NCBI GenBank assembly: GCA_025094145.1
Contig: JALLLS010000107.1
Coordinates: 1-64,000, forward strand
Direction of reading: 5' to 3'
Origin: Spinellus fusiger
Taxonomy: Eukaryota > Mucoromycota > Mucoromycetes > Mucorales > Phycomycetaceae
Length of the DNA: 64,000 nucleotides
Shown here in pieces: positions 1-64,000 of this stretch; the stretch's first letter is position 1, and each line of letters begins with the position of its first letter. Both the position numbers and the translations under genes were made by a program. The notes under the pieces are model-generated. The model did not search any database. It was not told the origin of the DNA and saw only the letters and a list, made by a program, of their open reading frames with translations.

Positions 1-3000
1 ACGGCCCAAGTTCACATCGTGCTTCATAAGACGCATACGACAATCACGCGGCCAGCACTTTTTGTTGTTATAGCCGACAATGTTCTCAAAATTGGGATCA
101 GGATGTTCTGTCAAGTAGCGCTGGATCAAGTCGCGTGCTTCGTCTGCTGTGAACCGGAAGAAGATATGAAGACGGTCAATGTAGCGAGAGTAGAGGCGGA
201 TGGGGTGTCGTGTTTCTGTAGAGACATCACGGTACTGCAAAAAGTCATTGGGCAGTTGAGGAGGACCTGCCATCTCACTGGCCCTGTGAAGACCCAGCAC
301 AAGCAAATCAAGCACAAGACCGTAGTATTGGAAAATGAACGAAGCAAACTGAAGACCACGAATAAGACCGTACGTGTTGACGTGGTTCATGTCCTTGTAG
401 TTCAGCACAACGTTGTTCTTGGCAGTAGCATAATCTGCCAGGTTATGGTCGAGAATAAGACGCAAGAGACGACCGAGAAGAGTAAGATCTACTTTTTCAT
501 AGACACGACTGAACTGAGTCTCCAGCATGACATTGCACTGTCCTTCTGTTGTGTCCCATACTTCTGTCAGATTGTTGATTCCCTGACACCATTTGTACAC
601 CAGCAGGGGTGGGGGTTCAGAATCAGAAGGCTTGATCCAGGCAGGGAAGAGGTGGCGTTTGTCGGCTTCATACCAAAGGTACTGGTCAAGGTAAGCATCT
701 GTGATCTTCTCAAGTGGCTCAATGTCATAGACAGGAATCAGGTGAGAGTACAGATCCATAAACTCAATGCCCACTTCCTTGAAGGCACGCTGAGTCAGCA
801 GCAAACGTTTAATACGCGACAGGGCTTCGTGGGGGTTGTCATAGGCCTGCTCAATCAGACCCAGTTCTTCACGCTGACTCTGGTTCAATCGACCCTGCAC
901 ACTGTAGGCTTCACGAAGACGTTCAAGAGCAAGAATCAGCAGCTTTGTATCGTGTTTGTAGGAGAGAGGAGGAAAGGGAATAGGGGAGAACTTTCTGCTT
1001 TCCAGCCAATGCACTGTGGATGTATAAATAGCGACAGCCTCTTCAGCTGTAATGTAAGGACCATCCTTGAGATAGTTGTGTTGGCGCTCCTGTTCTGCCT
1101 TGAGCCATAGACGGGTCAAACGACCCAAGTTCTTGCGACAAATGGTCTTGTCCACAGTCGCACCACGACGAATACGCTCACGGTTGTAATGGGCCACACT
1201 TGTCCACCAATCTGCCTTGGCTTTAATGTAACGAAGGATCATGTTCTCAATGGGAGTGGGCATGCCAGGGACTTTCCAGGGAATGTTGGCCTTCCATGCT
1301 CTCCATGCTTCTGACAAGTGCTGTAGAATGGTACGGGATTTGTTGCCCTTGATGCCTTCAGGCATGGCATCTGTAATGTCGTGAAGCACAGCGGCTCTCA
1401 GTTCGAGATCGTAGTGAGAGTCCACACGTTGTTTTGTCACTGTCTTTGCAATGCCCTTGGAGTGTCTGCCCTCGAATTGACGGGCGAGCAAGTTGCCCAA
1501 CCAACGTTCGAGCAAGGGCACAATACCGCGCATAAAGAACAGCCATACTCTCCATCCAGGAGCCCAGAAGCCTACACCGGGTCCTTTGCCTACGGGTCCT
1601 GTGTTGAAGCGGTAGTCTAATGGTAGGATGCATGTCAGTTATCCAAGACTTTCTATGGTGTTGATAGAAAGAAAGAAAGAAAGATCTCAAAAAGATATAC
1701 TTACAGATCAAATGCTTTAAATCCTTGCACATACGAATCTGTCGCATCAGACGGTACTTGTATCTGTACATGCCTGTCAATTGTCCAACATGAGAAAAGA
1801 TGTACTGTAATCCATCGGCCAGTTGGAACGCATCGACATTGCCCAACCGATACTGGACATGGGAGTCGACAATCAGTTTTGTAAGACGAAGGATTTCTCT
1901 GCACAAGTGAAAGGCGTTACCGAACCGAGACTTTTTTCTTTCCTTGGTGGTCAGTGTCTTGACGGGCTTCAAGTTAAAGTTGTAGTCCAAGTGAAGGTAG
2001 TTGAGGTTTTTACGATGAATCAACAAATTCAACATGTTGTAGCCCTGTCGACACACCTGAAGACCTGCCTCCACCCAATCCAGCTGTGTGGTCTGGAAGA
2101 ACTTGGTGGCCTTTAGACTGCGGAAGAGATACTTTTTATTCAGAGCCTTGGGGGCACGGTGTTTGAGAGCATTCAATACATAGCACTTGAGCAGTTTTTG
2201 GTAAGACACACGCACTTTGACAGGCTGGTTAGGGGGACAATGTTCAAGGTACCAGTTCTTGACCAGGGGAATGTCCTGAGCACGTCTTGTCTGGCCTGAT
2301 CGCTTGTCATAAGGATGGGGTGCCCAGTAGAGAGCAATGGCATGGGATGTATTGTCTGTGTAGAGCTCTGTGCTATCGAGAAAGGGAGTGATGTGTTCGG
2401 GTAGACTGAATCCAGTCAAATCTTCCTCACCGTCCTCACCAAAGATGGAGTCCTCGTGTTGCTTTCCCGACAGGACAATGGTACGGGATGAGATGGGATT
2501 GACAATGGGATCAAAGTAAAAGGCAGGCAGATCAGGGTCTTCTGAGCGCACATACACCACAATGGGGTAGTGGTACCATGCTACACGCACACTGCGAGGT
2601 AGGGAGTTGTAGAGGAATGGAAATGCGATCTTGTATTCTGTACGTACAGGTTGACGGATGATGATCTTGTTGATGTCATTGAACTCATTCCAGTCTTCAT
2701 CGGATGTGTCAATGTCACGGAACAGAGGCTCAAACTTGGGTCCACCGGGAATAGCCATGCTGAGTGCCTTTGCTGTGAAGAAGGAGTTGAGGTCGAAGAG
2801 ATAAAAGTAGTTCTTGTCGTTCATGTCTGATAGCAATTGGTGGGCGAGACGGTAGAGAGTGGACATGATGGGAAGATCAAGACGCCACTTTCTGTAGGTG
2901 GTGCCATTGACGTGTTTTGTATCCAAGAGTGGCTTTGGATCATAGAACCAGTCATACACAGCGGCATCTTCCTCCTCGTCCATTTCCATTTGAATTGCCT

Positions 3001-3622
3001 CGAGGGGTTCTACATCCATAATATTGTCGCCATAGTCCAGGGGAGGTTCCTCATCATCAAAGGGAGGGAATCTCATACGCTTAAAGTGACGTCTGTCTCT
3101 CTTCTCTCTTCGCATCATGATCCACATGGTTCCCCACTGGGCAATGTACACAGGCTCAATGACCCATGGGATTTCATTGACAAAGGTGATGGCACCTGTG
3201 ATGTGATAGAGAACCGACACTTCTCTCACTTGCTCCCAGGGCATGGGCATGTTCTCCAGTAGCTTAAGGACAGCATGGGGAACATACTTGAGTGCACCCA
3301 GGTAAATGCGTTTGTCGTGTCGGAACTTTTTGGCAGACATGTCGCCGTGGTCTTTGATGATTTTACGCAGGTGTTCGGGTGGCATGTCGACTTTTTCGTG
3401 TTCAACAAACCCAAACTTGCGCTTGGAGCCATACCGTTTGTTTTGAAGTTGCTGCCATTTCTTTGCCTTGTCTTGAAGGCGTTCTTCGTAGCTTTTGCCA
3501 GGCTGTTCCTGGTTTGTGTCGTACGCGTACTGGCCGTAGTAGGGCTGTCCTGGCGCAGAGTACATGGACGTACCAGCATGAGGCATGGTAAAATCCTCGT
3601 TGTGGGTTGGATCACTCCTCAT
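1..3622 (-). CDS. PRP8: Pre-mRNA splicing factor Prp8, N-terminal half (3' part outside window)
   Basis: Core U5 snRNP scaffold that holds the spliceosome active site. Exon 1 runs 3622..1705 and exon 2 from 1616 to the window edge; the 88-bp intron (GTAAGT donor, TTAG acceptor) joins ..KHLI to [10 protein letters not shown] exactly as in other Prp8 proteins. The 1178 codons here cover about half of the usual ~2,300-2,400 residues: acidic/Pro start, PRO8NT-like region ([22 protein letters not shown]), PROCN region and the stretch to [12 protein letters not shown], the last residues visible. The RNase H-like and Jab1/MPN domains must lie left of coordinate 1. The start is the ATG at 3622 ([10 protein letters not shown]); the ATG at 3586 (MPHAG) is an equally reasonable alternative. 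It is transcribed divergently from the NIPA gene at 4012. Near-universal sequence conservation makes the call very secure. Confidence 0.97.
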
Positions 3623-4011
3623 GATACGATGAAGAGACAAGAAAAATATTCTTAGTCCAGGACCATTCCACACCACACCACACCACTGCGGTGCTGTGAC
3701 TGTGACTGTGAATCCTCTACGTCACACGTTTGAGAGGGGAGGGCAAAGGTGTGTCGCTCCTTCCCAAGGGAAAAGAAGGGAAGTCTGTCTTGACTGATTT
3801 TGAGGGTGTACAGAGAGAAACCCTCTTTTTTATTTTTTATTTTATTTCCGTCTCCTTTTTTGTCTCTTTTTTTGTCTCCTTTTTTGTCTCTCTCTCTCTC
3901 TATTGAGTAGATTTGATTTATGCACAATGGATATGTACACGTGACATGGTGTCTCCTATGTAGAGTTCACTAGTGCTTCCTTTCTACCTTTTTTTTTTTT
4001 CCCTTCCTCTT
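3623..4011. promoter_or_regulatory. Divergent promoter region between PRP8 and NIPA-family gene
   Basis: The 389 bp between the two divergent start codons contain long pyrimidine tracts and one CACGTGAC at 3938-3945. This matches the RTCACRTG consensus (reverse complement) bound by Cbf1/bHLH factors in fungi. The motif is seen directly; binding and shared regulation are inferred. No clear TATA box was identified. Confidence 0.35.
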
Positions 4012-5483
4012 ATGCTCTTCTCATTTCTTCAACAGCACAGCCTAGCCAGTCTCTTTTCTCTTTTCAGCCTGGACAGTCCTCAGCTTTATTCCTCCCATAG
4101 CAACCCTCTTCCTCAAGTGGTGTCTTTCCACAGCATAGACAGCCTCCACAGCACAGAGCCCTCTCTCCTTAGTTTCTGGGTAGGCCTGTTTGTGTCTGTA
4201 GTGACGAATCTTGTTCAGGCCTTTTGTCTTGCCTACCAGCGCAAATCCCACCTAGCAAATGATAGTCTTCCCAAGGAAGCACGCAGGAGTGCCTACCGTC
4301 GTCCATTATGGGCCGCTGCCTTTGGAATGTACCTGGTAGCCAATATCACTGGTTCTGTCTTTTCCATTGGCTATCTTCCTGTGGTGATTCTTGCTCCGAT
4401 TGGTGCTATGAATCTTGTCTTTAATGTCATGGCTGCCAATGTAGTGTTGGGAGACCCACTGTCAAGGAGAAGTGTGATTGGTAAGTCAGATCAGACCATG
4501 ACATCACAGTGCACTCCGCAGATGCCATGAGAAAGAAAGAAAGAAAGAAAGAAAGAAAGGAGTGTATGTATGGCCTTGTCCTTATTTCTCTCTAGGCACA
4601 GTGTTGATTGTCGCTGGTGCATTGTTGGTGGGGGGGTTTGGTGTGTTGAATGAGCCCAATCACAGCTTAGAAGACCTCATTCAGCTCTATAAGAAGCCAG
4701 GCTTTATTGTGTACTTTAGCATTCTAGAGTCAGCTGTTGTGGTGACTATGCTCCTGACCCACACACTTGATTATGTCTACTGCCAATGGGAAGACACCGT
4801 CTCACCACCCCATCCTTCGCTGTTGCTGGATAGGTGGGTGTGTCTGGAGGATCTCAAGCGCTATGTTGGGATGAGGTAAGCAAAAGAAAAGAGAAAGAGA
4901 GAGAAAAGGGTCTGTTTTCTGTGCTAATGGCTGTCTCTGTTCTGTTCTGTCTCTTTCTTTTATGGACATGCCAGTTATGGTATTCTCGGGGGGAATATTA
5001 GTAGCCAAAGCCTGCTATTTGCCAAAAGCGGGGTTGAGCTGCTTATTCTTACCCTTGTCTATCATGACAACCAGCTCCACCATGCACTGACATGGATTCT
5101 GCTGGTGATGATGGTGGCTACTGCTGTGTTGCAGGTAATTCTCCCTTCTCATTGGCAGACGCAACAAGAGAAAGGAATTGTGGTTTTTGGCTCATACTTC
5201 TGCTGCTCCCAAGCTATTCTATCTGAACAAGGGATTAAGGCTCTGTGACACGGTGGTGTTGGTGCCGCTCTCCTTTTGCGCGTTTAATGTGTCGACGCTA
5301 TTCAATGGGGTTGTGTATTATGACCAATGGGACCGCTTACAGTGGTGGCAGTGGGTGCTGGTGCTGCTGGGAGTGGTGCTGACAATGCATGGTGTCGTGT
5401 TGCTATCCACACCCACAGCTGAGAAGGACGCGACTGAAACCACGCGTCTTTTGATGTCACCTCCCCACTATGCTGGTTCCTAG
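4012..5483 (+). CDS. NIPA/DUF803-family membrane transporter (putative Mg2+ transporter)
   Basis: Multi-spanning protein of 392 aa from four exons: 4012-4480, 4596-4875, 4975-5134 and 5214-5483; lengths sum to 393 codons. Family hallmarks are the N-terminal helix with SVVTNLVQA, the segment PVVILAPIGAMNLVFN followed by LGDPLSRRSVIGT, the helix TVLIVAGALLVGGFG, and the later YLNKGL..CDTVVLVPLSF block. In the NIPA family this fold moves Mg2+ and related cations at plasma or endosomal membranes; substrate here is inferred. The last acceptor was placed at 5213 because it restores VLQ-LFYLNKGL, the family pattern; an acceptor at 5158 would break the frame. Intron 1 carries a (GAAA)n run at about 4531-4558. 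The hydrophilic tail after the last helix ends LLMSPPHYAGS. Confidence 0.85.
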
Positions 5484-6192
5484 GCAACAGACATCCATGG
5501 TGTGAACAAGTGAATGGAGGGGAGCTTTTGATGCCCTTATCCAATGACAATTGAACAATTGAACACTTGAACACTTTCTCCCTTATGATTGATGTGTAGA
5601 CATGGAATTTGGATTCCTTGCTCTTCTTTATTCCTCTTCTTGGATTCCTTATGACTTATGACTGGATTCTTACGATTGAACTACGCATCCACAGATCACA
5701 GGCAAAAATTGAATTCCTTTTTCCCTCTCTTTTCCCTCTTTTTCTCTTTTTCTATACACACCACACCACTGCTCTTCTGTCTCCACTGACTCATAAAAAA
5801 CAAGTAAAGGAAAATATAAAGAGAAAAAAAGAAAAAAAAAGAACGTCGCCTTGTATTATAAACCCGCATCAGATTTCTCTTTTTCTTTCTTTCTTTCTTT
5901 CTTTCCTTTTTCTCTTTCTTTTCTTTTCTTCACTTCTTTATTCAACAGAAAAAGAAGAAAAAAAAATCAAACTCAAAAAGAAAAAAGAAAAACTCAACCT
6001 CCTTTGGCTTGAACCCTTTCTTTCCTTTGTTTACCCACAGTAGAAGAAAAAGACACGCAACCTCCCCTCCACCACTGCACTGCACTACAGAGAGAAAGAA
6101 TAAACAAAGTAAACTGTAAATACGTCATTGCTTCTGACTTGTGACTTAACGCTTGGAAAAAAAAAGAGACTCACAGCCAACGCATACAAAGA
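5484..6192. other. Intergenic region between NIPA-family gene and DEF1
   Basis: 3' UTR of the transporter and 5' region of DEF1. Mostly C/T-rich tracts (5720-5760, 5878-5945) and A-rich tracts (5815-5845, 5945-5995). Open frames through it are low complexity only. I see no gene. Confidence 0.6.
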
Positions 6193-8094
6193 ATGACTTT
6201 TTACGAAACACGAACACATACAACCGGTGGAAAGGGACGCTCCTCCGGCTCCATTGAACAAAACGACTTTAAAAAGTTAAAGACCCAATATGGTGCTCAT
6301 TTAGCCACGCTGAAAGAGCTGTTCACAGACTGGACAGAAGATGACCTGTTGTTTGCTATTGGAGATGCTGATGGAGACCTGGAGTTGGCAGTGGATCGTA
6401 TTAGTGAAGGTAATTCTTTGTGGTGGTAGTGAGGTGCTTACCCGACACCTCTCCTTTCTTACTTTTTACTATTTCTTCTTACTCTTTCTTCTTATCTTAC
6501 TCTTATTCTTACTCTTACTCTTACTCTTACTCTTACTCTTACTCTTACTCTTACTCTTTCTTCTTATCCACAGGACACGCAAGTCAGTGGGGAGAGGTCA
6601 AAACAAAGAAAACAAAAAAGGAGGGACTGAAGAAACCCACTCCACCCCAACCCACCTACCAACGCACAGAACAAGACCGCACAGTAAAAAGTCAGAGCGA
6701 GAAAAAGACAGCCAAAGGTGGGGTGTTGATTACTCTAAGTGTAGTATGACTATTCCTCTCTTTTCTCTTTTCTCTTTTTCTCTTTTTCTCTTTTCTTTCT
6801 CTTTTCTCTTTCTCTTTTGCTAATAAGGAGCACACCTCGTGAGTAGAAAAGGGAGGCAAACCAGTGCGTGGTAAAGTAGCTCAGAATACGTCATGGCCAA
6901 GGCCAGCCAAGCCAGTGTACCCAGTCACTGACCAAGGGAGTTCGTGGGCTGCTATTGCTACACCCAAGGAGAGCAGTGAGAAGGACGTGCTGAAGAAGCA
7001 GGAGGGTTCTGACGTAAAGCAGAGCACATCAGACAGCTGGGACACACCCTGGTCAGCGGCCCATGGTGGCTCTACAGCAGCACAGAACACAGACGAGGCA
7101 GCAGTGCCAGAGACAAAGGCAGCGGTGCCAGAGACAAAGACATGGGCAAGTCTGTTAAAGTAAGTCCCTCCTTCCCTCTTCCTTCCCTCCTCCTTCCCCT
7201 TGTCCATTAGAATGGCTTGTTAAAAGAGAGAGAGAATAGATCACAGCCAAAGCCAGAGGTCAAGGAAGACATCAAGGAGCAAGAGACAGACGAGGAGCAG
7301 GAGACAGACGAGGCAGTGGAGGATGGACAGGGAAAAGAGGAATTGGAAGGATCGCCCTTGGAGGCTTCTTCTGACGCGTGGGACTCGGCAGCAGAAACAG
7401 CCAAAGCACCCTCCCATCATCCTAGTGCTGCTGCTGAAGAAGGGTCCAGTGAGGTCTTTTCTGTGCCTCGGAAGGAGCACACTGCTGTGGAGACAGTGGT
7501 GGAGGAGCCTTTGGTGGGCAAGACCAAATCCACCGTGCGTCGTCTTAAGCAGGAGGAGCCCGTGGTATTGCCCAGCAACAGCGCTACTCTGGCTGCAGTA
7601 GGTGTCAAGTTTGGCAGTCTGAATTTGGATGAGGATGAGGTGGAGGAGCCTATTGAGGCAGTGTCGGTCGTGTCAGTGTAAGTGCATCCACGAGCCACAG
7701 CGTATAGAATAGGGTAGAAAGAGGGTGGCTGTTCTGTATTGACCCTGGTGCATGTAGTGAGCCCCCAGCAGCAGAGCCCATGGCTGCAAAGGAATCTGTA
7801 GGTGGAGAAGAACACGAGTCTACAGAGCCAACACCTCTTGCTGCTGCCTCACCTGTAGTAGCAAAGACCAACACACTGCAGGCATCTGAAGTGTCCCTGA
7901 ATGCCAACCCCACTGGCTATCTTAAGCAGGACATTTCTGCTGCCTATGTCTCTCCACCTGCCACAACAAGCAGTGCTACAGACCACAGTGCAGTTCCTCA
8001 TGTCCACAGCACTGCAACTCCCACTGCTGCTGTTAATACTGCTGTTAATACTGCTGTTAATACTGCTGTTAATACTGCTGTTAATACTGCCAAT

Positions 8095-8125
<31 letters not shown>

Positions 8126-8305
8126 CTACCACAACCACAACTCCTCCACACACTAGCACACTCCACCCTACCCCACACACCCAAACACAACCCACTCAGT
8201 CCCAGCAAACTCCGCAATCCCAGCATGCTCAACTCCAACAGCACTATGCCCAACAGCAGGCACAGCAACAGCAGGCACAGCAACAGCACCACCACCACCA
8301 ACAGC

Positions 8306-8336
<31 letters not shown>

Positions 8337-9439
8337 GAGCCACCCTCATCTTCCTCAACAGCAGACCCACCCATTTGGCATGGACCATCTTACCTCTGCC
8401 TATAGCTCTTATCTGCCCAACCAACCTCCTGCTGGTATCTCTGGTTTTGGCATGAATCCAATGGGAACACTGCCTGATTATGGTATTTATGGCACTGAAG
8501 CCCAGCGTGCTGCTGCTGCCATGGTAAGGGGTGGAGATGTCACCAAGAGGCCTCCCCTTTCTATTCTATTCTAATGCTTTCTATTGTAATGACTAGGGCT
8601 ACTATGATCCTGCTGCCTTCCACACCCCCTCAGTGACCTCCACCAGTCCCTACCAAGCCAGAGACAAGTACAGCCAGGATCCCACCGCCACCCAGGGACA
8701 GAACACCATGCCACAGCAGGCCCAGATCTATCCTGCCAATGTCCCGTATTACCAATACTACTACATGCCCAACCAGTACGGCGGCTACCAACAGTCAGGC
8801 TACGGACAGCCCTTTATCAACAAGAACATGTACCCTAGCATGTACCAACACTCGGCCAAGCCTGCCTCTCCCTATGCTGGGTCCCCCTATGCCACCCACT
8901 CACAGCACTACAACCAGTCGGGATCAGGTGGCTACGACGACATGTCAGGCCTACAGCAGCACCTGGGAGGTCTCCATGACTACCACAAGTCCTCCTATGG
9001 TGCTAATCCTCAACTGCAGGGATTCCTGAACCTCCAACAACCCCCTCAGCCCCAACAAACCCCCACCAAGAATGATACTGCACCCTACAAGTATGACAAG
9101 TCCAACGGAGCTGCCAATGCGAGTGGCAATACACCTCAGCAGGGCCATATGACAAGCAGCAATCCTCAGCAGGGCCAGCAAGGACAACAGGGCCAACAAG
9201 TGCAGCAGCAGGGCCAGCAAGTGCAGCAGCAGGGCCAGCAACAGCAGGGCCAGCAACAGCAGGGCCAGCAGCAGCAGTACCATCAGATGGCCAATCCTAA
9301 TTACTTTGGACAACCTCAAATGTTTTCTTACCAACAATATCCTCAACAGTATCATCCCCAGACTCAACAACCTCAGGGTCAACCTCCCTCTGCTGGGCGT
9401 CAACAGCAGCAGCAGCAGCAGCAGTACTGGAACCAATAG
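6193..9439 (+). CDS. DEF1: Def1-like RNA polymerase II degradation factor (CUE domain, Gln-rich tail)
   Basis: Predicted 906-aa protein from six exons: 6193-6409, 6574-6717, 6856-7159, 7231-7677, 7758-8523, 8597-9439 (2721 nt). Residues ~25-75 form a CUE-type helical module (FKKLKTQYGAHLATLKELF, TEDDLLFAIGDADGDLELAVDRI), then basic/charged linkers, a WASLLK motif, and a long low-complexity tail: AVNT repeats, poly-Ala, His/Gln runs, GYYDPAAF, and QQGQ repeats ending YWNQ. This is the layout of yeast Def1, which uses its CUE domain and Gln-rich region to recruit elongin-cullin for ubiquitylation of stalled RNA polymerase II. Boundaries around 6717/6856 and 7159/7231 are the least certain (chosen to keep frame). 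It is convergent with NST1. Confidence 0.82.
6489..6556 (+). repeat. (TTACTC)n hexanucleotide microsatellite in DEF1 intron 1
   Basis: About eleven copies of the hexamer TTACTC/ACTCTT lie between donor 6410 and acceptor 6573. They supply the pyrimidine-rich tract ahead of the acceptor, so length variation here could affect splicing. Confidence 0.85.
8029..8088 (+). repeat. 12-bp tandem repeat encoding AVNT x5 in DEF1
   Basis: Five perfect copies of GCTGTTAATACT are read in frame as Ala-Val-Asn-Thr, followed by GCCAATACT and a poly-Ala (GCT) run. Perfect nucleotide identity across copies points to recent slippage or unequal exchange rather than protein-level constraint alone. Confidence 0.9.
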
Positions 9440-10234
9440 TAATAATAAAAACACACCAAGGAAAAAAAAAAGAAAAAAAAAGAGAGAGAGAGATTTAGAG
9501 AGAGCAGGGAAAATAGCAGAGAAAAGAAGTCCAATGGTTCATTTCTTAAGGGGGGGTTGTTTGGCTATGGATTTTTCTTTTCTTTTCTTTTCTTTTTCTT
9601 TTTCTTTTTACATAGGGAATTTGGTACTCTACTGTTACTGATATTAGCACTGGTCTATGCACTAGTATTGGTATGGTGTAAACTGCTATTCTATATTTTA
9701 TGTTATTGCTCTGTTATTCTTTTCTACTCACTCTTTTTCTCTTCCTTTCTCTCTTCCTTTCTCTCTTCTTCCTTTCTATATACACACTTGTATTTATCTC
9801 CTCTTTCTCTCCTTTTCTCTCTTGTACAAATCCCTCTGCTCAGAAGTTTAGCTATTCTAGTCAATCCATAGAGTCCAAGGCTCTACCTTGCCCAAACTTA
9901 ATACTCTTTGTTTGCTTATGTGTGTGTGTCTGTTTGCCTGTGTGTTTGCCTGTTTGTATATACCTAGAGAGAGAGAGATGTGTAGATATGTTTGTAGATA
10001 TGTTTGTAGATAAATATGTTTGTAGATAGATATGTTTGTAGATAGATATGTTTATGGGTGGAGTTTTCTTTCTTTCTTTTCTGGTGAGAGTGTAAGATAT
10101 GAACATGATATTACAGGTAAAGCCAATGAAAAACAAAAAACAAAAAAACAGAAGAAAAATAAACAGAAATGAAAGGGATAAGTTATGTCTTTTTTTTCTT
10201 TTTTTCTTTTTTTCTTTTTTCTTCTTTTCTTCTT
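9440..10234. other. Convergent intergenic region DEF1/NST1
   Basis: Both genes end here, so this is 3' UTR and terminator space. It holds T-rich (9570-9610, 10190-10230) and A-rich tracts and an imperfect 12-bp tandem (TGTTTGTAGATA type) at about 9985-10050. No coding signal. Confidence 0.6.
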
Positions 10235-11237
10235 TCATGGCATAGGACTACCAAATGGATCTGTCCCTCCCTTGGGCAATGGGAGAGAAGGTAGAGGTAG
10301 TGTGGGTGGAGGATGACTAGAGAGACCCAGCACGGGTGGTTGTGTAGGCAGAGAACGAGGTGCAAAAGGAGGAGACAGCGAATCCACTGCATTTGTCATC
10401 GCATAGTTAAAACTAGCTCTACGTCCAGCTTCTACAACAGGTACTTTGGCATATTCATACAATACAACAATGCCATGTTGGGGATGATGAACACATTGGA
10501 ATCCACTCTGCGGAGAGGCTTGGATGGCTTCGTACAGTTCACGCATTTCAATCTGATAATCGACATGGAGATCACACATGATTAAATGCAGTTGGCTGAG
10601 GGTAAAGAGATGAGGTGCATTATAGTATTTTGTAGGCATGATCTCTTCCAATTTTTGATAAGCTACTTTTGCTCTCTCCAGAATAGGGGCATTGCGATCA
10701 GGCTAATGTAGTGTAATAATAACAGTAGTATTAGTATTAGTATTAGTATTAGTATTTAGTATTTAGTATTAGTATTAGTATTAGTATTAGTATTAGTATT
10801 AGTATTAGTATTAGTATTAGTATTAGTATTAGTATTAGTATTAGTATTAGTATTAGTATTAGTATTAGTATTAGTATTAGTATTAGTATTAGTATTAGTA
10901 TTATTATTTGTATTAAGTATTAGTTGTCATTATAGCAGTAACAGTAAGAAAGAATAAATCAATATAGAATCCCTTTACCACCACCACCATCGTTCAATGG
11001 ATTCACTTACCAAGGCATCTCCAAATAGCTTTCCATGAACATTATCAGAGAGCATGGAAGAAGCCGTCCAACCATTGGTCCAGCCAAATCCTGTACTGTC
11101 ATTAGAGAACCGTCTGTCAAGAGGCTTAGGGTCTTCCCATCGTCCTCGTGTCCGTGCTTCACTAGGAGACAATAGAGGCACGCCACAGGTACTTGTAGTG
11201 CCTAACCACATAGACACATACAGACACGCACATATAT

Positions 11238-11274
<37 letters not shown>

Positions 11275-11277
11275 CAC

Positions 11278-11324
<47 letters not shown>

Positions 11325-14300
11325 CATATACATATACATACATATACATATGCATACATATACACATACGGACACACATATAGACCATAGGACACATAGG
11401 ACACATAGAACACTGTGAATCCCCCTCTAGTTAAAAAAAATAATCCTTACCTCGATTACTGGGCTCACCAAATAAAAAGTTAGAGAACAACGAATGGGTC
11501 GATGGATCACTGCTGGGTTCTGTCAAGGTAGCAGAACGTCGCTTGGATGAGAACTGTCGGGCCCCTGCCACGGGTTTGCCTGGTCTTGCTCCCACAGGTC
11601 CTGCAGTGCTTGTAGATGTTCTTCTTCCACCGGGCATTTGGCCAATGGGAGTGATGGGAGGATGGGACAGTCGAGCCATGGGCTGTGTCGTTGTTTCTGA
11701 GGAAGAACAGGACAGAAGTCTGCTTGAGTTATAGCCCATAGGAGGAGGAATGACTCTTGTGAAGAGGGTAGGAGGATTGCCTTGGGGTTGATCCAAGTCA
11801 CTTCCTACTGTGGGTGCTGTGTGTGTGTGGATGTGGATGTGGATAGTGTAATACAATCCATGATACAATCCATGATACAACACAACACAACAGATCAGAC
11901 CATAGTGAGAAATGGATTCTTTTGTATAAGAACATGGCCATAAGGGGTTTCCATTGGGCTATTCTACATGTACAAAACAGAGTGCAAGTTACCTATTTCC
12001 CCACTTGTCGTGGGTAATAAACAGTGAGGAAGAGCATGGAGACGAAGACTGGGTGCGGCTGTGCATGGAAGAAGAGGGGGTCGGTTGGCGTGATTAGACA
12101 CACCACGCCTATCACTAAAAAGACCAGAGGCTATGGGTGTGGTGGTAGTAGGAGTATATATAGTAGGAGTAGGAGTAGGGGCAGAAGTAGGAGCAGGAGC
12201 AGAAGTAGAGGTAGTTGTTGGAGAAGAAAAAGTGGTGGTGATGGTGGGTGTGGTATAGAGAGGAAGAGCAGTCGTAGGCATCGTCGGCATTGTCCCTGTA
12301 GCAGGAGTGCCACCACCTACTTGACTTACTAGTGGTCCTACCAAGGCATCCATTAATGTCCGCTGCCTTGTTTCTTCCGTCATATTCAACTGGTCCAGAA
12401 GAGGGCTTCGCATCGTAGCTGATGTTGTGCGGTGAGAAGCATAAAGAGACTCAAATGCAGGTTTCTTGGGTGGTGTTGTAGTCTCTTGACTCTGCTTTTC
12501 CTGTCGCTGTTCTTCTCGTCTTTTCTCCTGCTCTCTTCTCTGGGCTACTTCTTTCTCCTGTCGTGCCTTTTCAGCTAATAATGCATATCGTTTCTTCTCT
12601 TCTTCCTTCTTTGACGCCTTTTCAGCCATCTCACGACGCTCTTGCTCATCCTTTTCTTTGCGTTTTCTCTCTTTTTCCGCTGCTGCTGCTTTTTCACGTT
12701 CCTCTTTTAATCTTCGTCGTTTCTCCTCCTCTTTTCGTAATCTTCCTTCTTCTCTTTGTCGTTTCTCCTCCTCCTTCCGCAGTCTTTCTTGTTCACGTCG
12801 CTGTCGTTCTTCAGCAAGTCGTTGTTCAGCCTTTGCCTTTTCTGCTTCTTCAGCAGCCCTTTTTTCTGCCTCTAAAGCCAACCGCTCTGTCTCCTGCTGT
12901 TGTTTAAGCTGACTGGAGAATACACACATATAGACATGTATATTAATATATATGTATATATATATATTAGTAGGTTCATTCTGTGGGTGAGGATGGATCT
13001 CATTCATGCCTACCGCTTCTGTTCCTTTTTACGTTCCTTCTCCTTTTGCTTCTTGGCTTCTCTTTCTTCTTTCTGCTTTTCTTCATCTTCTAATTCCTGG
13101 ATCAGGCGCTGCTGTCTTTCTCTTGCCACTTTTTCACGGTACGCAGCAAGTACACGCTGTTCAAACATACGGGCAGCAAAGATTTGGAACATCCTTCGTC
13201 CTTCTTCCATGCGCTGTTCTTCTGTTCGAGTGTCCTACCATGCGTCGTATAGATCAGTCTCTTGTGGTAGTGTTGCACTCTTTCATTGAGATTTACCTCG
13301 TCTTCTACTTCATATGCTTCATCCTCATCCTCGTCTTCTTCATAATACCCGTCTTCTGGCTCCAGGTCAATCTTTTCCTCCTGCTGCATCCTTCGTTCAG
13401 CAAGTCTTTCCATCATATCAAGGAACTTTTTGCCATCATTCTTCAATAGATCATCGGCTACAGTAAGAATACCACCTAGAAACAGATATAGCACATTCCT
13501 CCCTCATAAGTCATCTTTCTTTTGACTCTGTTGGAAGTGACTCTCCTACCTCTTACTGTAAGGCTATCACCAAACCCAAACCTATCACTATTGCCAAAAT
13601 GTGTGCGTTTTGCCATTTGTAAGTTGTATGGCATTTCTTCATAAGAGCTCTGTTCAGCATCAGAGCCTGCTTCTGGCATTTCCTCCTCTTCATCCTCCTC
13701 TTCATCGTCTTCGTCGTTGTCCTCTTCATCGTCTTCGTCTTCGTCGTCGTCCGCGTCATCGTCTTCTGCGTCGTCGTCGTCTTCTTCATCAATCTCCTCT
13801 ACGTACTCCTCAATCTCCTCTACGTACTCTTCCAGTCGCTCCTGGTCAAATTCATGCATTTCTGGTGGTGCATAACCAGACAGTGCATTGGATGCCCCAT
13901 AAATACGTGTATGTTGCTGATGATTAGCATACTGCTCCAGTTCCTCATAATAAGCATCGTAAAGAACCTCGAGTTCATCTTCAATAGCTGTTCTATTGTT
14001 CTCCCTGTCAGTCCATCCAACTCTCATTTCTTCTCTCTCACTCACACACACACGACTACTTCTCATTATAGTTTACCTCTTCTTGCCACACACTGAACAG
14101 TTGCAGTTGTGCTTTTGCTGTTCCTTCATCTTTCGTAACACCGCCTCCTTTTCTACCTTGACAAGTGACCGTCGCTCTTCTTCTCCCAGTTGCAGCCAGA
14201 ACTCTCTTATCTTTTGTCGTTCTTCTGTATTGCTCATACTGGACCATATTTCGTCGGATGTGGATTGTGAAGGATGGGATGAGAGCCAATGGCTACTGTC

Positions 14301-14459
14301 ATAGTTGGTCTTGCTTTTGTTCTTCTTTTTCTTTTTCTTTTTGGCGGTGGCGGCTGTGCATGCTGTGTCCGGTATCGCTATTTCTTGTGGCATGGCAGCA
14401 GAATGAGAGTTTGTCATGGGTATTTTGGAAGTTGGCTGCATGGGTTTTGTTATTTGCAT
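10235..14459 (-). CDS. NST1: Stress response protein Nst1
   Basis: Fungal Nst1 (salt/stress-tolerance protein), 1056 aa in eight exons: 14459-14077, 13992-13550, 13475-13297, 13234-13014, 12912-11993, 11816-11451, 11201-11011, 10702-10235 (3171 nt). Recognised from the conserved N-terminal block [49 protein letters not shown] and [21 protein letters not shown] long Asp/Glu-rich acidic segment follows, then [14 protein letters not shown], a ~150-residue Glu/Lys/Arg coiled coil ([19 protein letters not shown]) and a Pro/Ser/Thr-rich tail ending [11 protein letters not shown] Lys-rich run near residue 40 looks like a nuclear signal. Start ATG at 14459 precedes the first conserved block by about 80 residues. 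Introns 6 and 7 are long because of microsatellites. Confidence 0.95.
10731..10915. repeat. (AGTATT)n hexanucleotide array in NST1 intron 7
   Basis: Some thirty near-perfect copies of AGTATT occupy most of the 308-bp intron between the 11010 donor and 10703 acceptor (minus strand). The other NST1 introns, except the microsatellite-bearing intron 6, are 62-176 bp. Confidence 0.9.
11230..11360. repeat. (CA)n/(TA)n and CATATA microsatellite in NST1 intron 6
   Basis: An (AC)n run, a (TA)n run and many CATATA hexamers fill the 249-bp intron between donor 11450 and acceptor 11202. Confidence 0.85.
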
Positions 14460-14563
14460 GAGAAAACAGATAGAGATGAAATGATGGTGGTGGTGGTGGA
14501 GTATATATATAAATATATATATAAATATATAAATATATATATAAATATATAAAGGGCGTTGTC

Positions 14564-14594
<31 letters not shown>

Positions 14595-15369
14595 TTATTT
14601 TTTTTTAACTAATAAAGGAAGATAAAATAATAAATAATAATAATAAAAAAGGTACGTAGGCCTGTGCGCAAGTGGAATGAAGTGTTTCTACGTGTTTTAC
14701 TGTAGGTATGTAGGTATGTTTTACTGTAGGTGTATTGATGTGAGTCTGTCCGTTCCTCAGTTCAGTTCAGTTCAGTTCAGTTCAGTCGATGAGTTGAGTG
14801 AGTTTTCTTTCTCTCTCTTTCTCTCTCTCTCTCTAGAAAGATTGAGAAAAAGCTAAGGGGAGGAGTTCTTTTTGTTAGGCACGTCGGCTCTTTCTTCGGT
14901 GACTCTTTTTTATTTTTTATTTTTATTTTTTTCCTTCTGTTTTGGTAGGCTTGTCTTTTAGGCAGGCTATTTTAGCGCACAGTCAAACTTAAGTAGAAAT
15001 ACAAAAGTAAATAAACAGAACAAAAGAAATAAAGGGAAAAATAAAACCGCGCTGATGAAATCCCTTACCCACAAAAATCACAGCAAGGTGTATTGCATAT
15101 CCTTTTTTAAAATATAAAAACTAGTGACGTCAATAAGGAGAAAGGCCATGGCTATGTTTATTATGACAGTAGGAGAACTCAAAGGTGGGTGTGGGTGTAA
15201 ATGAGTATCAGGTTAAATTTCAGGTCAATAGTGTCAGAATCAGTGTTGAAGTAGAAATAGTGAGTGATGAGATGAAATCCCTTTAAACAAAGTAATTGAT
15301 AAGTGAATAATAAGTATACCTACTTATAGTTTCATATGGAACTGTAGTGAACTAATAATTATAAATGCC
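14460..15369. other. Upstream region of NST1 with tandem repeats
   Basis: No gene seen. Contains a (TATA/AAATATA) run at 14500-14550, T-rich tract at 14564-14610, GTAGGTAT repeats near 14705-14735, a perfect (CAGTT)n run at 14757-14785 and a CT-rich run at 14808-14834. The 5' part is presumably the NST1 promoter. Confidence 0.5.
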
Positions 15370-15964
15370 TACACACCAGGAGATTTTTCTGGCCTTTAAG
15401 CGATGATATCTTCGCCCTTTAAAACCAAAGATTTCTTGCCTTTTATGGGCCTGTGTTTAAAATAAAAGGTTTGCGGATATCAAAAATATTATTTCCTTTT
15501 GTAGTATACCTCACTATCAAATTATATTATCAATAGAATATACTGTTTATGGATAAAATTGTTTATTGTAATAGTATAGCTAATACTATAGTATGACTAT
15601 AGCTACTGCCCAAGTGCATTCCCTCATAGCAATAGAATCCACACCCTAAAAGCTTTGAGCTTTATCCTTGGGAGATAGATAAATATGCTCAGGAGTATAC
15701 CCTAGACAGCCTAGACACCTTAGACAGTATAGAAGGAAAAAGACCACTTGAGACTGACTTGAGAAAGAGTCTTTACTTGCCTAATAACAGAAGAGTGTAT
15801 TAGTAATAATTCAATAAGAGAGATAGTATGCTTACCTTGTACTTAATACTTGTCTTGAGAATAATGAGTCATATATCATCTATTAGAAGAAGAGTCAGTG
15901 CTATGTCTTGTGGATTGTAATGAGCTCAAGCCCAGATGAAAGGCTCTTCTAACAGTTACTCTTA

Positions 15965-16136
15965 TTTTTGTTCTCAAGATCTGCCACACTTATAACATAA
16001 ATATCCTCACTGAGGTATTAGTGAATTTCAACACTATCCGCGCTTGCCAAAGTTATGGAATTGTTTGGAACAGAGATGTGAATGCATCAAAGAATATCTA
16101 TACAATTGCAGAAGAGGGATTAAATGTTCGCTACTG
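15965..16136 (+). pseudogene. Fanzor (eukaryotic TnpB-like nuclease), C-terminal zinc-ribbon/RuvC-III exon remnant
   Basis: After an acceptor TCAAG the frame reads ICHTYNINILTEV, then CQSYGIVWNRDVNASKNI and stops at 16134. The WNRDVNASKNI block is the hallmark RuvC-III motif of TnpB/Fanzor proteins, with the Cys pairs of the OrfB zinc ribbon just before it. One zinc-ligand Cys is lost here (CHTY against CHTC in the 30-kb copy), so this copy is inactive besides being truncated. Fanzors are known eukaryotic RNA-guided DNA nucleases found in fungal transposons. Confidence 0.72.
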
Positions 16137-16375
16137 ACCAGTTCCATTCTGTCGAGAAGCATAGATACTCTTTGATGCATTCATATCATATATCGCCACA
16201 TCGAAAGTGGTTTCCTTCGGGATTCAGATATTTACAGGTAAATCTACATAATAATCTTTATTTAAGAACTAACATGAATATATTTCACTTTTTTTGCTCC
16301 TTTTCAAATCCATGTCATTTCTAAACAATTGTAGTTTGACTATTTCCTTTTATATCCTAAAGACCTCCTGGTGTG
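16130..16375 (+). ncRNA. Candidate guide (omega-like) RNA region at the right end of Fanzor element F1
   Basis: The roughly 245 bp from the Fanzor stop to the element boundary are non-coding. They stay clearly alignable with 30300-30530 (reverse strand), although the protein part has decayed. A short hairpin (CCAC..GTGG, near 16187-16210) is kept in both copies with changes confined to the loop. In TnpB/Fanzor systems the guide RNA scaffold overlaps this end. Transcription is not shown; this is inference from position and conservation. Confidence 0.35.
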
Positions 16376-16377
16376 TA

Positions 16378-16903
16378 ACAAACACAACTACAAACCCAAT
16401 TGTATCTTCTACATTAAACAACAACAATTGAGTAGGCAGCAAATCATAAAATAAAAATAAAAACAGCTACAAAATCAATGGTCTGGGATGGAACAGCTTG
16501 GATAAGACATAGCATATTTGATGCAGTGGATAGATTTTCTAAAGATTGTATGAGAGTGCAGCAGCCTGCATTAGAATGTGTATGTTTTTATTTTTTTATT
16601 TTTATTTTTTTTTGGTTTTTAGTAGAAAACTATAATAAGTTTTTCAGGTGCTAATCCTACCAGAAGAATGACAATTAAGACCTCTTTATGTGATACTGGC
16701 TGCACGTATGAAGAGTCGCCTATTTCTTAATATCTGGTGCACGGTAGCAATACCATAGTCTATTCTATGTACTCATTCTTCAGGTACATCTGAATATATC
16801 CACTCCAAAGTGAAGATAGCAGCCAATGTATGTCTTAAACACTAATCAAATCATTAAACACTCAACACATCTCTTTCTATGAAAACACAAAGATGTACAC
16901 ACC
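16378..16903. other. AT-rich spacer between two transposon copies
   Basis: No gene or recognisable repeat end; a T-rich tract lies at 16588-16622. Confidence 0.5.
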
Positions 16904-16905
16904 TA

Positions 16906-18129
16906 CACACTAGAAGATTTTTCTGGCCTTTAAGCGATGATATCTCCTTCCTTTTACATCGTTGAATAAACGCACGTTTTATGGGCCTGTGTTTAAAATC
17001 AAAAGGTTTGCAAGTATCCAAATATTTATTTCTTTTTGTAGTATACCTCACTATCAAATTATATTATCAATAGAATATACTGTTTATGGATAAAATTGTT
17101 TATTGTAATAGTATAGCTAATACTATAGTATGACTATAGCTACTGCCCAAGTGCATTCCCTCATATCAATAGAATCCATACCCTAAAGGTCTTGTGCTTT
17201 ATTCTTGGGAGATAGATAACTATGTTCAGGAGTATACCCTAGACATTATTGACCTTGTAGAAGACCACCTAAGACTGACTTGAAAGTAGTCTTTACTTGC
17301 CTAATAACAATGCATTGAATGTGTTGTACATTAGAGTAGCCATAGCCCAGATAAAGACATTGCTTACCCTTTTTACTTCTAAAATAGCCTTTGTTGGTGT
17401 CTATCACTTCCTTTTATTGTTTCTCTTTGTTAATAATAGTAGATTACCTTGTTTATTTATGCTCATCTTGACGAGTACTTAAATATCAAGTTGTATGGAC
17501 AGTCTAGGAAATAACAAGAGGGGAATATCAAAACAAATAATAATCTTTCTTTCTCTATTCTGGTGAAGTGTGCACTAGCCTCCACTCATAAAATCCACAA
17601 GTCAAACAATTCACACTCTAATTTCCTTGAGCCTAAGTGACAGTATTAGAAACAATACTTTATAATCATTAAGCACCACTGTTAATAACAGTTACAATAA
17701 GATAATTGAGGTGATTATAGATAGTGAGTCAATAAATAAATACAATGTTCTTAATATAAGTAAAATTAGTTCTATTTTATGGACAATAACCTCTAGAGTT
17801 AATTCAGTGTGTGTCTTATAATAAACATCTTTCTTAAGCAGTGTTATACTGCAAATACTGAGCATATAGATAACACATTATGTTAAACAATAGATGCAGT
17901 GACTGAGTTGTAATATTAAGTGGATTCTGGTTCTATTTCTTGTCTTTACAGCCAATTCTATACTTTTAAATTGCAAAGTCAATCATCATTGCTTAAACAG
18001 GCAAGTAGAGTTTAAAAATGACCATTTAGACATCGAAAAGGCATTTTTAAACACATGAGCCAATCATAAGAATATTGTAATCTCATTCTCAGGATAATTC
18101 CTTATATATTCCAAAAATCTCCTGGTGTG
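16906..18129 (+). mobile_element. TA-flanked transposon copy F2 (decayed, no transposase or Fanzor left)
   Basis: Same family as F1. TA at 16904-05 and 18130-31; left end CACACTAGAAG then ATTTTTCTGGCCTTTAAGCG; right end on minus CACACCAGGAG then ATTTTTGGAATATATAAGG. The first ~380 bp parallel F1 closely, including TATACCTCACTATCAAATT. The rest diverges and encodes nothing recognisable. Some inner sequence (17340-17480) recurs inverted at 58.77-58.88 kb. Confidence 0.65.
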
Positions 18130-18131
18130 TA

Positions 18132-18831
18132 TATCAATAATATTACATCTCAATTTGGTAATCGTCTCTGAGGGAAAATGACATCCGCCCAGTGTGCTTT
18201 TGTAGATATCACAAGAGAAAACGTGACTCCAAAGATACTACTAGAACCAAGAAAGAATCTAAGCCTAAGGGTTTCTTTTTCTCCTTCTCCTCCTTCTCAA
18301 GTGATCTCTGGAGCCTCAGTTGAGTGACTGATGGAGACATATAGTACAGGCAAACTATCTAAAGAAGAATGGAGTGTGTTTTATTTGGTTTTGTTATGCA
18401 AAAGAGAGTACACTGTTTAGTACAACTGAAGAGAGTACTCAGTTAAATCCATCTTATCCACCCACATCTCCCAATGTCGAACCTATTCTTCTTTCTTTCT
18501 TTCTTCTTTCTTCTATATATATATAAACAACAACAGCAGCAGTCCATTCTAATTCTACCAAGAGCCAAGACAAGAGAAAAGGAACCATAAGACATTAGCA
18601 TTTATTTTATGAAAGGCACAACAGCAAGAAAGGGAGGAGTGACAAGGGGGCAAGGGAATGGCGTAGAGGGTCAAAAGACTCCAAGGGAATAAGGAAGAAA
18701 AGGAAAAAGCCAGTCAGGTTCAAAATGATAAACATTCCAAGGGGGTTGAGAAAATCAAATAAAATGCAAAGGGACAAACATCTCGAGATAAGCGACTTAC
18801 TTTTGGATCGTTTCCTTGTCTTTGTTTTCTT
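18132..18831. other. Region upstream of the 18.8-kb gene
   Basis: Contains CT-rich (18273-18298, 18488-18515) and TATATA tracts and an AGCAGCAG run. No convincing conserved reading frame; probably promoter and 5' UTR of the next gene. A 5' exon cannot be excluded. Confidence 0.45.
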
Positions 18832-19266
18832 ATGCATTCTCTTCTTACTGTCTTACCACCATTAAAACGCACTCAGAAACAAGTGAGGTTTGCTCCAGTG
18901 ATAGAACCCACAGTCCGCCACCATGTCAGAACAATGTCTGCACCTGTCTTGCCCAGTCAGTCCAATAGGCTTTCATTGGATCTATTGCTTGATGCTATTG
19001 ATCTGGACCAACAAATGAATGAACAATTCAAGGACCAGGTGGCTAGAAGGAGCATTGGTATATCCAAACCAAGCCAGTTCAAGTCTACTCTCAGAAGAAG
19101 ATCCAAGTCTGCTCCCGGTGTACTGCAAAGGCCCACGCGTGTTTCTTGCACTCGTTGGTGGGCATTGGGTATGCCTCAGGATAAACTCTTGACAGAGAGT
19201 GGAGCTGAGCAGGTGGCTCAAGAGATTGTTCAGAAACACATTGAAAGTGCATTGAAAAGACCATAA
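18832..19266 (+). CDS. Small hypothetical protein with RVxF-like motif
   Basis: Uninterrupted 144-codon frame from ATG 18832 to TAA 19264-19266. I do not recognise a family. Visible features: N-terminal KQVRFAPV, which fits the RVxF motif used to dock protein phosphatase 1 ([RK]-x-V-x-F); a basic serine-rich central part (SQFKSTLRRRSKSAPG) with possible basophilic kinase sites; and a Trp-containing C-terminal segment (RWWALGMPQDKLL) followed by an amphipathic helix (QVAQEIVQKHIESALKRP). Codon use is unlike the AT-rich flanks, supporting a real gene. Upstream exons are possible. Confidence 0.6.
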   Translation: MHSLLTVLPPLKRTQKQVRFAPVIEPTVRHHVRTMSAPVLPSQSNRLSLDLLLDAIDLDQQMNEQFKDQVARRSIGISKPSQFKSTLRRRSKSAPGVLQRPTRVSCTRWWALGMPQDKLLTESGAEQVAQEIVQKHIESALKRP

Positions 19267-19727
19267 AAACATACCTGCCTTGCCTACTGACCTTTTAATC
19301 TCTTGCTACATACACTCATACACTCATACCTTCCTACATATAAAAAGAGTGACCCCTGCTCTTCTTTTCTTTTGTTATCATTGCATTTCCCTATAGATTG
19401 GGATCTTTATTTTAAGTTTAGACTATTTACTTTATGTGTGTAAATGTTTTCCATTCTTATGGATTCCTAACCTACAAACACAAACAAACAAGCACTAGTG
19501 TAGACTATATATTTACCACTTGCTATACTTACAACACAATTAAATAAAATACAATAACATATACAATAATATATACAATAGCATATACAATAGCATATGC
19601 ATTAAAATAATATAGAAATACATGACATTCTCATCCCATGGAAATATCTTTTATTATCCTACAAACAATACAAAACAAAACAAAACAAAACAAAACAAAA
19701 CAAAAAAGAATAGAAAAAAGAAAATAT
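19267..19727. other. Convergent intergenic region
   Basis: 3' ends of the small gene and of the SH3 gene meet here. Holds imperfect ATACAATA repeats (19540-19600) and a perfect (CAAAA)n run at about 19668-19705. No gene. Confidence 0.55.
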
Positions 19728-22549
19728 TTAACAAGCGTACACCTTGACTGCATCTGCCATTAATTGATCCAGCATCTATGAATAGTGTAATTAGTACTGT
19801 AGGGCACTTTTTTGGTAAAAGTAAAGAAATACAACAGACTACAATAGAATACCTCTTCCAACTGCTCTAAACGGAGTTGATGATCTTTATACACTTCAAG
19901 GATTTCGCTTCGAAGGGGAGATGTTCCTTGAGAAGACCTTTTTTGGCTTTCATCTTCGTAACGACATGCACCTCGAATCATTACCATCATGTCTTCCATA
20001 CCAAAATCATCACAAAAGAGCATAGAATCTACATGTCGGCGTTGTTTTCCTGTCTCTCCAGAAACATGGGAGTGTCGTTTCTCATGGGTGGTGTCTCCTC
20101 CGTCTCCTCTGGTAGCATCTACATTACTCCGTGCTGATACTCTACGACTGGGAGGACGTATGACTTCATCTGTCCGTCGTTCATTATAAGCAATGGTGGT
20201 GGCAGCAGCAGCAGTAGTAGTGGTGTTGGTGGGTGTAGGGTATGATGGGGAGACTGGAGAAGCGAGTCTATCTATTCCACCTTGGATCTGAACACAGGGA
20301 CGAGGAGAGGTGGAATTGGTACGTTCGCCCTCACCTGCAGTCTCTTGTTCCTTATCAATCATAGCCCGAAGCACAAAGAACAGCTCATCGTGACGGGGAG
20401 CATGGATAGTAGAAGAAAGAGAGCTCATGGAAGATCGGTCTGGGTTGCTTAACCGTCGTGTCAGAGCAGGAAGAGAATCACCATAGACCGATTGAATGGT
20501 TTGATGATTCGACAAGAGGTGTTCTCGACCGTAATGACTCATAGCAAGACCATAGGCAACAGGGATCTCTCCTTGCAAGTGCAATGTCTCTAGAGTTTCT
20601 TCCATGGCTTCTCCTTCGACAATACCATTCAAGACATGGAATTTCTCCAGCAGCAGGGAAATGACCTCGGACACAAGCATCCATGGACCCACACTCACTA
20701 GTTTATCCAGTCTGTCTTGGTCTGGTCTAAGACTGCTAGTAGAGCCATATACTTCAGAGGCTAATAAACAGGCCTTGATCTGTAGTAGACCACGGTCCTC
20801 TGCTTTGCGTGGCCTGGCTTCCAACAAGAATCGTACTTGTTCTACAGCAGGTCCTTCACGAGGTCCTCCCATATGAGCACTGCCACTGGTGGACATGAGC
20901 TGGGAGATACGACGTGCTTTCTTAAGGGAAGGCATGGGAGTATTGCGATGAGCCATCAATGAATGGTAAATGGCCAATGGTTTATCAGAAGGAACAAGCG
21001 TAGAGACATCGCCATCGATGCCTTTTACTGTTAAATGGAATTCATACTGGTCTGTTATCAAAGGATGTTCTAGTTGTGTGTTAAAGGCCTCGATAGCACG
21101 AATCACAAGATCCCCTGATGTGGTGGTGGGTGTCGTTGCTAAAAGAACAGGATCAAGCGATGCCTCCATACTATCTCCATAGATCTTCAGCAGGGTCTGT
21201 TGGAGTCCTTGTTCATGCTGTGAATCCACACTGCCTGTTCTCTCTCTCTCAGAATTTACTGTAGATTGGGAGCTAATGGAGGCTGTTTCCAACAAGCTAT
21301 CGACGGATTTACGATCCCTCCTCTTCTTGTCTTTACTACGAGAAGTGGGTCTACGCTGTCCATGGCGGTCTCTGCGGTCTTCCACGGCTGCTCCTTCCAG
21401 ACTCATTCTGTGCTCTGTATCTGACATGTCGTGTTCCTCCATGTCCCGTCCAAGGCCAAGGGTGTCTAGTCCATCCAACAAGGCATGGTCCATCACTCCA
21501 GACTCTCTTTCTGTGGATTCAATGAGACGAGAATCAATCAGAGATCCCTCATCACTCATGCGTCTGCCTGGCTCTTCATGGGCATACCGATCCAAAGCAA
21601 GAGATCCATCTTGGTAGTCTTCAATCCCATACATCTGACGTTCCTCCATGTACTCGTAATTATCTGAACTATCACTACTGTCTGTACCAGAAGAGAGGAT
21701 GTCTTCCTGCCACTCTTCAAACTCTTCCTCAAACTCCTCATCATCACTCAACCCAAAGATCACCTGGGCTTGGAACTGGACTCCTTTGGACAGAGTTACT
21801 TTCTTGGTATTGATGGGTTTACTAAAGGGAGGAATAGGAAATGCATCTTGGATGTCTCTTCGTGTCAGCTATATCCATTGATCCTTGGTGAGTGAGTGGT
21901 GGTCATTGTAGCTAGTGGTGTGAAATCTATGCATGCGCTCTATAGAGCAGTTTACCTCAATATTACGATGAGAATTCAGACGGGCCAACCGTTCATAAGG
22001 TGTCTATAGTTCACCACAGGCGTAAGTCCGATGCCTTTTAGTGCTGCCACCACCACTCCTACTCCTCCTCCTACTTACTTCTATGTTTTCAGCAGGAATG
22101 TAACCAATCTCTGCTGTTTTCAGGACCTTCACCAGCCACCAGTATGAATTTGTATCATCCAACAATGTTAAAGTGTCTCCTTTGACTACAGAAGCCTGTC
22201 CTTCCACCGTAGCAGCAAAAGTATGAAGAGCATACACAAGATCAAAATCGATATTGGCGTCGGGAATACTCAGAATAGAGTCCAGGTCATCTTCCTCCTC
22301 CAACTCTTCCTCCTCAAACTCTTCCTCCTCAAACTCCTCTTGCTGTTCTTGTTCTTTGCGTGCTCTTTCTTCTTCTGCTCTCTTTCTCCGTCTTTTCTTT
22401 CGTTCTTCTTCTTCCACTACCAAGTCATGCACTTCATCTGTGTAATGGTCTTCATCCATAGTATCATCGTACAATGAGGGGTTGTCTGTGGATCCATAAG
22501 GGTCGTCGCTGCTGTAGCCTGATATTCTTTTACTGTTTCTAAAGGACAT
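19728..22549 (-). CDS. Tea4/Bud14-like SH3-domain polarity protein
   Basis: 860-aa protein in four exons: 22549-22079, 22003-21956, 21868-19853, 19775-19728 (2583 nt). Residues 1-95 are acidic with a Glu/Lys coiled-coil stretch. An SH3 domain follows (about 105-160): DLVYALHTFAATVEGQASVV, KGDTLTLLDDTNSYWWLVKV, IGYIPAENIETPYERLARLN. This continuation into LARLNSHRNIE is typical of fungal Tea4/Bud14 proteins, which link the cell-end machinery to PP1 and formins. The large third exon is acidic, then Ser/Arg-rich, and has a section (LVIRAIEAFNTQ, YEFHLTVKGIDGDVSTL) that may be a Ras-association-like fold. The 15-residue last exon (MLDQLMADAVKVYAC) is conserved-looking. SH3 assignment is firm; the Tea4/Bud14 subfamily is inferred. 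Confidence 0.8.
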
Positions 22550-23591
22550 GATGATAGGGTCTAGGAAGGGAGAAAAGGGTCATGAAGGAAGGGAAAGGTA
22601 GAAAAGGAATAAGAGAAATAAGAGAAATAAGAAATAAGAGAAATAAAAATAAAAATAAAAATAAAAATAAATCCATGTCAGATAGTGCAAGTGTAATACG
22701 GTGGAGAGAAAGAAAAAAGTGTGTAGTGTGTGTGTGTAGTGTGTAGTGTGTAAGTGGGTGGGGTTGCACGGGTAAGGTTGTACTTTGCACGAGTTTATTT
22801 CATACTCTCTACTTGCGTGCATTTATTCTCTGCTAAACAATCCACTTGTTCTATAGCCAAGAAATGGCATTCATCTTACTGCCCTATATTTCTAGACAGT
22901 TCTATTGGCTTAACAGTGGCCATACAGATACAGATACAGACATGGAGACAGACATGGAGATAGACATGGAGATAGAAAGGAGGTGGCCAATGCCTAACAA
23001 AGAGGGAGGAGGGCAAAAGGGGGAGGACTGTCTTATTACTGCTATTTTACTCTTTCGACAGCTACACCTGGGGCCATGTATTGAGAGAGACTTAGCCCAC
23101 ACATCCAATCAGAATGTCAGAATCCCCCCACTCTCCTCTGCCCACTAGGGAATACATAGAGTAGAATAGAGTAGAATAGAATAGAATAGTGTGTGTGTGC
23201 TTTCTGAAGAGAGAAAAAGAGACATAATTCAACGCATTCTATTGGACACAACTGATACTAATCACTAGAAAAGAGTGTACTACCCTTGACCCCATAGAGG
23301 CATGGATCTATCGGGAGTGGGCAGCCAATACAATGGCAGTCAGGGCGATTTGTAATGCATTCTCCGACAATAGGGCAAGGAAGAGTGTGTTGACTGTCAT
23401 TGGACAATCCCTGATCATAAAATGAGTCACGCAATGAGCATGTATCAATAGAAGACGCTTTTGCATTATTGCCTTTTGCCTGTTTCTGTTTCTTTTGACT
23501 AGCAAGTACTCAACAGTAAGCCAATAAATTGTCCTCTGTTCCTGTCAATGATCAATACAAACATTAAGCCAAAACACAATCCCCACAGTCC
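22550..23591. other. Divergent intergenic region (SH3 gene / HIU hydrolase)
   Basis: About 1 kb with (AAATA)n at 22640-22675, GTGTGTAGT repeats at 22718-22755, a GATAGACATGGA-type repeat at 22925-22975 and GAATA repeats at 23157-23190. Short frames are low complexity. I see no supportable gene. Confidence 0.5.
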
Positions 23592-24176
23592 ATGGAATTT
23601 GTAAAGAAAAGTCCTATTACTTGCCACGTCCTGGTGACTTCTCATGGTGTTCCTGCAAAGAACATGTCTGTCAAGGCAGAGAAACTAGAAAGCTATGATT
23701 TTGTCACCCTGTCTGTTTCGTAAGTAAAGAGTCTTCCTTGAGAAAGATATAGGCGTGTATAAGTGTGTATAAGTGTGTATAAGTGTGTATAAGTGTGTAT
23801 AAGTGTGTATAAGTGTGTATAAGCATGTGTACACGTCTCTTATGGTGTTGAATGTATTCTTTTTCATTTTTTCATTTTGCATTCTAGTGCCACAGATGAT
23901 GATGGTCGTTGCCCTACACTTATTCTTCCCGGTCATAAATTAGAGAGGGGCATTTATAGACTGACTTTTGAGACAAAAACATACTTTGAATCTCTTGGTC
24001 AGCAATGCTTCTATCCTCATGTTCAGGTAAATAAGCACTGCATGCAGTGTAGTGGATGTCCTTTGTCTAATCCAATGGACTCTTAGATTACATTTGAGTT
24101 GACCAATCCTGAACAGCATTACCATATCCCTCTTCTTATTAGTCCTTATGGCTACACCACCTACCGCGGCAGTTAA
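23592..24176 (+). CDS. 5-hydroxyisourate hydrolase (transthyretin-like)
   Basis: 118-aa protein in three exons: 23592-23719, 23888-24026, 24087-24176 (357 nt). The enzyme hydrolyses 5-hydroxyisourate to OHCU in urate breakdown. All family signatures are present: N-terminal ITCHVLVTSHGVPAKNM with the catalytic His, the DGRCP arginine region, LERGIYRLTFETKTYF, FYPHVQITFEL, and the C-terminal HYHIPLLISPYGYTTYRGS; the terminal YRGS tetrapeptide is diagnostic against true transthyretin. Length matches the ~115-residue family norm. No peroxisomal SKL-type end, so probably cytosolic. Intron 1 contains six perfect 10-bp repeats (23761-23820). Confidence 0.95.
23761..23820 (+). repeat. Six perfect copies of a 10-bp repeat in HIU hydrolase intron 1
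   Basis: AAGTGTGTAT x6, exactly in phase, with degenerate copies on both sides, inside the 168-bp first intron. Confidence 0.95.
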
Positions 24177-24545
24177 GCTAAGAACAGAAATATCATTGGA
24201 GTAGACATAATATGAAGCTATTAAATGTGTGTAAAGAGAAAAAAAGAAAGAAAAAAGAAAAAGGTGGTATACTTTTTACAAGAAAGATGATGAGGCTACT
24301 CTATACAGCAGATAATGGAAACAAGCCCCCTGTTGATGTATAAGCAGACTATTCTTCATCTTTGTCAATAGAGAGATGTCTTTTTATTATTATCTCCAGT
24401 ACTTATTAATGGAGTATGAGAAAAAAAAAGTCATTCTTCTCGTAACAAATCATCTTAATAACACACTATTATTGTAACTGTACTATATTACACCACACCA
24501 CACCACACTACACTTGCTATCGTTATACAAACAGAATAAATAGAC
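24177..24545. other. Convergent intergenic region
   Basis: 3' UTR space between HIU hydrolase and the PX protein; A-rich tracts at 24238-24262 and 24420-24430, CACAC repeats at 24490-24512. No gene. Confidence 0.55.
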
Positions 24546-27047
24546 TCAGGATGTTAAAAAACAACGAGACACGCCCTCTACAAAATAAGGCACAATTCTA
24601 GGAATCACAACAAGATCTGGAAACTCCATACCATCACTCTTTGTACTAGATTGACTGGCAGAAGACATCTCTTCACTCGTACATGTCTCTTCGCTTTCAT
24701 ACTCCATCTCCAGAAACTCATCTTTCAATTGAGCATTCTCCCCAAAGATATCGAAAGAGTCCAGTGCTGTTGTGGCAGTAGAGGGATCCTTGTCCGCCGT
24801 CATCATCTTATACCGCATCTTCTCCAAATGCTGTGTCTTTTGCCAGTGCCGGTACACACACAAACTATCAATCTCCTCCCTCAGTTGCAGTGTATCCTTC
24901 TCAGATAGATCCACCTTGTCCACCACCTGCTCCAAATCCAATGTCCCCTCTAGTCCTTGTGACATGAATATAAACAAACCATCTACATAATGCAGTAGCT
25001 CATCAAACAGGCGGGAGGTGTCTTGTGTATACACGTTATGCACAAATCCATAAAAGTTCTGTTCATGTTTCTCTACCAACTGGATCAGCATTTGAATTGT
25101 TAGGGATTTCTCAGTGGTAGCAGTAGCATCTTCACTCTCCAAGAGAAGAATCAAGTCATCAATAAAGGCAGCCACATGGCGTAAAGTGCTGCCAATGTCA
25201 GCGGCTCGATAGACTTGGGCCAGGGGTTGGTAAAAGATAGCAAACAGTTCCTTGATCAATTCACCCGTGGCTCCTTCAAAGACCAGGTCTCGCATCATCT
25301 CTTGTTCATAGTGGAGGGAGTAGAGAGTCCACAGCTGACGAAGCCTCTTTTGGAGGGGAATATCTCTAAAAACAGGGGTAGTTTCTTTTTCAGTGAGAAG
25401 AGGTGCAATGGTAGGGTTCTGCAGAACAGCCAAGAGATGACCTGAGGATTTGATTTCTATTCACAGTCTAGGATAAGCTATTTATCCTCCACCACCACCA
25501 CCACTTGTTATAATTACCTGCCTCAGAACAGCCATAAAGAGATGTACGGACTGCATAGAACAGCTTCTCACACAAGCGTGGATCGAGTGTCTTTTCAAGA
25601 TCATCAATGTCTCTTTGGATTCCTTTGCTTTCTTCTTGTAGATTAGACAGTAACATTCTATAGAGAACAAAATAATAAGCCATTGGCATCTGTGCCCACC
25701 CTAGGAATAGCTTACCTTTGGAACAGACTCTTGGTACCAAAAGGCCGTGCAAGAAACAGATCCATCATTCCCTTTAATACTGTCATTGGACTCGACACTT
25801 TAAGCATCAGTGCCATGGTTCTGTAAGGCATCATGCCGTGCGTCCGTTTAAGATTGGCTAGATTCTCAGGCGCACGATCAGAGAGCAAAAACTGCTTATG
25901 AAGAACAAATGCAAAACTAACAATGATCAGCCTACACAACTCTTCTCATCTCACCAACATGTCTGCACTCATTTAAACTACTCTACCTTATCCGTCCCCA
26001 CTCAGCTGCTTTGCGTAAAGCCTCTGGTAAATCCTCAAGCAGTGGAGTTGCTTTGATCTCCTCAAACAAAGCCACCAACCCCCCTGGCTGCTTCACTTGC
26101 TCCTTCAACATCTCCAACAAGGTCTCTATCTCTGCCACCTTACTGTCCACCTGTGTCTTGATCTTCTCCTGCTGCTCTTTTCGGTAGTCATCCAAGATAG
26201 CACGCTTCTCCATGTCAGTGGTGTCAGCGGCTGTCAATGCACATGTATCTGTCATTAGAAAGTCAAGAAATACTTTACTCTGGACAACCTCGGGGTCCTT
26301 GCACAGAGTCCTGACAAAGTAACGAAGAGAGCGTCGGTCCTTTTCTCGGTACAGGTTCGTATGGTCATGCAGGTTGGGTGGGCTATGAGGGAGTTGGGAA
26401 GATGGATAGGCTGTTTTGAGGTGATGTCTCCATTGACGAAAATGACGATGACGCCGTGCCACATAATATTGTTTTCCTTTGTACTCTGTTTGTAGGATAT
26501 ACTCTGCATGGGATGTCTCCTTGAAGGCATATTTCGACTGTACTTTTCTTACAGTGACAATCTCTACCACAGGCACAGAGGAGGAGGAGGAGGAAAAAGA
26601 AGAAAAAGCAATAGACACTGAGGATGTTGGAAGAGAACGGGGCAAGGAGCTCATCTTTGTGTCTAGATTGACTTTGATACTTTCTTCGGCTCCTGTCTTT
26701 ATACATGCACAGAGAGCAATAATCACTACCTTTTGTGCCTTTTGTGCCATCATCTTTCTCTGTACAGCATAGGACTGCTTGGGTGTAAACGTATCTAAAT
26801 CTATCTTGCAAAAGGAATCGAGAAACAATTGGAACTTTTCCCAGATTTCGGACTCTTCCTTGAGAAGAGGAAATGTCAAGACAAGGTGCTGAAAGGCAAG
26901 ACGAAGAAAGGGGAAGTTTGTCTTTTTATCTTTGGAAAGAACAAGAGAAACATCAGGCTGAAGACGCAGGGCATTTATTTCTTGCTCGAGTTGAAGAGTG
27001 ACAAGGTGTCGTTTGAAGTAATGATGCTGCTTGGGAGATAAGTTCAT
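24546..27047 (-). CDS. PX-domain protein of the Lec1/YPR097W type
   Basis: 770-aa protein in four exons: 27047-25987, 25931-25716, 25657-25518, 25441-24546 (2313 nt). Order: N-terminal PX-associated helical region (LSPKQHHYFKRHLVTLQLEQ, FPFLRLAFQHLVLTFPLL); a Ser-rich linker; a PX phosphoinositide-binding domain (about 165-275: EIVTVRKVQSKYAFKETSHA, YYVARRHRHFRQWRHHLK, RRSLRYFVRTLCKDPEVVQS); then a long C-terminal helical domain (DUF3818-like). This three-part layout is that of yeast YPR097W/Lec1, a lipid-binding protein tied to sterol distribution at lipid droplets and cortex. The RRHRHF and RRSLRYF blocks supply the basic residues expected to bind phosphoinositide. Exon 2 acceptor (25932) is frame-consistent but slightly unsure. 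Confidence 0.8.
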
Positions 27048-27296
27048 GGTAAAGAAGTAAGAATAGGCTCATGCAGGAAGGAACAAGTCCTCTTTTATCC
27101 ATAAGAATTAACTATGACGTAGATGAGTCGTCACACTCATCATAAGCATAGAACAGGACTAGAGAAGTGAGTGGCCTTCCAAAAGAATCAACAAGGCAAG
27201 GACACTTCACCCCCATCCCTCCACTTCCTTATGAGTGAGTGCGGGTGTCCAACGATTTCCTCTTTTGTAAGTAAATCAGTGTGTGGCTGTTATCTA

Positions 27297-27958
27297 CACA
27301 CCAGGAGATTTTTCTGGTCTTTAAGCGGTGATATCTCCTTCCTTTCTAGATGAGCTAAATTTTGCCCTTTTATGGAACTGTATTTAAAATCAAAAGATCC
27401 GCGGATATCCAAATTATTATTTCCTTTTGTGGATACCTCAATATCAGATTGTATTATCAATAGAATATATTGTTTATGGATCAAATTGTTTATTATAATA
27501 ATATAGCTAATAATACTGTAGCTAATACTATTGTCGTGATGTCACTTTCCTTTTATAGATAATAACATCTTTATTGAAGAAGCCAACTGGGAAAAGAAAG
27601 GTGAACAGTTGAAATTAGACTAAAGGATAGCTCGCCCTGAAGATGTAATTATTATATCATAAGTTTAGCAGAAGTAGTGCGTAGAAACAGTATAAAAGAA
27701 GTAAGCAATTGAATGAATAAAGAACAGAGTTCTACTACACGTTTAACTGTTCGGATTTCCTTTGATACCTAAGATCAAAGACGACAATATTCTATTGATA
27801 ATACAATTTGATATTGAGGTATCCACAAAAGGAAATAATAATTTGGATATCCGCGGATCTTTTGATTTTAAATACAGTTCCATAAAAGGGCAAAATTTAG
27901 CTCATCTAGAAAGGAAGGAGATATCACCGCTTAAAGACCAGAAAAATCTCCTGGTGTG
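27297..27958. mobile_element. 662-bp foldback element F3 with ~170-bp inverted repeats
   Basis: Non-autonomous copy of the CACACCAGGAG family. Both ends are type A and the arms (27297-~27469 and ~27788-27958) are near-identical inverted repeats with a single mismatch seen, flanked by TA (27295-96, 27959-60). The ~320-bp centre encodes nothing. Arms contain GATCCGCGGATATCC, a nested palindrome. The element resembles a mariner-type MITE formed by head-to-head joining of left ends. Confidence 0.85.
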
Positions 27959-27960
27959 TA

Positions 27961-28419
27961 ATGGGCTCTCCATGAGATATCCTTAGGTAACACATGAATA
28001 TCCATAGCAACACTCCCTTATATCTTTTTCTTTTTCTTTCTCTCTTCTCTTCAAGGTCACTAGGACATTCGTAGCTGTTGATTGACTCTAATGTATGCAG
28101 TGTTTTGATAAACAACAGAACAAAGCAAATATACAGTTCATTCACAGAGAAAAGATAAGAAAGAATAAGAAAACAAGACACTCAGCCTTAGAGTGCCAAG
28201 ATGACAGTGAAAGGGACTCTTTTAGAGTGTTCTTTTCAACTATTATACTACAACTATTATACTACAACTATTATACTACAGGCACTAATAACATGACTAT
28301 GCATTCTATAGGCGGAATTTACCCGCTGTGCAATGAAAGAAAGAAAGAAAAGAGCTAAAGCATCCCCCATCAATAAATAGACATAAACGCCCAATTTAAT
28401 AGTCACACCTCTTTTCTCC
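27961..28419. other. Upstream region of STEEP1-family gene
   Basis: Holds a three-copy repeat of ACTATTATACTACA at 28236-28280 and AAAGAAAG runs at 28338-28352. No gene. Confidence 0.5.
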
Positions 28420-28962
28420 ATGCCAAAAATCGTCTCATCGTCCGTTGTCTCATCGTCTGATCATTCAGGACAACAGGAAGATCAACGTCACACCCTCCAT
28501 GTCTATTACTGTCTATGTTCAGAGTTCTTACTAGTGATTGATGTGGATTTGCGCCAGTTACCAAGAAGACGTACAGATAACGCTATTATTGTCTCGAATA
28601 CGCGACGCACTTATAAATTCACTGCTCAAGCTGACGACTGTGTACTGTTGAAGAGGTAAGAACAGCACAACCACAGCGGTGACTGATAGTACAACAGACG
28701 AGAGGGGTTTGAGAAGCAGTTCCGGTACCGATGTCCTCGTAAGTACTCTATCTTTGCTATTGCTGTGTTGGGTCTCTTTCTTCTTCCAGTGCATTAAAAC
28801 AAGAGATTTGTCTATCTGTCTGTAGGCTGTGATTTATTAGTAGCCTATGAAATGACAGAGAGTCGTAAAATGGGCCCCTACACTTATATTCTGGATTGTG
28901 CATTAACAGAAGTACAAGGAAGCGTGCCAGTACATGCTATACAGGACATTGCAGTGGAGTGA
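28420..28962 (+). CDS. STEEP1-family (CXorf56/UPF0428) protein
   Basis: 137-aa protein in three exons: 28420-28655, 28698-28738, 28826-28962 (414 nt). The start MPKIVSSSVVSSSD, then LHVYYCLCSEFLLVIDVDL, LPRRRTDNAIIV, KFTAQADDCVLLKRREGFEK and FRYRCPRCDLLVAYE follow the conserved order of human STEEP1 (MPK.V..S.V, HVYYCLCG, LP.R..D.A.V, RR.EG.E.QYR..C..C). A CxxC-type cysteine pair lies in RCPRC. In mammals STEEP1 promotes STING exit from the ER; fungi lack STING, so the ancestral role is unknown. The protein is shorter than the human one, ending after AIQDIAVE. Confidence 0.85.
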
Positions 28963-29096
28963 TGGACTCTCTTTCAGTTGATACATCTTCTCTAGTGTCT
29001 ACCCCGCTCTTCTCTTTTTACTGACTAAAGAAAAAGAACAGTTCTATGCCTACTTGTTTTGTCCTGTGCTTGAGTTACTTTATTATTTGGTATAAA

Positions 29097-30196
29097 TTAA
29101 GCAGTCTTGGCACTCTTAGTAGGCTTGGTGGCCTTGGTGTTCACACTAACCACACCACTCTTGGGCTTCTTGTACTTGTTTTCTGGCAAGTATTTAGTGG
29201 GTCTTGGTCCTCTTACTGCCTTGGGACGAACTGCCTTGAAAGGAACAATAGTAGAGCTGAATTGGGTGATAGCCTTCAAGTAATCCTTATTGTTTTGGTT
29301 GGCAATATCCAAGTATTTCTTTTAAAGGAAAACAAAACAAGGGAAAGGGTACTCTCTGTCAGTTTCCCACTATGTCCACCTCGAATGTCTACTTTACCTG
29401 CTTCTCCTCAATGGTCATCTTTTTGTATACTTCAGCAGCCTCCTTTGTCTGATCAGGCATTCTTACGCCCTTGAGTCTTTCTTTGTTATTACCCAACCAC
29501 TGGGCAAAGAAGATCAAATAGGCATTGGTGGGTCTCTTGGGTAATTGAGGATCTCTGATGGTCTCCAACTTGTACTTTTTTCTTAACAAGTTCTCATCGT
29601 AAATCTGCTGACTGGTAGCATTGGCCAATGCCTCTTCAAATAGAAAATCGTGTTTCTTAGATTCCTCGGCGAATCTTGTGTGGTAGACCTACAAGCCCAT
29701 TCACAGACACACAGACACAATCTTAGTACATAATATATATACAAAAACACAGAGAGAAAGAGAGAAAGAGAGAAAGAGAGAAAGAGAGAGACAAGCAGTG
29801 TGTTCTCTTTATCAAGAGCATAATAAAACACATGTTTACCTGTCTCTCAGCGTCTGTTAGCATGTTCCATTTAGGAGCAATAGTATTCTTCATAGCGTCA
29901 GCAATCTTTTGCTTGGGTTCGTTTGTCTCCTGATTTAGGACCTCGCGGCAGTACAATTGCCATGCAGAACGGGGTCTGACAGGCACCTCAGAAAAGACTA
30001 TCTGTCTGTCAATATTCACTACAACCGCTGTCTTTCTTTCTTTCTTTCTCTATCTTTTTTACGCGTAGATACAAGCACTCCAACACTTACTACTGGTGAA
30101 TCTCTTGGGGTGAAGACTGCGCACATTCATGTAGGTACGCACAGAGACAGCATTGCTCGGTTGGAGGGTGAGTTTGGTGAACAAAGGCAACAACAT
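29097..30196 (-). CDS. Mitochondrial two-HMG-box DNA-binding protein (TFAM/Abf2-like)
   Basis: 258-aa protein in four exons: 30196-30091, 29997-29840, 29688-29398, 29318-29097 (777 nt). Exon 1 encodes a presequence-like N-terminus (MLLPLFTKLTLQPSNAVSVR, then YMNVRSLHPKRFTS): hydrophobic/Ser/Arg-rich with no acidic residue, as expected for mitochondrial import. HMG box 1 begins RPRSAWQLYCREVLNQ with IAPKWNMLTDAERQVYH; box 2 begins LPKRPTNAYLIFFAQWL with YKKMTIEEKQKYLDIA. The tail is Lys-rich (KPKSGVVSVNTKATKPTKSA). Two boxes plus a presequence match Abf2/TFAM nucleoid-packaging proteins. It ends 134 bp from the convergent STEEP1-family gene. A nuclear HMG protein is the alternative if exon 1 is wrong. 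Confidence 0.8.
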
Positions 30197-30299
30197 AACG
30201 AGAAGAATAAGTGAAAGGAAGTGCTGGCTTAGCTAGACGTAATTTGTATGTACATGTGACGTGTATAGGACTGTCAAACACGAGTGATACACACCAGGA

Positions 30300-30530
30300 G
30301 ATCTTTAGGATATAAAAGGAAATAGTCGAAATACCATTGTTTAAAAATGACATCGATTTGAAAAGGAGCAAAAATAGAGTGAAATGTATTCATGTTAGTT
30401 TTAAAACAAATAAAAACTATGTAGATTTACCTATAAATATCTAAATCTTATAGGAAACCACTTTCAATGTGGTGATATAGTAAAATATGAATACAAATAT
30501 ATATTCTTTTCTACAGAATAGAACTGGTCA
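30300..30530 (-). ncRNA. Candidate guide (omega-like) RNA region of Fanzor element F4
   Basis: Non-coding block between the Fanzor stop and the element end, alignable throughout with F1 (16130-16375). Shared: TTTAGGATATAAAAGGAAAT, TTGAAAAGGAGCAAAAA, TATTCATGTTAGTT and the CCACTTTC[AG]ATGTGG hairpin. Position matches where TnpB/Fanzor guide scaffolds are encoded. No expression evidence; inference only. Confidence 0.35.
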
Positions 30531-31100
30531 GTGAAGACCCTTTAATCCCTCTTCTACAACTGTATAGATATTCTTTGATGCATTCACATCTCTGTTCCAA
30601 ACAATTCCATAACTTTGGCAAGCGCGGATAGTGTTGAAATTCACTAATACCTCGGTGAGGTTGTTTGTGTTACAAGTGTGGCAGATCTTGAGAAAAATAA
30701 TAATAAAACAGAGTAACTGTTAAAAGAGCTTTTCATATTGGGTAAGAGGTCAATCATGTTTACCTTTGATGTAAGGAGCTCATCGACATCAACCATAAGA
30801 AGATCTCTATCTTCTTGTCTATTTTTCAATGATTGATATAATATTCTTGTCAAACCAACACGATGACCTTTAAACTTGATAGCATCCTTTTCTTTCATTC
30901 CTGTGCCATAAGCAACGACTGGCAGTTTGGTTGGATCATACTCCAATATTCTTAGGTGCCAATACCCCTTTTTAATAATAAAATGATAGTAAAAATAATT
31001 AGTTCGAGATGTATTAATGTACTCTCTATGTGTGTGTCGTATTACCCTCGCACTGGCACCTTCTTCTTGTCTTTGCCTCTGTAACAGATTTACTGCGTTT
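30520..31100 (-). pseudogene. Fanzor C-terminal half (RuvC-II and RuvC-III/zinc ribbon)
   Basis: Minus-strand exons: about 31096-31047 (QRQRQEEGASAR), about 30970-30766 (GYWHLRILEYDPTK, AYGTGMKEKDAIKFKGHRVG, LMVDVDELLTSK) and 30690-30524. The last, after acceptor CTCAAG, reads ICHTCNTNNLTEV, CQSYGIVWNRDVNASKNI and stops after the EEGLKG region. AYGxGMxxKD..K.KGHR.G..., the Glu of VDVDELLTSK followed by CHTC, and WNRDVNAS are the RuvC-II, zinc-ribbon and RuvC-III signatures of Fanzor1 proteins. Zinc Cys residues are intact here. The N-terminal half and RuvC-I Asp were not found upstream, so the gene is incomplete. Exon limits are approximate. Confidence 0.75.
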
Positions 31101-31690
31101 ATTATAGTAAAAGAATATACAATAGAAACTGACTAACATGTCAGACATAATAAACATGCACAAACACTTACCAGATCACAACTGTTGGTTTATATGCCAG
31201 ACAAAGGTAAACAAAATAAAAAGGATAGAAGTTATGAAGAACAACAGTCAGTGTGGTTGGCAGGTATTAATATCTGAACAGAAGATAACAAAACGAAATT
31301 TCACAAGTCATTTGCTTAATCAAAAATACCAAAGTAATGCAGATTACAACAACATTTTAGAAAGAAAAAAAATTCCTTAAAGAACAGTTGCCTAGTTACC
31401 CGTTGTGATCAAATCGTGTGTTGTGTTCCTGTTCATGTATCCTTTTTGATTTCCCTAGACTAGCCTTTGTATCTAAACCTCTATTTTTTTGTCCCTGCTA
31501 GAGACCAAACTACTACAGATCTATCTCTCTAGTGGTATTGTTGATAACCACAGTGCCCTTTATTGCAGAATAAAAGATATATTTTACAAAGTTACATAGT
31601 ATATATCTTGAGGCTACTTATATACATATCTTTTTAAACTATAAGGATCAAAACTATACGATAATAAAATCTCAGTAAATTCATAAATGG
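31100..31690. other. AT-rich spacer
   Basis: Probably decayed interior of the Fanzor element plus unknown sequence. No frame with recognisable similarity. Confidence 0.4.
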
Positions 31691-31699
31691 ATTTCTTTT

Positions 31700-32450
31700 T
31701 CTTGTCCTATGTATATTTCAGGGGAGAGAGAAACCTTCACATTTACAACAATACCATTGATTCAGCGGTGAAGCCTCCTTTGAAAGAAAGAAAAATAGCA
31801 TAGAGGTAAGGCTTCAGTGGGTCCGTGAGTACGTTAGTTAAACCCATAAGCAGTGATGTGAGGTTGTTTGGTTGGATGAGTCCAGAGTGGAGCTCATGAG
31901 CTTTGACAGGTAATAAAAGTCATCAGGCAGTATGGTACGGCCTTTGAGCCCAATAATGTCCTAAGAACAAGGAAGTTTGGAGGTGGTGGAGTGATGGTAT
32001 AGGCTGATTCAGTGAGGAAGGTGTTGAGATATGGGTTATAGTGGAAGGTAGGATAGACTTCAACAAGTACATCAATGTCTTGGGAGAAGTCTACTGCTAT
32101 GAACTCAAACATCTCTCTCTCTCTCTCTCTTATACCCTGGAGTCAGTCACTGCCTACAGAAGAACAATGCTAGATCCTATACGAGTAAGACAACTCGAGA
32201 ATGGAAGGTAGTAAATGGTATCATAATGACTATTTACTAGTCATTAAAATACTGATCTCAATCGAATTGAGTATCTGTGGACTCAAATCATGAGGATCAT
32301 CAGGAAGGACAAATTATTCCATCAAACAGAGGTTGGAGGCGGTCCTGATGCTAGAGTAAGATAAAACATCAAAGGAAGTAATAGGCACCTTCATTGCCAG
32401 CATGGGGTGGAGATACCAGACTGTAATAGATGTAAAAGACTAGCAGTGGT
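31700..32450 (+). pseudogene. Tc1-like transposase relic
   Basis: Frameshifted plus-strand remnants in several frames: SRVELMSF, IKVIRQYGTAFEPNNVLRTR, KFGGGGVMV, EGRIDFNKYINVLGE and, later, DLNRIEYLWTQI-like sequence around 32250-32290. Block order (DES.., GG.VMVWG, DLNPIE.LW) is that of Tc1/mariner DDE transposases. Many stops; no intact ends found. Confidence 0.65.
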
Positions 32451-32640
32451 TACTAAGTGGACTTGTAATAAAAACCACTTTTTTGTATTATCAATACAAT
32501 TACATGTATCTATCGAAGGTTTTATGTCTTTATCTAATAAATTCGTGAAGTTATAACACTATTAAGAAAAGTATAAATCTAATAAAAAATTTTACATTTG
32601 AAGTAAAGTGGTTACTGATTAAGGGTCACTTTACATTGAT

Positions 32641-33119
32641 GAGAATTCTTGTGCTTTTTAACAGAAATAGTTGAGCATCTATTACAGAATGTTCTATGTC
32701 TCAAAGTTTCTCATAATACTGTTTATAACTTCATGGCAATTCAGTGTAATCTATCTATTAAGAAGGCACAGTTCCACTCTATAGAAAGAAATAGTAAGAG
32801 AGAAAAATCAGCAATAGTACAATTGGGTCCAAAATTGACAAGACTGACCTGGACTTTACAACAAATTATGTCTTTCTTGATGAGTTAGCCTTTCATATTA
32901 ATTTGAAACAAGGTATGGCTTGGTTGAAAAAGAGAAATCTTGCAATGGTTACAGTGCCTACAACATAAGAAAATATAACATCAATTTCAGGTGCAATACT
33001 TGCAACTGGTTTAATTAATATTAGTTTGAAAGTTCCAAAGCATATCAAAAAGAGAAAGTTAAGACGTACAGTTCAAAGTGTTTTTTTATTTTTGGGTGTA
33101 ATTTGCTATTCGCGCATTG
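32641..33119 (+). pseudogene. IS630/pogo-like transposase, 5' fragment
   Basis: Plus-strand remnant reading NYVFLDELAFHINLKQGMAW, TVPTT-stop-ENITSISGAIL, LINISLKVPKHIKKRKL. The first Asp of the DDE triad sits in VFLDE. Cut at 33119 by a solo LTR; the C-terminal part of the same family lies at 35.1-35.6 kb. Confidence 0.6.
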
Positions 33120-33696
33120 TGTGATTATTCAGACAAGTAGAAAATAACGAGACTGAACAAAGATAATTTTTATTAAGTGAAGAGTGGTTCATTATTTATA
33201 CTTTTTGTGGGTGCTTATCCTTCAGTGGCATTCTACCTTTTGGTAGTTAATGATTAGTCCATGGCATAGCTTATTGATAGATGCAACCGTATGGTTGGTG
33301 TAGATGATCTATCCTATGGTAGTTTACATAGGTGTAGCTTTATGGTTGGTGTAGCTGTTCTACCTAATGGTATACTACATGTTGGAGCCTTATGGTTGGT
33401 TCATTGAATAAGCACACCATTATAGAGTCATCTATTATGTATTCACTTTAATTGCCTTTGATAGGTCTTATTTAATCCACTAAGGATTTATAGATGAAGG
33501 TAGCTCATTAAGTGTCCAATAGTAAATTGAGCTTAGAAGGTTGATTTGTAGCTACGACCAATCAGTGAGATGATACAGAGATGTACTATGGTACTTGTGT
33601 GCACTCAAGCTTTCATAGAGTATTCTGAATGTCACAGCATACTACTCATGTTGACCAATTCATGAAGAATCTTTGGATTGAAGTCGGAACACGACA
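33120..33696 (-). mobile_element. 577-bp solo LTR with 5-bp target duplication CATTG
   Basis: Starts TGTGATTATTC and ends ACACGACA (reads TGTCGTGTTCC...AATCACA on the minus strand). Flanked by CATTG at 33115-33119 and 33697-33701. The TG..CA ends, 5-bp duplication and absence of internal retrotransposon sequence define a solo LTR. A near-identical inverted copy lies at 45057-45633. Orientation is not settled. Confidence 0.88.
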
Positions 33697-33849
33697 CATT
33701 GGGAATATTAGTCACCATGTGAAAACTTTTGAGAAAATTAAGAATAAACATAGAAACACTTCAAATACAAAAGTGAAAAAATAAATGCAAAGAGGAAAGA
33801 AACAGAAGGACAGAGAAATACAAAACCTCAAATGAGGAACTAGGACGTA

Positions 33850-35060
33850 CAGTGGGAGAACAAAAAAATTGGCAATTTTTTTAAAAAGAAATACGATTGA
33901 TTTCATATCATCAATACAGTGTTTTTCTTGTGTCAAGAGAAATATAATGTATTTTCTACTTTAATAAAGCCTATGATATGTTAAAGAAAGGCTCTAGAAT
34001 ACTTATATGTAATTTATTTTTACAATAACATTTAAAGACTACTACAAATTTAGCTTCAATAATGCGTACTCCCACCCTTGTTCTTGATGACTTATTGCAT
34101 TCGTACTGGCATTGTCTCAATCAAAGAATTCCATGTTTTTGGCTCAAAAAAACCCCAAGTTTCTTGAATTATGGTTTTGAGATTGTCCATCTTGAAAAAA
34201 CCGTTGCATCTCTCCTGGACCTTGTTTTTCATTTGCATCCAAAGGTTTTCAATGGGGTTCAAATCGGGTGATTGAGCAGGCCACTCTAAACTATCAATTC
34301 TTCTCTCCATTTTCCAATCACTTGCTACAATACTTTTGTGAGTGGGTGCTCCATCTTTCATCAATATCAAGTGGCACTCTAGATCCTAGAAACGTAGCAA
34401 TGACTCTATAGACTTTATTGACAAAATCAACAGCCTTTCGTTCATCCTTCTCAAGCATCACTAGTTCTGACTTTTCACCATGACGAATAGCTCCCCAGAC
34501 CATGACTGAGGATCTTCCACTCTTGAATGTGGGAGCAAGACAATATTTTTTGTAAGCTTCTCCATCCTTACGCCAAACCTGAACCACTCGACTGTTCTTG
34601 CCAATTTCGAAACTACTTTCGTCAGTCCATATAACTTTTTTCCACATGTCAATGGTCTAGTGGAGATGTTCTTTGGCAAACTTGAGTCTTCTTTCTTGAT
34701 GTGTTTCATTCAAAAAAGGTTTTTTCTTTGCCACTCGGCTCAATATACCCTCTTTATGCAGTACACGTCTAATAGTGTGCTTGCTGCATTCTTCAGGTAT
34801 TGCTGCAACTATTTCACTTAAAGTCATTTGTCTGTTCTTGCCAATAACTTTCAGAAGGTGTTGTATTCCTCTTTCATTGAATATTTTGGGTCTTCCCGAA
34901 CCCTCTTGGCGTTTAGTAGTTCCTCTTGTCTTCTGTTGATTTAGAACATTGTAGATTGTTCTCCGCTTTACTCCAGTTCTTTCAGCTATTTCCTTTACTT
35001 TCATATTTGCTTGTCAAAAATTACCAATGGTAAGTTTTTGATCGTCTGCTAGTTACATTG
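33850..35060 (-). mobile_element. Tc1/mariner-like element, near-complete
   Basis: Left end CAGTGGGAGAAC after TA (33848-49). The right end is uncertain: a weakly matching subterminal TTGGTAATTTTT sits near 35020 and a TA near 35060. It carries the transposase at 34092-35004 on the minus strand. Inserted between the two halves of an IS630-like transposase relic. Confidence 0.55.
34092..35004 (-). pseudogene. Tc1-like transposase with one nonsense codon and one frameshift
   Basis: From ATG 35004: helix-turn-helix region (MKVKEIAERTGVKRRTIYNV, GSGRPKIF, HTIRRVLHKEGI). A TAG at 34659-34657 interrupts it; the same frame then resumes as WTDESSFEIGK, KSGRSSVMVWGAIRHG. Near 34385 the frame shifts to LMKDGAPTHKS, WPAQSPDLNPIENLW. 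The Asp of WTDE, Asp of MKDGA and Glu of NPIE form the DDE triad, so the catalytic residues are still present. With only two disabling changes, loss is fairly recent. Confidence 0.82.
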
Positions 35061-35132
35061 TAAAATAAATATGGATATACTTTTATTAAGAAGAAAGGAA
35101 GAAAACTGCTACAAGTGTCTCTTATGTAAGAT

Positions 35133-35640
35133 ATGAAATATATCAGATCTCTAAAAAGAAAAAAGAAAAAAGAAAAAAGAAAGCCATTTTTCCTGTCCCT
35201 CCACTGTACAACTGATATTTATATCACTAGAACGGTGACAGGGCACTATTTGAGCTATTTAAAGGCTACTCTTGATGAAATGGACAAGTATCCAGAAATG
35301 ACAAAACATTACGTTGTCATGAATAATGCTCCTATCTATAGCTCAACTGATATAGGAAAATACATTCACACTCAAGGATAATGGTATGTATATCTTTCTC
35401 TATATTCTCTTGAACTGAATTTTATTGAACAGTTATGGTCTGTTGTCAAGAGTAAAGTTAAGCAAAATAAGTTTCTGGAAAAAGAATAACTTATTACTAG
35501 AATTAGTGAGGCATATAATAGCTTATATTTAAGTGATTTCAAAGATTATGTTTCTCATTCTGTTAAATGCTTTGGCAAATGTCTCAACAAGGAAAGGCTA
35601 TGACAAAAAAAACATTGATGTAAGAAAAAAGTGGCTTAAT
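35133..35640 (+). pseudogene. IS630/pogo-like transposase, 3' fragment
   Basis: Reads TVTGHYLSYLKATLDEMDKY, HYVVMNNAPIYSSTDIGKYI, a stop, LELNFIEQLWSVVKSKVKQN, a stop, and YLSDFKDYVSHSVKCF. The second catalytic Asp (normally MDNAPIH) is Asn, so it is dead. Probably the other half of the 32.6-33.1 kb fragment. Confidence 0.65.
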
Positions 35641-35886
35641 GCAATGCAATTACATTTAGAGAAGCTAAAATTGGATAAGACATTCAATATCATTCTTTTA
35701 ACGTTGTATAGATAAATAAAGGAGTCTTTAAAGTTATTAACAATAAGCTAAGCAAAATAGTATAGTATGCATCTCTTTTAGAAGAGAATATATCTTTTTT
35801 AGATGGTTTCTTTCTTTGTTTCACATATATTGCCTGTAGACCCTGAAAAGATGTCGTCATTTCCATCTCCATGGGTTAATTTTGAT
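35641..35886. other. AT-rich spacer before the LINE
   Basis: No gene. Ends with the LINE target-site duplication at 35887-35902. Confidence 0.5.
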
Positions 35887-35953
35887 ACAATCTCCAACTC
35901 TCCAGCATTTAATCACCATCATATATCGCCACCACACAAGCATTTTTTTTGAC

Positions 35954-36859
35954 ATGATTGAGAAAACAACGCCATGGAATGGCATTAATAAAAATGTTAC
36001 TGGACCAAGGCCGTTTATTCGTCACCCTAATAAGGCACTTCATATCTTCACGGCTCCTGGCTGTGAGTCTCTTCGCCATGTGGACCCTGTTACGTCTGCA
36101 TGGGCTTGCACAATGCACCCTGAGTGTGTTGTATTCAACTTTGGCAAACAGGCCAAGTCTCAAGACATTGCCCCAGTCTTGATCCACCAACTGGGTGCAG
36201 TGGTTGCAATTACTACACGTTACACCAGAGCCAAGGACCTCATACAAGAGGTCATATTCAAGGACCCTGAGATGCGCCTTAAGGCCACCTCTGAAGGTGT
36301 GTCCTTTAACAACATGAGGGTCGTTGCTTCTGCTGGGCTTGACTCAGACGCCAACCTGGTAAAGTTCAACCTATACCAGATCCCCAGTTGCCACCCCAAG
36401 AGAGATTTGCAGGTACCCATTGTCGAGGCATTCCAGCCTTATGGCAAGGTTGTGCACCTTTGTGCTTACGTGGATGAGCACAAGATTTTCCGAGGTGAGG
36501 CCTCAGTTCTTCTGGACATCTCTGATGTGGACAATGTCCAACCCCTTTGCTGCTTTCTCCACCTTGGAGGCTCCATCAGTGCCCCTGTCGAGATCTGTGC
36601 CAAGGGCATCCCACCCTACTGCCGGTACTGCTGCCAGGAAGGGCACCTGAAAAAAGACTGTGAGGTACGTCCTGCTCTTGCTCCCTGCTGCCACACATGT
36701 GGTATAGCTGGCCACAAGGCCAACGATTTGGAATGCCCCTCTCACCCAGAGACCAGGGCTGCTGAAGAGGCCGCTGCAGAACAGCGTGCCAAGGAGATTG
36801 CTGCTGCAGAGGCAGATCGTGCCGCCAAGAAGGCCACCAAAGAGGTAGCTGCTACCACC

Positions 36860-36891
<32 letters not shown>

Positions 36892-37273
36892 CAACGGGGA
36901 TGCCATGGACATGGACATGGACATTGCCCTGACAAAGCAGGTTTTGGAGTCTCTCTCTCAGGAGGAGACTGCCAAATTAAAGGTGTCCATGGAGATGGAC
37001 AGTGAGATGTATGACGCCTCTAACACCAGCACCAGCAACAGTATGTGGGCTCCCCACAACACTGAGCATCGTCTCCGCCTTTGTGAGGCTGTGATTGCCA
37101 TGCGCAGGAACGCCACCACCACCACCAACACCAAATCCATCACCAACACCACCACCAAGACCACTTCCTATGGAACTTGTTCCCAGAAATCTGTGTCTGC
37201 CATTCTTTTGCCTGCTTCTTCCTCCTCTTCTTCCACTGCTGATCCCACCAAGGTCAATGCCATGGAATTATGA
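35954..37273 (+). CDS. LINE ORF1, gag-like protein with two zinc knuckles
   Basis: Uninterrupted 439-codon frame starting at the first ATG inside the element (MIEKTTPWNGINKN). The N-terminal half is a globular RNA-binding-like region; CRYCCQEGHLKKDC and CHTCGIAGHKANDLEC (about residues 216-250) are two CCHC-like knuckles. An Ala/Glu/Lys coiled-coil stretch and Thr/Asn-rich low complexity follow (TTTTTTTNNNNNNN). It likely coats the RNA for retrotransposition. The stop TGA overlaps the ORF2 start as ATGA (37270-37273). Still intact, unlike ORF2. Confidence 0.85.
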
Positions 37274-40200
37274 GTGTTGGCCCTATCCAATTAGGGACCC
37301 TCAATGTGAGAGGGCTCTCCTCACTTGTACATAGTTGTTCTTCTCCTAAGTCACTCCTTATCTGCTATCTTCATTCCCTCTCCCCTCCTCTGTCACTTCT
37401 TGCTTTGCAGGAAACCCATGCCACCCCCAAACACCACTCCTCAACCAACCTTCTCTTCCAAGCCCAGTCTAGTCTATGGACAAAGCACTGTGGCCTTGTC
37501 TCTTTTCACACTCATTTACTACTAACCCACTTGCACACTTCTGCTGATAATAGGATCCTTGCTGTTCAGGTCTCACACACCAAAAACTGCATTGATCCAT
37601 TTATTGTAGTGGTAGTCTATAGACCCACAATATACAGCAAATGCCATCCTTTTTTCCTGTCACTTGTTTTGACACTCACCTCACTTTCTTCCTCAGTCCC
37701 AACATTTGTTCTTGGCGACTTCAATGCCAACCTCCACCAATGCACAGCCTTCACTGGTGAATGGCTAGTGTATCAGCATCAACACTTTCTTGACGCCATC
37801 ACAGCACCACTCTCAGCACCACTACCCACCTTCCACAACAGTCGTTCTTGGACATGCATTGATTACATTCTTTGACCCACCACTATTGCCACTTCTGCAC
37901 CAGAAGTTCTTTTTGTCAACCCAAGTTGGACTGACCATAGTCTGCTTGTAGTTTTGATCTCTCTGTCTTGCCCCTCTGGACCTGGTGTCTGGAGATTCAA
38001 CACGGTGTACCTGGATCACAATGAGTTTGAGGATTTGTTAGTGGATCTGCTAGATTGTGCTTCCTTTCTTCTTCCTGTAGATGTCTCTGCTGGTTGTTGC
38101 TGGGATTTGCTCAAGCAAGCCATCAGGCATCTTTCCTTGGCCTATGCCAAGAAGTATCAACGTCACTGTTGGTCAGTGGAGCGTCAGCTCAACCATACTT
38201 GCACCCAACTTCTTTCTTCATCGCCCTCTCTGGATCTTTCTAGTGTTGAGGCTGACCTTGCCAATTTACAGCAGACCCAAACTGCCAATCTTGCCCAGCG
38301 TGCTGGTGTCAAGTGGTGTGAACAGGGCAAGCAATCCAATTCCTATTTTTTTAGGACTATCAAACAAAGAACAACTGCAAAGTCCATTACCTTGCTTTGG
38401 GATCCTGTTTCTGGTGACCTTTTTTCCTCAATGGCAGATATGCTTGGGCATGCATGCCAATTCTACCAAGACCTGTACACTGAGGACCCCATTGACTTTG
38501 TCTCTGGTGAGTCTTTGCTCAACAACATTCCTTCTTCTGCTCTTTTGTCTGCTTTGTCTTCTGCCTCTCTGCTTGACAAGATTGCTCTTGAAGAGATCCT
38601 GTTTATTTTGAACAATACACCCAGCAACTCGAGCCCTGGTTTGGATGGACTTCCCTATCCCTTGTGGAAAAGGTTGTTCAGACATTCCTTTGTGCAAGAG
38701 TTGGCTCAACAGGTGTATCAGGATGCATTGTTTGGTGTTTTTCCTTCTTCTTGGTTGGAAACGGTGTTGATACTTTTACCAAAGGCTGGTGACCCTTCTC
38801 TTTTGAAGAAATGGCGTCCCATTTCACTTATCAACTGTGATGCTAAGATCTTCACCAAGATCATCACTTTCTCGACTTTGGTTTTGTCTCGGCCCTCTGA
38901 TTACTCCCTATCAAACGGGTTTCATGGCCAATCATTTTATTGCTGGCTGGTTTGCTAACACGCCTTGTTATGCAACATGCCCAATTGGCAAAGGATCCTG
39001 GTGTTGCTCTCTTGCTGGATCAAGAGAAGGTGTACAATTGGGTACATCCAGGGTATCTTTGTTTGGTGCTCTCTCGTTTTGGTTTTCCTGTGGTCTTTGT
39101 GGACACTGTGTGCTTGTTGTTTTTCTCAACCAAGATTCATGTCAATTTGAATGGCTTTGTGTCCTCCCCGTTCCCTCAGGGTTGTGGGTTGCAACAAGGA
39201 GATCCTCTCTCCCCTCTTTTATTTAACCTTGCCTTTGAGCCATTGCTCCGCACCATTCTTGCTTCCTCTTCTCTTTGAGGCTTCTGTTTTGGTGTTCCTC
39301 TGTTGTCCTCTGTTGCTCTTCTGGTTCCGCCTCCTCCCTTGAAGGCATTGGCTTATGCTGATGACCTTCTGGTTTTCCTTTTGTCTCCTGGTGAGCTTGC
39401 TTCTCTTCTTGAGATTCTCTCAGTGTTTGGCCTGGCATCTAATGCTCAGGTCAACCTCAGCAAGACCGTTGCGGTTGCTCTTTCAGGGCATTTCGTTCCC
39501 AACTGGGGTCCTGTGCTGGATGCCTCTGACATATCATGTTGCCATGATAGTCATGCAGTCCATGCTGTCTGTTACCTTGGCTTTCCTCTGTTGTCACACC
39601 CAACCCAGTTGGATCACTTCTGTTTGGCTCTTCTGGAGAAGTTGGAGAGGCAATGCAACATCATGTCACAGCGTCACCTTTCTGTTCAGGGTAAGAGCCT
39701 TGTGGCCAATTCCTTGCTCCTCATCACTCTCTGGCATGTCCTATATGTGACCCCTGCTCCCATCTCTTTCTTTGCTGCTGTCCGTGGACTTGTTTGTGGA
39801 TACCTTAACCTCAGTTTTGGTAGTCCTGGGTGGGATCTGTTGTGCCAACCTCGTAGGCATGGTGGCATTGGTTTGTTAGACCCTGCCAGTCAGCAAAAGG
39901 CTCTCCAATTATGTTGGATCCTTCCTCTCTTAACCAACTCTTCTTCTTTTTCTTCTTCGTCTACTACTACTACTTCTTTTGTACGTAGCTACTTAGATTT
40001 TCTTCTGCCTCTGTACTTCCAAGCACCTTCTGCCTCTGTTGCTCTTCTGTTTCCTTGCCATCTGCGTAACTGTCCGTCTTCTCTGCGCCCAATTCATTGT
40101 GGTTGCTCTTCTTTGCCTGTGTCTTCTCTCCCAATGCATGTTAGTATGGATGCTCTTACCCTGCTAACATTGCCTCTGTCCACTGTTTGGGGTTTCCTTC

Positions 40201-41216
40201 CACCTTTTATTGCACCCAAGCTCAACTTTGCCAAGGTGTTTGTCTTCCACACTTTCGAACTGGATAGCTTTGGTTGTCTATGCCGGAAGCATATTGTGCA
40301 ATTGGGTTTTGCAAAGTATTGCATCCTTTCTTTCTTCCATGCTCTGGACTCTGGGCAAATTGTGCTCTGGCCATGGTTCTTGTCTGACTTTGTGCTGGCA
40401 TCTTCCACCTCTCCACCATCCACTGGCTTTTCTTCTCTTTTGGAGATTATACAAATTAACAAGCAAAGTCTGGTCAAGGCCCACACCTCTTCTCTTTGCC
40501 ACCACTTGCTGCCTCCTTTGTCTTCTCATTCTCCTTCTGCAGTTGTGTGGAAGCGTTTCTGGCATCTTTGGATCCCTCACAACACTTGCACTGTTTGGTG
40601 CAAAGCTCTTTGGGGTTGTTTGCCCACTTGCAGCAGAATGCACCATGTCTTGCCTGTCCAATTTCCTTCTCCCCTTTGCTTGTTCTGTTCTGCTTTGGTA
40701 GAAGACCAGGATCATTTTCTGTTTCTCTGTTCTGGGAAGAGGTGTGTGTGGAGTGTTGTTCTCTCTTGTTGGTGTTGTTACAAATAAGGAAAAATTCTGT
40801 CCCTAGAAGCTAGAGAAGGGAAGATTATTGTCTGTGCATTTTTTATAGAGAATGTTATTGAAAATTAGTCTTGTATCAGACATACCTTAGAAGAAGAAGT
40901 GTATAAGTAGTCTTTGGATTTTGAAGAATTAAGTCTTTGAGAAATATACTTTTACCTACTTAACACACCTCTTGTTTATTTGGGCTTTTGAACAGTGTCC
41001 TTCTTGGCATCTCAAGGATGTCTAATCTTTGCTGTCTTCTTGTTGTCCTCCTTCTCTGCCAGACGCTGACCTTGGTGTTCTGGTTGTGGCCGCTACAGTG
41101 CAGGCAATTTGGCGTGCCCACTGGGCTTTTATTTTTGACTCTGCTCTTTTTCTCCCTGGTGTTGTGGCAAGTAAGGCTTCTTCTTTGGTGGTGGCTCTGC
41201 AGTCCATGGTGTCTTG
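37270..41216 (+). pseudogene. LINE ORF2, endonuclease/reverse transcriptase, disabled
   Basis: Starts at the ATGA overlap. AP-endonuclease part: IQLGTLNVRGL, LLALQETHA, VVVYRPTI, TFVLGDFNANLHQ, then a TGA at 37873-37875, and WTDHSLLVV after it. Reverse transcriptase: NSSPGLDGLPYPLWK, LILLPKAGDPSLLKKWRPIS, TPYQTGFMANHFIA, LDQEKVYNWVHPGYL, PQGCGLQQGDPLSPLLFN, ALAYADDLLVF. Frame changes near 38875 and 38943, a TGA near 39276 and the solo LTR at 40776-40994 break it. The catalytic YADD is intact. C-terminal sequence resumes after the LTR to about 41216. Confidence 0.88.
40776..40994 (+). mobile_element. 219-bp solo LTR with 4-bp target duplication, inserted in LINE ORF2
   Basis: Begins TGTTACAAATAAGG and ends GGGCTTTTGAACA. 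Direct repeats GTGT at 40772-40775 and 40995-40998. A second copy at 44106-44325 has its own 4-bp duplication ATAT, which fixes the ends independently. Too short for coding; interpreted as a solo LTR or short non-autonomous LTR element. Confidence 0.82.
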
Positions 41217-41405
41217 AAGTGTGCTTTTTCTTCCTTCCTTCCTTTTTCTTTCTTTCTTCTATCATGTATTATCCATTTTAACTAGTTTCTTTCTTCCTTT
41301 CCTTTTGCTCGGTCCACGTGACCTTTATTATTATTTAAGTGCCGCACGACATAACGTGTAGGCCTAGTCAATAAAGAATACAAAAAAAAACAATCTCCAA
41401 CTCTC

Positions 41406-41718
41406 TTTTACTTTAGCTTTCTTTTTTTTTGGATTGATTTTATGCAAGCTTATTTGTGACTAACCTCCATCAACCACTTCTTTGGCTTCTCCATAAACTC
41501 TTCAAGTTTAAATAATTCTCATGGGTCATCAACTATGACTGTAATAAGGAAGACTTGGAGTGTTAACAAGTATTATTAGTATCTTCTTGTTACTGCTTGG
41601 CAGGAGCATGATGAGTGCATCATTAGCAAATTGCTATCTGTCTGTTTCTTTTATATATATATATATAAACATATCCATAAAACAATATCAACAATTGACA
41701 ATGCTATGATTTTTTTAT
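41406..41718. other. Spacer after the LINE
   Basis: No gene recognised; a (TA)n run lies at 41652-41668. Confidence 0.45.
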
Positions 41719-42849
41719 TTACTTTGATCGTTGTACTGGTGCGTTATGACAATAAAACTTCTCAACTTCATTCTTTTCCAAGAGCTGATATTGAGAAAGA
41801 AGCTCCACACTACCACCATGGTCAATTACAATTTTACAAATTCTGGTGTATGCTATCAAGTAATTGCTGATATCTTCAGAGGACGTTGATAGACCAGCAT
41901 AGTCAATTATTACAAGTTGTACTGGTTGTTGTAAGTAATGCAGTTGACTTGTTAGACCAGTGATGTCTCCATGACATCCTTTTAATGGAGAGAGGATGGT
42001 TTGAAATGGTGATGAATCTCGGTCCAAGATTGCATCATTTGCCATGCAGTATGGGCTTACATACACCTCTTGACATTTCATCCAATAATTCAATTTATCA
42101 ACCATTAGTTGAAGTAGGCAAGTGTGGGAAATATCAGTTATGTTGGATATTGATTTCTGTGCATAACCAATACTGATAATCTCAGAACTTGCTTGTATGT
42201 GTTACCAGTAAGAAGATAGAGAGTCACTTGTCTCAACCAAAAAATCCCGTATCTCTTTGTAGATAATCCAGAGATGTCTTCCATATGTTGTTTTTCCATT
42301 TACTTTCATCTTATCAAGAGGTCCCCATATTCTTGATTGCCCAACCCAGTATTGAAGCTGGGTTTTGTTACAATGCTGATCAATATTTGGGAACACTTCT
42401 GCCATCATTTCATACTGCAGCTTTGATATAACAAATTCTTTTATAAAGCAGGTTGTATTGGCTGGATCAACACTGCTGGCAATGGTTTTTATTATATGCA
42501 ACAGCCAATTTTTGCAGTATGGAACAACATGGCCCTCAGATTTGCACTTTTGCCCATAAGAAGTTTTGTTGCTGTCATCTTGTTGTTGATTGTCATCATC
42601 ATTGTTATTGATATTGTTCAATAATTTATCCATTGGTGAAAGAATAGGCGTTGGCAGATAACTTATATAGATAAATGGATCACGTTCATGGACATCCAAG
42701 CCAATTGCTGTTGGTCAAAAAGAGTCTTGATCACGAATATAAATAGCAATAAATCCCGAGTCTTGAAGTTTTTGTTTTGCTATTTTTCTATTTTCTTCAG
42801 TAGGCTTGTAACCTAGCACCAGACATGAAGCTTGTCCTAATGTCAACAT
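41719..42849 (-). pseudogene. Unrecognised protein pseudogene, probably mobile-element derived
   Basis: From ATG 42849 (MLTLGQASCLVLGYKPTEEN) the minus strand reads ~375 residues. It is broken by a TGA near 42717 (RDQDSF-stop-PTAIGLDV), a TAA near 42203, and at least one frame change before 42105. Visible: Asn/Asp/Gln-rich run after PMDKLLNN; NWLLHIIKTIASSVD; FIKEFVISKLQYEMMAEVFP; WVGQSRIWGPLDKMK; and later MVDKLNYWMKCQEVYVSPYC, VQLVIIDYAGLSTSSEDISN. I cannot assign a family. It lies between the LINE and the AT-rich island, amid other mobile elements. Confidence 0.45.
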
Positions 42850-44101
42850 AGTGAGAATGAGTGAAACAAAAAAAAATGTTGGCACTTGTCCCCTTTAAAT
42901 AAAGATATGTCCTGGTGTAACAGGTATGTGTTTCAGTTTAATAAAAATATGTATGGTTGGGTAAAGAGATAACTCTGGAGACACACAGGACCTTGGGGAA
43001 AGGCTGGGTGCTCTTGTACATTAAGTGGGGAACTTTACTCTCTACTACTGCAAGAAAGTATGAGGGATATCTAAAATTGGTTAATACAATAAAAAGATTC
43101 TGGATATAAATATATGTTTTGGATATCTAAATTTAAATTGTATTGAATACTAATTATTTAGATAAAAAATATCTATTTAAATCTTCTACACATAATTTGT
43201 TTTTATATTATTAAATTATAAACCATATCTTTTTTCAGGATAATATAGTATTTTTTATATTTTTCTATATAATAGGATATTTATTATTAATATAAATTAA
43301 GATATATATATATTATTTGGAATACCAGACCATAAAAAGATGGTGCTTATTTAAAAGATGTTATACAAAATTCTAATGATAATAATCCTTTAAAGTTTTT
43401 CTGTATAAAATGACTTAAATATACTTAGGTTTCTACCAAATAATAGACCAAGTAAAAGTATAAAGATTTGAAGAAATATTTTATCTGATAATTTAAGTTA
43501 AATTGAATATAAGAATATTATTGATACTATAAAAAATGTTGAAGTTTCTTCTGTTAATAGATGTACCTATAATATTCCAAATTTTGAATACTTACTTTAG
43601 GTAAAAGTTAAAGATAATATCTAAAAGTTGTTTTATAATCTTTGTATAGGTATTGAATATTATTATCTAATTCTTAAAATGGAAAAATTGAATTTAATAT
43701 ATTAAATAAAATACCTTTCTAATAATATTATTGATGGAAGATAATTATAAAAAAGTATATCAAAAACTTTATACTATATTTATTAAATATATCTTTAATA
43801 GTGATAATAAAAATAATTATTTAAATGTTGAATATATATAAAAAAAAAGAATAATCATTACATTGATCTAAATGTAGTAGTAGAATTGAAGAAAGATATA
43901 GCTAAAAAATTGGGTTATATAATACCTCATATTATTGTCTAGCTTACTAAAAAAATGAAGAGTTCTATGGTGTTATTGTTATTGATAATAAAATATTAAA
44001 GATTATATGGATTTATAATTTAATTAATAGAACATCTTGGATAGATTTGAATTTAAATAAAAAAGATACATATAATATCTTTAAAAATAATATAATGTTT
44101 C
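42850..44101. other. Extremely AT-rich island, left part
   Basis: From about 43070 A+T is roughly 85% or more. Short frames rich in Lys/Asn/Ile/Tyr occur (for example about 43945-44120 plus: EFYGVIVIDNKILKIIWIYN) but stops are frequent. A segment at 42958-43050 matches an insert at 59335-59440 (shared AGGACCT[TC]GGGGAAAGGCT). No family recognised. Confidence 0.5.
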
Positions 44102-44105
44102 ATAT

Positions 44106-44325
44106 TGTTCAAAAGCCCAAAAAACAAGAGGTGTGTTAAGTTGGCAAAAGGTATATTTCTCAAAGACTTAATTCTTCAAAATCCAAAGACTACTTATACA
44201 CTTCTTCTTCTAAGGTATGTCTGATACAAGACTAATTTTCAATAGCATTCTCTATAAAAAATGCATGGACAATAATCTTCCCTTCTCTAGCTTCTAGGGA
44301 CAGAATCTTTCCTTATTTGTAACAA
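44106..44325 (-). mobile_element. Second copy of the 220-bp solo LTR
   Basis: Reverse complement of 40776-40994 with roughly ten differences; flanked by ATAT at 44102-44105 and 44326-44329. Inserted into the AT-rich island. Confidence 0.82.
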
Positions 44326-44329
44326 TATT

Positions 44330-45056
44330 AATGAATAATATAATGATAATAAAACACATTTTAAAAAAAATAATTATTATAAATGATGTAAAAATATAAT
44401 AAGAAAATCCTACTTTACCCCAGAATTAAGGATATTATTAAATACATAAAAAAAGATGATATAAAAATTTTTAAGGTAACTGTTGTAAGACTACTTCCAA
44501 AAATGGATGTTTGCCATTTGTGTCCCTGAACAACCAAAAAAGGAAGATGACAAAAGGCATTAGTGATGCACAAGCAGCACAAAATACTCTTGCATTACAT
44601 CATTGACACTCTTGCATCATATCATCAGAACGTACATATTATATTATAGCTTATAGCAGTAGAATAGTAATAGAAAATAAGTATAAAAGAAGTGTATATT
44701 TAAATGAATAAATAGCAGAGTTTAACCACACATTAACTGGCCAGATTCCTTTGATACTCAAGATCAAAGATGACATAACATTGATTTGTAACCTATATTT
44801 GCCAAATGTGGATTATATAGAAAAAATAATTGACTTTGAAAGTAATAGGCTATTTTATTATTTTATACTATATAATGTTAATGGGTCTATAATCTACAAA
44901 GGAAAAAATATGAATTTTATAAGCATTCAAAAAAAATCATTACTAATAGTAAGATTTTGATTAGTTTAATTAAAAACAATATGAAATATATATATTAGTA
45001 GAATTATCATCAGTAATATATAATACAGATATTCTGTTAATGAATTTGAATATAAG
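44330..45056. other. Extremely AT-rich island, right part
   Basis: Continues the island after the LTR. A short plus frame (44751-44960) is Ile/Asn/Lys-rich without recognisable similarity. Ends at the 577-bp LTR. Confidence 0.45.
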
Positions 45057-45633
45057 TGTTGTGTTCCGACTTCAATCCAAAGATTCTTCATGAATTGGTC
45101 AACATGAGTAGTATGCTGTGACATTCAGAATACTCTATGAAAGCTTGAGTGCACACAAGTACCATAGTACATCTCTGTATCATCTCACTGATTGGTCGTA
45201 GCTACAAATCAACCTTCTAAGCTCAATTTACTATTGGACACTTAATGAGCTACCTTCATCTATAAATCCTTAGTGGATTAAATAAGACCTATCAAAGGCA
45301 ATTAAAGTGAATACATAATAGATGACTCTATAATGGTGTGCTTATTCAATGAACCAACCATAAGGCTCCAACATGTAGTATACCATTAGGTAGAACAGCT
45401 ACACCAACCATAAAGCTACACCTATGTAAACTACCATAGGATAGATCATCTACACCAACCATACGGTTGCATCTATCAATAAGCTATGCCATGGACTAAT
45501 CATTAACTACCAAAAGGTAGAATGCCACTGAAGGATAAGCACCCACAAAAAGTATAAATAATGAACCACTCTTCACTTAATAAAAATTATCTTTGTTCAG
45601 TCTTGTTATTTTCTACTTGTCTGAATAATCACA
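45057..45633 (+). mobile_element. Second copy of the 577-bp LTR, inverted, without matching target duplication
   Basis: Reverse complement of 33120-33696 with only a few differences. Flanks ATAAG and GCTGG do not match. The LTR cuts a Helitron reading frame on the right but abuts the AT-rich island on the left, so one original flank has been lost by deletion or rearrangement. Confidence 0.8.
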
Positions 45634-46379
45634 GCTGGGTAGACTCTGCATATGGTTTTGGAAAGCTTTTTAAGCATTTCATTCTTCTATGTTCATCTTT
45701 GACCCTACATGGGGACTTTGGATTAATATACTCACCACATGGACCATGGATCATGTTTCTTGTTACCAGATTGTACAATTCTGGATCTATATCTTTTGAG
45801 GGTATCTCAGCAGATATAACTTGATCAATTTTTTCACAATTATTAATGTTTTGGAACCAATCAAGAAAGAGATGAACATGTAGCAAACCTTGCTTTTGGT
45901 ACTCAATGGCTCTTACTAAACCTTTATAATTGCCAAAGATATGCTTGTAATTGAGCTCTTTTATAAAAGCTTTTACCTTTAAATTGAAAATCTGTGCAAC
46001 TAAATCCGGTCTATTAGCAGCTGTTTGACCTGGAAACAGCTCCCTAGTGATTTCTTCCCACCTTTGATTCACCGTGAAGGTGATGAGTAATGAAGGTTTT
46101 TCAAACTGTCAAACTATTGCCATGGCATCTTGATATTGCTTAGCCATAAATCTGGGTCTTCCCAAAAAAAACTGCTTGGTAATACAATTTGACAACCAAT
46201 AGATGATGCAACAATGTCTTGATTGATAAGTGTATTGTGCAATCCTTGATACAAATCAGCTCTAATTGAGGCTTGATGGTAACGAACCCATGATAATTTG
46301 TTTTGGTCACATAATGCCCAGATATCCAACAAGTATTGTTGAAAGAGATGCTTGGTCTTGAAAATAATGGGGTACTATA
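45634..46379 (-). pseudogene. Helitron Rep (HUH) region fragment
   Basis: Minus-strand frames, split by frameshifts: LFQQYLLDIWALCDQNKLSW, RYHQASIRADLYQGLHNTL, then a stop and shift, FTVNQRWEEITRELFPGQTA, RPDLVAQIFNLKVKAF, GLVRAIEYQKQGLLHVHLFL, SPCRVKDEHRRMKCLKSFPK. RELFPGQTA.NRPDLVA and the HVH metal-binding pair are signatures of the Helitron rolling-circle Rep domain. The frame ends at the LTR (45633); the helicase domain was not found. The upstream (N-terminal) part lies inverted at 47.8-49.05 kb. Confidence 0.82.
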
Positions 46380-47605
46380 TACAGTCACGCACCATTGAAT
46401 TTAATACTTTTGAAAATAAATTTCAGGACGAAATATTTAGGATATGTTCAACATTAGATAAAACACTTTACACTTGATATAGAAGCTTCAAACTTTCACA
46501 CACCAAAGCTTAATATCTTTAATTATAGAAAATAAAATAACAATAATATAATTAATATTTCGTATGGCCTCCTTTGGCATCAATTACAGCCTGGCATCTA
46601 TCTGTCATACTCAGAACTAATCGTTGTGCAAGTTCAACACCAACCCTCTCCCACTCCTCTGCAAGTAGAGCCTTCAAACTTTCAATATTGGTAATAGATA
46701 CCCTTCTTTCCTCAATTCGTCTTTCCAAGGCCCACCAGATATGTTTAATTGGGCTCAAGTCAGGACTTTGTGCGGGCCAGTACTCAAAGCCCCTAATTTG
46801 ATGCGTCTCTTTCCACCATCTGGCATAGGCCCCAGTATGACAACTAGCACTCTTTTATTGTAACAGAGCCTCATTGTCCTTTTTCTAATGTAATTCCATG
46901 AACCAAAGATCAAACTCACCAGCCATAATTTTGATATATTCGTCTTGGTTTACAGTGCCATCAACAAAGACTAATGGGCCAAGTCCACCCACCCAAAAAC
47001 AGCTCCAAAGCATCACCCCACCGCTACTAGACTTCGTTGTTGGAACAATATGATTAGAATCATACCTTTCTCCAACTTTTCTGATTAGACGGGCACCTCC
47101 ATCGTTCCCTTTCACGGTGTACCTGGACTCATCAGACCAGATGACACCTTTCCACTGGTCGTTTGTCCAATTGACATGTTCTTTAGCTCAACAAAGCCGT
47201 TTCTCTTTGTGTTTTACAGTTAAGGCTGGCTTGTGAGCTGGAGAAAAAGATCCAAACCCTAACTGCTTACAGTAACGGATAATGGTGTTTCTACATACAT
47301 CAATCTAAATCTTCAACATTCCCAATTTCAACTGATTATATGAGGCAAGTGGGTCCTCTCTAATGACCTTTTCCAGGTATCTGAGGTCCCTCTCACTGGC
47401 TTTCTTAGGTTTTCCATGACTCTTTAAACGCAATGGTGACCCACATTTTTTGATGTTTCCGATACTATTTTGAACTGTGGGCTTTTTCATCTCAAACGTA
47501 GTTGAGATGATAGTCAATTCTAATCCGGCCTTCAACAGGTAATAGATATCTCACAGCTTTTTATTTTTTGCTTTATCATCTCCACAAGTGTGAGTTTCTG
47601 AAAAT
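46380..47605 (-). mobile_element. Tc1-like element copy A (left-truncated), inverted arm
   Basis: Right end CAGTCACGCACCATTGAATT after TA at 46380-81; the other end stops at 47605 without a terminal repeat. Apparently identical over 1,226 bp to copy B (49166-50391) in inverted orientation, including the same in-frame stops. Confidence 0.82.
46552..47535 (-). pseudogene. Tc1-like transposase, copy A
   Basis: Minus-strand frame with four stops: FEMKKPTVQNSIGNIKKCGS, DLRYLEKVIREDPLASYNQL-stop, RNTIIRYCKQLGFGSF, RLC-stop-AKEHVNWTNDQWKGV, IWSDESRYTVKGNDGGARLI, GGVMLWSCFWVGGLGPLVF-stop, then WPAQSPDLSPIKHIWWALER. It has the Tc1 domain order. The terminal catalytic Glu motif (normally DLNPIE) reads DLSPIK here. 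Inactive. Confidence 0.8.
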
Positions 47606-49047
47606 ATATCAGATAGATGCCCAATCACCTCTTGAGTGAACCATCTTCAAAATAGATATACATATAAACATGTGTGCGGGAGATTAAAAAAGAAAAAGAA
47701 TAAATAAAAAAAAGAAAAATTATGAAAAATGAAAGTTTTACTTCTTTCTTTTCTTATTAATAATTGCTATAATGAATCCTATTCCTGCTACTATTACTGT
47801 TCTTGAGTCTTCTTTAGACACTCCCCGTCAAAATTTAACTCCTTCTTTCTATTTAACATTTTAAACTAATGAATATATTATATATATATATTATATTAGC
47901 TTATTCGTTCTTTTGTCGCAATTGCACCCTTTGAAACACCCAAGAAGAATAACAATGCTAATGAAGGAAGAAGAAAACGCCAAATAGCTCGAGCCGTAAG
48001 ACTTCCTGCTGATTTTATTCCTGAATTAAGCAGAATGAGACAACTTGAGCTTGGTCAAATGAACCATATGTGTTCAAACTGTGGTGCCAAGCACTGGAAG
48101 GATGAAATAAGTCCAAGTAAACTTTGGATGTCATGTTGTAGAAATGGAAACGTTGAGTTGAGATCTTTAGCTGACCCACCAGCTTATTTGAGAGATTTAT
48201 ATGATGACATGTCAGTTAGAGGTAGACGTTTTCGTGAGCAACTGAGAAGATATAATGCCACCTTTGCTTTTACTTTGATTGGTTTCAATGCTGTTGAGCA
48301 AATTGAAGAAATGATGCCATTCCAAGTTCATGGTGAGCTTTACCATACTCAGGGTCTTTTAGTTGTTGGAAGTTCACAACAACCAAAGTATGCTCAGCTG
48401 GATATTTATGATCCTTAATATGCTGCAAGTTTGAGAGCAACCAGCTCACCAGATATTGACTATGAGATTCTCTTAAGCATCACCTCCTTGTTGGATGATT
48501 GTAGTCCGTATATCATAATGTACAAAACTGCCCATGAACTTCTTTCTACTGTTTGTACTAATGATGATAATAATAATACTAGTAGAATTGAAAATCTTAT
48601 TCCTTTTGTTAGAATAAGTCCTTTTTTGAACATTAATTTAGTTGCTGGCAATGATAGAAGAACTTAAAACATTACTACTGCAAATGAAATCGCTGCAATT
48701 GCTCCTAATGATGATAGCCAAACAGAGACTTTCAAAGACATCAGGGTCTACCATCGTCGTACCACTAATGAAGCAAAATATTCTTTTACTTGAGTAAACA
48801 AAAACAGCGGGTTGTATATTCCCTTGCACTATGTTTTGATGTTTCCCAATGGAGAATCAGGTTGGGATTGTAGTATGACTTTGAAGGGTTCTGTTACGGG
48901 TGAGAATAGAAACCAAAATGAGCTAATAGAAGAGGGGGATCAGGACACTATGATCAATACTACAGTTGAGAATAACAACAACAACAACAACAGTGGTGGA
49001 AGACTGCCTCGACGTGTCTACTACAGATTCCGTTTGCATCTTAGAGA
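47606..49047 (+). pseudogene. Helitron N-terminal region, inverted relative to its Rep half
   Basis: Plus strand, first ATG near 47771, probable small intron, then IARAVRLPADFIPELSRMRQ, HMCSNCGAKHWKDE, SCCRNGNVELRSLADPPAYL, YNATFAFTLIGFNAVEQIEE, PKYAQLDIYDP. Stops follow near 48418, 48667 and 48792, yet the same frame continues: IRVYHRRTTNEAKY, YIPLHYVLMFPNGESGWDC, RRVYYRFRLHLRD. Cys/His spacing, FR.HG..YH and Y.LMFP.GE.GW are Helitron N-terminal signatures. It stops at the TA (49048-49) where Tc1 copy B inserted. Confidence 0.8.
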
Positions 49048-49049
49048 TA

Positions 49050-50389
49050 CAGTCACGCACCATTGAATTTAATACTTGCCTAAATTTTAATAAAAAAAAC
49101 TTTTTTTTTGCATAAGACTCTTCTTCTTTCCAAATATTATTAAACCAACACAACATGTCAGATACATTTTCAGAAACTCACACTTGTGGAGATGATAAAG
49201 CAAAAAATAAAAAGCTGTGAGATATCTATTACCTGTTGAAGGCCGGATTAGAATTGACTATCATCTCAACTACGTTTGAGATGAAAAAGCCCACAGTTCA
49301 AAATAGTATCGGAAACATCAAAAAATGTGGGTCACCATTGCGTTTAAAGAGTCATGGAAAACCTAAGAAAGCCAGTGAGAGGGACCTCAGATACCTGGAA
49401 AAGGTCATTAGAGAGGACCCACTTGCCTCATATAATCAGTTGAAATTGGGAATGTTGAAGATTTAGATTGATGTATGTAGAAACACCATTATCCGTTACT
49501 GTAAGCAGTTAGGGTTTGGATCTTTTTCTCCAGCTCACAAGCCAGCCTTAACTGTAAAACACAAAGAGAAACGGCTTTGTTGAGCTAAAGAACATGTCAA
49601 TTGGACAAACGACCAGTGGAAAGGTGTCATCTGGTCTGATGAGTCCAGGTACACCGTGAAAGGGAACGATGGAGGTGCCCGTCTAATCAGAAAAGTTGGA
49701 GAAAGGTATGATTCTAATCATATTGTTCCAACAACGAAGTCTAGTAGCGGTGGGGTGATGCTTTGGAGCTGTTTTTGGGTGGGTGGACTTGGCCCATTAG
49801 TCTTTGTTGATGGCACTGTAAACCAAGACGAATATATCAAAATTATGGCTGGTGAGTTTGATCTTTGGTTCATGGAATTACATTAGAAAAAGGACAATGA
49901 GGCTCTGTTACAATAAAAGAGTGCTAGTTGTCATACTGGGGCCTATGCCAGATGGTGGAAAGAGACGCATCAAATTAGGGGCTTTGAGTACTGGCCCGCA
50001 CAAAGTCCTGACTTGAGCCCAATTAAACATATCTGGTGGGCCTTGGAAAGACGAATTGAGGAAAGAAGGGTATCTATTACCAATATTGAAAGTTTGAAGG
50101 CTCTACTTGCAGAGGAGTGGGAGAGGGTTGGTGTTGAACTTGCACAACGATTAGTTCTGAGTATGACAGATAGATGCCAGGCTGTAATTGATGCCAAAGG
50201 AGGCCATACGAAATATTAATTATATTATTGTTATTTTATTTTCTATAATTAAAGATATTAAGCTTTGGTGTGTGAAAGTTTGAAGCTTCTATATCAAGTG
50301 TAAAGTGTTTTATCTAATGTTGAACATATCCTAAATATTTCGTCCTGAAATTTATTTTCAAAAGTATTAAATTCAATGGTGCGTGACTG
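49050..50389 (+). mobile_element. Tc1-like element copy B, complete with 28-bp TIRs
   Basis: 1,340 bp, TA duplications at 49048-49 and 50390-91, perfect 28-bp terminal inverted repeats beginning CAGTCACGCACCATTGAATT (49050-49077 and the last 28 bp). Carries the dead transposase 49236-50219. Inserted in the Helitron coding sequence directly after RLHLRD. Confidence 0.9.
49236..50219 (+). pseudogene. Tc1-like transposase, copy B
   Basis: Residue-for-residue the same conceptual protein as copy A, with TAG, TGA, TAG and TAA stops at identical places and the same SPIK change at the normal catalytic Glu. The shared defects mean both copies derive from an already dead element: mobilised in trans, or copied by duplication/gene conversion. 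Confidence 0.8.
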
Positions 50390-50391
50390 TA

Positions 50392-51218
50392 TATCAATCG
50401 TATGCAGTACATCTTTTGATATTTAACTCTTTTATTGCATGAGAAACTTTATAATCCTTCTCATAGATTAGGCAAAAAAAAGTTAATTTTATTCTCACTG
50501 CTATGGCTTGTTTATTTCTTCTTGAGTTCACTTCTTTACTTTTCTGTTCTTTTTTCGGGAGGTTTCAGATCCACATAAGAATCGTAGTCGGTAATGTCTC
50601 CAAGAAGAGATTACACATTATTGACATCCATCTTAACTGGTTCAAACCCCTCTTCTTCATAAGCTTTGCCTGGTCCATCTTCTCTAATGAATGAAAGACT
50701 CGTTTCTATTTCTGTAAAAGCTAAGAGAAAGGTGTGCGATTTAGATCTGAATATGAGCAATCTATTTATGGAAATACTGTATGTAGGTTAGAAAGGTAAT
50801 ACTTCATCTGTTTCAAAGAGAGCTATATGAATGGTCGTCCCCTTGTAGGTGCTCGTGGGCATGTCTTCTCAGTAGAAATAAGCATAAGGAAAACATTACC
50901 AAGTAGTATTGCTTATTTATTCCACTCTTGATATACTATCGTCAAAGGTAATTCTATAACAGTATTGTATATCTCTTTTATTGAATTGGCTCTGGATAAA
51001 GGCCTTTCCCTATCCATCCAATCAGAGACAGGAGATCAGAAAAAAGGATGTCTTTTCTTGTTGACTGATTGGCTGATCTCTTTTGCTGGGTGTAGTACCC
51101 ATCAATGCATTCTAGGCATGGTAAGCAAAACTAGCATTTAAATCACCGACTGCACTTCATTTGCTAAGCTATTCTTATTCACCTTTTGTCTGCTTTTCAT
51201 TCCTCCTTTCTCTTTTCA
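50392..51218. other. Region between Tc1 copy B and the poly-Q gene
   Basis: No recognisable gene; the first part is presumably the original flank of an older Tc1 site, the last ~200 bp promoter of the next gene. Confidence 0.45.
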
Positions 51219-51495
51219 ATGAATAACAATCCATTTCGTTCTCCCAGTGGTGCTTATGATTACAACAACACCAATCAAATACCGTATAGTAATAACATAA
51301 GTCAGACCCAGTATAATACTGTGTCTGCTTCATCTACTGGACCAATGTGGCAAGGTTCTTCTGTCTCTCTGCAACAGCAACTTCTGCAACAGCAACAGCA
51401 ACAGCAACAACTTCAGCAGCAAGCTCATTTACAGCAGACACAACAGCAACTCCAGAGACTTCAACAGCAGCAACAGCAGCAACAGCAACTTCTGC

Positions 51496-51579
<84 letters not shown>

Positions 51580-52115
51580 TACCGCAACAACCCACTGGCT
51601 ATGGTGGATCCTATACAAACACTCATGAAAACTACTCTGGCAATATAACAGCAACCACATACCCTCCTCTCTCTTCTTTCTCCAGTATTACTGCTCATCC
51701 TACTGCTAATACAAATGGAAATTTCAACATGCAGCCCACACTTCAACAGCCGATGTATTCTTCTCAGTACTCACAGGGGGGAAATGGTGCCAATAGTCAG
51801 TATTCTCTTTCTTCCTATACACAGTATCCATACTCTACTCAAACCGCCACCCTATACCAACAGCAGCCACAGCAGCCACAGCAGCAGCCTCTCTACTATG
51901 GACAGCAGCAGTCTTCCTTCCAAAACACTCCTCATGCTCTTCTCCCAGCCAATTTTGGGGAGTCCATTCCTCCTCAACCAAAACATCCTCCTATAGATGC
52001 TAGTACGCTTCTCTCTGGTACTACTGTACGCAAGGTGCCCTGTCCCGTCTGTGGCAAGACACTGGAGGGTGATGATAGAGCCATCAATCATCATGTGAAT
52101 GAACACTACAACTAG
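51219..52115 (+). CDS. Poly-Gln protein with N-terminal NPF and C-terminal UBZ-like zinc finger
   Basis: Single-exon 298-aa frame; ATG 51219 chosen because upstream in-frame codons contain no ATG. The N-terminus MNNNPFRSPS holds an NPF tripeptide (an EH-domain ligand in endocytic adaptors). Residues ~50-130 are Gln-rich, including 28 consecutive CAA codons (51495-51578). The middle is Ser/Tyr/Gln/Asn-rich. The last 30 residues, VPCPVCGKTLEGDDRAINHH then VNEHYN, give CxxC plus HxxxH spacing like UBZ/Rad18-type ubiquitin-binding fingers. Family not recognised; a ubiquitin-linked adaptor role is inference. Confidence 0.75.
51495..51578 (+). repeat. Pure (CAA)28 trinucleotide repeat
   Basis: 84 bp of uninterrupted CAA, in frame as Gln, without CAG interruptions. 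The adjacent Gln codons mix CAA and CAG. Confidence 0.95.
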
Positions 52116-52302
52116 AGTGTGTAGGCAGCATGGATACCTCTTTCTACCACTTGAACCACTGGATAGAATGCCCCTTTGTTCTTATAGTCTGACATTGTCT
52201 GAGGGTGGTAATACCAGCAACAATAATAATACCCAAACCATCAGACAGAGAGAGAAAAAGAAAAAGAAAAACAGCTCCTTCCTTTGTCAATAAACTCATA
52301 TT

Positions 52303-52907
52303 TTAATGGCATTGAATAGAACGATCAGAAGTAAGCCAAGGTGTGCCAAATAAGAAATGGCCCACTCCTGCTCCAATAACAATTGTCAGCATAAGATACC
52401 CATTGAAGGTCATAAACACCAGCATAAGCCAGAAACTAATGGCAGTTAAACATGCATACAAAAGAGAGCGCATCACAGCATTGGATCTACACCCAAGAAA
52501 TACATATCAACAGAGATTTATAGTTATTTTCTATAGACTAAAAGATAGATTCTAGGCTATAGTTACCTTGGAAATGGCCTGTCTCTTCCCAATAGTGAAT
52601 TGTACTCTCTTGTCTGTTCTTCATGATCATTCTCCAGTGCTTTTTTATAGCACTTATCAAGGACAACAGATTGCGCACGTAAATACTCATAGGCAACAGC
52701 AATGATGGTAATGGCAATGCAGGACAGTATCATCTGCATGACAGAATGGATATGCCACCACTCAAATACAACGCATACATCTTGTATTTGCCAATTAAAG
52801 ATCATCTAAACAGTCCGATAGTATCCATCGCAGGTAAGATAAAGAAGTTTTGGGTTCCTACTTGCATTCATTTGGCATGTAGAGGGCATTTCGTGGTGAT
52901 GGTCCAT
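52303..52907 (-). CDS. CTR-family high-affinity copper transporter
   Basis: 154 aa in three exons: 52907-52866, 52805-52567, 52486-52303 (465 nt). Exon 1 gives a His/Met-rich start (MDHHHEMPSTCQMN) joined in frame to MIFNWQIQDVCVVFEWWHIH, the CTR pattern CxMNMxFxWxTxxxCxVFxxWH. Three membrane helices follow: MQMILSCIAITIIAVAYEYL, then RSLLYACLTAISFWLMLVFM with the MxxxM pore motif, then LTIVIGAGVGHFLFG with the GxxxG packing motif. It moves Cu(I) across the plasma or vacuolar membrane as a trimer. Intron 1 (52865-52806, 60 bp) has a GC donor (GCAAGT) and AG acceptor. An in-frame upstream ATG at 52940 would add 11 residues. Confidence 0.9.
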
Positions 52908-52940
52908 GGTAGTATGGAGTGTATTTTGTGTATTTTGCAT

Positions 52941-53530
52941 GGATGAAGGAACAAAAAGAGAATAATCATGGGAAAAAAGAGGGTGGGTAAGTGTGTCTTT
53001 ATAGGGAAAGAATGAGTTATTTTTGCTTTCTTTACAGCAAGTCCTTTTTGAATAGTTAATGTTGGTAGAGGGGGGTGGGGGTAGTGTCTATGGTTGACAG
53101 GTCACACGACACTAGAACATAACATAACACAACAGACACCATGTCAAAGTACAACTAGTCTTAAAGTAAAGAGTCTATTCAATGAAAAGATGAAGATAAA
53201 AAGATGTCTACTGATAATAGGGTGACCATAAAGGCTATTGACTCATCCACCGGGGCTTTTCTTTATCTCTTCACCTATTCTACAAGCAGTGTCTACAAGC
53301 AGTGTCTACAAGCAATACACCACTAGGAATACACCCCTAGGAATATACCCCTAGGAATACACCCCTAGGAATACACCTCTAGGACTGGATGTCCATGTCT
53401 ACCAGGAAACAGAATGAGCCCATTCATAGCCTATGAACAATGGTAATGATGATTTAAAAAATAAAATAAAATAAAATAAAATAAAATAAAATAAAATGAT
53501 AATAATTATAATTATAATACAAGTCATAAT
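52941..53530. other. Intergenic region between CTR and ceramidase genes
   Basis: CTR promoter side plus ceramidase 3' UTR. Holds a GTGTCTACAAGCA triplicate at 53288-53325, a CACCCCTAGGAATA repeat (about 5 units) at 53320-53382 and a perfect (AAAAT)n run at 53458-53497. No gene. Confidence 0.55.
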
Positions 53531-56518
53531 TTACACAATGATAAATTCACTGGAATATCCACGATGAGGCAAAATGTCCCTACAGTGTATTTGTAGTCTT
53601 AGCTTAGATACCACAGCAGAACTTACTTTTCAAAAGGAACTCGGTGATGGCCAAAATATCCTATACGATAAGTACCCACTAATAAGAATAGAGTCAGTTC
53701 TATTGGTCTGTTTTCTAATACTATTTTCATAGTAAACTACCTGGTGTTGTCTCATCAATGTCCCACCTTATCACAGCCTCAGAATGTCCAAGGATAGGCA
53801 TTGTAGAGTGCCAAAGAAATCTATCCATGCAAGTCAATCTCCATTTGATAAATCAGAGAAATAGAAGACCTTACCTTGTGTCGTAGTCATTGTCTGTTCT
53901 TATGACCTTCCAATCACCTGACTTCTGTTTTTCTTCTACTGTCAAGTAAGTTCCTTCTAGCATACCGTCATTCCGGGGATTGCCTGCTACAAAAGTAGCC
54001 TCTACTATGAGTCCAGATTGACGCTCATAAGTAGAATTCACATCCCGCCGTATGTCTCCAAAATGGTGGAACAAGGCAGGTCGGTCAGGGCCATACCCTG
54101 CAGACAAGTCAGGTGATTGTCGGACATAATTCGGAAGTATTTCGGTGTTTGAAATAGGATTTCCAGTTGCCATAGCAGTAACAAGTTCATCGAATACTTT
54201 AATATAAGCTGATAAAGTGTGTGGACCATAAGGAGTCTATAGGATATGAGCCAAGTTAGAGAAAAAACAAAATCCATAGTATCCCATCTCATCCTGTATT
54301 ATTTACAGAGGCTCCTTCATAGCGTTGCATTTGATACTCTTCAAAAGTAGCACAGTAGGACTAAAATATGTAAATATAAATAAAGGCATCAATAGGCATA
54401 AAAAGAGCAAGAAAGTAATACTTACAGCATAGCCATTGGATGGACCTGTATGAAGAATAATCGTATCTTCATCACCCATGCCTAGCTGGATAATCTTTTG
54501 TTTGACCGCCTTTTGTAGTCGTCGTCCACTCATTGTAGTGAACTCGGAAGGTACACCCACAATATAGACATTGCCTACACGCAGCAACTGAACATCAAGG
54601 ATCTTGGGCTGCCAATCAAAAGGATATTTGATTTCTCCGGTATTCAGTAAAATGGCCTTGGGTGCTTGGCATTCTCTTTGTCTCTTTGTGGGTCTTTTTA
54701 CTACGTTCCTCATTATATCCCAGAAGAAAGTGCCTTGTGTAGTGTTCTTCACTGTGAGTGCTCTTTCTTTTTAGTGTTCATGTGACTCACTTGATAAAAT
54801 CCATCCATGGCAGGTCCATCGGTTGTTCCTGCCGCTAATAGAGACAGTATAAAGAATGAAGTTGTGTCATTGTACAGTGCACTACATTATAACATACTCT
54901 ACACTAATATACTATACTTTACACTACACTACACTACACTCTACTACACTAGGAAAAAGAGAGACTCCCTTTTTTCCCCTAGTAACCACTATACTATAAA
55001 ACAACAAATAGAGCTTTGTCTTACCAAATCCGTAGCCCTACAATGGTAAATTAATAAATAATCATAATAAAATCATCAGAATGAGTTCATGTCCAGCCCT
55101 TAATGTCATTTCTAGCCCCCTTCCTCGTCTGCTATTTCTAACTTCTTAGTTTATGCACCCATAGAAATAAAATGCATTACCATGGCTGGGTCACATAAGT
55201 TCATTTCGACGCCATCATGCAAAATGACCTCTCTCGTGATATCCCAGTACTTTTGTCGATAATCGATGGCGCCTCTAATGGGAAGACCCTTGCTAGCGAG
55301 CAATGTCAGTGCTTTGTCTGCTTGATTCTGTCCAATGATTCGATTGGATTCAAAATGACTTTTCTGCCAACCAGGGCCTCTGTACCAAGAATAGTAGTAT
55401 GAATGACAATGAAAATCATGGCAATTGTAATAATGAAAATAGACTACCATCCCTCTATTACTATTTACTATTGTTACTACTGCATCCTCTCTTACCTGCC
55501 CACACATTTGGATCCTTGTGAACATTTTGAACTACGAGACCCATCACATGGAATATCTGTATCTGAACAAAAAGCACCCATTGTATTGGGACTCACATCT
55601 CCTGCATTGACTTGAGGAAACGCAGCAACAAAGGGTCCTTTGCCCGTCACTTTATCTGGATTCATTTTCTTTTCTATAGCATAAGAGGCAAACCCCTTAT
55701 TGTCTCCATTAATAAGTCGATTGGTACCATTGATAGACACTCCATGAACAGGAAACCTAGTAAATCAGTGATGATATATGAATATCTTGGGTGACTTACC
55801 AGCTGATGAGTCCAAGGGGTTCCTTCTTTCCTTGAAATCCAATCATCCTCATTTCCTTGTCTACATCATACTGGTACTCTTCTCTTTCTTTTTCTGGGTT
55901 AAGCAGATAGGCCTTTTGGGATCGATTGATGTTTGTATCCAGTAATTGTCCGAGGTAATAAGTGAGGCTACCTTTTTGGAGATTGTTGTGGGCTTGTTCG
56001 ATGGCATGCACAATACCAGTGACCATGGGACCTACTGTTTCTTCAATCCAACCATACACCGAGATTTCATAAAGAGCTATATAAAAAATAAATAACATGA
56101 GTATTTAGTTTTTATTGTTTATAGACTCACTGTACTGAAGATAGCCACCCATTCCACTGTGAGAATGTGTACTAGCAAGCATGACATTATGCTCAGTGTA
56201 CATTGTTTTTCCGTGGATCTCTTGAAGAGATTCTACTACTCTCTGCTTAACAATGTCACCCATGGATTGGGTGTCGGTATTTACAAAGACAACTCGACTG
56301 CCAGAATCTGGGTCTATGACAATATAGGCGCGTGCATAGAGACGTTGGAGTAATCCTTCTCCCGTCTGGCCTTTTTTTGCATAGCCCATCATCATAATTT
56401 GAACAATGGGTCCTGTAATATCCCCCATGCCTGTGCCTATCCAATAGTCATCTTGTGAAGATTCTGCTGCTATTGAATAAAAGAATAAGAAAATAAAACA
56501 AAATGAAATGATCTTCAT
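53531..56518 (-). CDS. Neutral (alkaline) ceramidase, secreted/lumenal
   Basis: 699 aa in twelve exons: 56518-56131, 56076-55800, 55756-55496, 55379-55181, 55037-55025, 54834-54791, 54746-54426, 54360-54307, 54236-53875, 53820-53741, 53678-53627, 53579-53531 (2100 nt). Hydrolyses ceramide to sphingosine and fatty acid. It begins with a signal peptide (MKIISFCFIFLFFYSIAA), then GTGMGDITGPIVQIMMMGYA; ASTHSHSGMGGYLQY and FPVHGVSING carry zinc-ligand His; NAGDVSPNTMGAFC carries the catalytic Ser; YGFAAGTTDGPAMDGFYQ and FEEYQMQRYEGAS follow. The C-terminal Ig-like domain (IRWDIDETTPVGTYRIGYFG) ends EFIIV. Exon 5 is 13 nt long. The acceptor of exon 7 (54747) was set by frame. Confidence 0.93.
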
Positions 56519-58069
56519 CAGTGAATAAGAAATTATAAAATGAAATGTAGGCATATTTATATCAGTGCTCCTAGATATAGATACACAGACAAGAGACTCA
56601 CATGTCCATAAATACATATATAGATAAGCACCTATACCTATGTTTACGATTCATAGATTTGCATAGTTGCTAAATCGTACAGCTACTCCAGTGCATAGAT
56701 ACATAGGTAATCGAATATTATACTATTAATATAGATTGATATAATACAATACAAGTGTCTGTTTGAGTTTTATTTTTATTTCATTTTCTTTTTGCCTCTT
56801 TCTGATGCTATTACAATATGCATTGACTAATATAGATCATACAGTCCACATCAAAAACACCAAGACAACAAAGAGATAGATCTGCTATCAAAGTTACTTT
56901 CACTACCCTCTTCTCTTATCTTTCTCTCCAAGAAACTCAAGAAGATTGCATAGAGCATTGCTTTAAGATAGATAGAAAGAATGAAGTGAATAGAGTGAAA
57001 AGTCTAAAAGATAGTGTATGAAGCCATTGGAAACAATGTATGTTAGACAATGTGGAAAGACTTTCTATAAATAAAATAAAATAAAAACATCAACTATATA
57101 CTTTTATTGCCTAAACTGAGCTCTATGAAAAAATGTATGCCTTATAAACTAATGTATGCGTGTGTTCTCAAGTGGCATATTTAAAAAATTCAACAGAGAG
57201 AAAGAAAAGAGTTTTATTATCAGAAATGACATATACTATGTAAACCCACCACAAGTGTGGTGTGTATAATCTTTCTATTGTCAACAGAGACGAGATCAAG
57301 TCCAAACATCGTGCCAAGTAGTTGAGACGATAGCTATACTAAATAATATTCTCTGATTTACAGCAAAGTGTTGGACGTTTAACATGGTTCGTGGATTTCT
57401 TTCTCTGTAGACACTAGCTAAGATTATAGCCCAAGTGGGTGAGTTTCCATAATTGTGGGCAATAGTTATCTTTCAAGACATTAATGTAAGGTTTAAATTT
57501 TAAATTATTTTCCCTATTTCATTATCTTTCGGATATTATTATATATTATTTACTTGTTGGGCCTTATAACGGCATGAATGTAAAGAGAAGGAAATAAACC
57601 TTTTACTCATTTTGAATCCCAAGCTTCTATTGTGCCTAAAGAAACAGTAGATAATAATATTTATTTTCATTATACCATTGTTATGTTTATAAAATATATT
57701 ATTATTATTTTACTTTATCTAACAATATAAGTCTAAAGAATTTCCCCCCTAAAAGACATAGAGAAGTACCATCCCCAAAACTCACTTTGATTTTATGCAT
57801 GAGTTAATATAAGATATTACCAACATGGCCAAGATATCTCACACATTTAAAGTGTACTACCCCTCTGTGAACAGGCTATTAAATCATCAGTAAGCAAAAG
57901 ACTATGTTGAATGTCCTGATATAGCTGTTTTTAAATAATTAAGTAAAATTTGAGGGTAGGAACTCTGAAGAAATGACAAAGATATAAGGTAATATCTATT
58001 GGCTTGTGATAGAGCTTATTAAAACTACAGCAGTCTATGTTTTCATAATCTTAATGAATGATATTATTA
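56519..58069. other. AT-rich intergenic region
   Basis: Ceramidase promoter then long AT-rich sequence without a recognisable gene or element end. Confidence 0.5.
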
Positions 58070-58439
58070 CACACCTAAAAAAATTGGGATATAAAAGTAA
58101 ATACACGGACAATAAAATATCACTCTTTTTATGATTGGCTAATGTGTTTTAAAAAGGTATTTTCATAAAGTATTAGTACATTTTTGGGGAGATAAAATAT
58201 AGTGTAGAAATATATTATGGTTTAAAAAGACTTACGTGTATCTTAGTTTAGTGCAACAATAACTACACCGGATTATTTTTTGATTTTTTAGTGGGTCAGA
58301 TACTATTAGCCATATGTTTGTTTGATTGTTGTTGATAAGACTCGAAGGCTTCATTTTATGAAATAGAAGTAAATTGTTGTTATTTTGGTTTTTCACAGCA
58401 GGAATACCTTCATTTGAATAATAGTTATTCAATAATGGG

Positions 58440-58670
58440 GTGACTCTGTCTCTCTCCTCGATGTATCTTGCGATTTATGGAACCAGGGAAGATAGTATTT
58501 GGCAGGTATATTGACATAATTGTCTTGATCAATTGATTCCTTCAAGAGTACAAGAGGTCCTACACCCCTGCGCCAAAAACAACCCCAAATCATGACTAAA
58601 CCTTTGCCGTACTTGTATGTTTGTTGTGTATGAAGCTTCTCATTTATTGCATAGGACTGTATACCTCACC
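58440..58670 (-). pseudogene. Tc1-like transposase fragment
   Basis: Minus strand reads HTQQTYKYGKGLVMIWGCFW, RRGVGPLVLLKESIDQDNYV, NIPAKYYLPWF: the central GG.VM.WGCF...G.GPL block of Tc1 transposases. No other domains. Confidence 0.55.
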
Positions 58671-59310
58671 AAAATGAGAATATTTTTTATTCTTTGGTCT
58701 TGTTATTATTTTGTTATTTCTCACAGAAACTATTCACTTGATACTTAAGTACTCGTCAAGATGAACATAACTGAGCAAGATAATATGCTATTATTGACAA
58801 AGAGGAACAATAGAAGAATGTTGTAGACACTACCAAAGGCTATTTTTGAGATAAAAAAGATAAGCAGTGTCTTCATCTGGGCTTGAGCTCATTACAATCC
58901 ACAAGACATAGTACTGACTCTTCTTCTAATAGATGATATATGACTTATTATTCTCAAGACAAGTATTAAGTACAAGGTAAGCATACTATCTCTCTTGATT
59001 GAACCATTACTAATACACTCTTTTGTTATTAGATAACTTAATATTCTTCTCAAGTCAGTCCCAGGTGGTTTTCTTTTTATACTGTCTAAGGTGTCTAAGG
59101 TGTATTTCTAAGGATAAGAATTTTAGGATGTATATTCTATTTCAATAAGAAATACGCCTAGAATAGCAGCAACTATAGTAATTGTACATTATTAGCTATA
59201 TTATTATAACAATCAATATTATTCATAAACAATATATCTGATTGATAATACAATTTAATATTGAGGTAATCTATAAAAGGAAATAAACATTTGGATATCC
59301 ATAAACCTTT

Positions 59311-59800
59311 TGTATGTTTGAGCAACGGAGTTCGTTCTTAAGACATGCAGGACCTCGGGGAAAGGCTAGCTGCTCTTGTATCTACGGGAGTTGGGTTAGC
59401 TCTTGTGTGGTGTGTTGGGGGAACTCGGCTCTTATGGCTGTGGGAACTATGATTGTAGTAATCTGGAGGGGACACTGGAAATAGGTTTGTAGAGACACGA
59501 GAGAACAGATAACAGTAATCTTCCTACCGACGGACCAACGAAAGGGACAAACAAAGAGAGCAAAACAGGAACAGAGCAAGAACCAACAACTATACTTGAC
59601 CTTGGGTCTAAACTACCCTACTTTAGGAATCCAGGTATAAGCTTTGACTTCTCTCTTTTCTATTGAAATGTGAAATTGGCTATTATATATACTACTTTTC
59701 TGAAACATTCCATTATTGTAACTACTTTTAGCAACTTCCTCCTCTCCTACTTCTTCCACAGCCATCCATGCGAATAGGTGGAGAGACGTCACCTATTCTA
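59311..59800. repeat. Insert in F5 related to sequence at 42.96-43.05 kb
   Basis: Shares AGGACCT[CT]GGGGAAAGGCT and GCTCTTGTA with the second site. GC content is higher than surroundings. Coding potential and exact ends unclear; unclassified repeat. Confidence 0.4.
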
Positions 59801-59903
59801 TACTTTGATTTTAAACATTTTTCCATAAAAGGTCAAAATATGGGATTGACATAAAAAGAAAAATGTGTCACTGATTTGGAGCCAGAAAATCTTTGGGTGT
59901 GTA

Positions 59904-61316
59904 GTAAAAGACAATATAGACTCCGCGAAGGGCACCCACGGCTTGATAATGTATTGCCCTGAGTTATGCACTCCCTTATGTTGAACCTGGAGCTAATTAT
60001 CATCTAAAAGATAATAGTTCTAGTAGTTTTAAACTTTATATAATATAAAAGGAGTATTCTATAGAATGAAGATACTATTAACTTAGTTATCTTGAACTTT
60101 GAATTTGTATTCAATTGAGCAGGTTCATGTCTATTTTTTAAGTATTGGGTAATGTTCATAAGTGATAGCTATCTGAAAACAGTCCTTATGTTGAGATAGG
60201 GAATTGCTTTCAAATACTTCACCAAAATCCTCATTTATAGTAGGGCAAAGAGATGTAGACTGTGATAGATGCCAAGAGTGAACATGGTGACTATTAAACA
60301 GCTTGTTAATAAACTACTCTATGACTTTATAAACACTATTTCATTAATGTATTGAATGTTTTATGTTTAAATATAAGAAAATTATGGAATGATAAAGAAT
60401 TCAAGTAAAAATATGAAGATAAAAGTAAAAATGAAAATATATGCTTGAAAGGTGTCAAGTATTTCATTCATTTACTTTTTGCTTTCTTGGGGTCGTTTTT
60501 CCCTTTGCTATGTACATACACTTATCCCTTTCACTATTAAAATTATCCTATAACATTTTTCTTAATGCCATCAGACTTCTTAAAGATCAATTGCTTTGAG
60601 AAAAATCGACATCCAATTTAATTAGCAGGCAACCACTGTCCTAACTCCTCATGAGCTCATATTGCAATTCATTAGACTAGATTACAAAGTACCATTGATT
60701 ATCAACCTATTATGGTTATGATACTGTGTGTGTGTGTGTGTCAGATACTACAGATGTCTTTTCTGTCTTACGAATGTATCTATATTTCCCTCTTTTTTCT
60801 TTTTTTCTTTTTTCTTTTGTAAAATTGGTTATTGTCCCGATATAGAGTCTGGTAGCTGTTTTCTGATGAATTATGTGTAATCTCTTCAATGAACTATTTT
60901 CTGCCAAGAACATAATCTTATTAACTCGTCAACCTCATACCAAGTATTGGTGCAAAGACTTGTGATACGAGGACAAATAATAGTTACTTCTTTAGGTGTG
61001 ATCAAATTTATCAACTAATAATATACTATTATCATTGATACTGCTATTTCTGCTATTTCTATTATTATTATTTAGAAAGACAAGGTAAATGAGTCAATGT
61101 CAATAAAATCAAGGGTATTCAAAACAGGAAAATTTCTTCCAGCAGGGATGGACCCTGAAATAAGGATTTTTGATAAAGCTAGAGTAGTTTAAGCGACTGA
61201 AATACAACCCTCAAACCATACATACAAAAATCAATATAAAAAGTAATTGCTAAGATAGATTTATGTATATGTTAATCGTGTTATTCATCTTTCAATTTTC
61301 AACCTTATAAAGTATT
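59904..61316. other. AT-rich intergenic region
   Basis: No supportable gene. A (GT)n run at 60725-60740 and T-rich tract at 60790-60818. The last few hundred bases are upstream of the Kre9-like gene. Confidence 0.5.
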
Positions 61317-61951
61317 ATGGTAAAATCAGTTTTGATCTCTATTTTTGCCTTAATCTCCTTTGCTTCTGCTTCTGCTTCTGCTGCTACTGATACTGATACT
61401 TTGGCCATTAAGATGTAAGGCATTCTTTTTACTTATTCATCACTCTATCTTATTAAATAATGCAAAAAAAAATAGTACTAGCCCTACAAGTCAAACTGTA
61501 TGGGAATTTGGAAAGAGCCATACTGTTGAATGGTAATTTTTAAACATATACTTGTTGTATATCTAACTTTCATTTTACTGAACATTTAGGCAAATACCAA
61601 AGGGTGTAATCATTGATGAAAATGCTTCGTAAGTCACTGAATATTCATGCTCTGCTTTTATTTATATTTGTATTTAGTACTTATCTAAATATATTACATG
61701 TCTATCCTGAAGATCTTGAAAATACAGATGGTAAAAGAAAAGAAAAGAAAAATCGCTAACTTTGCTTTAATATATCAGTATGGAGCCTTGACAGTGATTT
61801 TGACATTAATAAGGGCTTTTTGAAAGTCTTTATTCCATTATTTTCTCCTGGAGAATCCAACTACACCATCTCACTCTTGGTAGATGACTACAATAGTGGC
61901 ACAACAGTTATTGAATCTGAGCAGTTCACAATTAAGAACTTACAGGATTAA
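61317..61951 (+). CDS. Small secreted Kre9/Knh1-like protein
   Basis: 139 aa in five exons: 61317-61414, 61476-61532, 61590-61628, 61678-61730, 61779-61951 (420 nt). An N-terminal signal peptide (MVKSVLISIFALISFASASA) precedes one Ig-like domain of the Kre9/Knh1 N-terminal type: LAIKITSPTSQTVWEFGKSH then TVEWQIPKGVI, with LNILHVYPEDLE, FSPGESNYTISLLVDDYNSG and ESEQFTIKN. Kre9/Knh1-type proteins sit in the cell wall or membrane and are linked to beta-1,6-glucan. Unlike many relatives there is no Ser/Thr-rich stalk or GPI signal, so this one is probably secreted free. Introns are 47-61 bp. Confidence 0.82.
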
Positions 61952-62554
61952 AGTCTCTGATAATGAATTGTTGATATATGTTTGTATACATGGGTAGTTG
62001 AGCGTATACACGATCGAAGACTCATAGGAGTCCTTAGTATTTAAATAAATATACTTATACCTATACCTATACCTATACCTATACATTTGATAACTAACCT
62101 CTACCTTTATTGTATTATAGCACTTTTTTCTCTCGCATTGAACAAATTTAGAAAATTAAAGGACACTATATAGGCGTATTTGCTGTTTATTTTATGATAT
62201 TTGGTAGAGCTTATCACTCTAAATATACTTGGCAATAATTCGATATGGTTTGTGGTATAGTAAATAAAAGAGTTTTTTTAAAACTAAATTTAAACTAGGC
62301 TGTAATCTTACCATTTCTAATCTAAATAGTTACATATTCCATTAGTCTTTACTCCACTCTTTTTAGACTATATATTTTTCTTCATGTCATAAACATAAAT
62401 ACACATAGCCCACATAGATTCTATAGCATAAACTTTAAACTTGAGTAAAATATACGACATTATAATGTTTTTTTTGTATGACAGAATCCAATAAGATACA
62501 CTTCATTATCACTTTTTAGGTAGTTTACCTGTATCATGGGTTTCCGTCAGTTAG
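61952..62554. other. AT-rich intergenic region with (TATACC)n
   Basis: Contains five copies of TATACC at about 62056-62086. No gene seen. Confidence 0.5.
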
Positions 62555-62752
62555 TCAACCGAGGCTCCAGCGATAACTGGGGAGGAGAAGGATGAGAATG
62601 AACTAAAAGGCCTGAACCTTTTATTGGTTCTAGCTGTATCATTTATATCTTGCTTTCTTTTGTTCTATCTACAAAAGCGCTCTGGACAGGTGCCATTTTC
62701 CCTTGGTGACAACAGACTATGTCTTAATTACAATATAGCAACGAGATCATGA
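62555..62752 (+). other. Possible exon fragment with one membrane helix
   Basis: After a possible acceptor (TCAGTTAG) an open frame of 65 codons reads STEAPAITGEEKDENELKG, then a hydrophobic helix LNLLLVLAVSFISCFLLFYL and QKRSGQ, ending at TGA 62750. The acidic stretch plus helix plus LQKR recalls the N-terminus of Nhx-type Na+/H+ exchangers, but the rest of such a gene is absent. Could be chance or a captured gene fragment. Confidence 0.25.
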
Positions 62753-62777
62753 TTCCAAAGTTTTAATGTCTCATCTT

Positions 62778-63657
62778 TCATACAACTTTGGTTTGAACAC
62801 TTATTTGAAAGGATAAAAGTGAGTTTTTGTCTTTTGTTTCTGCTAATGCAGCTTGAGATAGATTTTTAATAAACTCAATGTAATCCTCATCAATAGGTGC
62901 CTTACGACTACCATCCGAGAAACGTCTCGGCATAAGGTTTTGCTTGACTACCAACACTACCATACCATCAGTTTCTATTGTACTTTGACATCTCATTGAC
63001 TTATCTATACCTTGATTTTTGAACACCTTTTATGTGTGTGCACATATCCAACATATTTTATCTGATAATATTTGCAATAGCCTCCTCAGAATAGTTTTTG
63101 GCTTTCATGGCATGGGTCAATGTGGTGATTCTTTTATTTTGTGGTAAGATGATATTGAAGAACATTCTGAGACGATTCCCAAACTGAGACACACTATTAT
63201 TGATGTAGGATGTGTGTATCTTGGTGCTTTCATAAATAGATATTTGTTGAGCACTAGTTATTTTGATTGGAGTATAGGACTCATATTGGCAGTAGTCATC
63301 TTTCAATAGGTTGATCTTCTCTCTTATTTGACGCACATTGGGTGTAAGTCTTGTTTTACCAGAAGCACTACCCTCTCTGATTTGCTTATTAACGAGCGAC
63401 AAAAGTACCTCACGGAAGAAATCCTTGCTCATGTAATCATTCAAAATAGGTTCATTTTCACTTTCGAGTGAATGGATCAAGATATACTTGAAGGATACAT
63501 AAGTATGAGAGACAATGGCATTGGTGTTATAGACCAAATCTTGAAAACCAGGTAGATGATCTGATCTCCAACCAGTATCACATAAATATGTCTTGATTGT
63601 CATTAATCTGACAGGATTGGCACCTGAAGAACTTGTTACTGGCTCCTCATCAGTCAT
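62778..63657 (-). pseudogene. Possible N-terminal half of a Fanzor-type protein (incomplete)
   Basis: Minus frames: 63657-63058 (MTDEEPVTSSSGANP, TNAIVSHTYVSFKYILIHSL, ILNDYMSKDFFREVLLSLVN, HTSYINNSVSQFGNRLRMFF, NIILPQNKRITTLTHAMKAK) and 63026-62778 (MRCQSTIETDGMVVLVVKQN, DYIEFIKNLSQAALAETKDK). The helical N.IV.HTY.F.KYIL...E...P.L block and the TDG.VV.V strand are what I expect ahead of RuvC-I in Fanzor1 proteins, but no RuvC motif follows before 62778. An intron near 63050-63020 links the two parts. If not Fanzor, the family is unknown. Confidence 0.42.
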
Positions 63658-64000
63658 CTATAGAAAATCAAATACATGTAAGAATATTAGATTGATTCTA
63701 TAAGCATATTGTATCTTCTTTACTTCATTTGTATCGTGCTGACTATAAAATTTTTAATTCAGAGGAAATAAATAGTCAACTACTATTTATCATCCACTGA
63801 TGTGATAGTGTCGTCAACAGCTTTTTAAATTCAAAGATATCTGTTTAGTTAATGTACGACTAACTTTACTATTTTTTATTCAACCTCTTTGTTATTCTTT
63901 TATACTTCTACTCCACTCTAATGATTAATAAAATTAGAGGAACTTGGGGGGAAATCACCACCAAAAGGTACGAATTCCAATGCAGGCTGTTCTATTTTCA
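63658..64000. other. AT-rich window end
   Basis: Upstream of the preceding gene; no feature seen. Confidence 0.45.

Follow-up and report, generated by a model that had tools for sequence, protein, structure and literature searches.

Short minus-strand exons with the hallmarks of a Fanzor protein, lying beside an apparent transposon end, raise the question of what this fragment of the Spinellus fusiger genome (Mucorales, Phycomycetaceae) is, how it came to be there and whether it belonged to a mobile RNA-guided nuclease system. The locus lies in a stretch of 64,000 nucleotides, called the window here, in which the initial annotation had placed a Fanzor remnant inside a TA-flanked transposon at 30300..31100. 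The features named in that span are present, but its limits require correction: the coding part covers 30528-30964, and the element extends from 30288 as far as ~31762 or beyond (Table 1).

Coding remnant in the window

The three motifs on which that annotation relied, VDVDELLTSK, CHTC and WNRDVNASKNI, were all found in the minus-strand reading frames of 30288-30964, the first of them (30764-30793) supplying the RuvC-II glutamate. After joining of the two exons, the window copy matches PF07282 (Cas12f1-like TNB) with an E-value of 1.5e-10 and 41.5 bits, the cut-off of this model being 26.3 bits, which upholds the assignment as a Fanzor/TnpB remnant and the presence of RuvC-III and TNB zinc-ribbon homology; exon B alone gives E 5.5e-6. 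The same model matches the joined exons of 13 out of 13 copies given, namely 12 picked from a set of 38 for in-frame, open exons, plus the window copy truncated at its stop. The NCBIfam TnpB model gives E 6.2e-7 and 29 bits, which is below its cut-off of 100. Among proteins of known structure (PDB), the best match of a composite joined exon pair is the TnpB-like protein L79 (E 8e-6), the RuvC-II stretch of a composite copy aligning with VNVNEYLTTKTC of L79, and the best match of a profile of 13 copies is LaTranC (E 0.022). No chain named Fanzor occurred among the hits of three sequence queries of the PDB (13, 6 and 4 hits; E up to 1, 10 and 10).

Protein relatives amounted to 74 hits, of which the named ones are from Rhizopus microsporus, Spinellus fusiger, Rhizomucor, Mycotypha, Phycomyces and Backusella; the fungi other than S. 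fusiger in this list we take to be Mucorales. A single-sequence protein search (query padded with X) gave no relative among 78 candidates, and in the viral contigs searched there were 12 pattern matches, none of which was confirmed. Judged by this homology, what remains here of a Fanzor-type protein is its RuvC-II and RuvC-III/TNB portion. The designation Fanzor1, as opposed to Fanzor2, would follow from the fungal relatives, the introns and the TIR/TA context rather than from placement in a tree.

Exon B of the window copy reads ICHTCNTNNLTEVLVNFNTIRACQSYGIVWNRDVNASKNIYTVVEEGLKGLH and then meets a stop. The fourth zinc cysteine is changed, the second CxxC is broken, and a RuvC-I aspartate was not found in this copy. 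Because RuvC-I and the far end of the element are missing, the fourth zinc cysteine is replaced and the frame stops early, the window copy is dead.

Table 1. Positions in the window of the Fanzor-type remnant, its element and related elements.
Feature	Position	Strand	Remarks
TA at element boundary, putative target-site duplication, C-terminal side	30288..30289		Homology start of 29/29 copies
C-terminal-side element end	30290..30330	-	CACACCAGGAGATCTTTAGGATATAAAAGG...; same kind in other fetched copies
Predicted Fanzor exon B	30528..30686	-	CHTC...CQSY zinc ribbon and RuvC-III WNRDVNASKN; premature TGA at 30528-30530
Intron, 77 bp	30687..30763	-	GT-AG ends; GTAAAC...CAAG; splice signals matched in family consensus
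Predicted Fanzor exon A	30764..30964	-	YWHLRILEYDPTKLPVVAYG...VDVDELLTSK with RuvC-II Glu; open; exact 5' edge inferred
3' Fanzor module common to long copies	30288..31074	-	Homology start at ~31069-31075
Apparently fused upstream segment, common to other C-terminal-only copies	31075..31762	-	Homology stops at ~31762; N-terminal-side end missing
Second family member, 1.0 kb	15370..16377	+	Both ends, TA flanks, exon B remnant
Third family member	16904..18131	+	N-terminal-type end and variant C-terminal end
Foldback derivative	27295..27960		N-terminal-type end on both sides; arms of 174 bp, 99.4% alike

Element ends and extent

An element end with TA had been noted beside the Fanzor motifs, and this observation holds: the TA at 30288-30289 is followed by the 14-base end CACACCAGGAGATC (terminus TA-CACACCAGGAG), and homology to the window copy begins at 30285-30290, i.e. 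at this TA, in all 29 fetched copies. The 14-mer has 242 exact occurrences genome-wide versus 0 for the reversed control. It also occurs in locus L069 (3083-3097; C10:66982-66996), where it is followed by unrelated sequence, so it is common to more than one family.

The family possesses two kinds of ends, CACACCAGGAGATCTTTAGGATATAAAAGG on the C-terminal side and CACACCAGGAGATTTTTCTGGCCTTTAAGC on the N-terminal side, which are alike over about the first 13 bases. Both ends were listed for 25 copies, with the N-terminal end doubtful in two (L010 and L032). A size of ~1.39 kb recurs, and a longer class measures 2.0-3.0 kb; to the latter the window copy is homologous up to ~31762, its second (N-terminal-side) end not being found in the adjoining part of the window. 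The search for copies bounded by both ends and TA, suggested with the first reading, returned CACACC-ended, TA-flanked copies with TIRs and a TA duplication, and the window copy is one that keeps a single end.

The foldback element at 27295-27960 has C on one flank only. Other features in the neighbourhood are minus-strand frames at 29097-30049 with mostly weak HMG-box matches (the Fanzor element end lies ~240 bp upstream of them), degenerate repeats at 31843-32589 that are common to L015 and partly to L035, a Tc1/mariner DDE_3 remnant near these repeats (34092-34656, minus strand), and a likely non-LTR retrotransposon on the plus strand (35840-40787), in which a zinc-knuckle-like frame, recognised by reading, precedes a second frame that RVT_1 and zf-RVT match weakly.

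Copies in the Spinellus fusiger genome

A DNA search with the window copy gave at least 42 other matches at 39 other loci, 84-91% identical (43 matches including itself); the count is a lower bound, as the best 40 of 699 candidates were scored. Chance occurrence of the motifs in non-homologous proteins, which had been named as a possible refutation, is contradicted by this result. Places with a TNB exon number at least 150, since the PF07282 profile search yielded 150 matches with 150 of 457 candidates scored. Against such numbers, the idea that the fragment is a separately acquired bacterial TnpB-like gene, or contamination, deserves hardly any credence and is already contradicted: although the TNB domain matches bacterial TnpB/Cas12f models, below cut-offs, the gene has a spliceosomal intron with sites conserved in the family, its best named relatives are fungal, and the same window harbors the N-terminal part of Prp8 (1358-3721, minus strand; PRO8NT 1.2e-88, PROCN 3.1e-116), which marks the contig as eukaryotic.

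Longer copies that include RuvC-I had also been proposed as a check. Profile searches with PF01385 and NF040570 found no RuvC-I match, and a complete absence of RuvC-I from the genome was considered; this was dropped because an exon to which the Spinellus protein P0002 led, read as RuvC-I (FSxCxVDLGxK), has 20 matches at 17 loci (all 29 candidates scored). A Pfam profile search with this exon gave no match; its position and motif suggest that it is RuvC-I, as does BLASTP, which aligns it weakly with P0008 of Rhizomucor (E 0.001). A database relative from S. fusiger matches contig C140 at 98% over residues 110-212. One locus, L158 (C13:409000-412550), appears to have a near-complete domain order, with N-terminal-looking frames, RuvC-I (SLCGVDLGRK), VDEFRT, NRDVNA and the C-terminal-side end in succession. 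In L158 the first CxxC is lost, and an N-terminal-side end was not found in the stretch fetched. Together, the sequences support a resident fungal family of Fanzor elements that transposed in the past.

Origin of the C-terminal-only copies

The long loci L154, L158, L159 (the last fetched in part only for this comparison) and C140 share only the last ~800 bp with the consensus of the C-terminal-only copies, from consensus position 1314-1322 onward. Homology of the window copy to these four loci starts at gene position 726-732, placing the junction near 31069-31075. Upstream of it the long loci differ from the consensus, save for a distant match in C140 (76% over 203 bases; 75% over 201 bases when the window copy is compared); L154 also shares the first 701 consensus bases, which belong to an N-terminal-side end. 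Since the C-terminal-only copies have only this last part in common with the long ones, a single fusion that was then amplified seems to be the simplest reading. Locus L154 (1521-3878, on C1) is a composite of an N-terminal-type end, an internal element end, a 5'-truncated Fanzor and a C-terminal-side end.

Decay, selection and age

The two exons were compared across 38 copies. Private substitutions come close to neutrality (ratio 0.87), and substitutions common to at least five copies show constraint (ratio 0.56, P 0.007). The latter signal is modest, because shared changes in an intron control have a comparable ratio in one of its three frames (0.47, P 0.065). If the short copies lacking RuvC-I encoded a functional stand-alone RuvC-II/III-TNB protein under selection, the synonymous bias of the widely shared substitutions would be expected, as would the length of exon B, kept at 185 bp in 35 of the 38 copies. 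Present-day selection on the short copies is nevertheless unsupported in view of the near-neutral private changes and the in-frame stops in the last two exons of 18/38 copies, including the nearly identical L001 and L002. Moreover, no RuvC domain is known to cut without RuvC-I, and a selected stand-alone protein is very improbable. Just upstream of exon A, positions 961-1440 of the family consensus show a variation of 0.026-0.075 per 60-base bin, a level below that of most other parts of the element, much of the exon sequence among them.

Pairs of copies have a median identity of 0.893 in their last ~0.9 kb. The closest pairs, L001/L002 (0.999) and L003/L004 (0.998), have different flanks, and were considered as products of recent transposition. 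This interpretation is weakened by the extended sequences: the first pair (C141a/C141b) is near 100% identical over ~1.2 kb and 83-90% upstream, and the second (C30/C169) is near 100% identical over ~1.6 kb, followed by 95% and 87.7%. Gene conversion may explain such pairs. L007 and L008 are 98.2% identical along 1.9 kb, and the fetched stretch of this pair shows no break. Because the closest pairs are mosaics, it is exchange between copies that is recent; movement may be so. The initial claim that the genome harbours or harboured active Fanzor transposons therefore stands for past transposition and is less sure for recent activity. Nuclease activity in the family is at most putative, the window copy being dead.

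Candidate transposase and search for an omegaRNA

Ends of the type CACACCAGGAG on both sides of the gene were present in none of the 30 best DDE_3 loci. The DDE_3 gene of L069, just beyond the window, was rejected as partner transposase, its family having other ends. Locus L064 (C115) holds a DDE_3 element of 1.9 kb, whose long TIRs begin with TACACACCCAAAGATTTTTGGGATA. A variant end in L048 opens with the same 23 bases that follow the TA of L064, and CACACCCAAAGAT, likewise present in L064, occurs at one end of the L005 element and at one end of the L029 element. The first 75 bases of L064 have 22 genome matches, many of which do not include the outermost ~20 bases. Judging by these shared termini of variant members, a Tc1/mariner element of this kind may be the mover.

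By analogy with Spizellomyces punctatus, an omegaRNA would be expected at the C-terminal-side end, and according to a 2023 paper the guide RNA scaffold of Fanzor1 includes both TIR and TSD (PMC10711439). The fold search gave no support to this expectation: no conserved RNA fold was detected in the last 267 alignment columns of 38 copies (whole region z -1.27, no window < -2), and Rfam gave nothing in the window at gathering thresholds.

Insertion-site signature

The new observation is that the insertion sites carry a one-sided signature, with TC preceding the TA at the N-terminal-side end. Toward the TA, the N-terminal-side flanks have C at -1 in 58/73, T at -2 in 46/73 and TC in 41/73 cases, versus 35/80, 28/80 and 8/80 for the C-terminal-side flanks (P 6.6e-6 for C and 6.6e-4 for T, Fisher; P 1e-9 for TC). 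Only distinct flanks were counted: recurrences of a 12-base flank were dropped, as were copies without TA at their start and rows with other end types (10 and 16). With only Fanzor-bearing loci, C is found in 21/24 N-terminal and 17/48 C-terminal flanks (P 3.7e-5). A view based on 44 C-terminal flanks, that C at -1 is confined to the N-terminal side, had to be dropped: C reaches 20/36 in a second C-terminal batch, which weakens the asymmetry of C alone, and the 80 flanks show C enriched on both sides of the element, compared with 18.8% C before TA within the window, while TC is strongly one-sided. At the site of copy C141b, which is spanned by ~30 uninterrupted paralogous stretches of 65-76% likeness, many paralogs read TTC-CA-TAAAA and the copy reads TTC-TA-[element]-TA-TAAAA. 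Most paralogs thus have CA where the occupied site has one TA, from which it follows that the TC belongs to the target there and that insertion was at a single dinucleotide.

In S. punctatus, the 5' repeat of SpuFz1 is preceded by CA, and the TAM is CATA (Saito 2023, PMC10432273). Because TC followed by TA resembles this arrangement, TCTA is a candidate TAM for the Spinellus family; in the window copy the TAM side is unreadable, as its N-terminal end is missing. The two element ends differ after about their first 13 bases, and on this basis the asymmetry may instead reflect an orientation-dependent target preference of the transposase, in which case the element is the same dead Fanzor remnant but the Fanzor has no role in copy survival. 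Enrichment of C on both sides agrees with such a preference, and part of the site preference is perhaps the transposase's for this reason; L064 also has C on both flanks, and places with a TNB exon far outnumber those with RuvC-I, the copies lacking RuvC-I still showing the signature. On the other hand, the N-terminal side far exceeds the other in T at -2 and in TC, and the dinucleotide before the 5' repeat in S. punctatus matches its TAM (PMC10432273). Another Tc1 family of the same genome (TACACCTTTTTCGG ends) has C at -1 in 3/33 and TC in 0/33 flanks in a scripted count over all fetched loci. This larger control without C or TC bias makes a pure transposase preference less likely, and we regard it as possible but unlikely.

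Comparison with known Fanzor elements

No published description of this family was found in the open-access literature on Fanzor/Mucorales and Spinellus fusiger. Parasitella parasitica belongs to the order Mucorales. Its PpFz1 is a Fanzor1 of a Mucorales fungus and in this respect akin to the Spinellus protein (Xu 2024, PMC11423790).

The closest description is that of SPu-1/SpuFz1 from S. punctatus. It is a Fanzor1-only element of 2-3 kb with short inverted repeats and putative TA duplications (Bao & Jurka 2013, PMC3627910; PMC10432273), many protein-less or partial 'ghost' copies (42 Fz loci and 134 ghost loci; Saito 2023, PMC10432273) and a dinucleotide conserved before the 5' repeat. Unlike this element, the Spinellus family has TC, not CA, before TA, and it has introns and many C-terminal-only fusions. 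It also has a transposase with partly matching ends, whereas in S. punctatus no transposase flanked by Spu-1 repeats was reported (PMC10432273). Mariner-type Fanzor elements, among them PUl-4, are similar in having Fanzor without a transposase, Mariner-like TIRs and a TA duplication; they are from other hosts and the likeness is one of description (PMC3627910). The same paper describes MCi-2, where variable 5' regions are joined to a constant Fanzor 3' region, but which is without TIRs and has 11-12 bp duplications, and CMe-1A, with about 150 copies in one genome. Families that reach hundreds of copies are mentioned in PMC10711439.

Proposed history and implications

We favour, with some reservation, the explanation that what the window holds is one third of a Fanzor gene, its 3' part, now dead and lying in a truncated TIR transposon, non-autonomous and with TA as its insertion site, that a fusion was amplified and moved in trans, and that TC-TA represents the TAM of the Fanzor. 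The ancestor would have had a full Fanzor (RuvC-I, -II, -III and TNB) and short CACACC inverted repeats, with an omegaRNA running from the C-terminal-side end into flanking DNA as in S. punctatus. Recombination would then have joined the last ~800 bp (the RuvC-II/III exons and the 3' end) to another N-terminal-side end, after which the fused version, devoid of RuvC-I, multiplied. The most likely mover of this version is a Tc1/mariner (DDE_3) transposase that acts in trans through recognition of similar termini. The TC-TA on the N-terminal side would be best explained if copies were kept or multiplied where 5'-TCTA precedes guide-matching sequence. The weakening of the recent-transposition claim makes this explanation less sure.

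A further proposal, which we consider doubtful, is that many Spinellus elements without Fanzor or without RuvC-I supply guide RNAs from dispersed sites to a small number of full-length Fanzors whose TAM is TCTA, a Tc1/mariner transposase moving the elements. If true, the TC on the N-terminal side would be a fossil imprint of RNA-guided transposon retention across a eukaryotic genome. The Spinellus family bears on the benefit that a transposon may draw from its Fanzor. Its related elements number well over 100 and include both long and short copies, and together with the candidate transposase and the one-sided motif they would make it possible to test whether RNA-guided cutting at empty sites aids persistence. 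The family also provides a TAM prediction, TCTA, from natural insertions alone.
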